Below are positions 1-56,172 of a stretch of DNA of 56,172 nt, piece after piece. Under the pieces are notes generated by a model that saw only the letters and a program-made list of their open reading frames with translations, did not search any database and was not told where the DNA came from. Position numbers and translations under genes: made by a program. Origin of the DNA: Bacillota bacterium (GTDB taxonomy: Bacteria > Bacillota > Sulfobacillia > Sulfobacillales > JAIMBI01); contig JAKADP010000007.1 of NCBI GenBank assembly GCA_021820465.1, positions 1 through 56,172 of the forward strand. Direction: 5' to 3'. Numbering within the stretch: position 1 is the first letter of the stretch; each line of letters opens with the position of its first letter.

Positions 1-429
1 AAAGGCGACGTCGGCCCCAATGGCCGCCGCCATCGCGGGCACCTCGGGCGCCAGCTCCGGCCAGCGGCCGGCCGCCCAGCGCAGCACCGCCGCCGCGTCG
101 GCACTGCCGCCGCCCATCCCGGCTCCCGCGGGCACGCGCTTGGCAATGGCGACGTGCACGGAAAGACGCCCGCCCAGCCGCTCCTCCACCAAGGACAGGG
201 CATGCGCCGCCAGCGTATCGTGCGTGACGCCGTGCCCGGACACCGCCACCCGAGGGCCAGGCGGCCCATCCCCGGCGCGAATCTCCACGCGGTCGCCCAG
301 CGCGATGCGCAGGAGGACGAGGTCCACATCATGCCAGGGCGCCTGCGGGTTCGTCCGCGGCCGCACATCCAGCGCCAGGGTCACTTTGGCCGGTGCCACC
401 ACGCACGTCGTAGCGTCTTGGCGACTCAC
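1..429 (-). CDS. ispE: 4-diphosphocytidyl-2-C-methyl-D-erythritol kinase, C-terminus cut off by the window edge
   Basis: IspE phosphorylates CDP-methylerythritol with ATP in the MEP route to isopentenyl diphosphate, in the cytoplasm. The 143 residues present run from a GTG start to the window edge, about half of the usual length near 290. The GHMP-kinase glycine-rich loop is clear (PAGAGMGGGSADAAAV), and the visible part ends at GADVAF, matching the family's GADVPF. The N-terminal VVAPAKVTLALDV matches the usual APAKINLXLXV opening. The GTG at 427-429 has a purine-rich AGAGGG ribosome site 5 nt upstream. In B. subtilis ispE also lies just after veg, so the position supports the call. Identification is firm; the start is good. 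Confidence 0.93.
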   Translation of the reverse strand, partial: MSRQDATTCVVAPAKVTLALDVRPRTNPQAPWHDVDLVLLRIALGDRVEIRAGDGPPGPRVAVSGHGVTHDTLAAHALSLVEERLGGRLSVHVAIAKRVPAGAGMGGGSADAAAVLRWAAGRWPELAPEVPAMAAAIGADVAF

Positions 430-737
430 GGCGACCCTCTCCCCCCGCTTGCACGACGCAGGCCAGCCCCCAGCCTGACCCAGCCGCCCCTCCAGTGTGG
501 CACACTGGGCGCGCTGATGCCGCTGCCATGCCGCTGACGGCACCGTTCCTGTCTCTTGGGCGGCCCGTCCCCATCGTAGTGCCGTGGCCGTGGGCCGCAC
601 CCCGTGCCTTCACGCTCTTGCAAGGCGCGCGGCGTGCTCTCCCTGTCCCGGATGCCAACGGGTGATCCGGGTCCTCCTCGGCCGGCCGCCAACGGGCGTT
701 GGCGGACGGGTGGCCAGGACGCCGAGCCGCTGGCCCC
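430..737. other. Non-coding gap between cphA and ispE
   Basis: I see no credible gene in these 308 bases: the open frames are arginine/proline-rich products of high GC. It should hold the ispE promoter if ispE is not cotranscribed with cphA. The only clear structure is the palindrome listed at 492-508. Confidence 0.5.
492..508. promoter_or_regulatory. 17-bp palindrome upstream of ispE, possible operator
   Basis: CCAGTGTG-G-CACACTGG is a perfect 8-bp inverted repeat with one central base, lying 63 bp upstream of the ispE start. The arms are too short and lack a T-run for a terminator. A dimeric repressor site is the simplest reading, but no regulator is identified. Confidence 0.35.
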
Positions 738-3395
738 TTAGAGGGGCACCGAGGACGCCTGGCGGCGCGCCTCGCGCGCGGCCAGCGCCTCGCGCGCCGC
801 CGCAGCCACCACGTCATAGCGTTCGTACAGCGCCAGCACCAGGGTGCCTGGAGGAGCGCTCTCCACGGCGTGGCGCACCGCCTCTCCCTCATCCAGCACA
901 ATTTCCACGGCATCCGGCGGCATTCCCCAGGCTTTCACGGCGTAGGCGAGGAGGTTGGCCAGCTCCCCGACCGCACGCCCCCGGCGGTCGGCATCCTCGC
1001 GCACCACCACCCGGTCTGCGAAGCTGGCGACGGCGCACGCGGTGCGAATCAGATCTTCGTTGCGGCGGTCCCCCGGCAGCCCCAGCACGGCCGTCACCTG
1101 ACGCAGGCGGCGGCCCATCAGGCCATGGCAGATGGTGCCCAGAGCCGCCACGGCGGGCGCGTTGTGCCCATAGTCGATCAGGACGGTCAGATCCTCGCCG
1201 GGGATGACCTCGAGGCGGCCGCGGTTGACGCCGTGGCCCCCGGCCGGAAACTGTCGGAGGGCACGGCGCACCACCCGCACCTCGATTCCCAGCGCCAGCG
1301 CCGCGGCCGCTGCCGCCGCGGCGTTGGCGACATTGACGGTCGCGAGCCCATTCAGGGAAGCCGGAATACTGCGCACCGCCACCAGCCGGCGCTCCGCGGC
1401 ACCCCGACCCACCACCAGAAATCCCTGCCGCACAAACACGGCCGCGCCCCCGGCCGCACGGTGGCTGCACAGTGCCGCCGATGGGGTGGTGCTGCCGGAA
1501 AACAGCCACACCGCCGCCCGCGTCCGCTCGGCCATGCCCAGCACCCGATCATCGTCGGCATTCAGCACGACGGCGCCGTCGCGCCGCGCCACCTCCACTG
1601 TAAGCGCCTTCAGGTGCACCAAGTCGTCCAGCGTCTCAACGCCGTCCTGCCCCAAGTGGTCGATCCCGATGTTGGTCACCACCGTCACGTCGCAGGCATC
1701 AAACCCCAGGCCGCCGCGGGCGATGCCGCCGCGGGCCGTTTCCAGGACACAGGCGTCCACCCCAGGGTCATTCAGCAGCAGTCGAGCGCTCCACGGCCCG
1801 GTGAGGTCCCCCTCCGCGACCCGGCGCTCTCCCACGTAAATGCCGTCGGTGGTGGCCATACCCGTCCGATACCCAGCCTCCGCCACAATGCGGGCCAGCA
1901 TCCGCGTCACGGTGGTCTTGCCGTTGGTGCCCGTGACGCAAGCGACCGGAATCCGCCCCGTGGCGCCCTCGGGGAACAGATGGCGCACGATGGCCTCGCC
2001 CACCGGCCGGGCCGCCCCATGTGTGGGCGCTTCGTGCATGCGCAGCCCCGGCGCCGCATTGACCTCGACCACCACGCCGCCGACATCTGCGAGCCCCCCG
2101 TCCACGGAGGGCGTCACGACGTCCACGCCAGCCACGTCCAGCCCCAGCGCCCCGGCGGCGCGGACGGCATCGTGCGCGAGGTGTGGGTGAATGGCGTCGG
2201 TGACGTCCACTGCCGACGCCCCCGTCGACAGGTTGGCGGCCAGTGCCAGCGATACCGTCTGCCCGTGGGCCGGCACCGCGTCCAGGGACAGGTCCGCGGT
2301 GCGGAGATGGCGCTCCAGCGCGGCGTCGATAGGCACCCAGGACAGCGGAAAGGCGTGGCCCATGCCCCGGCGCGGATCTTGGTTGAGGGAGGCCACGAGC
2401 TGCCGCACCGTGTCCCGGCCGTTGCCCACCACCACGGGGGGCTCCCGCCGCGCTGCGGCCACCATCCGGTCCCCCACCACCAGCAGGCGATAGTTGCCGC
2501 CAGCGACCTGGCGCTCCACGACCACCGCTGGCGACACGGCCGCGGCCGCCGGCCAGGCGTCCTCCATATCGGCGGCCGTGCACACGTTCATGGACACGCC
2601 CCGCCCCTGGCACGCATCGTTGGGCTTCACCACCACCGGGGCGCCCAAAGCCTCCAGGGCGTCCAAGGCCTGAGGCAAGTCGGCGGCGATTCGACCGGCG
2701 GGCACGGGAATTCCGGCGTCCCGGAGCACCCGCTTAGTTTCCTCCTTGTCCTGCGCCCGCTCCACCGCCAGCGCCGAGGCTCGATCGGTCAGACTCGCCC
2801 GGACGCGCACCTGCGCCGCTCCTTCACCGAGGCGCACCAGGCTGGCCTCGTCCAGCCGCGCCACCGGGATGCCGCGCCGGCGAGCGGCCGCCACCAGCGA
2901 CCGCGTGGTGGGGCCCCAGCGGTATTGGGCCAGCTCGTCGCGCCAGCGCGGCACGTGGGCCGCCACCCACGCCGCGCGGTGCTCCAGCAGCGCCAGCACG
3001 GCCTCCACAGACGACTCCAGCGCGCGGCGCCCCGACCGCTCGCTCTCTGACTCATACACGATGCGCACGACGGTATCCGGCCGGGGCCCCCGCTCCCGGG
3101 TTTTCCCGTAGAACACCTCTTCCCCCGCCACCGTCAGCAGCTCCAGCGCCACGTGTTCCAGCACGTGCCCCAGAAATGTGCCCTCATGAAGCCGCTCGAC
3201 AAAGCCTCCGGGGTGGCGCTGCGAGCAGTAGTGGGACGACAGGCCGGGCAGCACCTGCAGCAGATCGTCTTCAAAGCCCACCAGGCGGTCCGTGCGGGAC
3301 TCGGCCCGCTCCGCCAAATCCACCAGCGCCTCCGACACGGGCGTGCGCGCGTGGACGTTGGGTCCCGGAAAGTACCGAAACAGCAGCACCTTCAT
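738..3395 (-). CDS. cphA: Cyanophycin synthetase
   Basis: CphA makes the storage polymer multi-L-arginyl-poly-L-aspartate from Asp, Arg and ATP. The 885-residue product has the usual length. It shows the N-terminal region with GGFVERLHEGTFLGHVLEHV, a central ATP-grasp domain (VVVKPNDACQGRGVS), and a C-terminal Mur-ligase-like domain with the P-loop VTGTNGKTTVTR. The start at 3395 is preceded by GGGAGGGGC, and the sequence from MKVLLFRYFPGPN onward matches the family. Its ATG overlaps the cyanophycinase stop (ATGA), so the two are translationally coupled. The cassette sits between veg and ispE, where B. subtilis has only sspF. The family assignment is firm; the polymer actually made is inferred. 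Confidence 0.93.
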   Translation of the reverse strand: MKVLLFRYFPGPNVHARTPVSEALVDLAERAESRTDRLVGFEDDLLQVLPGLSSHYCSQRHPGGFVERLHEGTFLGHVLEHVALELLTVAGEEVFYGKTRERGPRPDTVVRIVYESESERSGRRALESSVEAVLALLEHRAAWVAAHVPRWRDELAQYRWGPTTRSLVAAARRRGIPVARLDEASLVRLGEGAAQVRVRASLTDRASALAVERAQDKEETKRVLRDAGIPVPAGRIAADLPQALDALEALGAPVVVKPNDACQGRGVSMNVCTAADMEDAWPAAAAVSPAVVVERQVAGGNYRLLVVGDRMVAAARREPPVVVGNGRDTVRQLVASLNQDPRRGMGHAFPLSWVPIDAALERHLRTADLSLDAVPAHGQTVSLALAANLSTGASAVDVTDAIHPHLAHDAVRAAGALGLDVAGVDVVTPSVDGGLADVGGVVVEVNAAPGLRMHEAPTHGAARPVGEAIVRHLFPEGATGRIPVACVTGTNGKTTVTRMLARIVAEAGYRTGMATTDGIYVGERRVAEGDLTGPWSARLLLNDPGVDACVLETARGGIARGGLGFDACDVTVVTNIGIDHLGQDGVETLDDLVHLKALTVEVARRDGAVVLNADDDRVLGMAERTRAAVWLFSGSTTPSAALCSHRAAGGAAVFVRQGFLVVGRGAAERRLVAVRSIPASLNGLATVNVANAAAAAAAALALGIEVRVVRRALRQFPAGGHGVNRGRLEVIPGEDLTVLIDYGHNAPAVAALGTICHGLMGRRLRQVTAVLGLPGDRRNEDLIRTACAVASFADRVVVREDADRRGRAVGELANLLAYAVKAWGMPPDAVEIVLDEGEAVRHAVESAPPGTLVLALYERYDVVAAAAREALAAREARRQASSVPL

Positions 3396-4354
3396 GACAG
3401 CCCCTCCCGCTGGCGGGAGCCGCCGGGCGCCAGCGGCCGCCGCTCTGCCCAGCGAAACGCCCACGCCGGGGCCAGCACATGCAGCTGGACGCCGGTCAGC
3501 GCCAGCGGCTCTTTGGGCCGAGACTCCGACGCATTGGTTTGTGCCGCCCCCCATCCGTCCAGCACCGTCACCGTCCCGTCGCCCAGCACGCGAAAGCATC
3601 GGTCGGCAAAGTCCACTTCGATGGCGGTGTTTTCATCTATGCCCACACCCAGCACGGCGGGATTTTGGGCGACGGCCGACAGCAGGCGCCCGATGCGCCC
3701 TCGCTCGGAGAAGTGCTGGTCCACCACGGCCCCGGGCCAGAGGCCCATCCCCACCGCCAGGTGGACGGTGTTGCGCGTGGGCGACTGGTCCGCCGCCCCT
3801 TCCACGATCATGGTGTCGGTCATCATGGAGGCGCCCGCGCTGGTGCCGGCCACCACCATCCCCGCCCGCTGCCGCGCGACCAGAGCGCGATGAAACCGCG
3901 ACCCGCCCAGCGTGCTGGTGATGCGCAGCTGGTCGCCGCCTGTGAAAAACACGGCGGTCACTCGGGCCAAGTTCGTGGGCCAGCGGGGATCCATCGCCTG
4001 CGCGCGGGTCTCGAGCGTGAGCACCTCAGTCCGGTGGGCCCCCAGCCGCGACAAGACCTCCACGTACGGGCGCCCAGCGGCGCGAGGGGTTTCCGACGCC
4101 GTGGGCACCACCGCAATGCGCGCGGCGCTGCCGCCCGCCAGCGCCAAGACGCGCCGCAGGATAGTGGCAGGCCGCTCCTTGTCCTCGTGGCCTCCAATGA
4201 TGACGAGAGAGCCGGGCGAGCGGGCTCCCGGCGCCCGCGCCGGGCGGCGCGGCAGCGGCCGGCCGTCTTCCGGCCACTCCTCTGCGCGGGGAGAGCGGCG
4301 AGAGCGATGAGATGGCGATCGATGAGACTTGGGGGTCATCGTTAGGTCGGACAT
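3392..4354 (-). CDS. cphB: Cyanophycinase, S51-family serine exopeptidase
   Basis: CphB hydrolyses cyanophycin to beta-Asp-Arg dipeptides. The catalytic core begins at GSLVIIGGHEDK and contains the nucleophile-elbow motif GTSAGAS with the expected active-site serine, followed by GLWPGAVVDQHFSERGR and GIDENTA, all typical of cyanophycinases. An arginine/serine-rich N-terminal stretch of about 45 residues precedes the core and is unlike the family. The start is therefore uncertain: I use the ATG at 4354, but another ATG lies at 4339, neither has a good ribosome site, and an upstream in-frame TTG lies in the T-run of the veg terminator. It is the first gene of the cphB-cphA pair. Confidence 0.88.
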   Translation of the reverse strand: MSDLTMTPKSHRSPSHRSRRSPRAEEWPEDGRPLPRRPARAPGARSPGSLVIIGGHEDKERPATILRRVLALAGGSAARIAVVPTASETPRAAGRPYVEVLSRLGAHRTEVLTLETRAQAMDPRWPTNLARVTAVFFTGGDQLRITSTLGGSRFHRALVARQRAGMVVAGTSAGASMMTDTMIVEGAADQSPTRNTVHLAVGMGLWPGAVVDQHFSERGRIGRLLSAVAQNPAVLGVGIDENTAIEVDFADRCFRVLGDGTVTVLDGWGAAQTNASESRPKEPLALTGVQLHVLAPAWAFRWAERRPLAPGGSRQREGLS

Positions 4355-4394
4355 GGAGCTAGTTTTGACGGCGGCAGGGTGCTTATGCGCGGGC

Positions 4395-4429
4395 AAAAAG
4401 GGGCCCCCGCCCTTAGGCGGAGGCCCCCA
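4395..4429 (-). terminator. Rho-independent terminator after veg
   Basis: On the minus strand GGGGCCTCCGCC-TAAG-GGCGGGGGCCCC forms a 12-bp stem with one T:G wobble, followed by TTTTT. It separates veg from the cyanophycin genes, so cphB probably needs its own promoter or read-through. Confidence 0.85.
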
Positions 4430-4487
4430 TGAGTCCGAAAACTTGGGTCCACGCTAGCCTGCCTGCAGGCGCCGCGCGAAAAACCGC

Positions 4488-4739
4488 CTAGACGGCCGAC
4501 CCCGGCAACTCATACTCCACGGTTTGGGTCAGCACATCGGCGTACGTAAACGACACACGCCGCTCTGAAATATTTCCCTCTTCGATCTTGACGACGAACA
4601 GCGAGGGATACGTCTTTTCTAGCACGCCCTCTTTTTCGTCTATTTTCTTCCGGCCCTTATTGGCTTTTACTCTAATTTTTTCACCCACGTGGCAGTCGAG
4701 TTCCCGCCTGATGTCGTCGAGCACGCTTTTGGCCGCCAA
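4488..4739 (-). CDS. veg: Veg family protein
   Basis: Veg is a small conserved Firmicutes protein, linked in B. subtilis to biofilm regulation and spore outgrowth. The product aligns along its length with the B. subtilis protein: LDDIRRELDCHVGEKIRVKA, then KTYPSLFVV and VSFTYADVLTQTVE. I chose the TTG at 4739 because it lies downstream of the promoter and gives an N-terminus equivalent to MAKTLSDIKRSL of B. subtilis Veg. A GGAAGGG ribosome site lies about 12 nt upstream, which is rather far. The ATG at 4793 is in frame but lies inside the -10 element. Veg is monocistronic between its own promoters and the terminator at 4395-4429. Confidence 0.9.
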   Translation of the reverse strand: MAAKSVLDDIRRELDCHVGEKIRVKANKGRKKIDEKEGVLEKTYPSLFVVKIEEGNISERRVSFTYADVLTQTVEYELPGSAV

Positions 4740-4788
4740 CGCCCCATCACACCCTTCCCACCAGATGCAAGATGCGGAAGTCGCGATG

Positions 4789-4817
4789 AGCATAGCATGA
4801 TTGGGGCTCCCTGTCAA
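4789..4817 (-). promoter_or_regulatory. veg promoter P1, sigma-A type
   Basis: On the minus strand a perfect -35 TTGACA (4812-4817), a 17-nt spacer and a -10 TATGCT (4789-4794). Transcription would start near 4782, leaving a leader of about 40 nt before the veg TTG. B. subtilis veg is also driven by a very strong sigma-A promoter. Confidence 0.85.
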
Positions 4818-4829
4818 CGAGAAACGCCC

Positions 4830-4870
4830 ATTCTACCAACGGCCGCTCCGCCTGGTCAAGAAAATTTTTT
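4830..4870 (-). promoter_or_regulatory. veg promoter P2 with AT-rich upstream element
   Basis: On the minus strand TTGACC (4854-4859), an 18-nt spacer and TAGAAT (4830-4835). Directly upstream lies the AT-rich block AAAAAATTTT (4861-4870), exceptional in this GC-rich sequence and placed where an UP element would contact the RNA polymerase alpha subunit. Together with P1 this makes a tandem promoter. Confidence 0.6.
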
Positions 4871-4902
4871 CCCGCGGCAGCGACGAAAACACAGGCAGAA
4901 TT

Positions 4903-4928
4903 TAGGGAGCCGCCGCAGCGACTCCCTA
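4903..4928 (-). terminator. Hairpin at the end of the YkuK-like gene
   Basis: TAGGGAG and CTCCCTA form a 7-bp stem extended by CGC/GCG across one mismatch. It begins at the stop codon of the upstream gene and is followed by AAATTC rather than a real U-tract. It is probably a weak terminator or processing hairpin. Confidence 0.45.
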
Positions 4929-5399
4929 CTTGGTGAAGCGGTCCGCCACCGTCGACGCGCCGAACGCGTGCGGCTTGATCCGCGCCTGGTATCCCGAGCC
5001 TGTGACCATCCCCACAATCTCGCGAATCAGCTCGCGAGTGTCGCCCGTGGTGCCCACGTCGATGTGGATCTCCACATCGACGCGCTCCGTGACATTCGAT
5101 GCCTCCAGCAGCTCGGTCACGCGGGCGGCCACCGTCAGCGACAGGGAAGTCTCAAACATCACCTTTTGCCGCAGCGACCGAATCGCCCGGCGGCGGGACC
5201 GACTGAAGAAGAAGCGCCCGCCCTTCCCGACGCGGCAAATCACCACGGCCGTCACGAAGTAGCTTTCGTGGCGGGTGTGGGAATCGCTCCCCACAATCAG
5301 CTGGTAGCGCGACTCGGGATCGGACTCGATATACCCCATGATAGAGCCAAACATCTGCTCAAGGGACAGCCGCCCCTCGGTCGGACTCTCAAACCACAT
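4926..5399 (-). CDS. YkuK/DUF458 family, RNase H-like fold protein
   Basis: The product (157 residues) matches the family typified by B. subtilis YkuK. It has YQLIVGSDSHT near the N-terminus, a strand-rich core (ESYFVTAVVICRVGKGGRFF), and the C-terminal EIHIDVGTTGDTRELIREIVGMVTG region. The biochemical role of this family is not established; an RNase H-like fold is predicted for it. The ATG at 5399 has GGAGG 8 nt upstream. The start lies 11 nt inside the end of rsmA, so it is the last gene of the rsmA transcript. In B. subtilis this slot holds yabG rather than a ykuK homologue. Confidence 0.82.
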   Translation of the reverse strand: MWFESPTEGRLSLEQMFGSIMGYIESDPESRYQLIVGSDSHTRHESYFVTAVVICRVGKGGRFFFSRSRRRAIRSLRQKVMFETSLSLTVAARVTELLEASNVTERVDVEIHIDVGTTGDTRELIREIVGMVTGSGYQARIKPHAFGASTVADRFTK

Positions 5400-6264
5400 C
5401 GGGCGCGCCTCCGTTTCGCCGCGCCGCCTCCAGCGCCACCACCTGCGTCCACTCGGCCTGAGACAGCGCCTGGGCTCGGCGGCGCGCGTCAATGCCGCGC
5501 GCGGCCAGTGCCTCGCTCCACCACCCCGCGTCCGCCCCCAGCCCACTGAGCGTGGTGCGAAGCATCTTGCGGCGCTGGCTAAAGCCCGCGTGCACCACCT
5601 CCGGCCACAGCTCCAGGGAGGTCGGCGTGGGGCGGGCCGTCAGTGCCACCACCGTGGACCACACCCGCGGCCGAGGGAAAAAGGCCTGGGGGGCAATGTC
5701 GAACAGCCGCTCCGGCTGGGCCACCGTCCGGATGAGCACCGAGGGTGCGCCCGTCTGGGGCGTCCCGGGCTCCGCCAGCAGGCGGTCCGCCGCTTCGCGC
5801 TGCATCATGAGCACCGCCCGCTCCCAGCGCGGCGCGCCGGCTTGCCACAGCCGGGCAATCAGGGGGCCGGTGATGTAGTACGGCAGATTGCCCGCCAGCG
5901 TCACGGGCCCGGACCCCAGGTGGCGGCTGGCCAAATCGGCCCAGTCCAGCTTTAACGCGTCGCCCACCACAATGGAGAGCTTCGGGCCCGACCACGTGCG
6001 CGACAGCTGATCGGCTAAGCCGCGGTCAATCTCCAGGGCCATCACGGAGGCCCCGGCGGCCAGCAAGCGCCCCGTTAGGGTGCCCGGCCCCGCCCCGATC
6101 TCCACCACACGGGGTGCCGTACCAGAGGGGACAATGGCCGCCACCAGGCGATCGGTGACCGCGCTGTCCACCAAAAAGTGCTGTCCGTAGCGCTTCAGCG
6201 GGCTGAGCCCCTCATTCTTGAGCCGCGCCCGCAAGCCGCTCCGTCCCTCCACCGGCTCCGTCAT
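5389..6264 (-). CDS. rsmA: 16S rRNA (A1518/A1519-N6)-dimethyltransferase
   Basis: RsmA/KsgA dimethylates two adjacent adenosines in the 3'-terminal hairpin of 16S rRNA during 30S maturation. The 291-residue product carries KRYGQHFLVD at the N-terminus, the SAM-binding loop VVEIGAGPGTLTG, the catalytic NLPYYITGP (NLPY motif) and the C-terminal FSQRRKMLRTTL. The start at 6264 is preceded by a GGGCGGGTGG ribosome site and leads straight into conserved sequence. As in B. subtilis it follows yabE, but the rnmV gene usually found between them is missing. Confidence 0.96.
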   Translation of the reverse strand: MTEPVEGRSGLRARLKNEGLSPLKRYGQHFLVDSAVTDRLVAAIVPSGTAPRVVEIGAGPGTLTGRLLAAGASVMALEIDRGLADQLSRTWSGPKLSIVVGDALKLDWADLASRHLGSGPVTLAGNLPYYITGPLIARLWQAGAPRWERAVLMMQREAADRLLAEPGTPQTGAPSVLIRTVAQPERLFDIAPQAFFPRPRVWSTVVALTARPTPTSLELWPEVVHAGFSQRRKMLRTTLSGLGADAGWWSEALAARGIDARRRAQALSQAEWTQVVALEAARRNGGAPDVV

Positions 6265-6332
6265 CGCGCCACCCGCCCTTCCGTGGGAACGCCCTGCCCC
6301 TATTGTGCCAGGGAACGCGCTCCGGTACGAAT

Positions 6333-7325
6333 CTAGGGGGCGGATGCCACGACAAACACCTGGACGGACTGCACGCCGTAGGCCTGGGCCTGCCAGCCGG
6401 TGTTGTAGCACAGGTCGATGCGGTTGCCTTGAATGGCGCTGCCCGTGTCCGCCGCGATGGCAAAGCCATAGCCGGGAATGTAGAGCCGCGTCCCCAGCGG
6501 AATGACGCGGGGGTCCACAGCCACCACCCCGTAGCGCGCCGGAATGCCCAGCGCGGTGATCCCGTTGGACCACGCCGGGTCCGGCCAGTACGCCGTGGCC
6601 ACCATGTTGATTTCGCGGGTGAAGTATACGACCCCACTCCCGCGGTTAATGCTGTTCTGCGTCCCGTACGCCACCACGCGGTTTTGGGGCGGCGCAATCA
6701 CCTGATTCGCCAACACGTTGGTCGCGACGACGCGGTTGTTGGCCCAGAGCAGGCGCCGGGCGCTGCGCGCTGACCCTGGGCGGCCGGGCTGCAGCAAGCG
6801 CCGCTGGCCGACATACAGGGAAGGGTCCGGGCGGTACTGGGTGCTGTACGCCAGCGCCACCACCTGGCTCGTGGTGGTGTAGTGCCGGCGAATCACCCGA
6901 ATAATGGCGTCCGGCCACACTCGGTGCCGTGGGCCCGGATCGACGACGTCCAGCGGGGCGAGGCGCACGTCTAGCGCGGCCAAAATCCCCCCCACACGAT
7001 AGCGGTGGGTCCACCGCACATACCGGTGGTGCTCCGTCACGACGGTCACCCGGATTCCGCGCCAAATTGTCAGGGGCGCCACCACCGCACTGGCCAGCCG
7101 GCGGCTCAGCCGGTCATGCCGGCTTACCTTCACGCCGGCCTGCTGGAGAGCGCCAGCCCACGTTTGGTGCCACGTCCAGAAACTTTTCTCGGTGATCCCC
7201 TGGGGACTCGCAATGGCAAGTGTTGCGTAATGTGTGTCGAGACTCACAAGTCCCATGGCAACGATGGCGGACAGGGCCCACGCCGGCTTCCGACCGAAAC
7301 GCCCTGCCCGAGGCCAATGGGCCAC
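6333..7325 (-). CDS. Exported DUF348/3D-domain cell-wall protein, YabE-like
   Basis: YabE-type proteins are exported and resemble the catalytic part of Rpf/Sps lytic enzymes. The GTG at 7325 has a strong AAAGGAGG 7 nt upstream. After it come a positively charged start and a hydrophobic segment (AWALSAIVAMGLVSL), which I read as a signal or anchor. Then follow DUF348-like repeats (residues about 55-150), a degenerate G5-like region, and a C-terminal 3D domain with GVVAVDPRVIPLGTRLYIPG and ADTGSAIQGNRIDLCY, where the three Asp of the fold are visible. Known 3D domains bind metal and act as murein hydrolases; activity here is inferred. The gene lies between tatD and rsmA, as in B. subtilis. Confidence 0.87.
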   Translation of the reverse strand: MAHWPRAGRFGRKPAWALSAIVAMGLVSLDTHYATLAIASPQGITEKSFWTWHQTWAGALQQAGVKVSRHDRLSRRLASAVVAPLTIWRGIRVTVVTEHHRYVRWTHRYRVGGILAALDVRLAPLDVVDPGPRHRVWPDAIIRVIRRHYTTTSQVVALAYSTQYRPDPSLYVGQRRLLQPGRPGSARSARRLLWANNRVVATNVLANQVIAPPQNRVVAYGTQNSINRGSGVVYFTREINMVATAYWPDPAWSNGITALGIPARYGVVAVDPRVIPLGTRLYIPGYGFAIAADTGSAIQGNRIDLCYNTGWQAQAYGVQSVQVFVVASAP

Positions 7326-7354
7326 AAGGCTTCCTCCTTTGATTCGGATACCAG

Positions 7355-7376
7355 ATTTTAGCAATTATCGGCCGAT
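7355..7376 (-). promoter_or_regulatory. Putative extended -10 promoter and palindrome before the 3D-domain gene
   Basis: The 69-nt gap after tatD holds TGC-TAAAAT on the minus strand (-10 at 7355-7360, extended TGN form) with no good -35. The perfect 10-bp palindrome ATCGGCCGAT (7367-7376) overlaps the spacer and could be an operator. Confidence 0.4.
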
Positions 7377-7394
7377 GGCGCCACCCCCGTTGAT

Positions 7395-8183
7395 CTAATT
7401 TGCGTCATGCCCCGCCAGGCGCGCAAACGCCCCGATACTATTCGCCACCAGCGCCGAAAATCCTTCTTCCCGGGAAATTCCCTGCTCCGAGACGACGCGA
7501 GCCGCCGTATCCTCCACCCAGCGGGGCTCATTGCGGCGCCCCCGATGGGGCACCGGCGCCATGTAGGGCGCATCGGTCTCCACCAGCACGCGGTCGCGGG
7601 GGGCCCACCGCACCACGTCGCGCAGCGCGTCGGCCGCCTTGAACGTCACCGGGCCCGCGAAGCTCAGATAAAAGCCCAAGTCCAACACCGCCCGCGCCTG
7701 ATCCCGGTCCCCCGTGAAGCAGTGCAGCACCCCCCGCACCCCCGGCACCGCGGCAATCGCCGCCACCGTGTCCTCCCAGGCCGCCCGGCAGTGCACGGCC
7801 ACCGGCAGAGCCCGCGCGCGCGCCAGAGCCAGCTGGGCCGCGAAAGCCTCCCGCTGGGCGGCCGCTGGCGCCAAATAGCGGTAATAGTCGAGCCCGATTT
7901 CACCAATCGCCACCACGCGCGGATCCTGCGCCCATGCATCCAGCTGGCGGAGCCAATCGGTGGGCAGGTTGGCCACCTCGTGGGGATGGACCCCGACTTG
8001 GGCCCAAGCGCCGTCCCACCGGTGAGCCAGCGCCACGGCGGCCGCCGAGGAGGCCAGGGTATATCCCGGGATGACCACGCCGATGCCGGCGTCGGCGGCC
8101 CGCTGGTACGCGGCCTCTCGATCCTCGTCAAACGCGGGATCCTGGAGGTGGCCGTGGGTGTCCCACAAGATGCGCTCGGTCAC
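7395..8183 (-). CDS. tatD: TatD family metal-dependent deoxyribonuclease
   Basis: TatD enzymes are TIM-barrel amidohydrolase-type nucleases implicated in DNA repair and turnover. The 262-residue product begins ILWDTHGHLQDPAF with the metal-binding HxH. It contains VGVHPHEV, AIGEIGLDYYR with the metal-ligand Glu, HCRAAWEDT, LHCFTGD and the C-terminal LVETDAPYMAPVPHRGRRNEP. The GTG start overlaps the metG stop as GTGA, so the genes are coupled. The order metG-tatD-yabE-ksgA equals B. subtilis metS-yabD-yabE-ksgA. Confidence 0.95.
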   Translation of the reverse strand: MTERILWDTHGHLQDPAFDEDREAAYQRAADAGIGVVIPGYTLASSAAAVALAHRWDGAWAQVGVHPHEVANLPTDWLRQLDAWAQDPRVVAIGEIGLDYYRYLAPAAAQREAFAAQLALARARALPVAVHCRAAWEDTVAAIAAVPGVRGVLHCFTGDRDQARAVLDLGFYLSFAGPVTFKAADALRDVVRWAPRDRVLVETDAPYMAPVPHRGRRNEPRWVEDTAARVVSEQGISREEGFSALVANSIGAFARLAGHDAN

Positions 8184-10099
8184 TTGACCCGCGCACCCGG
8201 GGCGATGGGGTCCAGCGGCCCGACCAGCGCCAGCTGGCCCCCCTCGGACGCCGCCAGCACCATCCCCTCGGAGACGATCCCGCGAAGCTTGGTCGGGGCA
8301 AGATTCGCCACCACCACCACCGAGCGCCCCACCAGGGACTCCGCTTGATAGTGCTGAGCAATGCCCGAGACCACCTGCCGCGTGCTGTCGCCCAGGGATA
8401 GCGTCAGCTTGACCAGCCGGTCCGTCCCCGCCACCCGCTCGGCCGCCTCGACGCGCGCGACGCGAAGGTCCAAGCGGCCGAATTCTTCAATGGTGATCGT
8501 GGAAGGGGTGGCGGGGGCGGCAGGCGATGGCGCGGCCGCCGGCTCCGCCGCCGAGGCCGTGGCCTGCCGCCCCAGCGCCTCCAGGCGGGGAAACAAGGGC
8601 GTCCCTTCCTCCAAGTGGTGGCCCACGGGCAGCTGCCCCCATTTGGCTTCATCCCAGGTCGCCACCTCGGGGCGGAGACCCAGCTGGCGCCGAATGCGGC
8701 CGGGGGTCTCCAGCAGAAACGGCGACAGCAGCACGGACACCACGCGCAAGGACTCCAGCAGGCTGTACAGCACGTTGTCCAGCTGCTCGCGGGCGCCCGG
8801 CTCCCGATACAGCGCCCACGGCTGTCGATCTTCAATGAACTTGTTTGCGGCCCGCACCAGGCGTCCGACCGCGTCCACCGCCCGGTTCAGCTCGACCGCC
8901 TCGAGGCACTCAGCCACATCCCGCCGCACCTCGTCCGCCACCCGCTCCAGCCCCGGCTCCGCGATGCCTGGCCGAAACGGCGGCACAAAGCCATCGTTGA
9001 ACCGCCGCACCATGGCGATGGTGCGGTGCAGGAGGTTGCCCAAGTCGTTTGCCAAGTCCACGTTGGTGCGCCGCACCAGCGCCTCTTCGGTGTACGTCCC
9101 GTCGGCGCCAAACGGCACCTCGCGCAAGAGGAAGTAGCGCACCGGGTCGACTCCGTACTTTTGCACCAGCTGGATCGGGTCGATGACGTTGCCCAGCGAC
9201 TTGCCAATCTTGGTGTCGCCAATGAGAAGCCAACCGTGGCCGAAGACGCGCGCCGGCAGGGGAAGATCGAGAGCCATCAGCAGGATGGGCCACGTGACCG
9301 CGTGGAAGCGGACAATCTCCTTGCCCATCAGCTGAACATCCGGAGGCCACGCCGCCTGAAACTCTTGGGGCGCGGTCAGGTAGCCCGCCGCCGTCAGATA
9401 GCTGATGAGCGCGTCAAACCACACGTAAATCGTGTGGGCCGGATCGCCGGGGACCCCAATCCCCCACCCCACCCCGGCGCGGGAGACCGACAAATCTTCC
9501 AAGCCCTGCTCGACGAAGTTCACCATCTCGTTCAGCCGGCTGGAGGGCTGCACGAAATCCGGGTGGTCCACCAGATGCTGGCGCAGGCGATCTTGATATC
9601 GGCTCAGGCGAAAGAAGTAGCTGGGCTGCTGCACCCGCTCCACGGGCCGCCCACACTCGGGGCACGTGGCGTCACGCACCTTCGAATCTGGCCAAAAGGA
9701 CTCGTCGGGCAGGCAGTACCAGCCTTCGTAGGTGCCGAAGTAGATGTCGCCTTGATCCTTCAGCCGCTCGAAGATGGCCTGGACCACGCGCACATGGTTC
9801 GGATCGGTGGTCCGAATGAACCGGTCATGTGAAATGCCGAGCGTGGGCCAAAGCTCGTCGCGAATGCGCCCGACGATGCCGTCGACAAACAGGGAGGCCG
9901 AAACCCCCCGCTCGGCCGCGGATCGCTCGATTTTTTGCCCATGCTCATCCGTGCCCGTGACAAACAGCACGTCCTGGCCCCTGAGGCGGTGGTATCGCGA
10001 CAAGGCATCGGCCGCCACGGTCGTGTAGGCGTGGCCGATGTGCAGGTCGGCGCTGGGATAGTAGATTGGCGTCGTGACGTACCAGCATCGCTCTCCCAT
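8180..10099 (-). CDS. metG: Methionyl-tRNA synthetase
   Basis: MetG charges tRNA-Met and initiator tRNA. The 639-residue protein has the class I signature as HIGHAYT in YYPSADLHIGHAYT, the KMSKS equivalent KIGKSLGN, and a zinc-knuckle region (CPECGRPVERV). A fused C-terminal EMAPII-type tRNA-binding domain begins at FGRLDLRVARVEAAERV. That domain marks the dimeric metS-type enzyme of Firmicutes. The ATG at 10099 follows AAAGGGGG by about 6 nt. Expression is controlled by the T-box leader immediately upstream. Confidence 0.97.
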   Translation of the reverse strand: MGERCWYVTTPIYYPSADLHIGHAYTTVAADALSRYHRLRGQDVLFVTGTDEHGQKIERSAAERGVSASLFVDGIVGRIRDELWPTLGISHDRFIRTTDPNHVRVVQAIFERLKDQGDIYFGTYEGWYCLPDESFWPDSKVRDATCPECGRPVERVQQPSYFFRLSRYQDRLRQHLVDHPDFVQPSSRLNEMVNFVEQGLEDLSVSRAGVGWGIGVPGDPAHTIYVWFDALISYLTAAGYLTAPQEFQAAWPPDVQLMGKEIVRFHAVTWPILLMALDLPLPARVFGHGWLLIGDTKIGKSLGNVIDPIQLVQKYGVDPVRYFLLREVPFGADGTYTEEALVRRTNVDLANDLGNLLHRTIAMVRRFNDGFVPPFRPGIAEPGLERVADEVRRDVAECLEAVELNRAVDAVGRLVRAANKFIEDRQPWALYREPGAREQLDNVLYSLLESLRVVSVLLSPFLLETPGRIRRQLGLRPEVATWDEAKWGQLPVGHHLEEGTPLFPRLEALGRQATASAAEPAAAPSPAAPATPSTITIEEFGRLDLRVARVEAAERVAGTDRLVKLTLSLGDSTRQVVSGIAQHYQAESLVGRSVVVVANLAPTKLRGIVSEGMVLAASEGGQLALVGPLDPIAPGARVK

Positions 10100-10136
10100 C
10101 AAGATCCCCCTTTCTCCATGCAGCCCGGCCGCCAAC

Positions 10137-10372
10137 AAAAAACGCCCCTCCCTCGAAGGGGCGAAGCTTGGCTTCGCGGTACCACCCTGTTCACGATCCC
10201 GCCTTTCGGCGAGGGACCGCCTCTCACCCGCTAACGGAGGTGACCCGGACGCACCTACTGCTTTCAGCCGTCAGCTCAGGGGCCATCCCGTCGACAGCGG
10301 TGCGTCAAGCTCCCACCCACCTTGACTCGCTGAGCACCCGACCCGACGTTCTTCCCCGTCCCCGCCTTTGGT
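10137..10372 (-). promoter_or_regulatory. T-box riboswitch of metG (tRNA-Met sensing) with intrinsic terminator
   Basis: The canonical T-box AGGGTGGTACCGCG lies at 10175-10188 on the minus strand. It is followed by a terminator, CGCCCCTTC-loop-GAGGGGCG with TTTTTT (10137-10164), which competes with the antiterminator. Upstream lies a stem I-like element starting GGGGACGGGGAAGAAC. On its 3' side the likely specifier ATG (10284-10286) sits just before GCCCC, which would close the stem base. The UGGU bulge fits the ACCA end of a tRNA with discriminator A, as in tRNA-Met. The motif and terminator are certain; the specifier position is inferred. Confidence 0.92.
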
Positions 10373-10379
10373 AGCGGCG

Positions 10380-10408
10380 AGTCTACCATCCTCCCGGAGA
10401 GCCGTCAA
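10380..10408 (-). promoter_or_regulatory. metG promoter, sigma-A type
   Basis: On the minus strand TTGACG (10403-10408), a 17-nt spacer and TAGACT (10380-10385). The predicted start near 10373 fits the beginning of the T-box leader and gives a leader of about 275 nt. Confidence 0.75.
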
Positions 10409-10480
10409 CCCACGCCGCCGGCCGGCGGGCGCGTCCCGCCCATGGAGGCATCGGCTGGCCTCGCGCTGGCGCAGCGGCGC

Positions 10481-11587
10481 TCAGCCCGCCTTCGGCACGC
10501 GTCCCGCATAGCCCTCCCAGGGCACATACGGCGGCAGGGGCTCCCCCACGGCCTTGGCATCAGTGTTGCCCACGAGCTGGTCCGGGCCAGACCCCGACAC
10601 CCCGGTGGTGCCGTACTGCCATATGATGCGGTGCAGGGACGGGTCGATCACCACAACGCGGTTATTCTGGTCGTCCGACACCAGAAAGTTGCCGTTCGGC
10701 AGCCGGTTGATCGAGGAGGCGTGATTCAACATGCCCGGCCCGGCCGTCACTTTGTAGGACCAGACAATCTGCCCCTGCCGATTGATGACATAAAGGGCCC
10801 CGGGCTTGGCGTAGTCCGCCAAGGCGTAAAGTCCAGGACCCACCGGCATGGCGTCCGAGGGGTACGAAATGACGCTGGGCAGGGTGACGTGCCACACCAG
10901 CTGACCCCCGAGGCTCACCTCGAGCACTTGCTGAGGCTGTCCAGGCGCCGCCCCGTCGGTGATGAGAATATTGCCGTTGGCCAGCGGCACCGCATTGTTG
11001 GTCCAGTAGAGATAGCCGGGGCTGGTGCTCTCCACACCGGTGTGGCCGTATTGCCAGAGAATCTTTCCCGTGGCTTGGCTCACCATGATGGCCCGCTCGT
11101 TGCCGGGGTCTGTGATCAGGACGCGGTGCCCGGGCATGCCATACGAGTCCTCCGGAATGTAGAGATACCCGGGCGCCGACCCATAGTGTCCGGCATGGCC
11201 GTACGTCCACACAATCTGGCCCGTCGAGGGCGACACGGCGTACACCACCTGGGTGGCATCCGAATTCACAATGAGCGGACCGCCGTTCGGCGTCGGGTTC
11301 ACATCATCGGGCATCGGCACATGCGCGGTCCACAGCACCTGCTTCTGGGCATTCACCTTAATGATGCGGTTGCCCTGTTCATCGGCGATGTAGATGGAGC
11401 CGGTAAACGGCGTGCGCGACCCCACCAATCCGCGATAGTGGTGCACCGGTGGGCCGCTCGCCGCCGGGGCTATCGCGCGGGGTGCCGCAGGGCCTCGGGC
11501 CATGAGGTGCTGCCCGGCGAGCACCGCCACCACCATCAGCGCAGCGCCTGCGGCCATGCGCCCGCCTCGAATGCGATAGTGCACCAT
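10481..11587 (-). CDS. Exported beta-propeller protein (PQQ/NHL-like repeats)
   Basis: The 368-residue product starts with a signal-peptide-like segment (basic VHYRIRGGR, then MAAGAALMVVAVLAGQHLMA). It then shows at least five repeats containing variants of NGNxLITD...R(V/I)(I/V)...QxLW(Q/T)YGH, for example ANGNILITDGAAPGQPQQ and NGNFLVSDDQNNRVVVID. These form beta-propeller blades of the PQQ-quinoprotein or arylsulfotransferase-like type. No enzymatic residues can be assigned, so substrate and function are unknown. The ATG at 11587 has GGAGG 8 nt upstream. It stands alone, oriented away from the hydrolase gene on the other strand. Confidence 0.72.
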   Translation of the reverse strand: MVHYRIRGGRMAAGAALMVVAVLAGQHLMARGPAAPRAIAPAASGPPVHHYRGLVGSRTPFTGSIYIADEQGNRIIKVNAQKQVLWTAHVPMPDDVNPTPNGGPLIVNSDATQVVYAVSPSTGQIVWTYGHAGHYGSAPGYLYIPEDSYGMPGHRVLITDPGNERAIMVSQATGKILWQYGHTGVESTSPGYLYWTNNAVPLANGNILITDGAAPGQPQQVLEVSLGGQLVWHVTLPSVISYPSDAMPVGPGLYALADYAKPGALYVINRQGQIVWSYKVTAGPGMLNHASSINRLPNGNFLVSDDQNNRVVVIDPSLHRIIWQYGTTGVSGSGPDQLVGNTDAKAVGEPLPPYVPWEGYAGRVPKAG

Positions 11588-11810
11588 CTGGCGCCCTCCG
11601 TCCGTCCTGGGAGTGATGAGTACATTCAGGATGCGCGTGGCCAAGGGCGCCGTCAGCGTCCGTTCGACCAAACCTCCTGCGGGCCAATGACCGGGTCCCC
11701 TCGGCCACCGTGCTCGCCGACACGCTACAATGCCTCGGACAATGCTGGGCGTCCGGGGCGGCGTGGCCGCCCCCCGATGGGGAATCTGGAGAACTGAGAG
11801 GAGTGCCAGC

Positions 11811-12464
11811 GTGCCAACAGCGACAGACCCCACCTCACCAGCCCCCCACGAGGAGTGGGTGGCGCTGCACATCCCGACCCATGATGGAGGCCAGGTGCAG
11901 GCGTTCTGGCTGCCCGGGGCCCAAGCGCCCTTCCTGCTGGCGCATGGCCGCGCCTTCGACGCCGACAGCTTCCAGGAGTTTGGCCGCGTAGCTCACGAGG
12001 CGGGGCATGGGGTGCTGCGGATCAACTTCCGGGGCTATCGGGGCTCGACGGCCGGGTCCCGAGGACCCGACGCGCGCGACGAAGACGTGCTGGCCGCGGG
12101 ATCCTGGCTCCGGCAGCACACGGGACAGTCGGCCATCGCGCTGGGCGCCTCCATGGGCGGCGGCGCCGTTTTTCGGGCCGCGAGCCGCGAGCGCGACTTG
12201 TTCGCGCGCCTCGTTGGCTGGTCCCCCGTGCCCATTCCGGCCGAATTGGCGGCGACGCTGACGATGCCGAAGCTGGTCGTGTGGTCGGCCGAGGAAGCCA
12301 TGGCGCCGGCGCTGCAGACATATGCCGAACAGCTGGCCGAACCCAAAACGCTTCACGTCTTCCCCGGGAGCGCCCACGCGCAGAATCTGTGGGGCGGGCC
12401 CCACCAGTCTGTGCTCACCGAGCTGGTACTGGCGTTTGCCCGGTCCACGCCAAGCGGCCGGTGA
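11811..12464 (+). CDS. Alpha/beta hydrolase, dienelactone-hydrolase/lysophospholipase-like
   Basis: The 217-residue protein has an alpha/beta-hydrolase fold: PFLLAHGR (oxyanion region), the nucleophile elbow GASMGG with the catalytic serine, an Asp/Glu region near VVWSAEEAM and the histidine in FPGSAHAQN. The GTG at 11811 has AGGAG 7 nt upstream; an earlier in-frame ATG at 11730 lacks one and adds unconserved residues. There is no signal peptide. The substrate is unknown. It is transcribed divergently from the propeller gene. Confidence 0.78.
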   Translation: MPTATDPTSPAPHEEWVALHIPTHDGGQVQAFWLPGAQAPFLLAHGRAFDADSFQEFGRVAHEAGHGVLRINFRGYRGSTAGSRGPDARDEDVLAAGSWLRQHTGQSAIALGASMGGGAVFRAASRERDLFARLVGWSPVPIPAELAATLTMPKLVVWSAEEAMAPALQTYAEQLAEPKTLHVFPGSAHAQNLWGGPHQSVLTELVLAFARSTPSGR

Positions 12465-12940
12465 GCAGCCCACATCTGCCATCCGCCTGTTGAGGGCCGC
12501 CCTGACCCGCCCGTGCTTTCAGCCTGGCGCGTGCGGACACTCGCGCCCGAAGTCCGCAGCTCGCGCAGCGCCCGAATGTCGGCTGAGGAGGCGCGCGTGA
12601 CCGGCCGCGCCATCCCCAATAGCCACGCGCTCGTGTGGATAAATCGGATGGCACCAGGCTCCCCGCCCCGCTTCGGCACACACATCCCCGACGTTTCGCT
12701 CGCGGCCACACTTCGACCCGCGCGGCCCACACCTGGGTCCGGGGTGACACGGGTCCACTAGAGAACCCTAGGCCAGCCGAAGGTTTGAGGCGGCGCGCCC
12801 CACACCTTCACGAGGCCCTGGCCACGGCTTGCGGAGGGCGTGGGGTCCCGCCCGCGGCGGCCGTTTGGCCCCGGACACCGGGATCGACCAGCCGTAGCGG
12901 AGACAGCGGCCGTCATGCATTATTAGCATGAGGGGGTCGA
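12465..12940. other. Gene-free stretch upstream of the class V aminotransferase
   Basis: These 476 bases carry no open frame with recognisable protein features on either strand; the frames are Arg/Pro/Ala-rich. A perfect inverted repeat lies at its right end (listed separately). Given the IS110 remnant on the other side of the next gene, part of this may be decayed mobile DNA, but I could not show it. Confidence 0.4.
12913..12931. promoter_or_regulatory. Inverted repeat TCATGC-N7-GCATGA before the class V aminotransferase
   Basis: TCATGCATTATTAGCATGA is a perfect 6-bp inverted repeat around an AT-rich centre, ending about 9 nt before the start codon and abutting the AGGGGG ribosome site. A repressor bound here would block initiation. 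The centre ATTATT could also act as a -10 element. Confidence 0.4.
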
Positions 12941-14383
12941 ATGATGAATCCGAGCGTGCGGCTGTCCGCCTTCCTGACCCAATACCCTGCCTACGGGGCG
13001 GCGGCGGTGTTGGACGACATCCGACGCGATGAGTACCCCCAGCTGGCGGCCGAGGGGCTCACGTATCTGGACTACACGGGGGCCGGGCTCGCCAGTGTCC
13101 GTCAGCTCGACGAGCATTTTGCGTGGCTCACCGCCGAGGTGCACGGCAATCCCCACTCGCCCAACCGCCCGTCTCTAAAATCCACCGAGGCCCTGGCCCG
13201 GGCACGGGAAGACGTCTTAGCCTTCTTCCATGCGGACCCCGAAGAATATGTGGTGGTGTTCACACAAAACGCGACGGGCGCGCTGCATCTGCTGGGCGAA
13301 TCCTTCCCCTTCACGCCCGATGCCCAGCTGCTGCTGACGGCGGACAACCACAATTCGGTGCTGGGGCTCCGCGAATTTGCCCGCCATGGGCAGACGCCCG
13401 TGGCCTACCTGCCGATGATCAAAGGGGACCTGCGCGCCGATGACGCGACGTGGCGCCACCTGCTGGCCACCCCGTCCACAGGCGGGGCCCGCTTGTTCGC
13501 CTATCCGGCGCAGTCAAACTTTTCGGGCGTCCGGCATGACCTAGAGTGGGTGGCCGTGGCCCAGGGATACGGCTGGCGCGTTTTGCTGGACGCCGCCGCC
13601 TGGGTGCCGACGATGCCCCTCGATCTGTCGGCCGTCCATCCCGACTTCGTCCCGCTGTCGTTTTACAAAATGTTTGGCTATCCCACCGGGGTGGGCTGTC
13701 TCATCGCTCGCCGGGAGGCGATGGAGCAGCTGTCCCGCCCCTGGTTTTCCGGCGGGACGGTGCTGGCATCGTCCTTGGCCGCCGATCAGGCGGCCATGCT
13801 GCCGGCACCGGCGGGATTCGAAGACGGGACGCCCGACTTCCTGAACATTCCCGCCGTCAGCATCGGGCTTAGGCACCTCGGCCGCCTAGACCTCGACCGC
13901 ATTCACGACCGCACGGCGGCGCTGCTGGCGTGGGTCCTGGGCGAGCTGCAGACCCTGCACCACCACAACGGCCGTCCCGTCATTCAAGTGCTGGGGCCGC
14001 GCGAGCCTCACGCGCACGGCCCCACGGTAGCGTTTCGGGTATTGGACCCCAATGGGATGGCGCAGGATGAGCGGCTCGTCATCGAAGAGGCCAATGATGC
14101 TGGCATCGTCCTGCGCTCGGGCTGCTTCTGCAACCCCGGAGCCGGCGAAGCCGCCCTGGGATTTGCGGCCGACCGCCTGAGCCAGGCCTTCCAGCACGCC
14201 GGGGCGTGGCACTCGATCGACGAACTGGTTGAGTGGATGGAGATTCCGACCTTGGGCGTAGTGCGGCTGTCGATGGGCGCCATGAGCAATTTCGCCGATG
14301 TGGAGGCCGCCGCCGCATTTCTCGGCACGTTCACGGACCGACCAGTGGTGCAGCGGGCTTTTGCGGCCCGGGCGGGCTGCTGA
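12941..14383 (+). CDS. Class V aminotransferase, molybdenum-cofactor-sulfurase-like
   Basis: The 480-residue PLP enzyme resembles the NifS-like domain of Moco sulfurases more than IscS/SufS. It has YLDYTGAGL at the start, HGNPHSPN, VVVFTQNATGAL, a substrate/PLP region with LLDAAAW, the Schiff-base lysine in LSFYKMFGYPTGVG, and late LRSGCFCNPGAGE with adjacent cysteines typical of MOCS proteins. MOCS enzymes add the terminal sulfur ligand to the Mo cofactor of xanthine-oxidase-family enzymes. A CoxSLM-type hydroxylase lies at 23.4-27.2 kb, so a link is plausible but inferred. The MOSC domain found in eukaryotic MOCS is absent. The ATG at 12941 (or 12944) follows AGGGGG. Confidence 0.8.
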   Translation: MMNPSVRLSAFLTQYPAYGAAAVLDDIRRDEYPQLAAEGLTYLDYTGAGLASVRQLDEHFAWLTAEVHGNPHSPNRPSLKSTEALARAREDVLAFFHADPEEYVVVFTQNATGALHLLGESFPFTPDAQLLLTADNHNSVLGLREFARHGQTPVAYLPMIKGDLRADDATWRHLLATPSTGGARLFAYPAQSNFSGVRHDLEWVAVAQGYGWRVLLDAAAWVPTMPLDLSAVHPDFVPLSFYKMFGYPTGVGCLIARREAMEQLSRPWFSGGTVLASSLAADQAAMLPAPAGFEDGTPDFLNIPAVSIGLRHLGRLDLDRIHDRTAALLAWVLGELQTLHHHNGRPVIQVLGPREPHAHGPTVAFRVLDPNGMAQDERLVIEEANDAGIVLRSGCFCNPGAGEAALGFAADRLSQAFQHAGAWHSIDELVEWMEIPTLGVVRLSMGAMSNFADVEAAAAFLGTFTDRPVVQRAFAARAGC

Positions 14384-14389
14384 GGCGCA

Positions 14390-14631
14390 CGGCCGTTCGA
14401 GAAGTCCCACGGGTTGCCGGTTGACCTCGCGGGCGCGGTCTTGCGTGAGGCGCGTCCCGTAGCGGGTGAGTTCGCGCACCGCCCGTTGCGCTTGGTCCGG
14501 GACATAACTGGCGGGGACCCGCCATAGCGCAGCAGGTCCGCGACCCACTCCGCATCGCGCACATCGCTACACGGCCCCCGGGCCGCCCACGCCTCGTCGG
14601 CCCCTCGATCCGAGGTCACGACGGGGTACAC
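14390..14631 (-). pseudogene. Remnant of an IS110-family transposase
   Basis: Two minus-strand frames together give an internal fragment of an IS110-type DEDD transposase: SDVRDAEWVADLLRYG in one frame (14518-14568), then a frameshift, then VPDQAQRAVRELTRYGTRL and TQDRAREVNR in the other (about 14396-14515). Intact IS110 transposases are about 400 residues, so only some 60 remain. I see no ends or target duplication. It lies between the aminotransferase and vapBC. Confidence 0.72.
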
Positions 14632-14705
14632 CTCTCGGGGCGGCGCCCCGACCCATGCTCCGTCTACCCACTATGGGTTAGCACTGGCCTAGACTCTGAA
14701 CGTGA

Positions 14706-14722
14706 CACGATATATCATCGTG
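14706..14722. promoter_or_regulatory. Inverted repeat CACGAT-N5-ATCGTG, candidate VapB operator
   Basis: A perfect 6-bp inverted repeat around ATATC ends 15 nt before the vapB ATG and just before the AAGGAG ribosome site. AbrB-type antitoxins usually repress their own operon through such sites, with the toxin as co-repressor. Confidence 0.55.
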
Positions 14723-14737
14723 CCAAGGAGTGACCAC

Positions 14738-14983
14738 ATGGCAATCGTATCCCGGATGTCGTCCGGCGGCCGCATCGTCCTGCCCAAAGAACTGCGCCAG
14801 TATTTGGACGTGAAGGACGGGGATCAAGTGGTGCTGGACTGGGACGGGGAGGCGGTCCGCGTCACATCGGCCCGGCAGCGCCACCGTCATGCGCAAGAGC
14901 TGGTCACCCAAGCCGTCCCGCCCGAACGATCGCTGGTGGAGGAGTTGCTGGCCGAGCGGCGTCGCGAAGCGGCGCGCGAATAG
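14738..14983 (+). CDS. AbrB/MazE-type antitoxin (VapB-like)
   Basis: The 81-residue protein has an N-terminal SpoVT-AbrB swapped-hairpin domain (IVSRMSSGGRIVLPKELRQYLDVKDGDQVVL). Its charged, probably disordered C-terminus (LVEELLAERRREAARE) is where such antitoxins wrap the toxin. The ATG at 14738 follows AAGGAG by 7 nt. The stop is separated from the toxin GTG by one nucleotide, a coupled toxin-antitoxin arrangement. Confidence 0.87.
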   Translation: MAIVSRMSSGGRIVLPKELRQYLDVKDGDQVVLDWDGEAVRVTSARQRHRHAQELVTQAVPPERSLVEELLAERRREAARE

Positions 14984-14984
14984 G

Positions 14985-15365
14985 GTGGTGCTGGATGCTT
15001 CCGCCCTGCTCGCCTACCTACACGCCGAGCCCGGGGCAGATATTGTAGGCGAGGCTCTCGGGGCCGATGTGGTCATGAGTGCCGTTAACTGGGCAGAAGT
15101 TTTGGCCAAACTTCACCAAGGCGGCCTCACCCCAAATGCATGGCGCGCTGTGCTGGCCGATTTGCGCGACATCGCCGTCATTCCCTTTACCCAGCCGGAT
15201 GCCGAAGCGGCTGCGGCGCTTTCACTGGAGACGCGACGGCTGGGGTTGTCGCTCGGCGACCGGGCGTGCCTGGTCCTGGCCGACACGCGTCAGGATACGG
15301 CACTCACCGCGGACCGGGTGTGGAGCGAGTTGCTTCCGCGTTACCGCGTGCGGCTGATCCGGTAG
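14985..15365 (+). CDS. PIN-domain ribonuclease toxin (VapC-like)
   Basis: The 126-residue PIN protein contains the acidic residues of the fold: VVLDASALLAYLHAE (first Asp), MSAVNWAEVLAKL (Glu), GLSLGDRACLVLA (Asp) and LTADRVW (last Asp). VapC toxins cleave specific RNAs, commonly initiator tRNA or the 23S sarcin-ricin loop; the target here is unknown. Tandem GTG codons begin at 14985, right after the antitoxin stop. All catalytic positions are present, so it should be functional, unlike the decayed PIN gene near 31.5 kb. Confidence 0.87.
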   Translation: MVLDASALLAYLHAEPGADIVGEALGADVVMSAVNWAEVLAKLHQGGLTPNAWRAVLADLRDIAVIPFTQPDAEAAAALSLETRRLGLSLGDRACLVLADTRQDTALTADRVWSELLPRYRVRLIR

Positions 15366-15680
15366 CCAAGTCCCAGCCCGACAGAAGGCGCTCTGCCCCT
15401 CAACGCGATTCGCCAGCGGGCGACGGTCGCTTATCACGTGGCCCCACTGACGGCTCCGCACGTCACCCACCAGCTCGCACAGGTGGCGGTGGACCGCTCC
15501 ACGTTCCCCCGTCAGCCGCTGCAGACCGGCTGGGGATGGTCGCGGTCTTCCGCGGCGGCTGAACACCTGGGCGCCGGCCTGATGGCCGCCTAATGCACAT
15601 CACGGACGCTGCTGGCCACAAATGGCCAACGCGCTTACGCCCGAGGCCGGTAACCAGCTGTTCCGTGGGGAGCGGCGGAT
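15366..15680. other. Gene-free stretch between vapC and the MFS gene
   Basis: The vapC frame stays open for 75 codons after its stop, but the sequence (ALPLNAIRQRATVAYHV and onward) has no recognisable domain. I found no ribosome site, RNA motif or repeat of note. Confidence 0.35.
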
Positions 15681-16817
15681 CTACGTCGGCGTGACCGATC
15701 CCTTGGGGCCCGAATCTGGCGTGCTCCCCCGCGCCAGCATGACTGCCACCAGCACAGCCGGTGCCGGCACGGCGAACAGCACCCGTGTGAGCCCCAGCAC
15801 GTCGCGGGCGCCCACCAGCATCACGGCCACCAGCAGCAGGCCGACCGCCCGCGACCCATTGAGGGCCAGCTCCTTGCTGGCCGTGGCCCGGTGATGGTGG
15901 TGCGTGTGCCCAATCACGTCGAGGCTCCACGCCTCGAGCGGCACTTTCTGCAGCGGGATGGCCAGCCCCACGGCAGCGCCAAAGCCCCACAGGCTCACGG
16001 GCAGGGGCAGCCCGGCCAGCAGCGCACTGGCGGCCGCGACCAACCCAGCGCCCATCCAAGCGAGGCGCGGACGTGCGCGGGGGCTCTGCGCGCGCCCCGC
16101 CCAATGATTCCCCACCAGGGCCATCGCCGCGACAAGGCTGGCAAATGCCCCCACCTGCACAGCAGACCCGGTGGTCTCAAACATCAGGAGCCCGGGCACC
16201 ACCACCAGGATCCCCTCATAGGCGCCACGCGCTGCCATGCCGGCTATGAGAGGCCGCCAGCCGGGCCCCATCGCCTCCCGGGGGGCGGCGCGCGGCGCGT
16301 GCACCCCCACGGCGCGCGTCAATAGCCACGAAGGCACCAGTCCCGCCACCGACACCGCAAACACTGTCACAAAGCCACCGGCCCACCGGATGAGCGCAGC
16401 GCCAGCCAGCGGCCCTATCAGGCTGGCCGCCGCCTCGGCCGTGCCCACCGTCCCATTGAACCGATCCCGGTCGCGGTCCCGTGTGTCACCCAGCGCGGCC
16501 ACGTACAAGCCCAGCCAGTACGACCCGTACCCCAAGCCGGCCACCATGCCCAAGAGGTCCACCCACGGCGCCACGGCGTGGCCGAGACCGGCAATGCTCA
16601 CCAAGAACAGCACCATGAGCGCAATGCCCCAGCGCATGAAGCGGCGCGGCGGCCACGGGAGCCACCGGGCGCCGAAAAACACGCCGGCCATCGCGACAAA
16701 CTGCAGGCCGGCAAACACCAGCAGCTGGGCTGGCTCTACCCGCTCGAGCCATAAAAACGGCACCACAAAGGCGTCGGACACGGACAGGGCCACACTGACA
16801 GACAGTGTGGCCCACAC
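15681..16817 (-). CDS. Major facilitator superfamily transporter
   Basis: The 378-residue product is almost entirely hydrophobic, with about 10-12 predicted membrane segments (for example FAGLQFVAMAGVFFGA and GIALMVLFLVSIAGLGHA). It has two halves separated by a basic loop around VHAPRAAPREAMGP. A cytoplasmic-type loop near residue 310 carries HTHHHH, possibly metal-binding. The substrate is unknown. The GTG at 16817 lies 21 nt downstream of the selenoprotein stop with no separate ribosome site, so it is probably coupled to that operon. The context suggests a sulfur compound or thiol as cargo, but this is only inference. Confidence 0.75.
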   Translation of the reverse strand: MWATLSVSVALSVSDAFVVPFLWLERVEPAQLLVFAGLQFVAMAGVFFGARWLPWPPRRFMRWGIALMVLFLVSIAGLGHAVAPWVDLLGMVAGLGYGSYWLGLYVAALGDTRDRDRDRFNGTVGTAEAAASLIGPLAGAALIRWAGGFVTVFAVSVAGLVPSWLLTRAVGVHAPRAAPREAMGPGWRPLIAGMAARGAYEGILVVVPGLLMFETTGSAVQVGAFASLVAAMALVGNHWAGRAQSPRARPRLAWMGAGLVAAASALLAGLPLPVSLWGFGAAVGLAIPLQKVPLEAWSLDVIGHTHHHHRATASKELALNGSRAVGLLLVAVMLVGARDVLGLTRVLFAVPAPAVLVAVMLARGSTPDSGPKGSVTPT

Positions 16818-16837
16818 CAGACGGCGCGCCGACGCGG

Positions 16838-17488
16838 TCAGCTAGCCGCCACCTGACGAATCTTCTCCAGCAGGGCGCCCTCAGGCACCGCCCCGACTAC
16901 CTGCTCCTCGCCGTTCACCAGCGTCATCGGCACGCCCATGACGCGGAACCGCTGGGACAGCCGCATAAAGCTCTGCGCATCCACCATGTCGGCCGTAACG
17001 TGCTCCGGGTTGACCCGGGCCATCTGCTGAGCCAGGCGAACTGCCTGGGGGCAGTAGGGTCAAGTGGGGGTAACAAATACCTCCAGGTGAAGCGGCCGCG
17101 TTAACTGCGACAGGTAGTCCCGCGCCGCCGCGCTCAGCTCCGGGGGTGTGTCGGTGGACAAATCTCGCAGGGTCTGCAGCATGGGGCCAAATTCGTGGCC
17201 GCCCGGGAAGCCCAGATACCGGATGCCCGTGTCGTCCCCATCCACACTGAATGTCGTAACGACACTCTCCAGGTCGTCCGCCGTCTCCGGAGCTAGGGGC
17301 TCGGGACGCTCGGCCTTCACCGCCACCACCACCTTGGGATTGATGGCGCTCAAGTCGCGCCACAGCTCTTCCACGGCGTCGGAGGCCGGGTTTCCCGCCA
17401 CGGCGTGGACATGGACCGTCACCGGCTTGTCCAACCCGTCCAGAAACTGCTGCACCTCTGCCTTCACATCATCGGTCATCAAGCTCAT
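16838..17488 (-). CDS. Protein disulfide oxidoreductase with an in-frame TGA, predicted selenoprotein (UPYC)
   Basis: This is one frame of 217 codons interrupted only by TGA at 17060-17062 (codon 143). The N-terminal thioredoxin-fold half lacks CxxC but has the family's DGDDTGIRYLGFPGGHEFGP. The second half reads LEVFVTPT-TGA-PYCPQAVRLA, then ADMVDAQSF, VMGVPMTLVNG and VVGAVPEGALLEKI, all typical of PDO/glutaredoxin-like two-domain oxidoreductases whose motif is TPTCPYCP. TGA thus replaces the first, nucleophilic Cys. A SECIS-like hairpin follows. Automatic annotation would give a truncated 142-residue protein and a spurious second ORF. The ATG at 17488 follows GGGGGAGAAGGAG. The alternatives, nonsense mutation or base-call error, are less likely given the precise position and hairpin. 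Confidence 0.82.
17024..17054 (-). promoter_or_regulatory. Bacterial SECIS-like hairpin after the TGA codon
   Basis: On the minus strand CCAGGC-AGTTC-GCCTGG forms a perfect 6-bp stem with a 5-nt loop. An outer CTGC/GCAG helix extends it across an internal loop. The apical loop begins 17 nt after the TGA and has G among its first two bases. This meets the published bacterial SECIS criteria (16-37 nt to the loop, G at loop position 1 or 2). SelB would bind here. Confidence 0.72.
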
Positions 17489-17521
17489 GTATCGACTCCT
17501 TCTCCCCCACAGGGGGTGCGG

Positions 17522-18145
17522 CTACCCCACCGGCGCGGTCGGATGCCGGCCCGCCAGCCACAGCGCCATGCCGCCGCGCACGTTGGCCACCTGGTAGCCC
17601 CGGTCTGCCAAAAATGCCGCGGCCGCCTGCGAGCGGTTGCCGTGCGCACACACCAAGGCGTAGCGCCCGTTCGCCTCCAGCGCGCCCGCGCGGTCGGGCA
17701 GCTGGTTCAAGGGAATGGTTCGGGCACCGGGAATCACTCCGGACCGCCATTCGTACGGCTCGCGCACATCAATCACGGTCCACTCGCTCAATTCTCTCGC
17801 CAACTGGTCCGCGGTAATGTCCGGCACAGACACCAGACGGAGACCCTGAGCCTGCCACGCCTCGGCCCCGCCGTCCAGCACAGAGACGGACGCCACGCCC
17901 GCCTCTTGCAATGCGCGCTGCGCCGCCGCTCCCACCACCGCGTTGTCCGCCAGCACGGTCACGGGGATGGCGCCTTGGCGGTCGATCCAGCTCTTCACCG
18001 GCGCCGCCCAGCCGTGCTGGGCGTACGGCGCCGACAGACTGTGGGCGACGTGTCCCCGCGTATAGGCGGCGCCGGGCCGCACGTCCAGCAAGAGCCGGCG
18101 GCCGGCGGCTGCCTCGCTCATCAGTTCCTCACCGGTGCCCGTCAT
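17522..18145 (-). CDS. Tandem-rhodanese sulfurtransferase
   Basis: The 207-residue protein has two rhodanese-like domains. The first (LLLDVRPGAAYTRGHV) has VLADNAVVG where the active-site loop should be and no cysteine, so it is inactive or structural. The second (VIDVREPYEWRSGVIPGARTIPL) has the full persulfide-forming loop CAHGNRS. Such proteins transfer sulfane sulfur between thiols, cyanide or enzyme persulfides. The ATG overlaps the stop of the metallo-hydrolase gene (ATGA) and follows GGGAGG, and the gene lies 33 nt before the selenoprotein. The order resembles CstB-like persulfide systems, with domains on separate proteins. Confidence 0.87.
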   Translation of the reverse strand: MTGTGEELMSEAAAGRRLLLDVRPGAAYTRGHVAHSLSAPYAQHGWAAPVKSWIDRQGAIPVTVLADNAVVGAAAQRALQEAGVASVSVLDGGAEAWQAQGLRLVSVPDITADQLARELSEWTVIDVREPYEWRSGVIPGARTIPLNQLPDRAGALEANGRYALVCAHGNRSQAAAAFLADRGYQVANVRGGMALWLAGRHPTAPVG

Positions 18146-18978
18146 GGAGTCACGCCTCCCTTTACCCCTCCCGATTGGAGCCAGGGCGCCATCAGCGGCG
18201 CCGGCGCGGCCGCGTCGGCGGCCGGCGGCTTGGCCGCCCCGAGATTGACTTGGCGCAGGCGCTCCGCGTCGGGCGGCGGCGGCTTCAGGAGTGCCAGCTG
18301 CTGGTCTACAAACGCGGTCGGCTCCTCCAACATCAGCATGCGGTTGAAGCGCCGCTCGTAACCCACCGTCGAGCTGGGCTTCTTGCTCATGAACAGGCCG
18401 CCGCACGGCGACGATCCATAGTGCGCCGGGTGCACCTCCGTGAAGTCCGGCAGGCTGAGAAACCGCCGCACACTGTGAAACTGGTCCAGCGCGGCCGCCC
18501 GGATCTCCTCCGGGTCGGCGTCGCCTAGGTCAGGCCGCCCCACATCGCCCACAAACAGGCTGTCGCCGGTTAGGACGACCCAGGGGTCGTCGCCGCGCAG
18601 CGTATCGCGCACCACGAGCGAGATGCTGTCGGGCGTGTGGCCGGGGGTTTCCCAAACCGTCACGCCCACAGAGCCCCACCGAATCTCATCGCCGTCCCGC
18701 ACCGGAGCTGTGGGAAACGCCGCCGCGGCCCGATGGCTCAGCGTGACCGGCACATTCACCGCTGCCGCCAGCTCCTGGGCCGCCGACGCGTGATCCGCAT
18801 GCACGTGTGTCTCCACCACCCACCGAATGGCGAGGCCGGCCTCCTGGGCTGCCAGCACGTAGGCTTCGGCGCCCACCGCTCCCAAGGCATCCACCACCAT
18901 GGCGCTGCCCTCTAGGTCGTCGCCCAGGAGGTACGAGCTACACCCCAGCGTGGGGTCGCGCAACACTTGCCAAAACAT
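18142..18978 (-). CDS. ETHE1-like persulfide dioxygenase (metallo-beta-lactamase fold)
   Basis: Enzymes of this family oxidise glutathione, CoA or other low-molecular-weight persulfides to sulfite using a mononuclear iron. The 278-residue product has the metal motif THVHADHAS (H58, H60, D62, H63), the PGHTPDSISLV histidine, LTGDSLFVGDVGRPDL and the HPAHYGSS histidine. GDVGRPDL is characteristic of ETHE1/BlrB types. The ATG at 18978 is preceded by GGGGGTGA; upstream in-frame codons lack conservation. The adjacent tandem rhodanese supports persulfide chemistry. The thiol substrate is unknown; in a Bacillota it could be bacillithiol or CoA. Confidence 0.85.
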   Translation of the reverse strand: MFWQVLRDPTLGCSSYLLGDDLEGSAMVVDALGAVGAEAYVLAAQEAGLAIRWVVETHVHADHASAAQELAAAVNVPVTLSHRAAAAFPTAPVRDGDEIRWGSVGVTVWETPGHTPDSISLVVRDTLRGDDPWVVLTGDSLFVGDVGRPDLGDADPEEIRAAALDQFHSVRRFLSLPDFTEVHPAHYGSSPCGGLFMSKKPSSTVGYERRFNRMLMLEEPTAFVDQQLALLKPPPPDAERLRQVNLGAAKPPAADAAAPAPLMAPWLQSGGVKGGVTP

Positions 18979-18992
18979 CGCAATCACCCCCA

Positions 18993-19008
18993 ATACCCTC
19001 GTGGGCAT
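18993..19008. promoter_or_regulatory. Degenerate second ATACCC-N4-GGGCAT site before the dioxygenase
   Basis: ATACCC-TCGT-GGGCAT differs from the better site at 19482-19498 by one base in an arm and a shorter spacer. It lies 15 nt upstream of the dioxygenase ATG and may be a second binding site for the same regulator. Weak evidence alone. Confidence 0.3.
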
Positions 19009-19052
19009 GATCTTATGCTTCCGCCGCCAAGGCTGTCGAGGCCGCGGCCAGG

Positions 19053-19451
19053 CTAGTGGGCCGCTTCCTGAATAGCGGCCGTAAGCAGCGATTCGACCTC
19101 GTTGGCCAGTGGCTCCAGCGCAGGATCCCCCAGCAGCTCCGTCATGAGGCGGGGCCGCTGCAACCCAATGACGGTGCCTTGGGTTTGGCCGTCCGTATAC
19201 ACGACAATTTTGCACGGCAGGAAGTAGCCCACCTGCTGGTTGGTCGTGAGCGCCTGCTTGGCCCGCGGCGCACTGCACACCTCCAGCACATGGAAGGGCA
19301 GTCCAGGCTCCAGCCCTTTCTCCACAAGCTTCTCATTGATGTCCAAATGCCACAGGACCCCAAACTGATGCGCCTGGAGCCGCTCGGTCACGGACTGAAT
19401 GGCCGCATCCACGGACTCGCGGGTTGTCACGGCCACGAAGTTTTCCGCCAT
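19053..19451 (-). CDS. DUF302 family protein
   Basis: The 132-residue cytoplasmic protein matches DUF302: VAVTTRESVDAAIQSVTERLQAH at the start, HLDINEKLVEKG, HVLEVCSAPRAKQAL (family xxCxPxxA motif), and GYFLPCKIVVYTDGQTQ with the conserved LPC. The biochemical role of the family is not known, but it often sits with sulfur-oxidation and rhodanese genes. The ATG at 19451 has GGAGGG 8 nt upstream. It is the first gene downstream of the ATACCC inverted repeat and lies 74 nt before the persulfide dioxygenase, so the five genes could form one transcript. Confidence 0.85.
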   Translation of the reverse strand: MAENFVAVTTRESVDAAIQSVTERLQAHQFGVLWHLDINEKLVEKGLEPGLPFHVLEVCSAPRAKQALTTNQQVGYFLPCKIVVYTDGQTQGTVIGLQRPRLMTELLGDPALEPLANEVESLLTAAIQEAAH

Positions 19452-19481
19452 CACGCATCCCTCCTCGCTTCATGGTACTAC

Positions 19482-19498
19482 ATACCCCCCACGGGTAT
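19482..19498. promoter_or_regulatory. CsoR/CstR-like operator ATACCC-N5-GGGTAT
   Basis: A perfect 6-bp inverted repeat, ATACCC-CCCAC-GGGTAT, lies 31 nt before the DUF302 start. CsoR-family repressors (copper-sensing CsoR, persulfide-sensing CstR) bind sites with a C-tract/G-tract bounded by AT, of the form ATACCC...GGGTAT. Given the persulfide enzymes downstream, a CstR-like regulator is the best guess; no csoR/cstR gene is in the window. Confidence 0.55.
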
Positions 19499-19577
19499 CT
19501 CAGACGCCTATATCTTCTGCCTCGGATTCCCGTGGCATGCTGCCGCGCCCGGGCGTGCGGAGCCGGATTCGACGCGG

Positions 19578-20087
19578 CTAGGGCCTCACCCAGCCCGCCA
19601 CGCGCACGCCGCCATAGTCGTGGCCCACGTGTCGCGACGCAATGCTGACAAAGGCCAGCGGCGCGGGCCCGGGGTTGAGCACGCGATGGGCCCATCCGGC
19701 CGGCACCAGCGTCTGCACACCCGCCCGCAGCGCCACGGACTCCACCAACCCGCTGCGCGTCGCCCGCTCCAAAAGGCCCTCGCCCGACACCACGGACACG
19801 TATTCGGGTCCGTCCGGGTCGTGATGAAAGTGCCCCTTGGTGTGAAAGGGCTCGTCCCCAATCCTGCCGGCCATCAGCAGGGTCAGGCTCACATCCAGAT
19901 CGGTGGAGCCAGCCCCTTGCGGCGGCCAGGTGTATACCTCATAGATGACCGGGTCCGCCCCATCGGCCGGCTGGCCGGCGAAGAAGGCCCTCATGTCGGA
20001 CCAGCGCCGCTCGGCGCGGTGCGCTGCGGCGGCGGCTCCCGCCTGCCACGCCGGGAATGCGCTCGGATCCAAGTAAAACGCGTCCAC
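19578..20087 (-). CDS. Cupin-type phosphoglucose isomerase
   Basis: The 169-residue protein has the single-cupin fold of the archaeal-type glucose-6-phosphate isomerase family. Cupin motif 1 is FHTKGHFHHDPDGPEYVSVV with the HxH and Glu metal ligands; motif 2 is PAGWAHRVLNPG with the last His. LTLLMAGRIGDE before motif 1 is also typical. These enzymes interconvert glucose-6-P and fructose-6-P using a bound metal. The GTG at 20087 follows GGAGGGAT. It is on the same strand as, but 127 nt from, the DUF302 gene, so cotranscription is uncertain. Confidence 0.83.
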   Translation of the reverse strand: MDAFYLDPSAFPAWQAGAAAAAHRAERRWSDMRAFFAGQPADGADPVIYEVYTWPPQGAGSTDLDVSLTLLMAGRIGDEPFHTKGHFHHDPDGPEYVSVVSGEGLLERATRSGLVESVALRAGVQTLVPAGWAHRVLNPGPAPLAFVSIASRHVGHDYGGVRVAGWVRP

Positions 20088-20218
20088 GCGATCCCTCCCT
20101 CTGGCGCGCCCCGGTGGGGCTCGCCCATCTTAGACGCTCCCCCCCCCAGGGACGCACGCGGACTCCGCGCGCCGGCGGGGAACCCGGACCACCATGGCAT
20201 CCCGGCATCGTCCTCCGC

Positions 20219-22060
20219 TCACGGCTGATACGCGGGGACAGAGAGACCCGCGGGCAGCACGATGGTCATGTCGTGGCGCAGGACCACGCGGCGGTGAAAC
20301 GTCCCGATGGTGATGGTCACCGGCACGCTGCGGCTCCCGGGCTGCTCCTGCAGAATGAGGCGGCGCGGCAGGCTATGAAAGGGCAGCCGATAGGTCACGG
20401 TCAGGCTGCCCGTGGCGGGGGGATCCTTGAGAGACCGGCGCGCCCCCATCACGATGAATCCCCCAAACACCGACTTGTTGAGCGTGGGATTCACGTGGTT
20501 CTGGGAAAAGCCAGCGCTGCCCTGCAAGCTGACGAGCTGGGCGCCGCGAGGCACATACAGGCGCACCAAGCCGCTGTAGGGCACGACCATCCACCCGTTG
20601 TAGAGCGCAGGGTTGACCAGCGTCACGGTGGTGATTTGGATGTAGGTGTGCGGAGCCGCCTGCTCAATTTGGGTGCTCACCTGCTCCTTGAGGAAGAAGT
20701 TGTCCTTATGGCCGCCCAAGTTTTCGTCCACGACCTGCAGATAGTTCGCCCCGTGGGTGTGGCGAATAACCTGTCCGCCCCACCCGAAGTGCTCAACCCA
20801 CTGCTCCTCGCTGGGATTGTTGAAGTACAGCAGGATCCACTTGCGCGCGAGCGCCGTCTTCAGCGACTGAAGCACTTGGAGCTTCAGATGAGTGCTGCCG
20901 TGAACGATGCGGGTCACGAGGTCGTGGGCCAGGACCCCTAGAAACTGCTTGTCCAGGCCGGGGCGGGGATACGGAGCCAGCTCCGCCAGGTACTCCATGG
21001 TCACGTTGGCGTTTTTGGCCGTGAACACCGCGTGATGGTAGGGGGTCACCACGTTGACCCGGCCCACGTCCCCGATCAGCTGGTCGGCCACCCAGACGTC
21101 CACAAACAGCACCCCATTGATCTGGGGATGGTGGGGAATGGAATTCCAAAATCTATAGATGGTCTGAACCGTGGTCGGGACGTTCGGGGAGGTGTTCGCG
21201 TCGCGCAGGTGCCAATGCTTGAGAGCAAATTCATAGGCGATGGGCCCCGGCGCGGGCGGCCGATACCGAATGGCTGGCGCCAGTGAATAGATGCCGTGCT
21301 CGTGGATGGGGGCCACGACGCCGTGCCGAATGGTGACGACCGCGTATGCCGTCAGAAAGCCTCCCGTGGCGCGCATTTCGCCATTGTTTTGAAAAAATAC
21401 CAGGTAGTGCTGCGTATGGGGAAACCCCAGCATCCGCATCACGGCGGGGAGCGCCCGCCGCCAGGTGGGCAGCGCGTCCTGCACGTCTCTCAGGCCCACC
21501 AGCAGCCGCGGAGTCCAGACCGCCAGCGGGCGCGCCACGGGAGACCACACGCCCTGTCGGGGCACCTGCCGCAGCGCGGCCGCCATGCTGTGCAGATCGG
21601 CCTGGTGCCGCGCCACCGCCGCCGTCATCTCGGGCAGCCGCGCCGCCACCGTGCTGGCCACCCCGAGCGTGCTGGCGGACGCCGGCAGCGTCCCCGGCAG
21701 CGCGCCCACGGCCGACCGTGCCACGACGGCGGCGCTGAAGCTGAACTGGGCCAGATCGACCGCTGCACGATAGGTGGGGCCGATCCCCGGCACATCCCCC
21801 AGCCAAAAGAAGCCGTGCAGCCCGAGGCGCAAGGTGGATAGCGCGGGAACCGCCCACGATAGGTCGCGGTGCACGGCCGCGATGTTGTGCGCCGCCACGG
21901 CCTGCCGGGCGCTTAGGCCCTGCCAGACCAGCACCACAGTGCTGGACCCCACCAGCAGGCAGGGCCCGCCCACCAACAGCGCGACGACACTCAGAATCAG
22001 GGTGGTGCGCCAGTGCCGCCACCACTTGGCCAGCGTACTCCACCGGGTGGACAAGGTCAT
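20219..22060 (-). CDS. DUF4012 membrane-anchored protein
   Basis: The 613-residue product has one N-terminal membrane segment (TLILSVVALLVGGPCLLVG, residues about 20-45). A large exported domain follows with the DUF4012 signature YLVFFQNNGEMRATGGFL, then NGVLFVDVWVADQLIGDVG and a C-terminal beta-rich part (VTYRLPFHSLPRR). DUF4012 proteins are common in actinobacteria and Firmicutes, often near polysaccharide genes, but have no proven function. The ATG at 22060 has GGAGAG 6 nt upstream. It stands alone here. Confidence 0.78.
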   Translation of the reverse strand: MTLSTRWSTLAKWWRHWRTTLILSVVALLVGGPCLLVGSSTVVLVWQGLSARQAVAAHNIAAVHRDLSWAVPALSTLRLGLHGFFWLGDVPGIGPTYRAAVDLAQFSFSAAVVARSAVGALPGTLPASASTLGVASTVAARLPEMTAAVARHQADLHSMAAALRQVPRQGVWSPVARPLAVWTPRLLVGLRDVQDALPTWRRALPAVMRMLGFPHTQHYLVFFQNNGEMRATGGFLTAYAVVTIRHGVVAPIHEHGIYSLAPAIRYRPPAPGPIAYEFALKHWHLRDANTSPNVPTTVQTIYRFWNSIPHHPQINGVLFVDVWVADQLIGDVGRVNVVTPYHHAVFTAKNANVTMEYLAELAPYPRPGLDKQFLGVLAHDLVTRIVHGSTHLKLQVLQSLKTALARKWILLYFNNPSEEQWVEHFGWGGQVIRHTHGANYLQVVDENLGGHKDNFFLKEQVSTQIEQAAPHTYIQITTVTLVNPALYNGWMVVPYSGLVRLYVPRGAQLVSLQGSAGFSQNHVNPTLNKSVFGGFIVMGARRSLKDPPATGSLTVTYRLPFHSLPRRLILQEQPGSRSVPVTITIGTFHRRVVLRHDMTIVLPAGLSVPAYQP

Positions 22061-22390
22061 GCCGATCTCTCCGTTAAGCGGTCTGTGCGTCTTCTTGGAC
22101 AATGCCTCGCCTCACGGCGGCCCGGACCAACACCGCGGCGCCCGGGCGATCCGGCTGGGGGCGACAACGCTTCTTCCCATCAAGATACGCCCCACAATAC
22201 GCCGCGGGTCGGGGCCTGTCACCCCCCGGCTCGGGAAGAGGCCACGGCTCCCGCGCCCTGAGCACAGGCCGCCCGGCTCGCTCGGGCAGACTCGCTTGAC
22301 GCCTCGGGCCGCTTTGGGGACGATAATGGCGCTAATCTCGTGCGGGAGCCGGTGCTGTCGTGCGCGCAAAACTTATTGAGGAGCGATCGG
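22061..22390. other. Divergent intergenic region between the DUF4012 gene and trpS
   Basis: No gene or T-box motif is seen in these 330 bases. A possible trpS promoter has TTGACG (22296-22301) and GATAAT (22322-22327), but the spacer of 20 nt is too long for a confident call. Confidence 0.4.
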
Positions 22391-23368
22391 GTGGAGCAGG
22401 CATTGTCGTTTATTCAGCCGACCGGGCATGTGACGCTCGGCAACTACATCGGCGCATTGTCTCACTGGAAGCCGACGCCCGGCAGCGTCTTTGGCGTGTG
22501 CGACCTGCACGCGATCACCGTCGAGCGGCCTCCCGAAGCGCTTCATGCCGCTATTCTGGAAGTCTTGGCCGTACTGGTGGCCCTCGACCTCCACACGAAC
22601 GGCAGCCTCGTCTTCCTCCAGAGCGGCGTGCCGGCGCACGCCGAGATGGCATGGCTCCTCGAGTGCGCGGCGCATATGGGGGAGCTGTCGCGCATGACGC
22701 AGTTCAAGGCCAAGGGGCGCGGCAACGATGCGGTGAGCGTCGGCTTCTTCGCCTACCCCGTCCTGATGGCGGCGGATATCCTGCTGTACGATGCCGCCAC
22801 CGTCCCGGTGGGTGAAGATCAAAAGCAGCACGTGGAGCTCACGCGGGATTTGGCGGTGAGGGTCAACAATCGCTACGGGCCCATTTTTACCGTGCCCGAA
22901 CCCGTGATTCCCCCCGTCGGCGCGCGCATCATGTCGCTCAGAGCGCCCACCGACAAAATGAGCAAAAGCACCGACGATCCTGACGGCACGGTGCTGCTCC
23001 TGGAGCCGGCCGACAAGATCCGCAAGAAATTTTTGTCAGCCGTCACCGATTCGGACAACGACGTGGCTTACGACCCCGAGCGCAAGCCGGGCATCTCCAA
23101 TCTCTTAGAGATCGCGGCCGCCCTGTCGGGCGAAGATCGCGAAGCCTGGGCCCAGCGCTACCGCACGGCCGGCTACGGCGCCTTCAAGCGCGCCGTCGCC
23201 GAAGTGGTGGTGGAATCAACCGCGGCAGTGCGCGAGCGGGCCAACGACCTGCTGGCCCACCCCGATGCGCTGATGGCCGTGGCCAAAGACGGCCAGGAAG
23301 CCGCTGCCCGGCGGGCCAATCCCAAGGTGGTGCAGTTGAAGCAGGCGATGGGATTTCCCACGGCGTAG
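22391..23368 (+). CDS. trpS: Tryptophanyl-tRNA synthetase
   Basis: The 325-residue class I synthetase starts EQALSFIQPTGHVTLGNYIGAL, where TLGN is the HIGH-motif equivalent of TrpRS. It has AADILLYDAATVPVGEDQKQH, the usual Trp/ATP site region, and a perfect KMSKS in APTDKMSKSTDDPDG. The GTG at 22391 has GAGGAG 7 nt upstream, whereas the earlier in-frame ATG has none and adds residues absent from the family. No T-box leader is visible although trpS often has one in Firmicutes. It ends facing coxM. Confidence 0.95.
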   Translation: MEQALSFIQPTGHVTLGNYIGALSHWKPTPGSVFGVCDLHAITVERPPEALHAAILEVLAVLVALDLHTNGSLVFLQSGVPAHAEMAWLLECAAHMGELSRMTQFKAKGRGNDAVSVGFFAYPVLMAADILLYDAATVPVGEDQKQHVELTRDLAVRVNNRYGPIFTVPEPVIPPVGARIMSLRAPTDKMSKSTDDPDGTVLLLEPADKIRKKFLSAVTDSDNDVAYDPERKPGISNLLEIAAALSGEDREAWAQRYRTAGYGAFKRAVAEVVVESTAAVRERANDLLAHPDALMAVAKDGQEAAARRANPKVVQLKQAMGFPTA

Positions 23369-23387
23369 GGGAGGCGCACGGGACATG

Positions 23388-23421
23388 GCGCCAGCGCACC
23401 GCGAGGCGCGTGCGCTGGCGC
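23388..23421. terminator. Perfect 12-bp GC hairpin between converging trpS and coxM
   Basis: GCGCCAGCGCAC and GTGCGCTGGCGC pair perfectly around a 10-nt loop, with no T-run on either side. The position between two converging stops suggests a bidirectional terminator or 3'-end stabiliser. Confidence 0.6.
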
Positions 23422-23431
23422 TCTCGCGTCC

Positions 23432-24286
23432 CTAGCGGTCGTCCCAGAGGCGCTCCAGCACCTGGCGCGTGGTGAGGCCGGCCAGGTGGCGGCGGTAGTC
23501 GGCCGAGGCATACAGGTCGCCCCACACCTCCTGTCCGCTCGCCACCACGCTGGCCACCTCGGCCAGGAGCGCGTCCGTCATCACCTGCCCCGTGAGCAGT
23601 TCCTCGGCCCGGCGGGCCCGAAACGCGTGGCTGGCCACCCCGGTCACGGCAATGGCCGCGCTGGCCACCCGATCCGCCTCGCGCAGGACTGAGGCGGCAA
23701 TGCCCACCACCGCATAGCCGGACGCCGGGTGCGGCCGCTTGTGGTATGCCTGGCGATGCGCCCCGCGCTGGGGCACCACCACCGCCACAATCACGTCGTC
23801 CGGCTCCAGTGCGGTCATCAGCGGCCCCAGAAAGAAATCCTTCGCGGGAATTTCCCGCCGGCCCCGCGGGGACGCCACCTCGATGGTGGCGTCCAGCGCG
23901 AGGACGGCGGCGGGCAGATCGGCGGCCGGATCCGCGTGGGCCAGGCTGCCTCCAATGGTGCCGCGGTGGCGCACCTGAGGATCTCCCACCTGGGAAGCCG
24001 CAGCGGCCAGCAGGGGGGCATGGCGCGCCACCAGCGGATGCTCCGCCAGCTCGGCATGCCGCGTCATGGCGCCCACCCGAAGCGCGCCGCCATCTTCTTG
24101 CACTCCCACCAAGTCGGCCACCCCGGCCAGGTCCACCAAGGCTGGGGGATCCGCCAGCTCCATCTTCATCAGGGGCAAGAGACTCATGCCGCCCGCCAGC
24201 CAGCGCGCACCCGGCACGGCCGCGGCCTGCCGGAGTGCCTCGTCCAGTGACGCCGGCCGCTCATATTGGAACGCCCCCAGCATCAT
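23432..24286 (-). CDS. Molybdenum hydroxylase FAD-binding subunit (CoxM type)
   Basis: The 284-residue subunit binds FAD and passes electrons from the Fe-S subunit. It shows the first FAD motif as AGGMSLLPLMK (family AGGxSLxPxxK), the second as RHRGTIGGSLAHADPAADLP (TIGGSxxxxDPxxD), and LEPDDVIVAVVVP later. The ATG overlaps the stop of the large subunit (ATGATG/TGA) with GGAGGG upstream, so it is the last gene of an S-L-M operon. Confidence 0.92.
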   Translation of the reverse strand: MMLGAFQYERPASLDEALRQAAAVPGARWLAGGMSLLPLMKMELADPPALVDLAGVADLVGVQEDGGALRVGAMTRHAELAEHPLVARHAPLLAAAASQVGDPQVRHRGTIGGSLAHADPAADLPAAVLALDATIEVASPRGRREIPAKDFFLGPLMTALEPDDVIVAVVVPQRGAHRQAYHKRPHPASGYAVVGIAASVLREADRVASAAIAVTGVASHAFRARRAEELLTGQVMTDALLAEVASVVASGQEVWGDLYASADYRRHLAGLTTRQVLERLWDDR

Positions 24287-26712
24287 GACCGCATCCCTCC
24301 TCCTTCGCCGGCGCCCGCGGCGCCCAGCGGCGCGGCAGCACGGGCATCCTGGATCGCCCGCCACACCCTCTCCGGGGTCAGCGGCATGTCTAGGTGGTGA
24401 ATCCCCAGCGAGCCCAGCGCGTCCATCACCGCGTTCACGATGGTGGGCGTGGCCGCGATGGTGCCCGTCTCGCCCACCCCCTTCACCCCCAGGGGATTGT
24501 GCGGCGCGGGCGTCTCCGTGAAGTCGGTCTCGATGGGCGGGAGCCACCGGGCCTTCGGCAGCGCATAGTCCATGAGGGATCCCGTCAGCAGCTGGCCCTG
24601 AGCGTCGTACGCCGCCCCCTCCCACAGGGCTTGCCCGATGCCTTGCACGATGCCGCCGCGCACCTGCCCGTCCACAATCATGGGATTGATGCGCGGGCCG
24701 CAGTCGTCCACGGCCAGGTACCGCTGGAGCGTCGTCTCCCCGGTGTCGGGATCCACCTCCACCACCGCCAGATGCGTGCCGAAGGGATACGTGAAGTTGG
24801 AGGGATTGTAAGACGCCTCCGCCTCCAGGCCCGGCTCCACGCCCTCGGGCAAGCTCCACGCGAGATGCGCCTTTTGCGCCACGTCGGCGAACGAGACCGC
24901 CCGGTCCGGCACCCCGCGGACGGCGAACCGCCCCGCCTCCAGCGCCACGTCTGCGACATCGGCTTCCAGGACGTGGGCGGCAATCTTCCGCGCCTTGTCC
25001 ACGACGCGGTCCAGCGCCACCGACAGCGCCCCACCCCCGACCGCCGTGGACCGCGAGCCATACGTGCCCCAGCCCATCGACACCAGCTGGGTGTCGCCGT
25101 GCAGCACCTCAATATCCTGCATGGCACAGCCCAGCCGGTCCGCCACCACTTGCGCGAACGTAGTTTCCTCGCCCTGTCCGTGCGGGGAGATGCCGGTCAT
25201 GACCATGACCTTGCCGGTGGGAAGCACGCGCACCAGCGCATGCTCCCAAAGCCCGCCCTGGAATCCCACGGCGCCAGCCACCTCCGACGGGCCCAGGCCG
25301 CACATCTCGACGTAGGTCGACACACCCAGTCCCACGAGGCGGCCCTGCCGCGCGGCGTCCGCCTGCTCGCGGCGGAAGGCGCCCACATCCAGGTGCTCTA
25401 GGGCGCGGTCCAGCGCCTCCTCATAGCGTCCGGAGTCGTAGGTGATGCCAAACGCATTCGTATAGGGAAAGCGATCCGCCCTCACGAGATTCTTGCGGCG
25501 CACCTCCACCGGGTCCATGCCAATTTCGTGCGCAAACCGGTCCACCAGCCGCTCGATGAGAAAGGTGGCCTCCGGCCGGCCGGCGCCACGATAGGCATCC
25601 ACCGGCGTGGTGTGCGTGTAGACCCCGTAAACCTCGGTGGCGGCCACCGGGATGTCGTAGGGGCCGTTGGCAATGAGGCCAAACAGGATGGTGGGCACGC
25701 CCGGGGCCGCCGTGGAGAGATACGCCCCCAGGTTGGCCTGCGTGCGGACGGCCAGCGCCGTGAGGGTGCCGTCGCGGCGGCCCGCCAGCACCACCTCGTC
25801 CACATGGTCTCGCCCATGGGTCGTCGCCGTGAAGTGCTCGCGGCGGTCCTCCACCCACTTCACCGGGCGGCCCAAGTCGCGGGCGGCAAAGGCCACCAGC
25901 ACCTCGTCGGGGTAGCACGCAATTTTGCTGCCAAACCCGCCGCCCACATCCTGAGCGATGATGCGCACACGATGCTCGGCCAATCCCAGCACCCCAGCCA
26001 CCAAGAGCCGGTGAATGTGGGGATTCTGGCTCGTCACCCACAGGGTGAGCGCCTCGTCGGCGGCGTCGAATTCCGCGACGGCCGCCCGGGGCTCCATGGG
26101 GTTCGGGATGAGCCGCTGCTGCCGGATGGTCTCGCGCACGCGCACTTCGGCGTCCTGCAGGGCCCGCTCCACGGCGGCCGGGTCCGAGCCGGCCCGCCAG
26201 TGGAGCGCCACATTGCCCGCCACACCCTCATGCACCCGCGGGGCGTCGGGGTCCATGGCCTCAGCCACCGACGTGACCGCACCCAGTGGCTCATAATCCA
26301 CGTCAATGAGGGCTCGGGCCTGCCGAGCCGCCGCCAGCGACTCGGCCACCACCATCGCGACGCCATCGCCCACGTAGCGCACGGTGGTGTCGGCGAGGGC
26401 GGGATGATCCGTGAGGGCCAGCTCAGAGCCCGGGGGGATCCACGCGGTGGGAATCGGCGCGATGCGGCCCGCCAGCTGAGCGCCGGTGTAGATGGCCGCG
26501 ACGCCGGGCACCTGGCGGGCTGCGTCGGTCCGAACCGCGCGGAGGCGCGCGTGCGCATGCGGGCTCCGCAGCATCACCGCGTACAGCTGCCCTGGGCGGT
26601 TCACATCCGCCGTGTAGTGCCCGTGCCCTGTGAGCAGCCGGGCATCCTCGCGCCGCGGCACCGATTGGCCCATCAGAGGCGCGGCGTGGGCGGCCCCGCC
26701 GTCAGTCGACAT
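24283..26712 (-). CDS. Molybdenum hydroxylase catalytic subunit (CoxL/XdhA type, form II-like)
   Basis: The 809-residue subunit binds the molybdopterin cytosine dinucleotide cofactor. It contains QDVGGGFGSK, the active-site loop AYRGAGRPEATF near residue 374, and GVGETGTIAATP with the catalytic Glu near the C-terminus. True form I CO dehydrogenases carry AYRCSFR with the Cu-binding Cys. AYRGAGR marks form II, whose substrates are mostly unknown and can include aldehydes, nicotinate-like or purine compounds. CO oxidation should therefore not be assumed. The ATG follows AGGAGG and overlaps the end of coxS by 11 nt. Confidence 0.92.
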   Translation of the reverse strand: MSTDGGAAHAAPLMGQSVPRREDARLLTGHGHYTADVNRPGQLYAVMLRSPHAHARLRAVRTDAARQVPGVAAIYTGAQLAGRIAPIPTAWIPPGSELALTDHPALADTTVRYVGDGVAMVVAESLAAARQARALIDVDYEPLGAVTSVAEAMDPDAPRVHEGVAGNVALHWRAGSDPAAVERALQDAEVRVRETIRQQRLIPNPMEPRAAVAEFDAADEALTLWVTSQNPHIHRLLVAGVLGLAEHRVRIIAQDVGGGFGSKIACYPDEVLVAFAARDLGRPVKWVEDRREHFTATTHGRDHVDEVVLAGRRDGTLTALAVRTQANLGAYLSTAAPGVPTILFGLIANGPYDIPVAATEVYGVYTHTTPVDAYRGAGRPEATFLIERLVDRFAHEIGMDPVEVRRKNLVRADRFPYTNAFGITYDSGRYEEALDRALEHLDVGAFRREQADAARQGRLVGLGVSTYVEMCGLGPSEVAGAVGFQGGLWEHALVRVLPTGKVMVMTGISPHGQGEETTFAQVVADRLGCAMQDIEVLHGDTQLVSMGWGTYGSRSTAVGGGALSVALDRVVDKARKIAAHVLEADVADVALEAGRFAVRGVPDRAVSFADVAQKAHLAWSLPEGVEPGLEAEASYNPSNFTYPFGTHLAVVEVDPDTGETTLQRYLAVDDCGPRINPMIVDGQVRGGIVQGIGQALWEGAAYDAQGQLLTGSLMDYALPKARWLPPIETDFTETPAPHNPLGVKGVGETGTIAATPTIVNAVMDALGSLGIHHLDMPLTPERVWRAIQDARAAAPLGAAGAGEGGGMRS

Positions 26713-27217
26713 GCTGGCTCACCTCCTGCGGGGCGGCCATGCGGGCACCGGCGTGCGCGATAGCCGTCACGATGTTTTCGTATCCCGTGCAGCGGCAGAT
26801 GACCCCGTCGAGCCCCCGGCGAATCGCCGCCTCCGTCGGGTGGGGATCGCGGTTCAGCAGGGCGACGGCCGTCATCAGGACGCCGGGAGTGCAGAACCCA
26901 CACTGCAGGGCATGGTCCGCGCGAAACGCCTCCTGCACCGGGTGGAGGGCGCCGGGACGCCCCAGCCCCTCGACGGTGTCAATCGCCGCGCCGGGCAGCT
27001 GGACCGCCAGCACGGTGCAGGACTTGATAGGGTCGCCATTGACCAAGACGGTGCACGCGCCGCATTGGCTGGTGTCGCACCCAATGTGGGTGCCGGTGAG
27101 GCGGAGGTAATCTCGCAGATACTCGGACAGCAGCAGATTGGGGGGCAGGGACTCTGTTCGCCGCTGGCCGTTCACGGTGAGGGTCACCGTGTGCTGGCTG
27201 TGGGATGGATCCATCAT
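26702..27217 (-). CDS. Molybdenum hydroxylase [2Fe-2S] subunit (CoxS type)
   Basis: The 171-residue subunit carries the plant-type ferredoxin cluster ligands in GCDTSQCGACTVLVNG...SC and the second cluster in QCGFCTPG...CRCTGY, the two [2Fe-2S] centres of the family. The tandem ATG at 27217 is preceded by AAGGAGG at a good distance; the longer reading lacks one. The gene order S-L-M is that of form II and related hydroxylases. A MOCS-like protein is encoded about 9 kb away. Confidence 0.93.
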   Translation of the reverse strand: MMDPSHSQHTVTLTVNGQRRTESLPPNLLLSEYLRDYLRLTGTHIGCDTSQCGACTVLVNGDPIKSCTVLAVQLPGAAIDTVEGLGRPGALHPVQEAFRADHALQCGFCTPGVLMTAVALLNRDPHPTEAAIRRGLDGVICRCTGYENIVTAIAHAGARMAAPQEVSQHVD

Positions 27218-27339
27218 ACACCAAGCCTCCTTCACGCCGGCCACCAAAGCCGCCCAGTCACCCTGGCCCATTGAGCCGAGCGGGCTTTGGGCGGTGCCGG
27301 CAGCACGGCAACAGCCCGGACTTATGGAAAATCTAGGGG

Positions 27340-27348
27340 ATTATACCA
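27340..27348 (-). promoter_or_regulatory. Extended -10 promoter of the coxSLM operon
   Basis: TGG-TATAAT on the minus strand (-10 at 27340-27345) with the TGN extension and no strong -35. It would give a leader of about 115 nt to coxS. It faces a second extended -10 promoter for the plus strand at 27413-27421. Confidence 0.6.
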
Positions 27349-27412
27349 CAGTCCCTGGCCCCTGACACCCTCTTCGGCGGAATTGCGCCACATCCGGCGG
27401 GGGTGCGGCCGC

Positions 27413-27421
27413 TGATATAAT
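27413..27421 (+). promoter_or_regulatory. Extended -10 promoter for the membrane-protein gene
   Basis: TGA-TATAAT, a perfect -10 with the TGN extension, without a clear -35. Transcription would start near 27428, just before the 14-bp tandem repeats. Confidence 0.6.
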
Positions 27422-27442
27422 CGGGCGAACAGGCGCCGGGTT

Positions 27443-27498
27443 CGCCGGGGAGAAGTGGCCGGGGAGAAGTGGCCGGGGAAAAGTGGCCGGGGAGAAGA
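27443..27498 (+). repeat. Four tandem 14-bp repeats carrying the ribosome site
   Basis: Four consecutive units of the pattern GGCCGGGGAGAAGT (unit 1 begins CG, unit 3 has one G-to-A, unit 4 ends in A), ending 8 nt before the ATG at 27507. Each unit contains a purine run GGGGAGAAG, so the last acts as ribosome site and the others duplicate it. Copy number may vary by slippage. Confidence 0.85.
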
Positions 27499-27506
27499 GG
27501 GCTGCC

Positions 27507-27974
27507 ATGACCCAACATGCCGCTTCGAGCCTCCGGGGCCTGACGCTGGCCATCATGGTGCTGTTGGTGCTCGAGTTCCTCCTCGGCATGTGGGTCAATC
27601 TCTTCACAATCTCTTGGCCCCACTATGCGGGCTCGCCCCCCAGCGGGGCCGTCGGGGCACTCCGCAGCCTCTGGTGGGTGGTCGCGCGCGGCCCCTGGGC
27701 TCTCCGCCTGCACATCGCGGGCGGGATATTGCTGGGGGTGGCGGCCGCCGCTCACACCCGGGCCGCCTGCGGCCGCCCCCCGTTGGGCAGCCGCTGGTGG
27801 TCGCTGGTGGGGCTGGTGGGTGTGCTGGGGGCGGCCGGCAGTGGCGCGGCCTTCCTCGGCGACAGGCTTCCCGGCCCCTCCATGCTCATGTCGCTGGGTT
27901 TTGCCGTGGCGCTCGTGGGGTACGGCATGGCGATGACACCGGCGCGGCGCGGCGAGACGCCCCGGCGCGAGTAG
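27507..27974 (+). CDS. Small polytopic membrane protein
   Basis: The 155-residue product has four likely membrane helices (LTLAIMVLLVLEFLLGMWVNLF; a segment around LRLHIAGGILLGVAAAA; WSLVGLVGVLGAAGSGAAFLG; SMLMSLGFAVALVGYGMAM). A histidine lies in the second helix. The layout is reminiscent of small b-type cytochrome or DoxX-like proteins, but I cannot assign a family. The start at 27507 lies right after the repeat array. It is transcribed away from coxSLM. Confidence 0.65.
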   Translation: MTQHAASSLRGLTLAIMVLLVLEFLLGMWVNLFTISWPHYAGSPPSGAVGALRSLWWVVARGPWALRLHIAGGILLGVAAAAHTRAACGRPPLGSRWWSLVGLVGVLGAAGSGAAFLGDRLPGPSMLMSLGFAVALVGYGMAMTPARRGETPRRE

Positions 27975-28107
27975 CCACCTCACCGCTGGGCCGTCCGGGG
28001 CCTTCGGATCGGACACGTTTTTGGGGCGTCAGCAGGGACTGGGCGGCGGGTCGGGAAGTGGACATCGGACGGCAGGTCCATTTTGGCGAGACAGGGAGGC
28101 AGACACA

Positions 28108-31100
28108 TTGGATCTCATGCAGGCACTGCACTGGCGATCGCTAGGCCCCCATCGGGGCGGGCGGGTGTCGGCGGTGGTGGGACATCCCACAGACCCGCAG
28201 GTGTTTTACTTTGGGGCGGCGGCCGGCGGCGTATTCAAGACCGACGACGCCGGCATCACGTGGCAGAACATATCGGACGGGTATTTTAAAACCGCCTCGG
28301 TGGGCGCCCTGGCGGTGGCGCCCTCGGATCCCCGGGTGATTTATGCGGGCATGGGCGAGGCGTGCATTCGCGGCAACGTGTCGTACGGCGACGGCGTGTA
28401 CCGCTCCGACGACGGGGGCGAGACCTGGACTCCCCGTGGCCTGGCCGACACACGGCACATTGCCCGCGTGCGGGTGCACCCCCGCGACCCCGACACCGTA
28501 TACGTGGCGGCGCTGGGCCACGCGTTTGGCCCGCACCCTGCGCGCGGCATCTACAAGAGCCGGGACGGAGGGGCCCACTGGCACCAGGTGCTGTTCCGCG
28601 GCGAGACCACGGGCGCCATTGACCTGACGATGGACCCCAGCAACCCCGACGTGCTGTATGCGGCCTGCTGGGATGTGCGCCGCTATCCGTGGACCCTCCG
28701 CAGTGGCGGGCCCGGCAGCAGCGTCTGGAAAACCACGGATGGGGGAGACACCTGGACCGACATCAGCACCCGCCCCGGCTTTCCCACGGCGGTCAAGGGC
28801 CGCATCGGGGTGGCGCTCTCCCCGGCACGCCCCCACCGGGTGTGGAGCGTCGTGGAAGCCGCCGACGGGCAGGGCGGCCTGTATCGATCGGACGACGGCG
28901 GGGCGCACTGGGACCGGCTGACGGATCAGCCCGATCTGCGCCAGCGGCCCTGGTACTACATGCACCTCTTTGCCGATCCGGTCGACCCGGACACCGTTTA
29001 CGTGCTGAATTTGGGGGTTTGGGTGTCGCACGACGGGGGCCGCCACTTTGCGGAAGTGTCCAACCCGTACGGCGACAACCACGACTTGTGGATTGATCCC
29101 GGCAACCCCGCACGCCAGATTTTGGGGAATGACGGCGGGGCCACCGTCACGCTGAACGGCGGGCGCACCTGGTCCACGATTTTCAACCAGCCCACGGCCC
29201 AGTTCTATCACGTGGTGGCGGATCACCAGCATCCGTACCGCGTGTACGGGGCGCAGCAGGACAACACCACGCTCTCCGTGCCCAGTCGGTCGGACCACGG
29301 CAATATCAGCCTCGCCGAGTGCTACCCCGTCGGCGGCGGGGAGAGCGGCTACATCGCGGTGCGGCCAGACAATCCCGCCATCGTGTACGCGGGCAGCTAT
29401 GCCTCGCGCATGACCCGCTACAACCATGAAACCGGCGAGCAGGTTGACATCACGGTGTGGCCGGACGACCCGATTGGCTATGGAGCGGGCGACCTCCGGT
29501 ACCGGTTTCAGTGGACGTTTCCCATCGTGCTGTCTCCCCACGATCCCGACTGCCTCTACGCCGCGGGCAACCATGTCTTTCGCTCGCGCGACGGCGGCCA
29601 AAGCTGGGAGGTGCTGAGCCCCGACCTCACACGCCACGACCCGGACACGCTGGGGTCGTCAGGCGGACCCATCACGCAGGACAACGTCAGCACCGAGTAC
29701 TACGGGACGATCTTTGCCTTGGCCGCGTCGCCGGTGTCAGCCCAAGTGCTGTGGGCCGGCTCCGACGACGGCCTGGTGCACGTCTCCCAGGATGGCGGGG
29801 CGTCGTGGCAGGCCGTGAGTCCGCCGGACCTGCCCGAGTGGGCGCTGGTGAGCCTCATCGAGGCGTCGCCGCACGACGCGGGCACGGCCTATGTGGCTGC
29901 CACGCGCTACAAGCTTGACGATCCCGCGCCCTACCTGTACCGCACCACCGACTACGGCCGCACGTGGACGAAGATCGTGGCAGGCATCCGCGCCGGCGAC
30001 TTTACTCGGGCCATCCGAGAGGACCCGGTGCGCCGTGGGATGCTTTATGCCGGCACCGAAACGGGCGCCTACGTGTCATGGGATCAGGGGGAGCGCTGGC
30101 ATGCGCTGGCTGGCAATCTGCCGGTGGTCCCCGTACACGACCTGGTCGTGGCCCAGGATGACTTGGTGTTGGCCACTCACGGGCGCGCGTTCTGGGTGTT
30201 GGACGATCTGACGCTGCTGCGCCGCTGGCCCGACCGCGACCCCGCTGTCCCAGTCCACCTGTCGCCGCCGCGGCCCGCGTACCGCCGCCCGCCCGCGTGG
30301 ACCCCTAGGGCCGACGTAGGCCAGCGGGTGTATGTGGAATCCGGGGTGGGCCACGCCATTGCCGAGGTGCGGCGGGATGCGGCCGCGGCCACCGGAAAGT
30401 CCCTGGTCCTCCTCACCGCGGGTGAAAATCCCCCCGACGGTGCGGTCGTCACCTACTGGCTGGACGGCGATGCCACGCCCGTCGCGCTGCGATTCCAAGA
30501 CGCCGAAGGCCGCCTGATCGTCGAGTTTTCCAGCACCGACTCCGAGGACACCCAGAAGGCCCACCGGCACCGGGTGACCACAGGTCCCGGACTGCACCAG
30601 TTCGTGTGGGACCTGCGGCATCCGAACGCCACCAAGCTGGATGACAGCGCCCTGTCGCCCTACTGGGGTGGGAGCCTCCTGGGCCCCATGGCCGTGCCAG
30701 GCACCTACCGCGTCACCCTCACGGCAGGAGGCCACAGCCAAGCCGAGACGTTCGAGGTGCGGGCGAACCCCAAGAGCGAGGCCACCCAACAGGATCTCCA
30801 GGCGCAGTTCGAGCTGCTCATGCAGATCCGGGACCAGTTGTCAGCCATTCACGAGCTGGTGCGCGACAGCCGGCGCGTGCGCGCCTCGCTGGATCGCTGG
30901 GCCACAGAGCTTTCGGCTCAAGACTTTGGCCCGCTGGCGGCGGCCTGCCGGGCGCTGTCGGATCGCCTGGCGGCCGCCGAGGGCAAGCTGGTGGAGTCGC
31001 GCGGCACCAGCCGAGCGGACTCCTTCAATTACCCGCCCAAGCTCAACAGCAAAATCGCCTCGCTGGAATCCACGGTGTCCATGGGCCCTTCGCGGCCGCC

Positions 31101-31239
31101 AACCCAGTGCTACGCCGTGTTCCACAGCCTGCAAGCCGAGGCGTTGGCCGCGATGGCCGAGCTCTCCTCCCTCATGACCGACGAGACGGCGGCACTCACC
31201 GACCAAATGCGCGAGGCGCGCGTGCCGCTCATCGGGTAG
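28108..31239 (+). CDS. Giant BNR/VPS10-like beta-propeller protein, paralogue 1
   Basis: The 1043-residue protein belongs to the family usually annotated as sortilin-VPS10, BNR-repeat or 'glycosyl hydrolase'. Asp-box motifs SxDxGxxW recur (SDDGGETW, TTDGGDTW, SRDGGQSW, DYGRTW) across two predicted propellers (residues about 10-700). An Ig-like/beta domain follows (YRVTLTAGG), then a helical C-terminus (about 870-1040). GMGEACIRGN and VYGAQQDNTTLSVPSRSD are shared with both paralogues. No signal peptide is visible. The TTG at 28108 with GGGAGG 8 nt upstream gives the same N-terminus as paralogue 2. Function unknown; no catalytic residues can be named. Confidence 0.75.
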   Translation: MDLMQALHWRSLGPHRGGRVSAVVGHPTDPQVFYFGAAAGGVFKTDDAGITWQNISDGYFKTASVGALAVAPSDPRVIYAGMGEACIRGNVSYGDGVYRSDDGGETWTPRGLADTRHIARVRVHPRDPDTVYVAALGHAFGPHPARGIYKSRDGGAHWHQVLFRGETTGAIDLTMDPSNPDVLYAACWDVRRYPWTLRSGGPGSSVWKTTDGGDTWTDISTRPGFPTAVKGRIGVALSPARPHRVWSVVEAADGQGGLYRSDDGGAHWDRLTDQPDLRQRPWYYMHLFADPVDPDTVYVLNLGVWVSHDGGRHFAEVSNPYGDNHDLWIDPGNPARQILGNDGGATVTLNGGRTWSTIFNQPTAQFYHVVADHQHPYRVYGAQQDNTTLSVPSRSDHGNISLAECYPVGGGESGYIAVRPDNPAIVYAGSYASRMTRYNHETGEQVDITVWPDDPIGYGAGDLRYRFQWTFPIVLSPHDPDCLYAAGNHVFRSRDGGQSWEVLSPDLTRHDPDTLGSSGGPITQDNVSTEYYGTIFALAASPVSAQVLWAGSDDGLVHVSQDGGASWQAVSPPDLPEWALVSLIEASPHDAGTAYVAATRYKLDDPAPYLYRTTDYGRTWTKIVAGIRAGDFTRAIREDPVRRGMLYAGTETGAYVSWDQGERWHALAGNLPVVPVHDLVVAQDDLVLATHGRAFWVLDDLTLLRRWPDRDPAVPVHLSPPRPAYRRPPAWTPRADVGQRVYVESGVGHAIAEVRRDAAAATGKSLVLLTAGENPPDGAVVTYWLDGDATPVALRFQDAEGRLIVEFSSTDSEDTQKAHRHRVTTGPGLHQFVWDLRHPNATKLDDSALSPYWGGSLLGPMAVPGTYRVTLTAGGHSQAETFEVRANPKSEATQQDLQAQFELLMQIRDQLSAIHELVRDSRRVRASLDRWATELSAQDFGPLAAACRALSDRLAAAEGKLVESRGTSRADSFNYPPKLNSKIASLESTVSMGPSRPPTQCYAVFHSLQAEALAAMAELSSLMTDETAALTDQMREARVPLIG

Positions 31240-31257
31240 AGGCGCCACGAGGTGGTC

Positions 31258-31295
31258 GCGCTGGAGGGCGCCGCTCACGCGGCGCCCTCCAGCGC
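31258..31295 (+). terminator. Perfect 17-bp hairpin after paralogue 1
   Basis: GCGCTGGAGGGCGCCGC and its exact complement flank a TCAC loop, 19 nt after the stop, followed by CTTCCTGC rather than a T-run. It is likely a terminator or mRNA 3'-end stabiliser. Confidence 0.65.
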
Positions 31296-31324
31296 CTTCC
31301 TGCGCCCCTGTCCAAGCGCGGCCC

Positions 31325-31640
31325 TCACCACCACACGAATGCCGGGTAGGCGGCGATGCGGGCGCCGTGAGTCACGAGGTGCACGCTTTCGGCGATGGCC
31401 TGGGCAATCAGCAAGCGGTCGAAGGGATCGCTGTGCGGCGTGGCGGCGCCCCACCGCGAGCGCTGGTTTCATCGTGACGGGCCGTACGAAGACGCGTGAC
31501 CGCGCCACTTGGGCACGGAGAATCTCCGCCCATGCATCCGGCGATGGCCCCTCGAGACACCCCAGGCCTGCCTTGATGGCAATTTCCCGTGCGCTCACCG
31601 CGCTGAGCCAGACACGGCTTGTGGCATCAGCCACCACCGC
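31325..31640 (-). pseudogene. Decayed PIN-domain toxin
   Basis: One minus-strand frame gives WLSAVSAREIAIKAGLG and onward, typical of the middle of PIN_Sll0205-type toxins. After a frameshift the other gives HSDPFDRLLIAQAIAESVHL, then VTHGARIAAYPAFVWW and a stop, the expected C-terminus. The N-terminal segment with the first catalytic Asp (LLLDTHxxLW) is missing. It is therefore truncated and frameshifted. Confidence 0.75.
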
Positions 31641-31815
31641 GCATCGAAATCCTCGCGAATCGCAAACCCAAGTTGCGCACCCCCAGGCACACGGGGTGCC
31701 GGCGGATCACAGGGCACCCGGCGCGGGCCGGCTCGCCGGCCCGCGCCATGACGATGTCGTCCCCCGTCATCGCGCGCTCCACCAATCGGGACGACCGGCG
31801 ATTCGCCACCGCCAT
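31641..31815 (-). pseudogene. Decayed Phd/YefM antitoxin
   Basis: SRLVERAMTGDDIVMARAGEP matches the DNA-binding half of Phd/YefM antitoxins. What follows is split between frames: VIRRHPVCLGVR in one, then LGFAIREDFDA in another, resembling the toxin-binding tail. It directly precedes the PIN remnant, so this was a complete Phd-PIN module. Confidence 0.68.
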
Positions 31816-31887
31816 CCCGAGCGGTGTGGCAGTATGATGAGATGCCCATGCTTAGCCGGCGCACGACATGACAGAAAGCAGGTGTCG

Positions 31888-32913
31888 ATGTTGTCCGAAC
31901 AGCCTCCACCCCGCCGACGCCGCATTCAGCCGCTGGACGCCATGGTGTCCCCCCGGTTTGGCCAGGTGGCCACCTTTGCGCGACTGCCGCACGATCGAGA
32001 CCTGACCGACATCGACGTGGCGTTTCTGGGAGTCCCGTTTGACGACGCCACCACATACCGCGCTGGCGCCCGCGTGGGGCCCTCCGCCATCCGCGAGCAG
32101 TCCCGCCTGCTGCGCCCCTACAACATGAACGTCGACGTCTATCCGTTCGACGTGCTGAACGTCGTCGATTATGGCGATGTGGACGTGGTGCCGGGCTCGT
32201 TTATCGAGACCGCGAAGAAGGTGGAGGCGGTGGTCGCCACCCTGCTGGACCACCGGGTGGCCCCGCTGGTGGCGGGTGGCGACCACTCAATGGCGCTGCC
32301 GCTGCTGCGCGCCGTGCACCGCACCCACGGCCCGGTCCACTTGGTGCACTTCGATTCCCACTTCGACTTTTGGGACCAGCACTGGGGGCAGCGCTACACC
32401 CATGGCACGTGGCTCCGCCGCGCGTATGAAGAGCAACTGCTGGGCCAAGTGCTGCAGATTGGGATTCGCGGGCCGCAGTTTACCCGCGACGACTTCCAGT
32501 ACGCGGCCGACCACGGATTTCGCGTCGTGACGCTCCGCGAGCTGGAGCGGGATCCTGAAGGCACCATCCGGCACGCGCTCGACGCCGTGCCCAGCGACGA
32601 GCCCACGTATCTGTCATTTGACATCGACGTGGTGGACCCCGCCTACGCGATGGGCACGGGCACTCCCGAGGTGGGGGGACTCACCAGCCGGGAGGCGCTG
32701 GGCGCCATCCAAGCGCTCGTGGGCCACTGGCTGGTGGGGGCCGAGCTGGTGGAGGTGGCACCGCCCTACGACGGCCCGGGCGCCATCACATCGCTGCTGG
32801 CGGCCAACCTGCTTTATGAGATGCTGTCCGTCATGGCCAAGAACACGAGCCAGGGGCTCCCGCCGCCTGGCGGCCCGGAGCCCCGCCGCGACTTTGGGAG
32901 AGTCCCCCGATGA
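31888..32913 (+). CDS. Agmatinase/ureohydrolase family protein
   Basis: The 341-residue enzyme has the ureohydrolase metal motifs: GGDHSMALP, HFDSHFDFW (usually HxDAHxD) and LSFDIDVVDPAYAMGTGTPEVGG. VGPSAIREQSRLLRPYN is also family-typical. Members hydrolyse agmatine, guanidinobutyrate, formiminoglutamate or arginine to release urea or an analogue with two Mn ions. The sequence does not settle the substrate, but AYAMGTGTPEVGG is more agmatinase-like than arginase-like. The ATG at 31888 has a weak AGGTG site. Its stop overlaps the aminopeptidase start (ATGA). Confidence 0.87.
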   Translation: MLSEQPPPRRRRIQPLDAMVSPRFGQVATFARLPHDRDLTDIDVAFLGVPFDDATTYRAGARVGPSAIREQSRLLRPYNMNVDVYPFDVLNVVDYGDVDVVPGSFIETAKKVEAVVATLLDHRVAPLVAGGDHSMALPLLRAVHRTHGPVHLVHFDSHFDFWDQHWGQRYTHGTWLRRAYEEQLLGQVLQIGIRGPQFTRDDFQYAADHGFRVVTLRELERDPEGTIRHALDAVPSDEPTYLSFDIDVVDPAYAMGTGTPEVGGLTSREALGAIQALVGHWLVGAELVEVAPPYDGPGAITSLLAANLLYEMLSVMAKNTSQGLPPPGGPEPRRDFGRVPR

Positions 32914-35465
32914 GCCCCGACAATCCCTTTCGCCTGCCGCGGACCGTGGTGCCCCGGCAGTACCGGCTCAGCTTCGCCCTCGACGTGGAGGGAGGCGACA
33001 GCTTCACGGGGCAGGCGGCCATTGCTGTCGACGTGCGCGCCCCCGTGGACACCGTGCTGCTCAATGCGGCGGATTTGTCCATCGATGCGGTGGCGGTCTC
33101 GGTCGCTGGGGGGCCCAGCGTGCCAGCCACGGCACAGCTGCTGCCGCAGGAGGAGCGCCTGGCCATCCGACCCTCCACCCCCCTGGCGCCCGGCCGCCAC
33201 ACGCTGCACATCCGCTTTACCGGCACGTTTGCAGCCCAGCTGCGCGCCTTCTACCGGGTGGACACGCGCAGCGCCGCCGGCGAGCCGGCCCACCTCGCCG
33301 TCACGAATGCCTTTCCCACCGACGCGCGCCGCGTGTTTCCGTGCTGGGACGAGCCAGACTTCAAGGCCACCTTTGTGGTGGCGGCCACGGTGCCGGCGGG
33401 CTCCACGGCGCTGTCCAACGCCCCGGAGACGTCCTCCGACATCCTGCCGGACGGCCGTCGGCGCGTGTCGTTTGCCGAGACGATGCCCATGTCGACCTAT
33501 CTGCTGACGCTGGTGGTGGGCCCACTGGAGCTGACGTCACCCGTGGCCACCGCCGGCGGCATCCCGGTCCGCATCGCCGCCGCTCCGGGGGAGATGGGAC
33601 TTACCGCCGTGGCACAGGCCGCTGCCGTGGAGGCGCTGGACTTCCTGGCGGACTACTTCGGCGTCCCGTGTCCCACGCCCAAGATGGACCACGTCGCCAT
33701 CCCCAATTTTGCCGCCGGCGCCATGGAGAACCTGGGCGTGGTCACCTACCGCCGCGAGGCTCTGCTGGCCGACCCGGCGCGATCCTCCCTGGACGATCGG
33801 CGGCGCATCGCCAGCACGGTGGCCCACGAAACCTCGCACATGTGGTTTGGCGACCTCGTGACGATGGCCTGGTGGAATGGGTGCTGGCTGAACGAGGCGT
33901 TTGCGACCTTCATGGCCCAGATGGTGCTGGACGCCACCCATCCGGAGTGGGATGTGTGGACCGCGTTTGCCGGCCGCAAGAACGCGGCGCTCGCCATCGA
34001 CGCGCTGAGCACCACCCGGCCCATTGATTTCCCAGTGGTGGACCCGGCGGCTGCCTACGGCATGTTTGACGTGCTGACGTACACCAAAGGCGCGGCGGTC
34101 ATCCGCATGCTGGAGCAGCATCTCGGCCCCCGCGCCTTTCGGCGCGGCATCCACACGTATCTGGAGCGGCACCGCCACGGCAACGCCACGACGGCCGACC
34201 TGTGGGCCGCACTCGAATCCTGCTCCACTGTGCCGGTGGCGCCTATCGCCGACTCGTGGATCACGCAGGGGGGGTTCCCGCTGGTATCCGCCAGCCTCTC
34301 CCCCGACGGCCAAGCGCTCACGCTCAGCCAGTCGCGGTTTCGCTACGACGGCGCGCCCGACGACCGCGCGTGGGAGATTCCCGTTGTCGTCGGCTTCCAC
34401 GGGCCGCGCATGCCGGACACACGGCAGCAAGCGATTCTGGGGCGCCATCCGCTCTCGCTCCCCCTGCCGCCTGACACCGCGTACGTGCTGGTCAACGAGG
34501 ACAGCACCGGCTTCTTTCGCGTGCGCTACGATGAGCGGCTGTGGCCGCGAATCACGGAATCCTGGGCCCACCTGGCTGACCGAGACAAGCTCTCTCTGCT
34601 GGAAGATGCGTGGGCGCTGGTGCAGGCGGGCCGCGCGCCAGTGGGCCACGTCCTGAGGCTGTGGAGCCGTTTGGCCGACGAGCGGCACCCCGATGTGTGG
34701 CAAGCGGCGGCGCGCGGGATGACCTTGCTGCTCTCCCTCGCCCCGTCCGCCCTGCGCCCGAGCGCCGCGGCCCAGATCGCGGCCATCGCCAGCCCGGCCT
34801 TGGAGGCCGTGGGCTGGCAGCCCCACGACGGCGAGAGCGCCGCCAGCGCCCAGCTGCGCGCGGCGCTCGTGCGCCTATTGGGCACGGCCGCCGAGGACCG
34901 GGCCGTCGTCGAGCAGGCCCAGGCGCTAGCCCGGGGCCACCTAGCGGGGACAGCGCCGCTGGCCCAAAGCCTCATGGGGGCGGTCATGGCAGCGGCCGCG
35001 GTGAGAGGCACGCCTGAGGACTGGGCGCGCTATCGCGAAGCCATGGCACTCGCCCCCACCCCCCAGGAGCACCTGCGCTACCACCAAGCCCTGGCGCAGT
35101 TCCGTGACCCCCAGCTCGTGGACCAGACCCTTAGGTACTACCTGTCGTCCGATACACCGCTCCAGAACCGGGCCACGGGGCTTGGGGCCGCGCTCAGCCA
35201 TCCCCACAGCGCCCGGGCCGCCTGGACGCTCCTCGAGCAGCGGTGGGATGAGGTGCTGGCCACCTTTCCCACGGCCTCCGTGGGCCGCGTGTTGCAGGCG
35301 ATCGGCGCCATCGTGGACCCCGCGCTCGCCAATCGGATCAGGACATGGCTGGACGCGCACCCGGTTCCGCCGGCGGACCAGCGCCTCGTGGCCCAAGCCC
35401 GCGAGATGCAGGCGGTGAACCAGCGGCTGGCTTCGGAGCTGGGACCGGTGCTGGACGCGCCATGA
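32910..35465 (+). CDS. M1-family zinc aminopeptidase (PepN/ERAP type)
   Basis: The 851-residue enzyme removes N-terminal residues from peptides. It has GAMEN (residues 270-274, substrate N-terminus binding) and the zinc site HETSH (H306, E307, H310) followed 18 residues later by E329 in WLNEAFATF. TYTKGAAVIRMLE and a C-terminal ERAP1-like helical domain (about 510-840) follow. There is no signal peptide, so it should be cytoplasmic. Coupled to the agmatinase-family gene, it could liberate free amino acids from peptides while the partner handles guanidino compounds; that pairing is inference. Confidence 0.94.
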   Translation: MSPDNPFRLPRTVVPRQYRLSFALDVEGGDSFTGQAAIAVDVRAPVDTVLLNAADLSIDAVAVSVAGGPSVPATAQLLPQEERLAIRPSTPLAPGRHTLHIRFTGTFAAQLRAFYRVDTRSAAGEPAHLAVTNAFPTDARRVFPCWDEPDFKATFVVAATVPAGSTALSNAPETSSDILPDGRRRVSFAETMPMSTYLLTLVVGPLELTSPVATAGGIPVRIAAAPGEMGLTAVAQAAAVEALDFLADYFGVPCPTPKMDHVAIPNFAAGAMENLGVVTYRREALLADPARSSLDDRRRIASTVAHETSHMWFGDLVTMAWWNGCWLNEAFATFMAQMVLDATHPEWDVWTAFAGRKNAALAIDALSTTRPIDFPVVDPAAAYGMFDVLTYTKGAAVIRMLEQHLGPRAFRRGIHTYLERHRHGNATTADLWAALESCSTVPVAPIADSWITQGGFPLVSASLSPDGQALTLSQSRFRYDGAPDDRAWEIPVVVGFHGPRMPDTRQQAILGRHPLSLPLPPDTAYVLVNEDSTGFFRVRYDERLWPRITESWAHLADRDKLSLLEDAWALVQAGRAPVGHVLRLWSRLADERHPDVWQAAARGMTLLLSLAPSALRPSAAAQIAAIASPALEAVGWQPHDGESAASAQLRAALVRLLGTAAEDRAVVEQAQALARGHLAGTAPLAQSLMGAVMAAAAVRGTPEDWARYREAMALAPTPQEHLRYHQALAQFRDPQLVDQTLRYYLSSDTPLQNRATGLGAALSHPHSARAAWTLLEQRWDEVLATFPTASVGRVLQAIGAIVDPALANRIRTWLDAHPVPPADQRLVAQAREMQAVNQRLASELGPVLDAP

Positions 35466-35609
35466 GCGACCTGCTGCGCCATGCCCGCTCCGCACCCGGC
35501 CGTTCCGCCGCTGGCCAGAAGGAATCTGCGCGCCGAGCCGGAATAGGGACACGACGGCGCGCTCACCGCCGTTCGGATGACAGGGGCGGCACTTTCAAGG
35601 AGGCAGATC

Positions 35610-38600
35610 ATGGCACGACCTTTTGACGCCATGCATTGGCGAAACATAGGGCCCCATCGTGGAGGGCGGGTGGTGGCGGTGGCAGGACACCCCACGGACC
35701 TCACCACGTTTTACATGGGGTCGACCGGTGGCGGCGTGTGGAAAACCCGCAATGCCGGCATCACGTGGCAGAACGTGTCCGATGGATTCTTTGAAACCTC
35801 GTCGGTCGGCGCCATCGCGCTGGCCCCGAGTGACCCGGAAGTCCTGTACGTGGGCATGGGCGAAGCCTGCATTCGGGGCAACGTCTCCCCCGGCAACGGC
35901 GTGTATCGGTCGACGGACGGGGGCAAAACATGGACCCACTTGGGCTTGGCCGACACGCACCACATCTCCCGCATCCGCGTCCATCCCACCAACCCCGACT
36001 GGGTGATGGTGGCGGCGCTGGGCCATGCGTTTGGCCCCAACGCGGAGCGCGGCGTGTATCGGTCGACAGACGGCGGCCGGCACTTTGACAAGGTGCTGGC
36101 TCGCAGCGAAAACACAGGCGCCATCGACTTGGCGATGGACCCGAACAACCCCCGCATCTTATTTGCGGCCCTGTGGCAGGCGCGGCGCAAGCCTTGGGCC
36201 CTGGAGGGCGGTGGCCCCGAGTCGGGCCTGTGGCGCAGCACAGATGGCGGCACCAGCTGGACCGACGTGAGCCACGCCCCGGGGCTGCCGGAGGACGAGA
36301 TCCTCGGGCGCATTGGCGTGTCGGTGTCGCGGGCGTTTCCTGGCCGCGTGTACGCCCTGGTCGAGGCGAAGGCGGGCGCGCTGTTTCGCTCTGACGACGG
36401 CGGTGACCACTTCCAGCGCTGCTCCGAAGCCTCGGGCCTGCGCACACGACCCTGGTACTACTCGCACGTGTTTGCCGACCCGGTCGACCCCGAGACCGTC
36501 TATGTGCTGAACAGCACATTCTTCAAGTCGGTCGACGCGGGGAAAACCTTCACGCCCGTGGCGACGCCGCATGGCGACCACCACGACTTGTGGATCGACC
36601 CGAAAAATCCCGCGCGGATGATCCATGGCGCCGATGGCGGCGCGGCCGTCTCGCTGGACGGCGCACGCTCCTGGTCCTCGATCCACAACCAGGCGACCGC
36701 CGAGTTTTACCACGTCACCACGGATACCCGATTCCCCTACCGGGTGTACGGGGCGCAGCAGGACAACACCACGATTTCGGTGCCCAGCCGCAGCGACTTG
36801 GTGGCCCTGTCCCAACGAGAGTGGCGGGATGAGGGCGGTGCGGAGAGCGGATACATTCAGGTGCGGCCCGACAACCCCGACATCGTGTACGCGGGAAGCT
36901 CCGGCGGCGGGGAAGGCGGCCGCATCACGCGGGTGAACCACAAGAGCGGCCAGCAGAAGGACGTGTCGCCGTGGCCCGAGCGCACGGCCGGCATGGCCGC
37001 CGAAGAATACACGCACCGCTTCCAGTGGACCAGTCCGATTCTCCTCTCCCCGCACGACCCGAACGTGCTGTACGTGGCGGGCAACCGCATCTTCCGCAGC
37101 CGGGACCAGGGGCAGAGCTACGAGGTCATCAGCGAGGACCTCACGCGCGCCGACCCCGAGACGCTCCGGCCCTCCGGCGGCCCCATCACCAAGGACCACA
37201 CCGGCGTGGAGGTGTATGGCACCGTGTTTGCGCTGGCGGAATCGCCCAAGCAGCGGGGGGTGCTGTGGGCGGGCACCGACGATGGCCGTGTGCATCTCTC
37301 CCAAGACGATGGGCAGTCGTGGCACGAGGTGACGCCCCGCGAATTTCTGCCGTGGACCTTGGTGTCCATCATTGAGCCGTCGCCCCATGACGCTGGCACG
37401 GCGTACCTGGCGGCGACCCGCTACAAGCTGGACGACTTCACGCCCTACCTGTATCGGACCACCGACTTCGGGGCCACGTGGACCCTCATCACGCAGGGGA
37501 TTCTCGCCACGCACTACACGCGCGTGGTGCGCGCGGACCCTGCCTGCCCCGGCCTCCTCTACTGCGGCACGGAGCGCGGGGTCTATGTGTCGTTCAATGA
37601 CGGCGCCCACTGGGAGCCGCTGCAGCTGGATCTGCCCATCGTCCCCATCCACGACTTGGCGGTCACCGCCAGCGACTTGGTGGCCGCCACCCACGGCCGC
37701 TCCTTCTGGATCTTGGACGACCTGTCGCCGCTGCGGAGCCTGCAGCAAGATGGGGCCGAGCGCCACCCGCGGCTGTTTGCCCCTCGCCCTACGTACCGAC
37801 TGCCCAGCAAGGCGGGCTTGTGGGTGAGCGACGAGATTCCGCTAGACCGGCCCGCGGCGTCGATGGAGTGGCCCACGGCGTCGGTGTTTTACACCGTCAA
37901 GCGCGGCGAGTACGGGGAGGCTCCGGTGCTGGCCGACGGCGGCCAAAACCACCCGGGGGGCGCCATCCTGGTTTACTGGCTGGCCGAGGAGGCTCCGGGC
38001 GCGGTCACCCTCCGCATCCTGGACCGCGATGGCGCTGCCGTGCGCACGTACCGCAGTACGTCGGACAAGCCGAAGGAGCCGAAGCCCAGCACTCAGGCCG
38101 GCAGCCACCGCCTCATCTGGGACCTGCGCGCGGACCCGGTGCCCCCGATCCCCGGCACGGACGACAGCGACGATCATGGGGTGGCCCGGCTGATGCCGCC
38201 GGGCGAGTACACCGTGGAACTCACCCTGGAGGGGGACTCTCCAAAAGCGGTCCGCCAGCCGCTCACGCTCCTGGCGGACCCGCGAGAGCCTGGGGTGAGC
38301 CCCGCGGACTATGCGGCCCAGTATCGGCTCACCACGGCGCTCTCGGAGGACCTGGCCAAGCTCCGGCGCACGGTGGGCGCCATTCGCCGCCAAAAGGCGC
38401 AGATGGACGCCTGGTGCGACCGCGCGCAGGGAACCGATCACCACGAGCGGCTCACGCAAGCCCGTGACGCGGCCAAGGCGGCGCTGGAGGCGGTTGAAGG
38501 GGAGCTGGTGCAGATTCGGTCTAAAACGCCGGACGACGACCTGCAGTTCGCTCACCGCATCGACATGCAGCTGGCCTACCTGATTTACGTCGCGGAGTCG

Positions 38601-38774
38601 GGCGACGGCGCCCCCACCGCGCAGACCCTGGCGGCCCACCGCATGTGGCGCGAGCGAGCACACGCACAGTATGAGCAGCTCGCGGACGTCCAGTCGGGGC
38701 CGGTCGCCGCGTTCCAAGAGGCGGTGCAGGCCGCGAACCTGCCCCCGCTGGACGAGATGCCCGCCCAAGAATAG
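35610..38774 (+). CDS. Giant BNR/VPS10-like beta-propeller protein, paralogue 2
   Basis: The 1054-residue product has the same architecture as the first and third copies: Asp-box repeats (STDGGKTW, STDGGRHF, SRDQGQSY, TTDFGATW), the shared GMGEACIRGNV, FYHVTTDTRFPYRVYGAQQDN and ESGYIQVRPDNPDIVYAGSS, then an Ig-like domain and a helical tail (LTTALSEDLAKLRRTVGAIR onward). It is closer to paralogue 3 than to 1, for example HRFQWTSPILLS. There is no signal peptide. The ATG at 35610 has AAGGAGG 7 nt upstream. It follows the aminopeptidase by 144 nt. Confidence 0.77.
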   Translation: MARPFDAMHWRNIGPHRGGRVVAVAGHPTDLTTFYMGSTGGGVWKTRNAGITWQNVSDGFFETSSVGAIALAPSDPEVLYVGMGEACIRGNVSPGNGVYRSTDGGKTWTHLGLADTHHISRIRVHPTNPDWVMVAALGHAFGPNAERGVYRSTDGGRHFDKVLARSENTGAIDLAMDPNNPRILFAALWQARRKPWALEGGGPESGLWRSTDGGTSWTDVSHAPGLPEDEILGRIGVSVSRAFPGRVYALVEAKAGALFRSDDGGDHFQRCSEASGLRTRPWYYSHVFADPVDPETVYVLNSTFFKSVDAGKTFTPVATPHGDHHDLWIDPKNPARMIHGADGGAAVSLDGARSWSSIHNQATAEFYHVTTDTRFPYRVYGAQQDNTTISVPSRSDLVALSQREWRDEGGAESGYIQVRPDNPDIVYAGSSGGGEGGRITRVNHKSGQQKDVSPWPERTAGMAAEEYTHRFQWTSPILLSPHDPNVLYVAGNRIFRSRDQGQSYEVISEDLTRADPETLRPSGGPITKDHTGVEVYGTVFALAESPKQRGVLWAGTDDGRVHLSQDDGQSWHEVTPREFLPWTLVSIIEPSPHDAGTAYLAATRYKLDDFTPYLYRTTDFGATWTLITQGILATHYTRVVRADPACPGLLYCGTERGVYVSFNDGAHWEPLQLDLPIVPIHDLAVTASDLVAATHGRSFWILDDLSPLRSLQQDGAERHPRLFAPRPTYRLPSKAGLWVSDEIPLDRPAASMEWPTASVFYTVKRGEYGEAPVLADGGQNHPGGAILVYWLAEEAPGAVTLRILDRDGAAVRTYRSTSDKPKEPKPSTQAGSHRLIWDLRADPVPPIPGTDDSDDHGVARLMPPGEYTVELTLEGDSPKAVRQPLTLLADPREPGVSPADYAAQYRLTTALSEDLAKLRRTVGAIRRQKAQMDAWCDRAQGTDHHERLTQARDAAKAALEAVEGELVQIRSKTPDDDLQFAHRIDMQLAYLIYVAESGDGAPTAQTLAAHRMWRERAHAQYEQLADVQSGPVAAFQEAVQAANLPPLDEMPAQE

Positions 38775-38786
38775 TCCCGCCGCAGA

Positions 38787-38819
38787 GGAAGGGCCGGATC
38801 TTCGCGATCCGGCCCTTCC
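38787..38819. terminator. Perfect 14-bp hairpin between converging paralogues 2 and 3
   Basis: GGAAGGGCCGGATC and GATCCGGCCCTTCC pair around TTCGC, with no T-run on either side. It lies midway between the two converging stops and is probably shared by both transcripts. Confidence 0.65.
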
Positions 38820-38849
38820 CGACGTCGCCCTCCCCCCTAACCAGCGCGG

Positions 38850-41800
38850 TTAGGATACGGCGATGCGCGGCACCTGCATTTCCTCCAGGAACGCCTCGAA
38901 GTTGCGGAGATCTTGCCCGATGAGGGTTTCCGCCTGGCCCAGGAGGTCCTCAGCCTGCGACCACAGCTGGTCGAGCCGCACGCGCACCGGAGTGGTGGGT
39001 GCAGCGTCCGCCGCCGACGCCACCCGAAACAGGTAGGCCAGCTGGGCGTTCAGGCGCGGACCGTGATTCAAGGTGTCTTGGAAGTGCTCGATCTTGGTTT
39101 GCACCAATTGGCCAGCCAGCGCCTCCAGTCGCTCCGCGAGGGCGGTTCCGCGCTCGCGAATGGCGTCCGCCTGGGCATGTCCCTCCACCGCCTTCATCAG
39201 CGCAGCCACACCCGTGGCGGCTTGGTCCAGCCGGTTGAACGCCGCGTTGACGGCCGACACCCGGTCGCGAATTTCCACCAGCATGGCAAACTGCGCCTGA
39301 TAATCCTGGTCCGACGTGTCCAGATCGGGCGACGGCACCAGCTGGAACGATTCCGTCCCCACCACCTGGTCGCCGACCGCCAGCTCGGCCTGGTAGCGGC
39401 CGGGGGGAACCAGCGGGTTCAGCCGCGGCCACTCGAACTTCCCGTGCTTGGGCAGCGTGGCTCCTTCGGTCCGCATATCCCACACCACGCGGTGGCCCCC
39501 GGGCCCGGCCGCGAGCTTGGGGCCGGGGTCGCCCTCGGGCGGCTTGGATGTGAGGGTGGCCATCAGGGCGCCCCGTGCATCGCGGATTCGAATAGCCACC
39601 GGGTCCGTCACCCCATCAGGCAGACGGTAGTGCAGCAGCACGCCGGGCGGGCCGTTCTGGCCGCCGTCCAGGAAGATCGGGGCCTCGCCGGTCGCGGGGC
39701 GCTCCTTTAAGTAGAATCCCATCGTCACGGCGGGCTTGGCCTGAGCCGGAGCACCCATGCGGCGCTGAAACCCGGCATGCTGGACCGTGCGCACGGTGTC
39801 GCGCACCGGATACAGATAGGCGCCTTCCCCCTCGCCCTGCCCGAGAGCCCAGGCGCGCACGGGCGACAGGTCGTCAAGCACCCAGAACGAGCGCCCATGG
39901 GTGGCAGCCACCAGATCCGTGTCATGCACCTCGAGGTCGTGGATGGGCACCAGCGGGAGATTGGATTGCAGCGGCTCCCACGCGTCGCCGCGGGTGCGCG
40001 ACACGTACACCCCCCGCTCCGTGCCGCAGTACAGGAGGCCAGGCACCTCCGGGTCCTCGCGAATGGTGCGCGTGTACTCGTCGGCGGGCAGTCCCGCGGT
40101 AATGCGCGTCCAGGATCGGCCCCCGTCGGTGGTCCGATACAGGTAGGGCGTGAGGTCGTCCAGCTTGTAGCGGGTGGCGGCCATGTACGCCGTGTCCCGG
40201 TCATGGGGGCTGGCTTCAATGATGCTGATGAGCGCCCACTCGGGAAGATCGGAGGGGGTCACGTTGGTCCAGTGCGCCCCGCCATCGGCGGAGTGGTGCA
40301 CGAGGCCGTCGTCGGTGCCGGCCCACAGCAGTCCGGCCTGCTTCGGCGATTCGGCCAGCGCAAACACCGTGCAGTACACCTCGACGCCGGAGTGATCGCG
40401 GGTCAAGGGGCCGCCCGACGGCTTCTGCTTGTCCGGGTCGTTGCGGGTCAGGTCGGGGCTGACGATATCCCACGTCACGCCCTCGTCACGCGTCCGAAAG
40501 ACGCGGTTGGCGCAGAAGTACAGCGTCTTTAGGTCATGGCGGGACAGGAGAATGGGGCTGGTCCACTGGAATCGGTACGTGTACTCGCTGGACGCCATGC
40601 CGGCCGTGTCCTCGGGCCACGCCGAGATATCGCGCAGTTCGTGGGTGCGGTGGTCATAGCGCGTGAGGCGCCCTCCATGGCCCCCGCCCGAGCTGCCCGC
40701 ATACACGATGTCCGGGTTGTCGGGGCGCACCTGGATGTAGCCACTTTCGGCGCCGCCCACCTCGTACCACTCCCGCTCGCCCAGCGCCAAGCGGTGGGAT
40801 CGGCTCTGCACGGTGATGGTGCTGTTGTCCTGCTGGGCGCCGTACACGCGGTACGGAAAGCGCGTGTCGGTGGTCACATGGTAAAACTCCGCCGTCGCCT
40901 GGTTGTGAATCGACGACCAGCTGAACCCGCGGTCAAACGAAATGGCCGCCCCGCCGTCGGCGCCATGGATCATCCGGGCCGGATCCGCCGGATCGATCCA
41001 CAGGTCATGGTGGTCGCCGTGAGGCGTGGACAGGCCGGTGAACGTCTGCCCGCCATCGACGGACCGATAGAAGCCACTGTTCAACACGTAGACGGTGTCG
41101 GGGTCGACCGGGTCGGCAAAAACGTGCGAGTAGTAAAACGGCCGCGCCAGGAGCCCGTGATCCGTCGACACCCGCTTCCAGCGGCGGCCACCATCGTCGC
41201 TGCGGTACAAGCCGCGATCCTCCGCCTCCACCACCAGCCACAAGCGCTGGGCGTCGGCGGGCGAGACGCTCACGCCGGCGCGCCCCCAGATGCCCTGCGG
41301 CAGTCCCTCGGCGTCTTTCATCGACTCCCACGTGCGGCCATAGTCCGTCGACCGATAGAGGCCCGACTCCGGGCCGCCGCTCTCGAGGCTCCACGGAGTT
41401 CGGCGCGTTTGCCACATGACGGCGTACAGCACGCGGGGATTGGTGGCATCCAGCGCGAGGTCGGCCACCCCCGTGCCCTCGCTCACGTACAGCGTGCGCT
41501 CGAAGGTTTTGCCGCCGTTCTCACTCACATAGACGCCGCGCGCCTCATGCGGTCCAAAGGCATGCCCTAGGGCGCCGACGTACAGGCGGTCGGGGTTGGT
41601 CGGGTCGATGCGGATCCGCGAAATGTGCCGAGTGTCTTCCAGCCCGAGGTGAGACCATGTGGCCCCCTGATCCGTGGACCGATACACCCCGTCGCCAAAC
41701 GACACATTGCCGCGAATGCACGCTTCCCCCATGCCGACCACCAGAACATTGGGGTCCGACGGCGCAAGGGCCAAGGCGCCCACGGACGCCGAGTGAAAGA

Positions 41801-42005
41801 ATCCATCTGTTATGTTGGCCCACGTCACGCCGCCATTGTCGGTGCGCCACACGCCACCGCCGGTGGTGCCCATGTAAAACCGCTGCCGGTCCGTCGGATG
41901 GCCCACCACCGCCACGGACCGCCCGCCCCGGTAGGGGCCGATGCTGCGCCAGGTTACGCCGGTGGCCCGGGCGGGTCCCCGCCCTGCCTCTTCCTGCGTC
42001 TGCAT
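38850..42005 (-). CDS. Giant BNR/VPS10-like beta-propeller protein, paralogue 3
   Basis: The 1051-residue product repeats the family pattern: STDQGATW, SENGGKTF, STDYGRTW, TTDGGRSW Asp boxes, GMGEACIRGNVSFGDGVYRS, VYGAQQDNSTITVQSRSH, and a helical C-terminus (MLVEIRDRVSAVNAAFNRLDQ). It points towards paralogue 2, so the duplication produced both direct and inverted copies. The ATG at 42005 has GGGAGGAG upstream; an in-frame upstream ATG at 42026 is less likely. There is no signal peptide. No catalytic residue can be assigned; a scaffold or ligand-binding role is as likely as hydrolysis. Confidence 0.77.
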   Translation of the reverse strand: MQTQEEAGRGPARATGVTWRSIGPYRGGRSVAVVGHPTDRQRFYMGTTGGGVWRTDNGGVTWANITDGFFHSASVGALALAPSDPNVLVVGMGEACIRGNVSFGDGVYRSTDQGATWSHLGLEDTRHISRIRIDPTNPDRLYVGALGHAFGPHEARGVYVSENGGKTFERTLYVSEGTGVADLALDATNPRVLYAVMWQTRRTPWSLESGGPESGLYRSTDYGRTWESMKDAEGLPQGIWGRAGVSVSPADAQRLWLVVEAEDRGLYRSDDGGRRWKRVSTDHGLLARPFYYSHVFADPVDPDTVYVLNSGFYRSVDGGQTFTGLSTPHGDHHDLWIDPADPARMIHGADGGAAISFDRGFSWSSIHNQATAEFYHVTTDTRFPYRVYGAQQDNSTITVQSRSHRLALGEREWYEVGGAESGYIQVRPDNPDIVYAGSSGGGHGGRLTRYDHRTHELRDISAWPEDTAGMASSEYTYRFQWTSPILLSRHDLKTLYFCANRVFRTRDEGVTWDIVSPDLTRNDPDKQKPSGGPLTRDHSGVEVYCTVFALAESPKQAGLLWAGTDDGLVHHSADGGAHWTNVTPSDLPEWALISIIEASPHDRDTAYMAATRYKLDDLTPYLYRTTDGGRSWTRITAGLPADEYTRTIREDPEVPGLLYCGTERGVYVSRTRGDAWEPLQSNLPLVPIHDLEVHDTDLVAATHGRSFWVLDDLSPVRAWALGQGEGEGAYLYPVRDTVRTVQHAGFQRRMGAPAQAKPAVTMGFYLKERPATGEAPIFLDGGQNGPPGVLLHYRLPDGVTDPVAIRIRDARGALMATLTSKPPEGDPGPKLAAGPGGHRVVWDMRTEGATLPKHGKFEWPRLNPLVPPGRYQAELAVGDQVVGTESFQLVPSPDLDTSDQDYQAQFAMLVEIRDRVSAVNAAFNRLDQAATGVAALMKAVEGHAQADAIRERGTALAERLEALAGQLVQTKIEHFQDTLNHGPRLNAQLAYLFRVASAADAAPTTPVRVRLDQLWSQAEDLLGQAETLIGQDLRNFEAFLEEMQVPRIAVS

Positions 42006-42277
42006 GGAACACACTCCTCCCTCCATCTGCCCGGAGGCGAGCCCCCTGGGCCGCCGCCAAGCACTCCCCCTCTTTTCCGCGTACCCCCCAGCGATTCCTG
42101 CCGCTCTCCGAACATTAATTAACTCGCTCAACGGCAAATTTATCCGCTCGGCACAAGCCTATAGCGGCTCGGGGACAGAGACTGGACACATCCGTGTGCA
42201 AATTTCGGCGGCGGGCGCGCGTCCGTGCCGCTAAGATCAGGCAGACCGCCCTCGGGTCACTTGGGAGGAGGAGCGAG
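42006..42277. other. Divergent promoter region between paralogue 3 and ada
   Basis: No gene is seen. It contains the AT-rich stretch ATTAATTAA near 42115 and two copies of GCAAATTT (42134-42141 and 42198-42205), 64 bp apart. The second lies 72 bp before the ada start. No convincing -35/-10 pair was found. Confidence 0.35.
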
Positions 42278-43354
42278 ATGACGCAGGCCATCCCTCAGCA
42301 GGAATACTATCGGGCGCTCGTGGATCGGGACCGGGCGTACGACGGCATCTTCTATGTCGGGGTCACCACCACCGGCGTATTTTGCCGGCCCACGTGTCCG
42401 GCTCGCAAGCCGGCGCCGGCCCACTGCGAGTTTTTTCCCCGCGCGGAAGCGGCCCTGCTGGCGGGGTACCGGCCCTGCAAGCGGTGCCGCCCCCTGTCGC
42501 ATCCCGACCAGGTGTCGCCCGTGGTTCAGCAACTGGTGGACGCCGTGGAGGCGGCTCCCGATAAGCGCTGGACGAATCAGGATTTCGCGGCGCTGTCCGT
42601 GCACAGCGCCACAGCCCGCCGCCAGTTTCGCCGCCGGTTTGGCATGACGTTTGTGGCGTATGCGCGTGCCCGCCGCCTCGGCTTGGCCCTGCAGGAGATC
42701 CGGGCGGGACAGGCCGTCGTCGATGCCCAGCTCGCGGTGGGCTTCGAGTCCGCCAGCGGCTTTCGGGACGCGTTTGCCCGCACCATGGGCGTGCCCCCGG
42801 CCCGCGCCGAATCGGCCCAAGTACTGTACGCGCAGTGGATCGACACGCCACTGGGGCCCATGGTGGCGGTCGGCAGCCCCACGCACCTGCATTTGCTGGA
42901 ATTCGCCGACCGGCGGGGACTGGAGCGTGAGATCCTCACGCTCCGGCAAGAGACCGGCGCAGCCATCGTCCCTGGCGCCAGCCCCCCCTTGGTGTCGATT
43001 CAGCAGGAACTTCGCACCTACTTTGAGGGCACGGCCTGTGACTTCGCGACACCCGTCGCGCTCGCGGGCACCCCGTTCCAACAGCGGGTATGGGAGGCGC
43101 TGCGGCAGATACCGGCCGGGTGTCCGTGCTCATACCACGATTTGGCCGCCCGCATCGGCCAGCCGTCTGCCGCGCGGGCGGTCGGCCGCGCCAACGGCGC
43201 CAATCGGTTAGCCGTGGTGATTCCCTGCCACCGGGTGATTGCCGCTGACGGCACGCTGGGCGGGTACGGCGGCGGAACGGCGCGCAAGCAATGGCTCTTG
43301 GACCACGAGCGGCGCGCCTTCGGTGGCGACGCCGTGGCGAGCCCTGGGCCGTGA
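42278..43354 (+). CDS. ada: Ada: methylphosphotriester-sensing activator and O6-methylguanine-DNA methyltransferase
   Basis: This is the full three-domain protein (358 residues). The N-terminal zinc domain is FCRPTCPARKPAPAHCEFF...GYRPCKRC, with C36, C40, C67 and C70 matching E. coli C38, C42, C69 and C72; C36 would accept methyl from phosphotriesters. An AraC-type HTH follows (residues about 80-180), then the methyltransferase with IPCHRVI (C317). Ada demethylates DNA irreversibly and, once methylated, activates its own gene. Most Firmicutes split these functions (adaA/adaB), so the fused form is notable. The ATG at 42278 follows GGAGGAGGAG. Confidence 0.95.
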   Translation: MTQAIPQQEYYRALVDRDRAYDGIFYVGVTTTGVFCRPTCPARKPAPAHCEFFPRAEAALLAGYRPCKRCRPLSHPDQVSPVVQQLVDAVEAAPDKRWTNQDFAALSVHSATARRQFRRRFGMTFVAYARARRLGLALQEIRAGQAVVDAQLAVGFESASGFRDAFARTMGVPPARAESAQVLYAQWIDTPLGPMVAVGSPTHLHLLEFADRRGLEREILTLRQETGAAIVPGASPPLVSIQQELRTYFEGTACDFATPVALAGTPFQQRVWEALRQIPAGCPCSYHDLAARIGQPSAARAVGRANGANRLAVVIPCHRVIAADGTLGGYGGGTARKQWLLDHERRAFGGDAVASPGP

Positions 43355-43478
43355 GCGCGGGCCAAGCACGGCCGCGCGCGTGGGGGCGCTCCCCTGGAAG
43401 CTTGACACCGGCGGCGGTGCGGCGCCCGTGACATCAAGGGGCCGCATCAAGCCGCATCCCATATCCAGCGGGAAGACG

Positions 43479-44018
43479 CTAGCCCTGCACCGTAAAAGTC
43501 GGCGAATCCACGGTGAGGCGCTTGCCGGCACTGTTCTGATACGTCAGCACAAACTGGCCGCGCCCTCCGCCCATCGCCATGTCAAACGCGAAGCGGATCA
43601 CGGCCCCGTCGGGACTGACGGAAAACCCAGAGATCGCCGTGCTCTGCGCATTGGACTGGGCGCTCGCGAGCGGGGTGGTGACCGTGTTCGCCCCTTCATT
43701 CAGGGACAGCGTGACCAGCACGTACCCTGCGGGGACGTTGGATACCTGCAGCACCACGGTGCTGCCCGCGGTGGGGGTGCCCACCACGTCCACCGCCGGC
43801 CGAGGAATGGGCGGTGTGCTGGACGTTTTCACGGCCGGCACGATCGGCGGGGCGGATGTCCGGCGCGCCTTCGCGCCGGCTTTCGGATGGTGGCCGTGCC
43901 CGCTCACGGGCGCATGGTGACTCCTCGGCGGCGGCGGGGCGGAGCCGCCGGCCGCGGACAGTCCGCACCCCGCCAGCACTGCGGCCAGAACCGGACCTGC
44001 CATGACCACCCAGCGCAC
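43479..44018 (-). CDS. Predicted lipoprotein, immunoglobulin-like domain
   Basis: The 179-residue product starts with a short basic end and hydrophobic segment (RWVVMAGPVLAAVLAGC). It ends in the lipobox LAGC, so the mature protein would be lipidated at its N-terminal Cys and held outside the membrane. A Pro/Ser/His-rich linker (residues about 25-65) precedes a beta-rich domain (PTAGSTVVLQVSNVPAGYVL, FVLTYQNSAGKRLTV). No family can be named. The GTG at 44018 has GGAGG 7 nt upstream; a longer in-frame reading lacks a lipoprotein signal. Confidence 0.7.
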   Translation of the reverse strand: MRWVVMAGPVLAAVLAGCGLSAAGGSAPPPPRSHHAPVSGHGHHPKAGAKARRTSAPPIVPAVKTSSTPPIPRPAVDVVGTPTAGSTVVLQVSNVPAGYVLVTLSLNEGANTVTTPLASAQSNAQSTAISGFSVSPDGAVIRFAFDMAMGGGRGQFVLTYQNSAGKRLTVDSPTFTVQG

Positions 44019-44165
44019 GGCGCCACCTCCCCCCGCATTCGCGGGCAAACATTCGGCGTCCGCCGCCAAAATCCTGTCCCTGATTATCCTCCAGATACCC
44101 CCGGGGGGGCACGGCGCAGGGGCACTCCAGCCGCCTCCGACCGCGACGGGCCCCTGGCCGTCGGT

Positions 44166-44173
44166 GTTATGAT
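44166..44173 (+). promoter_or_regulatory. Extended -10 promoter of the P450 gene
   Basis: TGT-TATGAT: a good -10 (44168-44173) with the TGN extension and no clear -35. The transcript would start about 17 nt before the ATG, giving a very short leader with the GGAGG site. Confidence 0.45.
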
Positions 44174-44196
44174 GGTCTGGCCAGAGGAGGTCCATC

Positions 44197-45570
44197 ATGT
44201 CCGAGGCGCGAGCATCCGTGGCGATCCGCCGAAAGGTCACCCCCGCATCTATTCGTCGCACGCCGTGGGGCCTGTGGGACCTTTACCGGCGGCTGGGCCG
44301 GGATCCTTTGGGCACGCTTACGGATTTGGCTCACAGCGCGGGGGACATTGTGGAGTTTCACGCAGGCCCCGTGCGGGTGCTCTTGCTGTCTGGCCCCGAC
44401 CCCATTGCCGACGTGCTGGTCAAACAGCAGCGCCTCTTTGTAAAGCCCCGGGGCCCGCTGGTGGCGGCGCGTGTGCTGGGCAAGGGGCTGTTGACCACGG
44501 AGGGCCCGGTCTGGCTCCGGTCTCGGCGCATGATTCAACCCGCCTTTCACCGGCAAACCATCGCCGGCATGGACGGGGCCATCGTGGCCATGACCCAGCG
44601 GCACCTCGACCGATGGCGCGGCGGTGAGGTGCGCGACCTCACCGAGGATATGAGTGCCCTGACCTTTGCCATCGCGGCGGACAACCTGTTTGGCGCGGAC
44701 GTTGACCGCGTGCACCCCGACCTGCTGAAAAACCTGACCCGGGCGATGCGCCATGCGCACCACCGGACGCGGGCCGTCCTGCGGTGGCCCGGCTGGCTGC
44801 CCACGCCAAATAACCGCGCGTTTTTGCTGGCGGTCCAGCAGCTGGACGCGGCCGTGACAGACATGATGACCCAGCACCCCGCTGACGGGCCTCCCCGCCA
44901 CGACGTGCTGGCGATGCTCATGGCCGCACGCGACGCACAGCAGCAGCCGCTGACACGGCAGGAACTGCGAGACCACATCCATACGCTCCTCCTGGCGGGG
45001 CATGAAACCACGGCCACCACCCTCTCGTGGCTGTGGCAGCTTTTGGGCTCCCACCCCGAAGTCGGGCGGCGGGTGGAGCAAGAGCTGGATCACGTCTTGG
45101 CGGGCGCGCCGCCCACTGCCGCTGACGTGGAGATCCACCGGCTCCCGTACCTGAACGCCGTCATCGCCGAGACGCTGCGCCTATATCCTCCCGTCTGGGC
45201 GATGGCGCGGCGGGCCGTGGCACCGGTGGTGCTGGGCACGCACACCTATCCGGCCGGCACCTGGGCCGTCATGAGCCCGTGGGTGGTTCACCGCGATGCG
45301 CGATTTTATCCGAATCCGGGAGCCTTTCGGCCGGAGCGCTGGCTGGACAGCGGACACCGCCATGCCCTGCCGCTGGCGTACTTCCCCTTCGGCGCGGGCC
45401 CCCGCCTCTGCATCGGCAAGCCCTTTGCGCTCACGGAAATGGCGTTGGTGGCGGCGCTGCTCCTGCAGCGGTTTCGCTTCACCCTGACGACGCCGGGGCC
45501 GATCGAGGCGGAACCTCTTATCACCCTGCGGCCCAAGCACCCCATTCTCGCGACCATCACGGCGCGCTGA
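44197..45570 (+). CDS. Cytochrome P450
   Basis: The 457-residue soluble P450 has the I-helix oxygen-activation motif AGHETTATT, the K-helix ETLRLYPP, and the heme-binding loop FPFGAGPRLCIGKPFA with axial C405. It has no membrane anchor or fused reductase, so it needs separate redox partners, none of which is adjacent. The HETTATT and GPRLCIG style resembles bacterial CYP102/CYP120-like and fatty-acid or terpenoid hydroxylases, but the substrate cannot be inferred. The ATG at 44197 has GGAGG 6 nt upstream. Confidence 0.94.
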   Translation: MSEARASVAIRRKVTPASIRRTPWGLWDLYRRLGRDPLGTLTDLAHSAGDIVEFHAGPVRVLLLSGPDPIADVLVKQQRLFVKPRGPLVAARVLGKGLLTTEGPVWLRSRRMIQPAFHRQTIAGMDGAIVAMTQRHLDRWRGGEVRDLTEDMSALTFAIAADNLFGADVDRVHPDLLKNLTRAMRHAHHRTRAVLRWPGWLPTPNNRAFLLAVQQLDAAVTDMMTQHPADGPPRHDVLAMLMAARDAQQQPLTRQELRDHIHTLLLAGHETTATTLSWLWQLLGSHPEVGRRVEQELDHVLAGAPPTAADVEIHRLPYLNAVIAETLRLYPPVWAMARRAVAPVVLGTHTYPAGTWAVMSPWVVHRDARFYPNPGAFRPERWLDSGHRHALPLAYFPFGAGPRLCIGKPFALTEMALVAALLLQRFRFTLTTPGPIEAEPLITLRPKHPILATITAR

Positions 45571-45581
45571 GGCAACCTCCC

Positions 45582-45600
45582 ATGCCCCGGGGGGCATTTT
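45582..45600 (+). terminator. Terminator after the P450 gene
   Basis: ATGCCC-CGGG-GGGCAT followed by TTTTG, 11 nt after the stop. Short but well formed. An A/T tract (AAAAAACTTTTTTT) lies just downstream. Confidence 0.6.
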
Positions 45601-45714
45601 GCGCCTGAGCCAAAAAACTTTTTTTCGAGCAAATCCCGTAGATTCCCCGGGATCCCTTGCCATAGTTGGGCTGCCGCCTATCCTCCCCACCGCAGAAAAG
45701 CCATCGCCAAACCC

Positions 45715-45743
45715 TTGCACACCTTGGGAAGTTCTGGTACGCT
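45715..45743 (+). promoter_or_regulatory. abrB promoter, sigma-A type
   Basis: TTGCAC (45715-45720), a 17-nt spacer and TACGCT (45738-45743), about 37 nt before the abrB ATG. Confidence 0.7.
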
Positions 45744-45779
45744 AACCGCAGTTTTTGTCGAATCAGGAGGGATACCGTG

Positions 45780-46028
45780 ATGAAATCGACTGGAATCGTT
45801 CGCCGAGTTGACGAGTTGGGTCGGGTCGTCCTACCAATCGAGCTGCGGCGCACGCTGAGCATCGGCGACCGCGACTCGCTGGAGATTTACGTCGACGGCG
45901 AGAAGATCGTGCTGCGGAAGTATGAGCCCGCGTGCATTTTCTGCGGCAGCATGGACGGGGTGCAGGTGTACAAGCGCAAGAACATCTGCCAGGCCTGCAT
46001 GGACACCCTGAAGAGCGACGTGGGCTAG
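45780..46028 (+). CDS. abrB: AbrB-family transition-state regulator with a four-cysteine C-terminus
   Basis: The N-terminal AbrB domain is nearly canonical (MKSTGIVRRVDELGRVVLPI, then ELRRTLSIGDRDSLEIYVDG). AbrB binds AT-rich promoter DNA and represses stationary-phase genes in B. subtilis. Here the C-terminal part has C52, C55, C70 and C73 (CIFCGS and CQAC), which could bind zinc or iron; B. subtilis AbrB has a single Cys. The ATG at 45780 is preceded by AGGAGG. Its stop TAG and the rsmI stop share the palindromic bases CTAG, so the two genes converge with a 4-nt overlap. Confidence 0.93.
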   Translation: MKSTGIVRRVDELGRVVLPIELRRTLSIGDRDSLEIYVDGEKIVLRKYEPACIFCGSMDGVQVYKRKNICQACMDTLKSDVG

Positions 46029-46906
46029 TCGGATCCCTGCGCGTGCCACCGGCGGTAAAGTTCGCGGCGCGATAGCGCGCCGTGGGCGGCCACTTGGCGG
46101 CACGCCTCGGATCCAGGGATTCCCGTCGCGACCAGACGGTCTACCGCCAGAACGGCGGCGTCCCAATCAAGGGGCGCCGCCGTCTTTGCGGGCGGCGGCC
46201 CCAGCACCACGGTCCACTCGCCCCGGGGCGGAGGACCGGCGGCCATCGCGGCAGCCGCGTCCGCCACCGTGCCGCGAAACCACTGCTCGTGGATCTTGGT
46301 CAGCTCCCGCACCCACACCACCGTGCGCTCGCCCGCCCCTGCCGCCACCAGGGCGTCTAGGAGCGCCCGCACCCGATGGGGAGCTTCGTACAGCACCTGG
46401 GCGCCCGGCGCGACCAGCACCCGAGCCAACTGCTCCTGGCGCTCGGCGCCCCGGGCCGGCAAGAATCCCCACTGCACCCACGGCAGGTCAAACCCCGACG
46501 CCGCAAACGCGGCCACCCCGGCGCTCGGGCCGGGAATCGGCGACACAGGCAGCTGATGGGCCCAAGCCGCCTCCACCAGCTCGCGGCCCGGGTCCGAGAC
46601 GGCCGGCAGTCCCGCGTCGGATACGACCGCGACCGCGGCCCCCTCCTCGAGCCGCCGGACGATGTCGGCCAGGCGGTCGGGCCCGGAGTGTGCGTGCCAG
46701 GACAGCAGCGGGACGGCCACGTCCAAGTGCTTCAGCAGGCGGCCCGTGACACGCGTGTCTTCCGCCACCACCAGGTCCACCTCGGCCAGCACCTGGGCGG
46801 CTCGAGCCGATAAGTCCGATAGGTTGCCGATGGGGGTGGCCACGAGATACAGGACGCCGGGCGCCACCCATCGCCGCGCCTCATCCGCCGTCCGGGTTCC
46901 CGCCAC
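46025..46906 (-). CDS. rsmI: 16S rRNA (cytidine1402-2'-O)-methyltransferase
   Basis: RsmI methylates the 2'-O of C1402 in 16S rRNA. The 293-residue protein begins GVLYLVATPIGNLSDLSARA and contains LVVAEDTRVTGRLLKHL, VAVVSDAGLPAVSDPG and IPGPSAG (SAM-binding tetrapyrrole-methylase fold). RELTKIHEQWFRGTV follows, all standard for the family. The GTG at 46906 has AAGGAGG 9 nt upstream and overlaps the end of yazA by 26 nt. It is the last gene of the yaaO-to-rsmI operon. Confidence 0.96.
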   Translation of the reverse strand: MAGTRTADEARRWVAPGVLYLVATPIGNLSDLSARAAQVLAEVDLVVAEDTRVTGRLLKHLDVAVPLLSWHAHSGPDRLADIVRRLEEGAAVAVVSDAGLPAVSDPGRELVEAAWAHQLPVSPIPGPSAGVAAFAASGFDLPWVQWGFLPARGAERQEQLARVLVAPGAQVLYEAPHRVRALLDALVAAGAGERTVVWVRELTKIHEQWFRGTVADAAAAMAAGPPPRGEWTVVLGPPPAKTAAPLDWDAAVLAVDRLVATGIPGSEACRQVAAHGALSRRELYRRWHAQGSD

Positions 46907-47171
46907 GCACCAGCGCCTCCTTGCTCTTCCGTCCGAGACGCTTAATGGCCCGCTCCCGGCGGAGGGCCCATCCGCGGTCGCAAGCCGCCTCCCGGTACAC
47001 CACCTCGAGCGGGCCCCGTCCCCGCGTATAGCGAGCCCCCCGCCCAGCGGCGTGATCCGCCAAGCGCCGGTCTACGTCCCGCGCGATCCCGCAGTAGAAA
47101 CTGCCGTCGCCACAGCGAATCACATAGACCCACCAAGGCGATGCCCATTCAGACTCTGCTCCAGCTGCCAT
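46881..47171 (-). CDS. yazA: GIY-YIG family protein, YazA/UPF0213
   Basis: The 96-residue product has the GIY-YIG core of the UPF0213 subfamily: WWVYVIRCGDGSFYCGIARDVDRRLADH, GARYTRGRGPLEVVYRE, ALRRERAIKRLGRKSKEAL. The first motif reads VYVI/CGI in place of GIY/YIG, common for this subfamily. The cellular role is unknown; small UvrC-like nuclease activity is possible. The ATG at 47171 lies inside the holB 3' end with GGGAG 8 nt upstream. In B. subtilis yazA also precedes rsmI. Confidence 0.9.
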   Translation of the reverse strand: MAAGAESEWASPWWVYVIRCGDGSFYCGIARDVDRRLADHAAGRGARYTRGRGPLEVVYREAACDRGWALRRERAIKRLGRKSKEALVRGGNPDGG

Positions 47172-47827
47172 GCCACCAGCTCCCGATTGGCGTTGCCGTC
47201 CAACGCGCGCGACGCGGCCTCCAGCGCCTGCCACTGCATAATCAGCCTGGCCGCAGGCACCGAGCCGGGGCCGCGCTCAAGGGCGTGGCGGAGGCAGGCG
47301 GCCGCTTCCGCCAACGCCCCGGGCCACCCGTCGCCCTGCACCCGGCCGGCCAGCAAGGCGCGCGCAGCGTCCGACACACCGGTCGGAGCCCCCGCCTGAA
47401 CCCGCACCTGCCGACAGCGCGACCGCAGCGTGACCGCGACGGCGACGGCCGCCTCAGCCAGCAGTACGGTGGCGGCATGGGGTGGGGGCTCTTCCACCAC
47501 CTTCAGCAGCAGATTCTGGGCCTCCTCCGTCATGCGGTCGGCCCCGCGCACCACCAGCACCTTGAGGGGTGCCAGCAGCGGAGGCACCAAAGCCTCCTCG
47601 GGCCACCCCTGGACATCGTCCCGAAGCACCCGCTTGTCTAGGCCGACAACTCGCCAGTCGGGATGCGCGGGCCCCGCGTCGGCCCCCCACAGCGCCTGCC
47701 GGCAGATGGCCTCCACCTGGTCCCAGGTGGCGGGCGGCGCCTCGACCAGATACGCGTGGGTGGGTTGGGCCGCCAGTTCCGCGGCCAAAAGCCGCCATCC
47801 CTCGGGCGTGGGGTCAAAACTTCTCAT
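47120..47827 (-). CDS. holB: DNA polymerase III delta-prime subunit
   Basis: HolB is part of the clamp loader. The 235-residue product shows VLVVRGADRMTEEAQNLLLKVVEEPPPHAATVLL, the sensor/SRC-like block (canonical LLKxLEEPP), with an alanine-rich helical C-terminus. The zinc and P-loop motifs are degenerate, as in other delta-prime subunits, and the protein is shorter than the usual 300 or more. The ATG at 47827 lies inside yaaQ (14-nt overlap) with no clear ribosome site, so translation is coupled. The yaaR, yaaT and yabA genes that accompany holB in B. subtilis are absent here. Confidence 0.87.
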   Translation of the reverse strand: MRSFDPTPEGWRLLAAELAAQPTHAYLVEAPPATWDQVEAICRQALWGADAGPAHPDWRVVGLDKRVLRDDVQGWPEEALVPPLLAPLKVLVVRGADRMTEEAQNLLLKVVEEPPPHAATVLLAEAAVAVAVTLRSRCRQVRVQAGAPTGVSDAARALLAGRVQGDGWPGALAEAAACLRHALERGPGSVPAARLIMQWQALEAASRALDGNANRELVAWQLEQSLNGHRLGGSM

Positions 47828-48140
47828 AGCGGTCGACGGATAGCACAAATATCGTCGCGCCGCCGACCGTCACCTCGACCGGGAACGGGACGTACGGCTC
47901 CCCGCTGTGCGTCGGCGCGGCCGGCGTCAGCGTCTCCTGCCGCATCGAGCTCGTGCGCCGAAGAATCGCCAGCACCTGTTCCACATCCGGCTCTTCTGTG
48001 CCCACCATGATGGTCGTGTTGCCTTCGCGGAGAAATCCCCCGGTACTGGCCAATTTGGTGGCGCGAAACCCACGCCGATTCAAATCGGTCAGCGCAGTGA
48101 GGCCGTCCTTGTCTTGCAAAATCGCGATGATAAGCTTCAT
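47814..48140 (-). CDS. darA: Cyclic-di-AMP receptor, PII-like (DarA/PstA/YaaQ)
   Basis: The 108-residue protein matches the PII-like c-di-AMP-binding family: MKLIIAILQDKDGLTALTDL, RRGFRATKLASTGGFLREGNTT, GTEEPDVEQVLAIL and GGATIFVLSVDRYEKF. DarA forms trimers that bind c-di-AMP; its downstream target is unsettled. The ATG at 48140 overlaps the tmk stop and has GGAGG upstream. It lies between tmk and holB, as in B. subtilis. Confidence 0.95.
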   Translation of the reverse strand: MKLIIAILQDKDGLTALTDLNRRGFRATKLASTGGFLREGNTTIMVGTEEPDVEQVLAILRRTSSMRQETLTPAAPTHSGEPYVPFPVEVTVGGATIFVLSVDRYEKF

Positions 48141-48769
48141 GCGCGTCGTCCTCCCTCTCCCTCGAGAAGCGGTCGCACCGCGTCCAAGACAGCCGCCGCC
48201 ACGTGCGCGGCGTCCCCCGCCTGCGCCAGCACCACCAGACGGTGATGCCTGCTGGAACAGTGTTCGCGAGACAGCATCTCATATCCTTCCCGCACGCGCG
48301 CGTGAAAGCCAGCGTCGCGCTGCTCCATGCGGTCCTGGAGCGTGAGCCGCGGGGTTGGCGCCGTCAGGACGAGCGTCAGGTCCGGCTGGAGCCCGCCGGT
48401 CGCCCAGGCGTTCACGGTGTCCACCCGCTCGCGCGGCACGCCAGCCCCAAAGTGCTGATACGCCACCGTGGACAGGGTGAACCGATCGGCCAGCACCACC
48501 CGGCCGTCAGCCAGCGCCGGGCGTATGACCCGCTCGACCACTTCGTGCCGCGCCGCCCCAAACAACAGCGTTTCCGTCAGCGGGGCCATCACGTGCTCCG
48601 GCTGGAGCAGCACCTGGCGAATCGCTTCGCCCACCGGCGTCCCTCCCGGCTCTCGCACCACGACGGGCTCCCGGCCCGCTGCCGCCAGCCAGTCGGCCAG
48701 GAGCCCCACCTGCGTGCTCTTGCCTACCCCGTCTGCGCCCTCAAACACGATTAGGCGTCCACGACCCAC
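48137..48769 (-). CDS. tmk: Thymidylate kinase
   Basis: Tmk phosphorylates dTMP to dTDP. The 210-residue product has the P-loop FEGADGVGKSTQVG, VVVREPGGTPVGEAIR, LADRFTLSTVAYQHFGAGV (DRY-like motif as DRF), and the LID region LQDRMEQRDAGF. The GTG at 48769 overlaps the decarboxylase stop and has GGGAGG about 10 nt upstream. The order yaaO-tmk-yaaQ-holB matches B. subtilis. Confidence 0.95.
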   Translation of the reverse strand: MGRGRLIVFEGADGVGKSTQVGLLADWLAAAGREPVVVREPGGTPVGEAIRQVLLQPEHVMAPLTETLLFGAARHEVVERVIRPALADGRVVLADRFTLSTVAYQHFGAGVPRERVDTVNAWATGGLQPDLTLVLTAPTPRLTLQDRMEQRDAGFHARVREGYEMLSREHCSSRHHRLVVLAQAGDAAHVAAAVLDAVRPLLEGEGGRRA

Positions 48770-50124
48770 AGCGCCGCCCCCTCCCTGCTGGGTTCCACCC
48801 CTTCCACGCGCGCACCCCGGCCCAGCCAATCCTGCAGCCACTGAGCTGCCTCGGCCGAGATCCGCTCTCCCGGAACCACGACCGGGACGCCCGGCGGGTA
48901 CGGCGTCACCTCCGTGGCCGCCACCAGGCCGGCGGCGGCGCCCAGCGCCACTTGGCGCCGGGGCCCGGCGACCGCTGCCGCGGGCCGCAGCACCGCAGTC
49001 CCCGGAGGCGGCCACGCCGCCAGGTCAGCCGGCGGCGCCGTTGGCTCGCCGAGCGCCGCCACCACCCGCTCCCACTCGTGCCGATCGTAGCCCAGCGCGG
49101 GCCCGACGATGAGGGTGACGCCATCGGCCGCGGCGTGCTCCGGCTCGAACCCCGCGGCGCGGAGGCGGGCCGCCAGCACCGCACCGTCGCCCCGCACGGT
49201 CAGCTTGGCAGGGTCAGCCCACCGCCCTGTCCGCGCCCAGTCCCGCTGTCCAATGGAAAAGCCTCGGCCGGCCAGCCGGTCCCACACCGCCGCCATTTGC
49301 TCCGCCCAGGCGCCCCAGCCGCCGTCTCCTGCCCGCCGGCCCTCGATGTACTGGTCGATGCTGGCCAACAGCAGGTACGACGGCGACGACGTGCTGAGCC
49401 GCCGCATCCACTCGCCTACGCTCGCGGCCTCCCCGGCTGCTCCGGCCAGCAAGAGGCCGGTTTGGGTCAGCACCGGTTCGGTCTTGTGGAGCCCGTGTGC
49501 CACGAGGTCCGGCCCCCACGCCAGCGGATGTGGGGGCAGCGCCGCCGCACGGCCCAGATGCGCGCCATGCGCGGCGTCCACCAGCACCCGGCTCCCGCGC
49601 GCGTGTGCTGCCGCGACCACCGGTTCCAAGTCGACCCCTCGCCCGTCGTAGGACGGATACAGGGGCAGCACCGCATCTGGGCGCGGCCCCGATAACTTGG
49701 CGAGCCAGTCCGCCACGTCGGGCGGGTCGCCGACGCGGGCGGGCGACACCCAGTCCACCCACCATCCCCCCAAAATGGCCGCCGCCAGCACCGAACGGTG
49801 GCTTTGGCGGTCCGCCAGCACGCGGCCGCCGGCGGGAACCATGGCCAGCGCCCCGGCCAGCATCGGCAGGGTGGCGCCCTGCACGGACAGCCACGCGGCC
49901 GACGCCCCGTAGGCCGCGGCGGCGCGAGCCGAGAGCCCCGCCAGCACGCCGGTGGGCTCTGACAGCGCGTCCAGCCCGGCGCTTTCGGTCTGGTCCCACG
50001 CCGCAGCGGCGAGCGCCCACGGCGCGGCCAGCGGCGGCACCCGGCCAAAGTGGCCCGGCATGTGCAGGCGCTCGCGCGGGGCGGCGGCGTCCAGCGCGCG
50101 GGCCAGCGGCCCCTCGCCCGTCAC
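48751..50124 (-). CDS. Orn/Lys/Arg decarboxylase family PLP enzyme, YaaO-like
   Basis: The 457-residue fold-type I PLP enzyme carries RLHMPGHFGRVPP (usually PGHKxG), WLSVQGATLPMLAG, LVDAAHGAHLG (PLP-binding Asp) and HGLHKTEPVLTQTGLLL with the Schiff-base lysine. Family members decarboxylate arginine, lysine or ornithine, or lack demonstrated activity. The PGHF variation and short C-terminus make the substrate uncertain. If it were arginine decarboxylase, it would supply agmatine for the ureohydrolase at 31.9 kb. The GTG overlaps the upstream stop as GTGA, so it is coupled to the membrane protein. Confidence 0.88.
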   Translation of the reverse strand: MTGEGPLARALDAAAPRERLHMPGHFGRVPPLAAPWALAAAAWDQTESAGLDALSEPTGVLAGLSARAAAAYGASAAWLSVQGATLPMLAGALAMVPAGGRVLADRQSHRSVLAAAILGGWWVDWVSPARVGDPPDVADWLAKLSGPRPDAVLPLYPSYDGRGVDLEPVVAAAHARGSRVLVDAAHGAHLGRAAALPPHPLAWGPDLVAHGLHKTEPVLTQTGLLLAGAAGEAASVGEWMRRLSTSSPSYLLLASIDQYIEGRRAGDGGWGAWAEQMAAVWDRLAGRGFSIGQRDWARTGRWADPAKLTVRGDGAVLAARLRAAGFEPEHAAADGVTLIVGPALGYDRHEWERVVAALGEPTAPPADLAAWPPPGTAVLRPAAAVAGPRRQVALGAAAGLVAATEVTPYPPGVPVVVPGERISAEAAQWLQDWLGRGARVEGVEPSREGAALWVVDA

Positions 50125-51581
50125 GCCGGGCCGCCCACCAGAGGCTGGCCCGGCACGCGGGCAAACACCAGCGCGCCCTGTCGGGCCATCACCAGCTTCC
50201 AGGCGGGGTCATGCTCCAAAAACGTAGACAGCGCCCAGCCCTGGGGCCATACGACCCAGTCGACGTGATACCGCTGAAACACCAGGTCCGGGTTGATGCT
50301 GAGGCTTTTCATCTTTAAATAGGTGGAAAAAATGCCCGTTCCCACGTAGAGGTCCGTGCGCCCGTCGATAAACACCAGGATGTGCCGGTGAATCAGGTAA
50401 TCGCCCCACCGATATCGCGTGAAGACACGTCCCGTCGGGCCCAGGCGATGGCTCAAGAAGTTGGCGGCGGCGACCGGCTCATGCGTGGGGGTGCCGGCAG
50501 GCACGGTGGGGCCGTGCAGGAGCGAGAAGGCCAGCACCGCCCCCAGCACCGGCGTAAGCAGCGTGGGGCGTGTCCGATTCAACTCCAGCGGCTTGTCGAG
50601 CCATCCGTAGAATCCGACCCACGCGATATCAAAGTAGGGCATGAACCGGGCCGACTGCAGCGTGGCCACCAACAGTCCGCCGGCCAGCACCATATCGCTC
50701 CACTCGACCGTGCCGCTGCGCACAGCCAAGGCTAGGACCGTCACCAGGATGGGCCCCGCGACGGCCAGCATCTGCTCCAGCGAGTGGAAGTTGGGAGAGA
50801 GCCACTCCGCGATGTTGTTGGCAATCTCGGGGTTGGACGACACGTGGTAGGCATACACAATGAGGCCGGGGCCATGCGGATTCACCAGCGTGGCGGCGAA
50901 GCTGGCCGCCACGGTGAGCCAGATGGCCCGGCGGGGCAGTGGCCGCGAGGTGGTGAGCCGCCCCCAGCGCACCGGCACCAGGGACCACACGCCCTCCAGC
51001 AGCAGCACCAGAAGAGCCAGCAGGAAGCTGCCGTGCACGTTGGCCCACACCAGCAGCAGCGGAGGCAGCGCATAGAGGGTGCGCGGGTGCTGGCGGGCCC
51101 GGTCCAGCAGCAGCAGCTCCAGGGCAAAAAACAAGTAGCTGACCGTCTGGGGCCGGTCTCTGATGAACAGCGCCAACCCGACCCCCACGATGACGGCCAG
51201 CAGGCCCACCCACGTCCAGCTGTTGCCCTGCCGCCTCAAGCGGGCGGCCACCACCAGCACCGTAAGGGTGGCCACGCCTGCCGACAGAAGCCAGAACGCG
51301 ATGGGTCCCCACCACGCCACCAACTCCGCCAGCAGGACTTCGTAGCCCCACTCCTCGGTCACCCACCGGTGGCCAAACACCGTGTAGCTGAACACGTCGC
51401 GGGTCATCAGCCGATGATGGGCCCACATCCACTGGCCTGCCGTCCACTGCCAAAACACATCACCCGACAAGCCGGTCATGACCGTGACCCGCCAGACCAG
51501 CAGCACCGCGAGCAAGACGCCGAGCGCCCCGAGCGGCAGGGCGCCAAACCGCGGCGCGGCAGCGTGCCGCTCGGGCGGCAA
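50121..51581 (-). CDS. Polytopic membrane protein of unknown function
   Basis: About ten membrane helices span the first 350 or so residues (GALGVLLAVLLVW, FWLLSAGVATLTVLVVAA, WVGLLAVIVGVGLALFI). Loop features such as DVFSYTVFGHRWVTEEWGYE, RPQTVSYLFFA and NVHGSFL suggest a GT-C-like glycosyltransferase. A C-terminal exported domain includes YRWGDYLIHRHILVFIDGRTDLY. The family appears in Firmicutes and Chloroflexi without a known role. The start is uncertain: TTG at 51581 is used, but ATG at 51686 is also open. A strong polypurine run (AGAGAGAGGGGGAG) lies between with no in-frame ATG/GTG/TTG at a normal distance. It heads the operon ending with rsmI. Confidence 0.65.
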   Translation of the reverse strand: MPPERHAAAPRFGALPLGALGVLLAVLLVWRVTVMTGLSGDVFWQWTAGQWMWAHHRLMTRDVFSYTVFGHRWVTEEWGYEVLLAELVAWWGPIAFWLLSAGVATLTVLVVAARLRRQGNSWTWVGLLAVIVGVGLALFIRDRPQTVSYLFFALELLLLDRARQHPRTLYALPPLLLVWANVHGSFLLALLVLLLEGVWSLVPVRWGRLTTSRPLPRRAIWLTVAASFAATLVNPHGPGLIVYAYHVSSNPEIANNIAEWLSPNFHSLEQMLAVAGPILVTVLALAVRSGTVEWSDMVLAGGLLVATLQSARFMPYFDIAWVGFYGWLDKPLELNRTRPTLLTPVLGAVLAFSLLHGPTVPAGTPTHEPVAAANFLSHRLGPTGRVFTRYRWGDYLIHRHILVFIDGRTDLYVGTGIFSTYLKMKSLSINPDLVFQRYHVDWVVWPQGWALSTFLEHDPAWKLVMARQGALVFARVPGQPLVGGPA

Positions 51582-51684
51582 TCGGTCCCGCGCGATACGC
51601 GTCTCCCCCTCTCTCTCGCGTGAAGGTTCTGGGTCGCGTCTACATTGTCCTGCCCAAGCATAATCGCAAGCAGGAGGGTTGCCC

Positions 51685-52320
51685 ATGGGCTCAAGGGCTC
51701 GCGCGATCCGTCGCACCGTCGCCGCGCTGGTGCTGCTGGCAGCGGCGCTCTTCACCGTGCACGTGACCCACCCCGGCTCGGCTGCGGCCACGGCGCCGAC
51801 AGCGGGTCCCCCCGCGGTCTACGTCGTGATGCGGGGACAGGTGGCCAAGATCTCGGCCACCGCCATCACCGTCACGGCCGAAGATCAGCAGGGCCAGCCC
51901 ACCGGCGTCAAGCACACGGTCGCGCTGGATCCCGCTACCCGGATCATCTGGCCGTCGGCGGCGGCAGGGGGCCCGACCGCCAGCGGCCGCACCCTCACCC
52001 CAGGGCTCCGCGTCATGGTCCGCGCCCACGCTGTGGCGGCCGGCCAGTGGGTGGCCGACAGCATCCGCGTGTCGTACCCGCCCATCGACGGCACCCTCGT
52101 GGGCTTGTCCGGCCACCGTCTCACCATTCGGGTGCCCGGTCAAGCCCAGCCGGTAACGGTGCTGGTCACGTCCCGCACCGCTTTCTATGTGCCCGGGGGC
52201 CAGTGGGGCGCCCTCACCGCCGGCGCCACGCTCCGCATCTTCGTCCGGCCGTCTACCGGCACCCCGCCGTGGCAAGCCACGAGTGTCGTCGTGGGCCCAG
52301 CATCGGGCGGCAGCAGCTGA
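51685..52320 (+). CDS. Exported protein with two DUF5666-like beta domains
   Basis: The 211-residue product begins with a clear signal peptide (RARAIRRTVAALVLLAAALFTVHV, cleavage likely after HPGSAAATA). Two related segments follow: GQVAKISATAITVTAED...RVMVRAHAVAAGQWVADSIRV and GTLVGLSGHRLTIRV...FYVPGG...LTAGATLRIFV. They resemble the small OB-like DUF5666 fold. Function unknown. The ATG at 51685 has GGAGGG 6 nt upstream. It is divergent from the membrane-protein operon. Confidence 0.72.
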   Translation: MGSRARAIRRTVAALVLLAAALFTVHVTHPGSAAATAPTAGPPAVYVVMRGQVAKISATAITVTAEDQQGQPTGVKHTVALDPATRIIWPSAAAGGPTASGRTLTPGLRVMVRAHAVAAGQWVADSIRVSYPPIDGTLVGLSGHRLTIRVPGQAQPVTVLVTSRTAFYVPGGQWGALTAGATLRIFVRPSTGTPPWQATSVVVGPASGGSS

Positions 52321-52349
52321 TGGCTGCCGCCCCCGCGCGCACAATTTTC

Positions 52350-52419
52350 CCGCGGGAAGCATTGACCCGCGGCCACCAATCGCGTACCGTTAACCTGCGT
52401 CGGCCTATCGGTGCCGACG
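52350..52419 (+). promoter_or_regulatory. Promoter and flanking inverted repeats of the ferritin-like gene
   Basis: TTGACC (52362-52367), a 17-nt spacer and TACCGT (52385-52390) form a plausible sigma-A promoter. CCGCGGG/CCCGCGG (52350-52356 and 52366-52372) overlaps the -35 like an operator. CGTCGGC/GCCGACG (52398-52404 and 52413-52419) forms a hairpin at the start of the transcript. Confidence 0.5.
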
Positions 52420-52456
52420 GTTGGCCGTTACGGTGACGGCGATGGGGGGTGAGACG

Positions 52457-53398
52457 ATGATCAAGATTTACCCGGAGTTCGACGAGGACGATTTGCTCGT
52501 GCGCCTTTTCCACAAGGGCGTCAAGGCCCAGTGGACCGTAGAGGACGTGGACTGGAGCAGCCCTGTTCAGTTTTCGACCCGGCAAAGTCTTGCGTTGGCA
52601 CGCCTCCTGACCCCAGTTTATCTGGGGGAGCAATCGGCGATGATTGGGGCGAGCGTGGCGCTGCCGCAGATTGCCATGGCAGGCGAAACGACGGCCCAGC
52701 TGTATTTGGCGAGCTTCCTGATGGATGAGGCACGCCACTTCGAAGCCCTCACCACCCTGTACCGCCGCTTGGAATACCGGCCGCTGTCCATACGCGAGAT
52801 GCCCGAGATGCTTCAGTACCACAATCGCCTGAGGCAGGGAGACCGCGTCGACTGGGTGTGGGGCATTCTCATCAGCGACATCTTTGCCAAGAACTTTTAC
52901 CAAATGTTTGCTAAGACCCAGCCCGACGCGCTGTTCGGCAAGCTGTCGGGGCGCATCCTTGTGGACGAATCCCGCCACCAGGCGTTTGCGGAGCATTATC
53001 TGAAGAACGCGCTGCCGGCGCTGGCCCCTGAGCGGCTCACCGTCCTGCGCACCATGCGCGACGAGCTTTTGAAAATCATGGAGCGCATGTACACGCGGCT
53101 GCGGGACGATGCGAACGCGGTGGGCATTGATGGCCCGGTGTTCTTAGACCACCTGGCCGAGGAAATTCACCACAAGGCCAGCCGGATCGGGCTTGACGAC
53201 GATCCGGACGACGACGGCGGACGCAGCCAGCGGTCGGGACGCGTCCGCCGCTTGGTGCAGGGCGTGGGCGATGCGCTGGGCGCCGCCGGCGAGAGCATGA
53301 AGATGCTGGTGCCCGACACGTCGCACGACAACTGCGACACCTGCTTCATGGCGCTGTTGTGCAAGAGCCGTCTGGTGCGCACACTCGGCACCGCTTAA
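52457..53398 (+). CDS. Ferritin-like dinuclear metal protein (R2/R2lox-like)
   Basis: The 313-residue helical protein has two ExxH motifs, MDEARHFEA (E91, H94) and VDESRHQAF (E171, H174). Upstream E58 (LGEQSAM) or E77 and intervening D141 complete a ribonucleotide-reductase R2-type dinuclear site. R2 proteins and the R2lox oxidases share this set. No neighbouring nrdA is present, so a standalone oxidase such as R2lox is more likely than a reductase subunit. The C-terminus adds an Asp-rich linker (DDDPDDDGG) and a cysteine cluster (CDTCFMALLC) not typical of R2lox. The ATG at 52457 follows GGGGTGA. Confidence 0.78.
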   Translation: MIKIYPEFDEDDLLVRLFHKGVKAQWTVEDVDWSSPVQFSTRQSLALARLLTPVYLGEQSAMIGASVALPQIAMAGETTAQLYLASFLMDEARHFEALTTLYRRLEYRPLSIREMPEMLQYHNRLRQGDRVDWVWGILISDIFAKNFYQMFAKTQPDALFGKLSGRILVDESRHQAFAEHYLKNALPALAPERLTVLRTMRDELLKIMERMYTRLRDDANAVGIDGPVFLDHLAEEIHHKASRIGLDDDPDDDGGRSQRSGRVRRLVQGVGDALGAAGESMKMLVPDTSHDNCDTCFMALLCKSRLVRTLGTA

Positions 53399-53405
53399 TT
53401 ACAGG

Positions 53406-53454
53406 CTCACAGAAAAACCGGCGCGCCGCCTTCGGCCGTCGGTTTTTCTGTGAG
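53406..53454. terminator. Bidirectional terminator between the ferritin-like and HMG-CoA reductase genes
   Basis: CTCACAGAAAAACCG and CGGTTTTTCTGTGAG are perfect 15-bp arms around a GC-rich inner loop that itself folds (GCCG-CCTT-CGGC). The A-run/T-run in the stem serves both directions. It sits exactly between the converging stops. Confidence 0.85.
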
Positions 53455-53458
53455 GCGA

Positions 53459-54736
53459 TCACTCGCTCCGCAGGCCCCCGCGCTCCAAGTGAGTGCGCAT
53501 AAAATTCTCGCTGCCGTGGCTCGCCATGCTGGCGGCCGCCGAGATTTCCAGGCACAGCGCGGCAGCAGCCACGATTTGCGCTAAGCGGTGGGCCCCCCCC
53601 GGCTGGTTGCACCCCATGAGGCGGAGATATGTCTGCGCGTGGGGCAGTGAGGTGCCTCCACCCACCGTACCCACTTCCAAGCCGGAAAACTGGATCGCGA
53701 GCGACGTGCGCCCTGCGTGGCGCCACACACTGGCCTGCGCCATACTGCTCGTCCCCACCATCCCGAGGTCCTGGCCGGTTACGGTAAACAGTGCCGCAAC
53801 GGCGGACGCCGGCGTAAACGCAAACGACTGCATCCCACTGTGATGCGCCCCATGCAGCCCAACCCACTCCAGCTCGACAATCGCCTCCGGGTCAATGTGC
53901 AGTCGATGGCGCAGCACGTCGTCGGGGAAGTCCACCCACGCCACCACCGTCTTGCCATGGCCCCCGTCGGCATACGCCCAGCTCGGCTTCTTGTCGCCCC
54001 CCAGGTTAGCTTCCAAAAACAGCCGGCGCGGTGCAGGCCCCAACTGGGTCCAGCGGCTGACGATTTCGCTGTTGAGCGCATAGGCGTTGCGCGTCATCAT
54101 ATTGGGCCCGCAGGCATCGCCCGTCGAAAATCTATACAGGAGATGGCACACCGGCCCCACCAAGCGCGGCTCAATGCGCCACAGATGCGCGTGGCGCGAC
54201 AGCAGCGGCTTCTTGCCCGGGGTGTTCGGCTGGTAGCCCGGGTTTCCGGGGTCCCGCACCCAGGCTTTGAGATTCGCCTCCTCGGCCAGGATCCAGTCCC
54301 GAAACGCCAGGGCGTGCTCCAGCTCGTCAAACTGATATGCCGAATCGCGGGTCATCTGATCCTTCAGCAGGCGCACCTGAACGCCTCCGGCCTCGTTGGC
54401 GGCCGTGAGGCCGCGAAGCATCGAGGCAGATAAGCCCCCCTCGGTGTGCCCCAGCGGGAGAAAGACCGACTCCAGCGACCGGCTGACCTCGCGGACGGCA
54501 CCGTCCGGCTCATCCAGCGTATACTGGCCCAAACTGACGGCCAAGGGGCCCACCACACCCACCGGAATCGTCATCTGACCCACGTAGGCCTCTTGATACT
54601 TGGCCAGGACGGCGTCGGTGGCCGGGTCGGGAAATATAGTAGGATCCAGCGCATCCACCGTCGCCAAGCGCGACAGCACGCTGCGGCGGTGGCGAATCGC
54701 GTTGCGATGGTTCCGGTGCGACCAGCGGATGCGCAC
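53459..54736 (-). CDS. Hydroxymethylglutaryl-CoA reductase
   Basis: HMGR reduces HMG-CoA to mevalonate. The 425-residue product has IPVGVVGPL, HTEGGLSASMLRG with the catalytic Glu, TGDACGPNMMTRNA (canonical TGDAMGMN), GGDKKPSWA with the active-site Lys, and GTVGGGTSLPHAQTY. The catalytic histidine is probably in MASHGSENFMRTH. A non-canonical insertion of about 50 residues (around LLSRHAHLWRIEPRLVG) lies between the Glu loop and TGDA. The GTG at 54736 follows AGGGCAGGGAA. Mevalonate enzymes are rare beside MEP-pathway IspE, also in this window. Confidence 0.9.
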   Translation of the reverse strand: MRIRWSHRNHRNAIRHRRSVLSRLATVDALDPTIFPDPATDAVLAKYQEAYVGQMTIPVGVVGPLAVSLGQYTLDEPDGAVREVSRSLESVFLPLGHTEGGLSASMLRGLTAANEAGGVQVRLLKDQMTRDSAYQFDELEHALAFRDWILAEEANLKAWVRDPGNPGYQPNTPGKKPLLSRHAHLWRIEPRLVGPVCHLLYRFSTGDACGPNMMTRNAYALNSEIVSRWTQLGPAPRRLFLEANLGGDKKPSWAYADGGHGKTVVAWVDFPDDVLRHRLHIDPEAIVELEWVGLHGAHHSGMQSFAFTPASAVAALFTVTGQDLGMVGTSSMAQASVWRHAGRTSLAIQFSGLEVGTVGGGTSLPHAQTYLRLMGCNQPGGAHRLAQIVAAAALCLEISAAASMASHGSENFMRTHLERGGLRSE

Positions 54737-54821
54737 GGGGTTCCCTGCCCTTCGTAATGTACCTAGCCATCATACCCTAGGGCCACCCCGCGGCCAAGCC
54801 AAATCCCATTCGCTGGCCTTT

Positions 54822-54830
54822 TGCTATGAT
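54822..54830 (+). promoter_or_regulatory. Extended -10 promoter of the small membrane protein
   Basis: TGC-TATGAT (TATGAT at 54825-54830) about 34 nt before the ATG at 54864, without a clear -35. Confidence 0.45.
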
Positions 54831-54863
54831 GAATCTCGTCGTGCCGCGCAGGGGAGGTGCACC

Positions 54864-55094
54864 ATGTGGGGGATGTTTGGATACGGCTTCAGCCCCGGCG
54901 TTCGCCGCAGCTTCAGCTTGGGATTCATCGTGCTGCCGTTCTTGGTGTTTCTGGCACTCAACGCACTCTGGACGCCTCACGGCGGCAAGGCGTGGGTCGC
55001 CCAAGTTGGGCTCGCCCTCATCCTGGGCTGGCTGCTGGGCTGGGCCCTGCAGCGCGTGTATCACCGCCTCTTCGATGCCCGACCCCCTGAGTGA
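54864..55094 (+). CDS. Small two-helix membrane protein
   Basis: The 76-residue product has two hydrophobic helices (SFSLGFIVLPFLVFLALNALW and VAQVGLALILGWLLGWALQ) joined by a short charged loop (TPHGGKA). Its aromatic N-terminus is WGMFGYGFSPGVRRS. I recognise no family. The ATG has GGGGAGG 6 nt upstream and an extended -10 promoter, so it looks like a real gene. It converges with the aldo/keto reductase, their stops one nucleotide apart. Confidence 0.65.
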   Translation: MWGMFGYGFSPGVRRSFSLGFIVLPFLVFLALNALWTPHGGKAWVAQVGLALILGWLLGWALQRVYHRLFDARPPE

Positions 55095-55095
55095 C

Positions 55096-56022
55096 TCACC
55101 GCACGGGCAGGTTGTGCCGCATGCGCCGCTCCTCCCACTGGTACGCCCATCGGAACACCGCATGCCACGACGGCAGGTCGGGCTGGTAGGGGCGGCCTCC
55201 GGGCGGAAAGGCCTCGTCCAGCCGAGCCAACTGAGCCGGCGTGAGCACCAAATCCCCCGCGGCAGCATTCTCGCGCACATGAGCGGGGGCGACCGCCTTC
55301 GGAATCGCCACCACTCCCGGGTGGCGCACCGCCCAGGCCAGCGCCACCTGGCTGGGTGTCGCCCCAACCTCGCGGCCCACGCCGCTCAGGACCGCCAGCC
55401 GACGGCCCCGCAGCAGGCTCCCGCGCCCAAGCGGGCTGTATGCCAAGACCAGGATGCCCCGGGCGCGCAACTCGTCCAGAAAGCCCTGGTCGAGTCGCCG
55501 GTCCGCCAGGCTGTACGGCAGCTGGTTCGCTGCCACCGGCGTATCGCTCGGCAGCCCGGGGGCCGCGCGCGCCAGCCAGGTCTCGTCAAAGTTGCTGACG
55601 CCGATGTAGCGCGCCACCCCTTCCGCATAAATCATGGACAGCGCCATGAGGTGGACACGAAATAGGGGCGTCGGCCAATGGATCAGCAGGAGGTCAAAAT
55701 ACCCAGCGCCGGTGCGCCGCAGGGCTGCGCGCGCCGCGCGCCGGGTACTTTCGAGCGTCGGGTGGTGCGGAAAGATTTTATCGACCAAAAACACCTGCGG
55801 CCGGATGTCTCGGAGGGCATCGCTGACCACCAGCTCGGCCCGCCCCGCGGCGTAGTACTCCGCCGTGTCAATGAGCGTCATGCCCAGCTCCACCCCCAGC
55901 CGCAGGGCATCGGCCTCCTGGGTTCGGCGCTCCGGCAGCTCGCCCATGTGCCACGTGCCCTGGCCCATCACCGGCAGGTCCTCGTCAATCCGCGCAACCC
56001 GCGTTGTTCGCACCCACGCCAC
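55096..56022 (-). CDS. Aldo/keto reductase
   Basis: The 308-residue NADPH-dependent reductase has the AKR tetrad within the TIM barrel: GMTLIDTAEYYAAGRAE (Asp and Tyr), LVDKIFPHHPT (Lys), and LLLIHWPTP (His). YIGVSNFD, NQLPYSL, VLAYSPLGRGSL and the cofactor loop AIPKAVAPAHVREN follow. Family members such as YtbE/YvgN reduce small aldehydes like methylglyoxal; the substrate is not determined here. The GTG at 56022 has only a weak site (ACGGGTAG); a second GTG nine bases on is an alternative. Confidence 0.92.
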   Translation of the reverse strand: MAWVRTTRVARIDEDLPVMGQGTWHMGELPERRTQEADALRLGVELGMTLIDTAEYYAAGRAELVVSDALRDIRPQVFLVDKIFPHHPTLESTRRAARAALRRTGAGYFDLLLIHWPTPLFRVHLMALSMIYAEGVARYIGVSNFDETWLARAAPGLPSDTPVAANQLPYSLADRRLDQGFLDELRARGILVLAYSPLGRGSLLRGRRLAVLSGVGREVGATPSQVALAWAVRHPGVVAIPKAVAPAHVRENAAAGDLVLTPAQLARLDEAFPPGGRPYQPDLPSWHAVFRWAYQWEERRMRHNLPVR

Positions 56023-56172
56023 CTACCCGTAGAGATTTCTGCGATGGATACACAGTTCCTGTATGTTACACGAAGCACGAGCGCTGCGGCTACTGCTCCA
56101 CCCCGGCGAGCCGGGGATGCTGACCCTCCCCTCACCGTACGGGCCGAGATCAAGCGGCTGCTGGCAGCACTG

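Follow-up and report, generated by a model that had tools for sequence, protein, structure and literature searches.

What do five closely spaced genes do together when they encode a DUF302 protein, a metallo-β-lactamase (MBL) fold dioxygenase-like protein, a tandem rhodanese, a disulfide oxidoreductase with an in-frame TGA codon, and an MFS transporter? They lie on the minus strand at positions 15681-19498 of the window, i.e., the whole 56,172-nucleotide stretch that was analysed, from a member of the order Sulfobacillales. A natural reference is the Cst system of Staphylococcus aureus, which consists of CstR, CstA, CstB, TauE, and Sqr. We read the locus as a variant of this persulfide-handling system that uses selenium, with a probability of about 70%, and that the gene block probably disarms reactive sulfur in the form of persulfides. 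Gene content, selenocysteine (Sec) coding, conservation, co-localisation, and operator enrichment are the sequence-based part of this reading. From them we infer every reaction, the sensing of persulfide, the regulator-operator pairing, and the role of DUF302.

Layout of the Locus

The features are collected in Table 1. The first-pass annotation had described five same-strand genes with gaps of 74, -4, 33, and 20 nt, and both the coordinates and the assignments by Pfam and TIGR profiles agree with it. The MBL and rhodanese genes overlap in ATGA; the gaps of 33 and 20 nt stand before and after the oxidoreductase gene. The 74-nt gap separates DUF302 from the MBL gene, which may instead start at an in-frame ATG at 19008. 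The proposal that all five genes run together holds in part. Since operators lie both before DUF302 and inside the 74-nt gap, a single five-gene transcript is not established, and these CsoR-type sites point to two units, possibly two transcripts, under common control.

Table 1. Genes and predicted signals of the locus (positions in the window).
Feature	Position	Strand	Remarks
DUF302 protein, 132 aa	19053..19451	-	PF03625 E 8e-14; cysteines C59 and C80 invariant
MBL-fold persulfide dioxygenase-like protein (ETHE1 superfamily), counterpart of CstB N-terminal domain	18142..18978	-	PF00753 E 2e-15
Tandem rhodanese	17522..18145	-	PF00581 E 2e-28, two stretches
Predicted Sec protein disulfide oxidoreductase, two thioredoxin folds, U-P-Y-C active site	16838..17488	-	TIGR02187 'PDO_seleno_TRX' E 8e-51
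MFS transporter, GTG start	15681..16817	-	MFS_1 E 8e-9; genus-specific neighbour
UGA codon, predicted to be read as selenocysteine (U143)	17058..17060	-	TGA at 38/41 aligned orthologue sites
SECIS-like hairpin CCAGGC-AGUUC-GCCUGG	17030..17046	-	begins 14 nt after U of UGA
Predicted CsoR-type operator ATACCCCCCACGGGTAT, inverted repeat with 5-nt centre	19482..19498	.	upstream of DUF302
Second operator-like inverted repeat ATACCCTCGTGGGCAT, one mismatch	18993..19008	.	directly upstream of dioxygenase start

A Predicted CstB Divided Between Two Genes

The best PDB matches of the MBL protein are 3tp9 and 3r2u. Aligned to them, it shows iron ligands of the ETHE1 type (two His, one Asp) in the motifs HxHxDH, PGHT, GDS, and PAH, and HxHxDH, H114, and D139 are invariant in the alignment. 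Its active-site cysteine lies in SSPCGG, which aligns to GSPCGKS of 3r2u, and the cysteine of SxCGG is retained in all Sulfobacillales rows. The tandem rhodanese is collinear with residues 288-468 of 3tp9; its domain 1 is devoid of the catalytic Cys, and domain 2 carries it in CAHGNRS. Because both proteins align collinearly to the MBL-rhodanese fusion 3tp9, the pair is a predicted CstB split over two genes. The MBL protein resembles the N-terminal half and the rhodanese the C-terminal half of 3tp9 and CstB (3r2u), with identical catalytic residues; the difference is that two polypeptides are encoded here, by genes overlapping by 4 nt. A CstB-style fusion on one chain is thus absent, the rhodanese repeat with its Cys sitting on the separate gene, yet the claim that the two proteins work like CstB is unaffected. 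An earlier comparison with CstR/CstAB, with functions on separate proteins, therefore stands for CstB; no CstA-like gene was seen in the module. Of the genes named in the surroundings of the module in the window, none is CstA (rhodanese-TusA) or SQR.

The Selenocysteine Oxidoreductase

Selenocysteine is the rare 21st amino acid. The oxidoreductase scores 172 bits over the full TIGR02187 profile, short of the curated cut-off (185). Its AlphaFold model (pLDDT 94.6) fits Pyrococcus PDO 1a8l (Z 29.0, 207 residues, rmsd 1.9) as well as the N-terminal domain of AhpF (Z 25-26). UPYC lies in the second thioredoxin fold; the CxxC of the first fold is lost in the window protein and retained as ECPYC in relatives of the g16 group.

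Automatic annotation would close the open reading frame at 17060, as if the TGA were a true stop in a truncated or decayed gene. This is hardly credible, since nearly all orthologues share the TGA (38 of 41 aligned sites, with TGC in the other 3), UPYC and the cis-Pro are intact downstream, the hairpin is conserved, and selA, selB, and tRNA-Sec are present in the genome. On the same grounds a sequencing error was also ruled out. Across the 38 TGA orthologues, four of the six hairpin pairs are standard in all (one as A-U or G-U) and the outer two in 36; of the three Cys orthologues, one has an eroded hairpin. selA and selB are found on contigs C101 and C149, and no sel gene lies beside tRNA-Sec in the scanned part of C136. 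From its order-wide conservation, the downstream hairpin, and this machinery, the in-frame TGA is a predicted selenocysteine codon, as the first reading of the sequence had it.

TIGR02187 is already known as a predicted selenoprotein and has been filed as a homologue of the AhpF N-terminal domain (PMC13188914). The window protein shares with this archaeal PDO family the two thioredoxin folds and UxxC in the second, and differs in the lost first-fold CxxC. The published lists give no persulfide context, and we found no description of the family as a partner of persulfide genes, DUF302, and this operator.

Conservation and Clustering in Sulfobacillales

Co-localisation was counted in 42 genomes of the order, a pair being defined as two genes within 3 kb and random placement serving as baseline. 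The MBL and rhodanese genes pair in 28 of 29 genomes from 12 genera (expected 0.11). The Sec oxidoreductase pairs with the MBL gene in 17/29 genomes, with DUF302 in 17/38 (9 genera; expected about 0.1), and with a CsoR gene in 22/40 (11 genera; expected 0.3); DUF302 and MBL do so in 18/29. For ten gene pairs, the excess over random placement ranges from 27-fold for the weakest to >200-fold, so that the genes cluster beyond chance. Gene order, on whose conservation the first-pass annotation had staked its proposal, is kept in relatives: the module recurs throughout Sulfobacillales. Its reading of the genes as a persulfide module is likewise supported. Four g16 genomes, from a different family of the class, have DUF302, Sec oxidoreductase, rhodanese, MBL, and a TauE-like exporter together.

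The association is partial in genomes G209, G259, and G248, the module is scattered in G014 and G037, and its genes lie apart in most of g7. This breakup in several genomes implies that the parts are able to work alone. DUF302 is single-copy in 38 of the 42 genomes; outside Sulfobacillales, no module neighbour was detected at 26 of 34 DUF302 loci, which, like the breakup, weighs against the Cst-like reading. The MFS gene adjoins the module only in G000-G003, the window's genus; once proposed as a possible exporter, it is better described as a genus-level add-on.

These counts also bear on whether the selenoprotein is instead a general reductase of disulfides or peroxides, similar to AhpF, whose persulfide neighbours reflect shared oxidative-stress control. 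Its family filing and its fold agree with such a role, as do the several genera in which it is not near the MBL gene and the Cys found in 68 of 80 homologues (in a cysteine-biased scan), mostly without module neighbours. However, many genera repeat its adjacency to DUF302, CsoR, MBL, and rhodanese genes, where chance would give about 0.1-0.3 per pair, and no AhpC gene was noticed in an untargeted reading of the loci. We regard a general reductase as unlikely.

Predicted Operators and a Candidate Regulator

In 489 kb, 41 operator sites were found against 0.75 expected, and 25 of them precede a module gene by no more than 250 bp. Known CsoR type-2 sites have the form TAC-X9-GTA (PMC3902906). In G001, a close relative, both sites are perfect, the one upstream of DUF302 with a 4-nt centre. 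Eleven other genera have a CsoR-family repressor gene beside the Sec oxidoreductase gene; in the window's own genome it is on a separate contig (C76). Within the window's genus, the CsoR homologue stands away from the module, and no operator occurs in the 300 bases upstream of it. The arrangement suggests two units co-regulated by a CsoR-family repressor encoded elsewhere. The cysteines of this regulator are 24 residues apart in 18 neighbouring homologues and in the C76 copy, unlike the sensing cysteines of CstR (C31/C60), which are 29 apart; in an alignment to 7mq3 the second Cys is off the CstR position. This spacing, like the distant CsoR homologue without an upstream operator in the window's genus, counts against the Cst-like reading. 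TTHA1953, a Thermus regulator of sulfur oxidation, is similar in its CsoR fold, thiol control, fixed-spacing TACC/GGTA inverted repeat, and sulfur-gene targets, and differs in its C39/C68 spacing of 29 and its control of sox genes (PMC10318464).

When the own genome was scanned for exact operators with centres of 3-4 nt, a single further site turned up at C98:4541. Nearby are amino-acid permease-like and racemase-like genes, named by eye, and no sulfur link was seen. Family c7 (344 aa, no Pfam match) also has operators upstream in g7.

DUF302

The AlphaFold model of the DUF302 protein (pLDDT 95.6) matches 1q9u with Z 21.9. The fold search returned the known DUF302 structures 1q9u and 1j3m, which share both cysteines with the window protein, and one Brucella entry (Z 18.4); beyond them, KA1- and START-like folds (Z ≤ 8.4) are uninformative. 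The likely sensor is the CsoR-family repressor, and nothing points to DUF302 in this role. Our literature search found no paper linking DUF302 to persulfide, nor one linking Sulfobacillus to selenoproteins.

In sulfur-oxidising Proteobacteria, DUF302 genes sit in sox clusters (PMC5037610). This raises the question of whether the module yields energy rather than detoxifies, its sulfite or thiosulfate entering dissimilatory sulfur oxidation while the cells grow on sulfur. The order does include sulfur-oxidising Sulfobacillus, and S. acidophilus TPY shows strong changes in its rhodaneses between growth on S0 and FeSO4 (PMC5114278). Nevertheless, CsoR-type repression, with its regulator and operators, is the pattern of a stress system, and no Sox, Hdr, or SQR gene was noticed beside the module in an untargeted reading of its neighbourhoods. 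An energy-yielding role thus seems improbable.

A Proposed Mechanism

In the Cst-like reading, the C-x23-C repressor would keep the genes off via ATACCC-N4-GGGTAT until persulfide cross-links it. Through its one catalytic cysteine, the rhodanese would accept sulfane sulfur or pass it on. The iron dioxygenase would turn persulfide into sulfite, or the two together would yield thiosulfate. The Sec oxidoreductase, with selenocysteine as the stronger nucleophile, may act on partners that are persulfidated or linked by disulfides, freeing sulfane sulfur and restoring the thiols. With its two invariant cysteines, DUF302 might be a small partner that binds or carries sulfane sulfur.

CstB-type MBL and rhodanese chemistry, a CsoR-family repressor, and a type-2-like operator would be common to this module, S. 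aureus Cst, and the yrkD cluster of Bacillus licheniformis. A TauE-like exporter occurs in some relatives, and a thioredoxin-like gene in a CstR-like cluster has a precedent in ydfQ of the yrkD cluster (PMC9918477). The module differs by its split CstB, Sec oxidoreductase, and DUF302.

A supply of selenium or sulfur for biosynthesis, with the rhodanese as carrier for selenophosphate, Fe-S, or thiolation, is very improbable. The genome makes selenoproteins and a SufS-like desulfurase is close by (12941-14383, plus strand), but the desulfurase gene runs in the opposite direction and a MazE-PIN pair separates it from the module, the dioxygenase would waste the carried atom, and the module operators are of the stress type.

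A Predicted Double-Selenocysteine Paralogue

The same genome encodes a dioxygenase paralogue (C105 locus) with two conserved Sec codons, at both CstB cysteine positions; a His replaces the Asp iron ligand, giving a candidate site of three His. It adjoins an MFS transporter, often also an ArsR or ArsR-rhodanese regulator. No CsoR-type operator was found at the double-Sec loci, and the MFS proteins of the window and the C105 locus have no detectable similarity. No MBL selenoprotein was found listed in the reviews or curated models consulted, so this is apparently an unlisted, predicted selenoprotein. It is conceivable, though we put it at slightly less than even, that Sulfobacillales and relatives possess a two-branch selenium-dependent persulfide metabolism, one branch being the window module with its Sec oxidoreductase, DUF302, and C-x23-C CsoR sensor, and the other the double-Sec paralogue. 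If true, this would mean a new class of double-selenocysteine dioxygenase-like enzymes and the first pathway role for DUF302.

Implications

The shared genes and shared predicted operator in acid-mine relatives suggest roles for both DUF302 and the TIGR02187 selenoprotein, hitherto obscure, which would thereby gain a place in a testable persulfide pathway. The CsoR-family regulator would combine an unusual cysteine spacing with a clear predicted operator. Selenium use may thereby be tied to the control of reactive sulfur in acidophilic bioleaching bacteria.

Conservation and parts of the predicted persulfide module

The module is best read as a variant of the Cst-type persulfide system known from Staphylococcus aureus; its types of parts are known, and it is conserved well beyond one genome. 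Its five minus-strand genes had been placed correctly in the first-pass annotation, with matching gaps of 74, -4, 33 and 20 nt. By Pfam and NCBIfam, the families are DUF302, MBL fold (the predicted dioxygenase), two rhodanese stretches, TIGR02187 (the selenocysteine, Sec, oxidoreductase) and MFS. The window is contig C66 in a draft genome of 2.88 Mb, and the order is called Sulfobacillales here because Sulfobacillus harzensis records fall within it. Co-localisation was counted within 3 kb, for which random placement gives 0.1-0.3 for each pair. MBL and rhodanese genes were paired in 28/29 genomes, across 12 genera, MBL and Sec oxidoreductase in 17/29, DUF302 and MBL in 18/29, DUF302 and Sec oxidoreductase in 17/38, CsoR and Sec oxidoreductase in 22/40, and CsoR and DUF302 in 20/38. 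Arrangements differ by genus (Table), and an MFS gene follows the module only in the window's genus. In g16, from another family of the class, DUF302, Sec oxidoreductase, rhodanese and MBL genes are clustered in four genomes (L199-L202), with a TauE-like gene in 3 of the 4 stretches read; the first fold of this oxidoreductase is still CPYC and the second is UPYC. Most DUF302 loci elsewhere in the phylum are without module neighbours.

The solved structures nearest to the MBL protein are 3tp9 (MBL-rhodanese) and 3r2u (MBL family), the latter of which we take to be S. aureus CstB. The MBL protein retains the iron ligands and the SPCG cysteine. The tandem rhodanese matches residues 288-468 of 3tp9; its first domain lacks Cys, and the Cys of the second is invariant. 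Judging from their sequences, these two proteins are CstB cut in two. The DUF302 model is confident and matches 1q9u, and both cysteines are invariant in 19/19 sequences from the order and beyond.

Table. Features and gene arrangements of the module and related loci
Feature	Location	Strand	Remark
SufS-like class V aminotransferase (cysteine desulfurase or selenocysteine lyase-like)	window 12941-14383	plus
MazE-like antitoxin and PIN-domain gene pair	window 14702-15365	plus	just past MFS gene
In-frame TGA of oxidoreductase	window 17060-17058	minus	VFVTPT-U-PYCPQAVRL
Weaker candidate operator	window 18993-19008		before dioxygenase
Candidate operator	window 19482-19498		before DUF302
Cupin-type glucose-6-phosphate isomerase-like gene	window 19578-20087		upstream of module
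DUF4012 gene	window 20219-22102		upstream of module
Double-TGA MBL paralogue	L227:9361-10104 (own genome, contig C105); also L210-L226		SECIS-like hairpins; outside window
DUF302-MBL-RHO-SecPDO	window's genus
MBL-RHO-SecPDO divergent from CsoR-DUF302	g5, g8
DUF302-CsoR-SecPDO	g12, g14

Candidate operators and regulator

Searching 489 kb of module loci for the inverted repeat ATACCC-N4-GGGTAT (at most 1 mismatch) gave 41 sites, where first-order Markov sequence predicts 0.75; for 25 of them, a module gene starts no more than 250 bp downstream. TAC/GTA repeats of this kind, flanking G/C tracts, are known as CsoR-family operators (PMC3902906, PMC10318464). All CsoR-family proteins adjoining the module have two cysteines 24 residues apart, whereas the pairs are C31/C60 in CstR (PMC9774590) and C39/C68 in TTHA1953. 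Contig C76 of the window's own genome encodes one CsoR-family protein with the 24-residue spacing, so the module is probably controlled in trans. Close to the Sec oxidoreductase gene, g5, g7 and g8 encode proteins of family c7 (L062, L066-L073; about 344 aa), which has no Pfam match; five g7 loci have an ATACC-type operator some 80-105 bp ahead of the c7 gene.

The first half of the proposed mechanism follows from CstB chemistry: persulfide would lift repression, and sulfite or thiosulfate would form from sulfane sulfur through the rhodanese and the dioxygenase. For the remainder, we infer that the Sec oxidoreductase may remove sulfane sulfur or disulfides from partner proteins, and DUF302 may act as a sulfane sulfur carrier or buffer. 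A precedent for a redox partner is the thioredoxin-like gene within the B. licheniformis yrkD cluster (PMC9918477).

Selenocysteine in the module and predicted beyond it

The oxidoreductase reading frame runs through a TGA, and nearly every close orthologue in 42 genomes of the order has one in frame; the aligned sites are TGA in 38/41 and TGC in 3/41. The own genome encodes tRNA-Sec (67.8 bits), selB (338.9 bits) and selA (507.9 bits), each exceeding its cut-off. A hairpin begins 14 nt past the U of UGA. Of its six pairs, four are standard throughout the 38 TGA sequences and the outer two in 36/38, with A-U/G-U alternation at one inner pair; one Cys orthologue has an eroded hairpin. In the protein model, two thioredoxin folds are seen, with Z scores of 29.0 against Pyrococcus PDO and about 26 against AhpF. 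Since TIGR02187 is already named a predicted selenoprotein family in published lists (PMC13188914, PMC9312934), this assignment is not new. Other thioredoxin-like, TGA-containing paralogues of the oxidoreductase, about 208-232 aa long in the order, occur in several of its genomes and elsewhere throughout the class.

No description of this combination of parts was found in the literature searched.

The dioxygenase search also yielded persulfide-dioxygenase-like MBL paralogues (44% identity to the window protein) with 1-3 in-frame TGA codons, at SYLFG-U-GG and (F/Y)(S/A)GST-U-GRDLSGKVVST; where there is a third, it ends the reading frame. At each of the two sites, 3tp9 and 3r2u have an aligned cysteine, and the g7 paralogue has Cys at the first. 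Downstream of the second TGA is a 7-bp stem with a GGUCG loop, paired in 17/17 sequences; in the stem downstream of the first, one pair varies among C-G, U-A and U-G and is often a C-C mismatch. The metal-ligand Asp of TGDSL is replaced by His (TGHSL, TGHAL, TGHTL), and the final His is missing. An MFS transporter gene adjoins the paralogue; several genera also have a regulator (ArsR or ArsR-rhodanese) or a rhodanese next to it. None of the NCBIfam selenoprotein models matched the paralogue, and no lactamase, MBL or dioxygenase entry was found in the text of a 2026 review. It is apparently an unlisted, predicted double-selenocysteine protein, and it suggests that persulfide chemistry with selenium may be a theme of this order.

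Follow-up and report, generated by a model that had tools for sequence, protein, structure and literature searches.

A selenoprotein family named 'homolog of AhpF, amino-terminal domain' was reported with two members, from Carboxydothermus hydrogenoformans and Symbiobacterium thermophilum (PMC1794560, Zhang and co-workers, 2006), and later reviews give the AhpF-N-terminal-homolog family together with the model TIGR02187 and a UxxC motif (PMC9312934, PMC13188914). Selenocysteine (Sec) is also used in Sulfobacillus, where it is found in a formate dehydrogenase (PMC4378227) and in the S. thermotolerans peroxiredoxin PrxU, which has been seen in the proteome (PMC7409299).

Here we describe a gene from a relative of Sulfobacillus which, judging from comparative sequence, very probably encodes a selenoprotein with Sec at codon 143. 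The gene, referred to below as Sec-PDO, lies in a stretch of 56,172 nucleotides (the window) from a Bacillota draft assembly (GCA_021820465.1; Table 1). An earlier note on this DNA considered a Sec-containing two-domain protein disulfide oxidoreductase (PDO) beside persulfide enzymes to be unusual, but Sec-containing two-domain PDOs belong to a catalogued selenoprotein family that was reported in 2006 (PMC1794560, PMC9312934, PMC13188914). Sec-PDO is therefore an added member of a known family, in a lineage already using Sec. It documents a widespread, little-described selenoprotein in Sulfobacillus relatives, for which cultured species are available for testing.

Table 1. Features of the Sec-PDO locus, in window coordinates.
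Feature	Position	Strand	Description
Sec-PDO gene	16838–17488	minus	216 residues, predicted Sec at position 143, stop TGA 16838–16840; PDO/AhpF-N-terminal-domain homologue
Internal UGA, predicted Sec codon	17060–17062	minus	at the nucleophile of UPYC in domain 2
Candidate bSECIS stem-loop, CCAGGC-AGTTC-GCCTGG	17032–17048	minus	stem begins 11 nt 3' of the UGA; assessed by synonymous shuffling and comparison with Cys genes
Tandem rhodanese	17522–18145	minus	first domain without catalytic Cys, second with CAHGNRS loop
MBL-fold persulfide dioxygenase-like protein	18142–18978	minus	start uncertain; best solved match 3TP9, also ETHE1
MFS-type transporter	15681–16817	minus	next downstream; operon membership uncertain

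The gene, its family and its fold

Translation of the region agrees with the earlier note in giving a single minus-strand frame, which opens with an ATG, ends with a TGA and has the TGA at codon 143 as its sole interruption. A ribosome-binding-like stretch, GGGGGAGAAGGAG, is found 5' of the ATG. The sequence around the interruption reads TPT-U-PYCPQAVRLA, and homologues with Cys align with that residue at the UGA codon, which places the TGA at the first redox Cys as had been claimed. The note also expected standard pipelines to annotate a truncated protein. This holds for any pipeline that takes UGA solely as a stop, since the product without read-through has 142 residues, but the NCBI model PDO_seleno_TRX (TIGR02187) knows the family, although Sec-PDO scores below its naming cut-off.

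Residues 6–212 of Sec-PDO match positions 2–208 of the TIGR02187 profile with an E-value of 7.8e-51. The score is 172.4 bits against an NCBI cut-off of 185, which limits automatic naming rather than homology, and UGA-containing relatives fall on either side of it (171.6, 183.0, 183.5 and 205.6), with one Cys relative reaching 267. The second-domain UxxC/CxxC motif is present as UPYC at 143–146, and Pfam assigns a thioredoxin-type domain that spans the UGA. The match to TIGR03140, considered in the comparison with AhpF, covers no more than the first 200 of its 515 positions.

When the read-through protein was modelled with Cys in place of Sec, two thioredoxin folds were predicted (pLDDT 96.4), and the model superimposed on P. 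furiosus PDO 1A8L with a Z score of 29.4 over 207 residues. Among solved structures, the Pyrococcus and Aquifex PDOs are closest in both sequence and fold, and AhpF comes next. The family match, the closest solved sequences and the fold comparison thus all bear out the PDO assignment made earlier. What stands of the two-domain claim is the pair of tandem thioredoxin folds; classical archaeal-type PDOs carry CXXC in both domains, whereas domain 1 of Sec-PDO contains no Cys. The sole active site is U143-P-Y-C146 in the second domain, while domain 1 retains its fold and has lost its CXXC. The AhpF N-terminal domain likewise has a known active site only in its second fold.

Among the homologues, a domain-1 CXXC is present in 62 of 77 Cys forms and in 11 of 68 UGA forms, and absent from the other 15 and 57, respectively. 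These raw counts fit a tie between domain-2 Sec and loss of the domain-1 CXXC, but we rejected it: the tree offers too few independent contrasts to demonstrate such a tie, and the CXXC persists in 11 UGA forms. These eleven, all from the same class, combine Sec in domain 2 with an intact domain-1 motif, so the two traits are separable.

Neighbouring genes and a candidate partner

The genes directly upstream of Sec-PDO, on the same strand, are those for the MBL-fold protein and the tandem rhodanese, and the start codon of the rhodanese overlaps the stop of the MBL gene (ATGA). The best match of the former, 3TP9, is a beta-lactamase-rhodanese protein, with ETHE1-type dioxygenases also matched, and for the tandem rhodanese the matches include the rhodanese portion of 3TP9. 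The pair looks like CstB divided between two genes. MBL-rhodanese-PDO order is found at 10 of 30 loci and spans several genera and families, and one of the two genes stands beside the PDO gene at 4 more of the 30; in other genomes the PDO gene is elsewhere, near sigK and sufB. The MFS-type transporter gene adjoins Sec-PDO only in same-genus genomes. The window also encodes a class-V aminotransferase of the cysteine-desulfurase type (12941–14383, plus strand), and this gene is also retained in the neighbourhood in a genome of the same genus (L050).

Sulfobacillus is an acidophilic sulfur oxidiser, and the gene order suggests that selenocysteine use is connected with persulfide metabolism. In the mechanism that we propose, UGA codon 143 would be decoded as Sec via SelB, tRNA-Sec and the downstream stem-loop to give the full-length protein of 216 residues, about 23 kDa in mass. 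For the substrate, the reductant and the direction of electron flow, we infer the following: Sec143 would most likely attack a sulfur of a disulfide, persulfide or polysulfide, the Cys146 thiol would then resolve the selenenyl-sulfide, and a thioredoxin-reductase-type enzyme would probably recharge Sec-PDO. A thioredoxin reductase is encoded in the source genome. The partner may be the adjoining persulfide dioxygenase-like and rhodanese pair, so that Sec-PDO would act in sulfane-sulfur handling in Sulfobacillus relatives. Judged from gene order, we regard this pairing as a possibility that at best approaches an even chance.

Alternatively, Sec-PDO could be a selenoprotein that serves as a general disulfide or peroxiredoxin reductase, an AhpF-like electron carrier; this differs from the proposal above in the partner only. 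Such a role would fit the similarity to the AhpF N-terminal domain, the many homologues located away from MBL and rhodanese genes, and the fact that S. thermotolerans makes the Sec peroxiredoxin PrxU (PMC7409299), but it sits less well with an order of MBL and rhodanese genes that is conserved in several genera and families. We consider it a serious possibility, though a little short of even. In the fuller version of the persulfide proposal, which is put forward tentatively, Sec-PDO would be dedicated to a split persulfide dioxygenase-rhodanese system as its partner, Sec would carry out the chemistry on persulfides or polysulfides, and domain 1 would act purely as a structural element or as a docking site. 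A literature search, with most subscription journals outside its scope, found no paper on a link between PDO_seleno_TRX and persulfide enzymes.

Decoding of the UGA codon

The source genome, a 2.88-Mb draft of 165 contigs that is 96% complete, encodes tRNA-Sec (67.8 bits, anticodon UCA), SelA (507.9 bits), SelB (338.9 bits) and SelD (351 bits), and all four genes, selA, selB, selC and selD, score above curated cut-offs. The earlier note had staked its reading on the presence of selB and selC, and both are found. The machinery genes sit on other contigs of the draft, and their attribution to the host depends on correct binning. SelD is itself a selenoprotein with an active-site Sec in KSGUGCK (L019:1465-2454, G000:C127), which is a known arrangement. 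The same genome probably encodes one more selenoprotein, a thioredoxin with the motif WUPHC, in which an in-frame TGA occupies the position of the first active-site Cys (L003:1501-1820; G000:C5:1591-1878).

A class-wide search found relatives in 100 of 154 genomes of the same class, a tally that includes paralogues. Because it mixes the PDO_seleno_TRX family with paralogues, we counted UGA and Cys forms from individually read sequences. At the 30 best class loci, the window's own included, the aligned codon is UGA in 27 and TGC in 3. A further 60 class loci were added to the comparison, and a scan of 84,980 species genomes contributed 80 named loci, partly overlapping genomes already in the class set; the wider homologue set holds 68 UGA and 77 Cys forms. 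UGA forms in the scan come from Bacillota-type metagenome genomes and from the cultured Sulfobacillus harzensis DSM 109850 and S. thermotolerans Kr1, and the complete genome of S. thermotolerans carries the UGA form. TGC or TGT is found in Chloroflexota, Aminicenantes, Cloacimonadota, Thermoplasmata, Asgard and other relatives. One class genome (G129) has the variant motif UPRC with UGA.

On a tree of 145 sequences, built by a quick method, UGA and Cys forms are interleaved, and the two states are far more clustered than in shuffles. The tree needs 16 Sec/Cys changes, 7 of which are forced by well-supported branches, which argues that Sec and Cys were exchanged several times. A diverged paralogue with CPYC or CPPC in place of UPYC, and otherwise a weak match to the family, occurs in the source genome and in relatives (L002, G000:C150:15717-16175; L174; L175). 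Among the matches listed in a plasmid search, AhpF was the only kind of relative, with an identity of about 26%.

The hairpin described in the earlier note, CCAGGC-AGTTC-GCCTGG, is present with its loop 17 nt from the TGA, but its stem begins at 11 nt rather than 8. The G at loop position 2, which had been counted in its favour, is there as well; it opens a conserved Val codon, and a G at loop position 1 or 2 occurs in 77 of 77 Cys homologues. Being fixed by the Val codon and present in all of the Cys genes, it provides no independent evidence for a SECIS. Taken alone, the window hairpin is modest evidence: its fold has a z score of −2.28, with 5 of 200 shuffles equally good, and the window peptide encoded with random synonymous codons forms 6 of 6 pairs by chance in 17% of cases, so the window by itself could not have settled the question. 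An Rfam search gave no SECIS-type match at this site, and the five matches that it returned were all far below threshold.

Comparison across the homologues separates the two forms. Of the 68 UGA genes, 59 form every pair of the 6-bp stem, whereas synonymous shuffling of the same peptides predicts 4.9 and never exceeds 15. The 68 genes share descent and cannot be counted as independent trials, and shuffling controls for peptide, not ancestry, but on the tree the UGA and Cys forms are interleaved. In the Cys genes the stem is fully paired in 2 of 77, against 0.9 expected. With the peptide fixed at P[RQ]AVRLA, full pairing is found in 51 of 54 UGA genes versus 1 of 10 Cys genes. The stem is thus kept in UGA forms and lost in Cys forms, the comparison by which we checked the proposed hairpin. 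Codon usage in the first set (34 UGA and 66 Cys genes) differs accordingly at two positions: for the Pro that follows the motif, 32 of 34 UGA genes use CCC and Cys genes favour CCG, and for the Arg, CGG is used by 22 of 22 UGA genes and CGC is favoured in Cys genes. A few UGA genes show two-sided changes that preserve pairing (CCATGC/GCATGG, CCGTGC/GCACGG and CAGCGC/GCGTTG). Conservation of both UGA and hairpin in the 68 genes is far beyond chance, and these patterns indicate that the predicted bSECIS stem-loop 3' of the UGA is under selection.

Downstream of the UGA, dN/dS in same-genus gene pairs is about 0.05–0.12, which points to strong purifying selection on the segment 3' of this codon. 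These observations bear on whether the UGA is a true stop, arising from a nonsense mutation or in a pseudogene, or stands for a TGC or TGT misread in sequencing or assembly. A 142-residue product would hold the whole first domain, and the source assembly is a draft of 165 contigs; however, genomes from many genera, assembled separately and some of them complete, have UGA at the identical codon, and the hairpin is retained only in UGA forms. A truncated reading cannot explain the conserved UGA, the selection on the hairpin and the low dN/dS, and we consider a stop or an error extremely improbable. Decoding as Trp, Gly or Cys through an altered genetic code or a suppressor, for which the open frame speaks and nothing further, is equally implausible, given that the gene itself terminates in TGA, that tRNA-Sec, SelA, SelB and SelD are all encoded, and that homologues carry Cys, not Trp or Gly, at the UGA position. 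The comparative data show a conserved UGA, a SECIS stem-loop under selection, the decoding machinery, the predicted fold and the gene order, and they support the decoding of the UGA as an amino acid that stands in for Cys.

Comparison with known systems

Sec-PDO shares both tandem thioredoxin folds with the PDOs of Pyrococcus furiosus (1A8L) and Aquifex aeolicus (2AYT, 2YWM), with Z scores of 27–29 over about 206 residues. The second-domain CPYC of these proteins aligns with UPYC, and Sec takes the place of their first active-site Cys. With the AhpF N-terminal domain (1ZYN, 4O5Q) it has the two-fold architecture in common (Z 25–26) at a lower sequence identity of 22%; unlike AhpF, it has no fused flavoprotein reductase, since the frame ends after the second thioredoxin domain, and it has Sec.

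The selenoproteins of TIGR02187 (ABB15282.1; Grx-like domain protein) belong to the same NCBIfam family and have the same UxxC motif with Sec first, whereas the window gene differs from them in its lineage (a genus of the order that includes Sulfobacillus), its sub-cut-off score and its order with persulfide genes. Finally, the neighbours of Sec-PDO follow CstB and 3TP9 in having the MBL domain, a rhodanese domain without Cys and a rhodanese domain with Cys in the same order, but here two overlapping genes share these domains between them, and the Sec-PDO gene follows.

Follow-up and report, generated by a model that had tools for sequence, protein, structure and literature searches.

According to the available extracts of PMC7533328, the CsoR-family repressor ScCsoR of Streptomyces coelicolor binds a 16-bp ATACC-n6-GGTAT element next to genes for persulfide dioxygenase and rhodanese, and polysulfide causes its release. 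This circuit (CsoR-PDO-rhodanese-TauE) resembles the locus analysed here in its CsoR-family repressor, 16-bp operator, dioxygenase and rhodanese targets and the presence of two sites at one promoter. It differs in that the ScCsoR cysteines, at residues 37 and 66, occupy positions X and X+29, whereas those of the protein class considered here occupy X and X+24, while the operon described below adds genes for a DUF302 protein and a UGA-containing protein disulfide oxidoreductase (PDO), with the candidate repressor gene unlinked in the genus of the window. CstR of Staphylococcus aureus and Streptococcus pneumoniae (7mq1-7mq3) and YrkD of Bacillus licheniformis likewise combine a CsoR fold lacking the metal histidine with regulation of sulfane-sulfur genes (extracts of PMC9918477). 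However, alignment with 7mq1 places a Cys at X+29 and an Asn at X+25 in the S. pneumoniae protein (SpnCstR), while the X+24 class has a Cys at X+24 and none at X+29. TTHA1953 of Thermus thermophilus, a CsoR-family protein encoded away from its targets, similarly acts as master regulator of sulfur oxidation and has a pair of redox cysteines, but these are residues 39 and 68 (X+29), its motif is TACNNTACNNNNGTANNGTA and, in the extracts available, it controls Sox rather than Hdr (PMC10318464). The type 2 copper CsoR operators share with one of the sites described here (19482) both the spacing and the TAC/GTA dyad bounding C- and G-tracts, but are distinguished by the nine-base spacer (N9) of the tabulated Streptomyces sites and by their copper targets (extracts of PMC3902906).

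The window, i.e. the whole 56,172-nt stretch of DNA analysed, is contig C66 of genome G000 (2.88 Mb, 96 % complete, 165 contigs). Two palindromes precede genes of a sulfur operon in this window (Table 1), and both the perfect inverted repeat and the partial copy before the dioxygenase gene were found where a sequence-only reading had placed them. The distance of 31 nt to the first gene given in that reading was not reproduced, with 27 nt separating the main site from a GTG at 19454 and 30 nt from an ATG at 19451, of which the ATG, preceded by AGGAGG, is the likelier start. The main site displays the TAC/GTA inverted repeat around two short C/G tracts that is a trait of type 2 CsoR operators. 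The 16-bp TAC-N8-GTA dyad of the ScCsoR-like sulfane-sulfur operator is absent from the window, where the 19482 site has an N9 spacer and the 18993 site an N8 spacer with a GCA arm. When two mismatches are allowed, the N5 and N4 dyads (N9 and N8, respectively, when counted between TAC and GTA) each match twice in the window, against 0.69 and 0.72 matches expected by chance. With such near-chance counts, the 56-kb window by itself proves little. In the genome scan for further copies suggested in the sequence-only reading, the exact N5 site occurs once in G000, and a single mismatch adds one further place, equal to the reversed control. The N4 form, one mismatch being permitted, occurs four times in G000.

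Table 1. Palindromes and operon genes of the window, with the CsoR-family genes of genome G000
Feature	Location	Strand	Context	Remark
Main site ATACCCCCCACGGGTAT, ATACCC-N5-GGGTAT (= TAC-N9-GTA)	19482-19498		5' of DUF302 gene	both 6-bp arms perfect
Second site ATACCCTCGTGGGCAT, ATACCC-N4-GGGCAT (= TAC-N8-GCA)	18993-19008		14 nt before MBL-fold gene	one arm mismatch
DUF302 protein (PF03625)	19053..19451	-	first gene after site	
MBL-fold protein (PF00753)	18142..18978	-		persulfide-dioxygenase-like, as judged from context and motif
Two-rhodanese-domain protein (PF00581)	17522..18145	-	start overlaps MBL gene stop by 4 nt	
Protein disulfide oxidoreductase (PDO), thioredoxin-like, TIGR02187 family	16841..17488	-		in-frame TGA at 17062-17060
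CsoR L001			adjoins transporter-like gene	Cys-His-Cys
CsoR L002			adjoins copA (P-type ATPase with CxxC repeats)	Cys-His-Cys
CsoR L003	G000:C76:18328-18564		unlinked, near dnaA, beside aldehyde-dehydrogenase-like gene	Cys at X and X+24 only

A DUF302 homologue is encoded in 43/61 genomes, and the best-scoring thirty of forty-four DUF302 matches, including the window itself, served as loci for conservation analysis. With no more than one mismatch allowed, twenty-six ATACCC-N4-GGGTAT sites fall in 18/30 of these loci, against a mean of 0.12 (maximum 1) for fifty-nine permuted-arm palindromes, with the remaining twelve loci lacking a near-perfect N4 site. The sole N5 match in the same thirty loci is the site in the window, a count that 7/59 permuted arms equal or better, and no sites were found there with N3 or N6 spacing. 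Across the sixty-one genomes, exact N4 sites number 79 versus 7 for the reversed pattern. The sister species G001, G002 and G003 carry an N4 (TAC-N8-GTA) dyad orthologous to the 19482 site, and in the alignment of G000 to G003 this dyad stands out within an otherwise diverged upstream region. Furthermore, G001 and G003 carry a perfect ATACCC-N4-GGGTAT at the counterpart of the second site. The orthologous operons thus carry the site, whose absence there would have spoken against the operator proposed in the sequence-only reading. The consensus operator is a conserved 16-bp TAC-N8-GTA dyad at the sulfur promoters of relatives across the order. That reading had taken the N5 site as the main form and the N4 copy as degenerate, an order which is reversed here, with the N4 copy in the sulfur register and the N5 site off-register, with metal spacing.

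That the palindrome represents a chance dyad, or terminates transcription of the cupin gene lying upstream (19578-20087), is very improbable. Although the match in the window alone does not exceed chance once mismatches are admitted, this explanation is largely refuted by the order-wide conservation relative to the permuted controls. The site also recurs in another gene setting, where divergent genes flank it, and no T-run follows 3' of the 19482 site in the window sequence. It is the conservation in orthologous loci, rather than the window statistics, that confirms the palindrome as genuine.

Of the four N4 sites in G000, for which the reversed control gives one, two are located at sulfur genes. 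One N8 dyad with a single changed arm base (G000:C122:5300-5315; L154 4001-4016) lies just before a dsrE-hdrC-hdrB-hdrA operon, and the dyad also precedes the dsrE-hdr operon in G001 and G003 (L099 4044-4059 and 4230-4245). DsrE, HdrC and HdrA were named by inspection, while HdrB was named on the basis of a domain search with the G001 orthologue (PF02754). No sulfur gene is evident at the N4 sites C98:4541 and C35:12031, which may have arisen by chance. The former is a perfect site (L096 4541-4556; G000:C98) near an aldolase-like gene, and is also found in G001 and G003.

In several relatives the site adjoins a csoR gene. It separates two divergent sides in G008 and G027, with the PDO, rhodanese and MBL-fold genes on one and csoR and DUF302 genes on the other (PDO-rhodanese-MBL <- site -> csoR-DUF302), while in G009 the order is PDO-MBL-DUF302 <- site -> csoR. 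The site likewise adjoins a csoR gene plus sulfur genes in G005 and G007, and a perfect site precedes a different rhodanese gene in G004 and G006. The class-level relative G048 encodes a CsoR with the CstR pattern (L047) beside its DUF302 gene. Given the conservation of the site and the csoR genes adjoining both it and sulfur genes, a CsoR-family operator governing a persulfide-type operon is well supported by the relatives.

Three csoR-family genes (PF02583), all above the cut-off, are encoded in G000 (Table 1), so that the family on which the earlier proposal depended is present. None of the three proteins has the CstR pattern (a Cys at both X and X+29 without a His at X+25), and the search for a csoR/cstR gene suggested in that proposal led instead to L003 as the likely partner, whose cysteines at X and X+24 place it outside CstR. 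Of the proposed CstR/CsoR-like operator, the CsoR family and the persulfide-type process are thus retained on the basis of the relatives, while the CstR assignment is not. The X+24 class comprises twenty-nine distinct proteins, all without Cys at X+29 and, with the exception of the divergent member L044, without His at X+25 (28/29). They form one clade (98/86), within which the subclade of L003 is weakly supported (84/73); a member of this subclade in G037 adjoins both the DUF302 gene and another csoR of the X+24 class. One X+24 gene was found in G000 (L003), one each in G002 and G003, and two in G001. L003 reads LLAGQ where the class has RIEGQ. Its AlphaFold model (mean pLDDT 86.8) retrieves SpnCstR 7mq3 as the first Foldseek match, with a probability of 1.0 but an E-value of 0.018, followed by other CsoR-family structures. 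No dyad occurs at the L003 gene itself, and the rhodanese and persulfide dioxygenase neighbourhood seen for the X+24 class in relatives is not shared by this gene. The unlinked L003 is probably the partner of the window sites, although the assembly, with 165 contigs and a completeness of 96 %, may lack a further regulator. No description of an X+24 CsoR class was found in the literature searched, a search lying outside the two main CstR papers.

Two other kinds of CsoR protein were rejected as partners. The copper CsoR L002 has the Cys-His-Cys fingerprint and a copA neighbour, but its own promoter is devoid of the window dyad. The Cys-Tyr-Cys (X, X+25, X+29) CsoR-family proteins of G001 and G003 (L101 and L109), whose genes neighbour one for a P-type ATPase, are missing from G000 and G002.

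The length of the spacer goes with the class of CsoR, N8 accompanying non-metal and N9 metal (Cys-His-Cys) proteins. Within 400 bp of an X+24 csoR, the N8 dyad was found at 13/27 loci, at least four of which had been picked for the site (L044, L057 and L063 fetched by the N4 pattern; L135 with a site near), and the N9 dyad at none; the remaining fourteen loci have no dyad within this distance. These twenty-seven genes represent the twenty-nine distinct proteins after merging of near-identical ones. Within the same distance of Cys-His-Cys csoR genes, N9 was found at 8/37 loci and N8 at none (Fisher p = 4.9e-6 for the split, although the loci are related and the events thus not independent). A second set, fetched by protein alone and mostly from Actinobacteria (80 of 573 loci, 74/80 classifiable), has N9 at 52/69 metal-type loci and N8 at one, and N8 at 3/5 non-metal loci and N9 at none. 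This division agrees both with the TAC-X9-GTA form of the Streptomyces copper CsoR sites in the extracts of PMC3902906 and with the 16-bp ScCsoR element. The non-metal CsoR proteins at L226 and L221, from an Acidimicrobiales genome and Paenibacillus, have Cys at X+29 and an N8 dyad nearby. No statement of a spacing rule was found in the literature searched, to which the two main CstR papers did not belong.

Relative to G001 and G003, the window carries one extra base (G/C) within the C/G run, lengthening the spacer from N8 to N9. As a result of this base, the 19482 site has metal spacing at a sulfur promoter. It is unlikely that the site is, or has become, a copper or metal CsoR operator through which the metal CsoR of the cell controls the first gene. 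The N9 spacing at the metal-type loci and in the published Streptomyces copper sites would fit such a role, as would locus L208, which carries ATACCCCCCATGGGTAT, one base off the window site. However, the sister species show N8 at the same place, the csoR-copA promoter of the genus has a CCCACCCCGGGTGGG-type element and no N9 dyad, the other metal csoR promoter is also without an N9 dyad, and no linkage was seen that supports copper control of the sulfur genes. Capture of the site by the copper CsoR of the genus is unlikely because the promoter of the latter bears another kind of element. This element, located 5' of csoR-copA (L113; G000:C139), replaces the TAC/GTA dyad in G000 to G003. More likely, the 19482 site represents a sulfur operator that has been weakened or altered, or else the extra base is an assembly error.

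A further explanation is that the lineage does possess the regulon, while both window sites have decayed, through the insertion in one and the change of GTA to GCA in the other, leaving the operon weakly regulated or constitutive. Indeed, neither site matches its intact counterpart in G001 and G003, and in the related TTHA1953 system one base added between the half-sites weakens binding approximately 10-fold (extracts of PMC10318464). Such decay is nevertheless doubtful, considering that the insertion has left its flanking arms perfect, the gene of the candidate repressor is intact, an N8 site with a single altered arm base remains at the hdr promoter, and the C/G run could be an assembly error.

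The preferred reading, held with good though not full confidence, is that a CsoR-family (DUF156) repressor of the sulfane-sulfur operon and, in this genus, of dsrE-hdrC-hdrB-hdrA uses both palindromes as operators. Counting against it are the unlinked position of the L003 gene and its lack of a dyad, the weak support for its subclade and its LLAGQ motif, the incomplete assembly, the metal spacing of the main site and the loss of one GTA from the second, and the twelve DUF302 loci and fourteen X+24 csoR loci that are without a site. The reduced repressor would bind the dyad over the promoter, and per- or polysulfide would modify or link the cysteines at X and X+24, thereby releasing it. Its predicted targets would be the DUF302 protein, the MBL-fold dioxygenase, the rhodanese and the selenocysteine (Sec)-containing PDO and, in the genus, also dsrE-hdrC-hdrB-hdrA. 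The N9 copy at 19482 would represent a one-base-insertion variant, bound more weakly, or selectively, relative to the sister N8 sites. The pairing of repressor and site, the derepression and the sensing of persulfide are inferences.

There appears to be an even chance that the Sulfobacillales harbour an undescribed X+24 class of CsoR sulfur sensors, together with an N8/N9 code separating the paralogues, and that the species of the window is a natural plus-one mutant. If so, the second cysteine lies at X+24 instead of X+29, a shift that would place a cross-protomer di- or polysulfide elsewhere in the tetramer, and a single base pair of operator length (TAC-N8-GTA versus TAC-N9-GTA) prevents sulfur and metal paralogues of CsoR from being confused, with the window species altered in this code at one promoter. 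The spacing would provide a rule, readable from sequence, by which sulfur and metal CsoR operators can be told apart, and the repressor class named here, in which the cysteines are arranged in a new way, is directly testable. One predicted regulator would also link the detoxification of persulfide to sulfur oxidation through Hdr in these sulfur bacteria.

The last gene of the operon in Table 1 encodes the PDO, which scores below the TIGR02187 family cut-off when its N-terminal half alone is scored. Its in-frame TGA corresponds to the first position of a (U/C)-P-Y-C motif, and this position is TGA in twelve genomes and Cys in two (seventeen rows, some of them duplicates and some not spanning the position). 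A hairpin lies directly 3' of the TGA. An Rfam search of the operon region at a lax threshold gave a single match, a meaningless miRNA under its gathering score. G000 also encodes SelB (338.9 bits; cut-off 242) and tRNA-Sec (67.8 bits; gathering score 47). With the TGA in place of a conserved Cys, and with both SelB and tRNA-Sec encoded in the genome, the PDO of the window is predicted to be a selenoprotein. The NCBIfam short name of the family, PDO_seleno_TRX, indicates that a selenocysteine PDO is an already known kind of selenoprotein.
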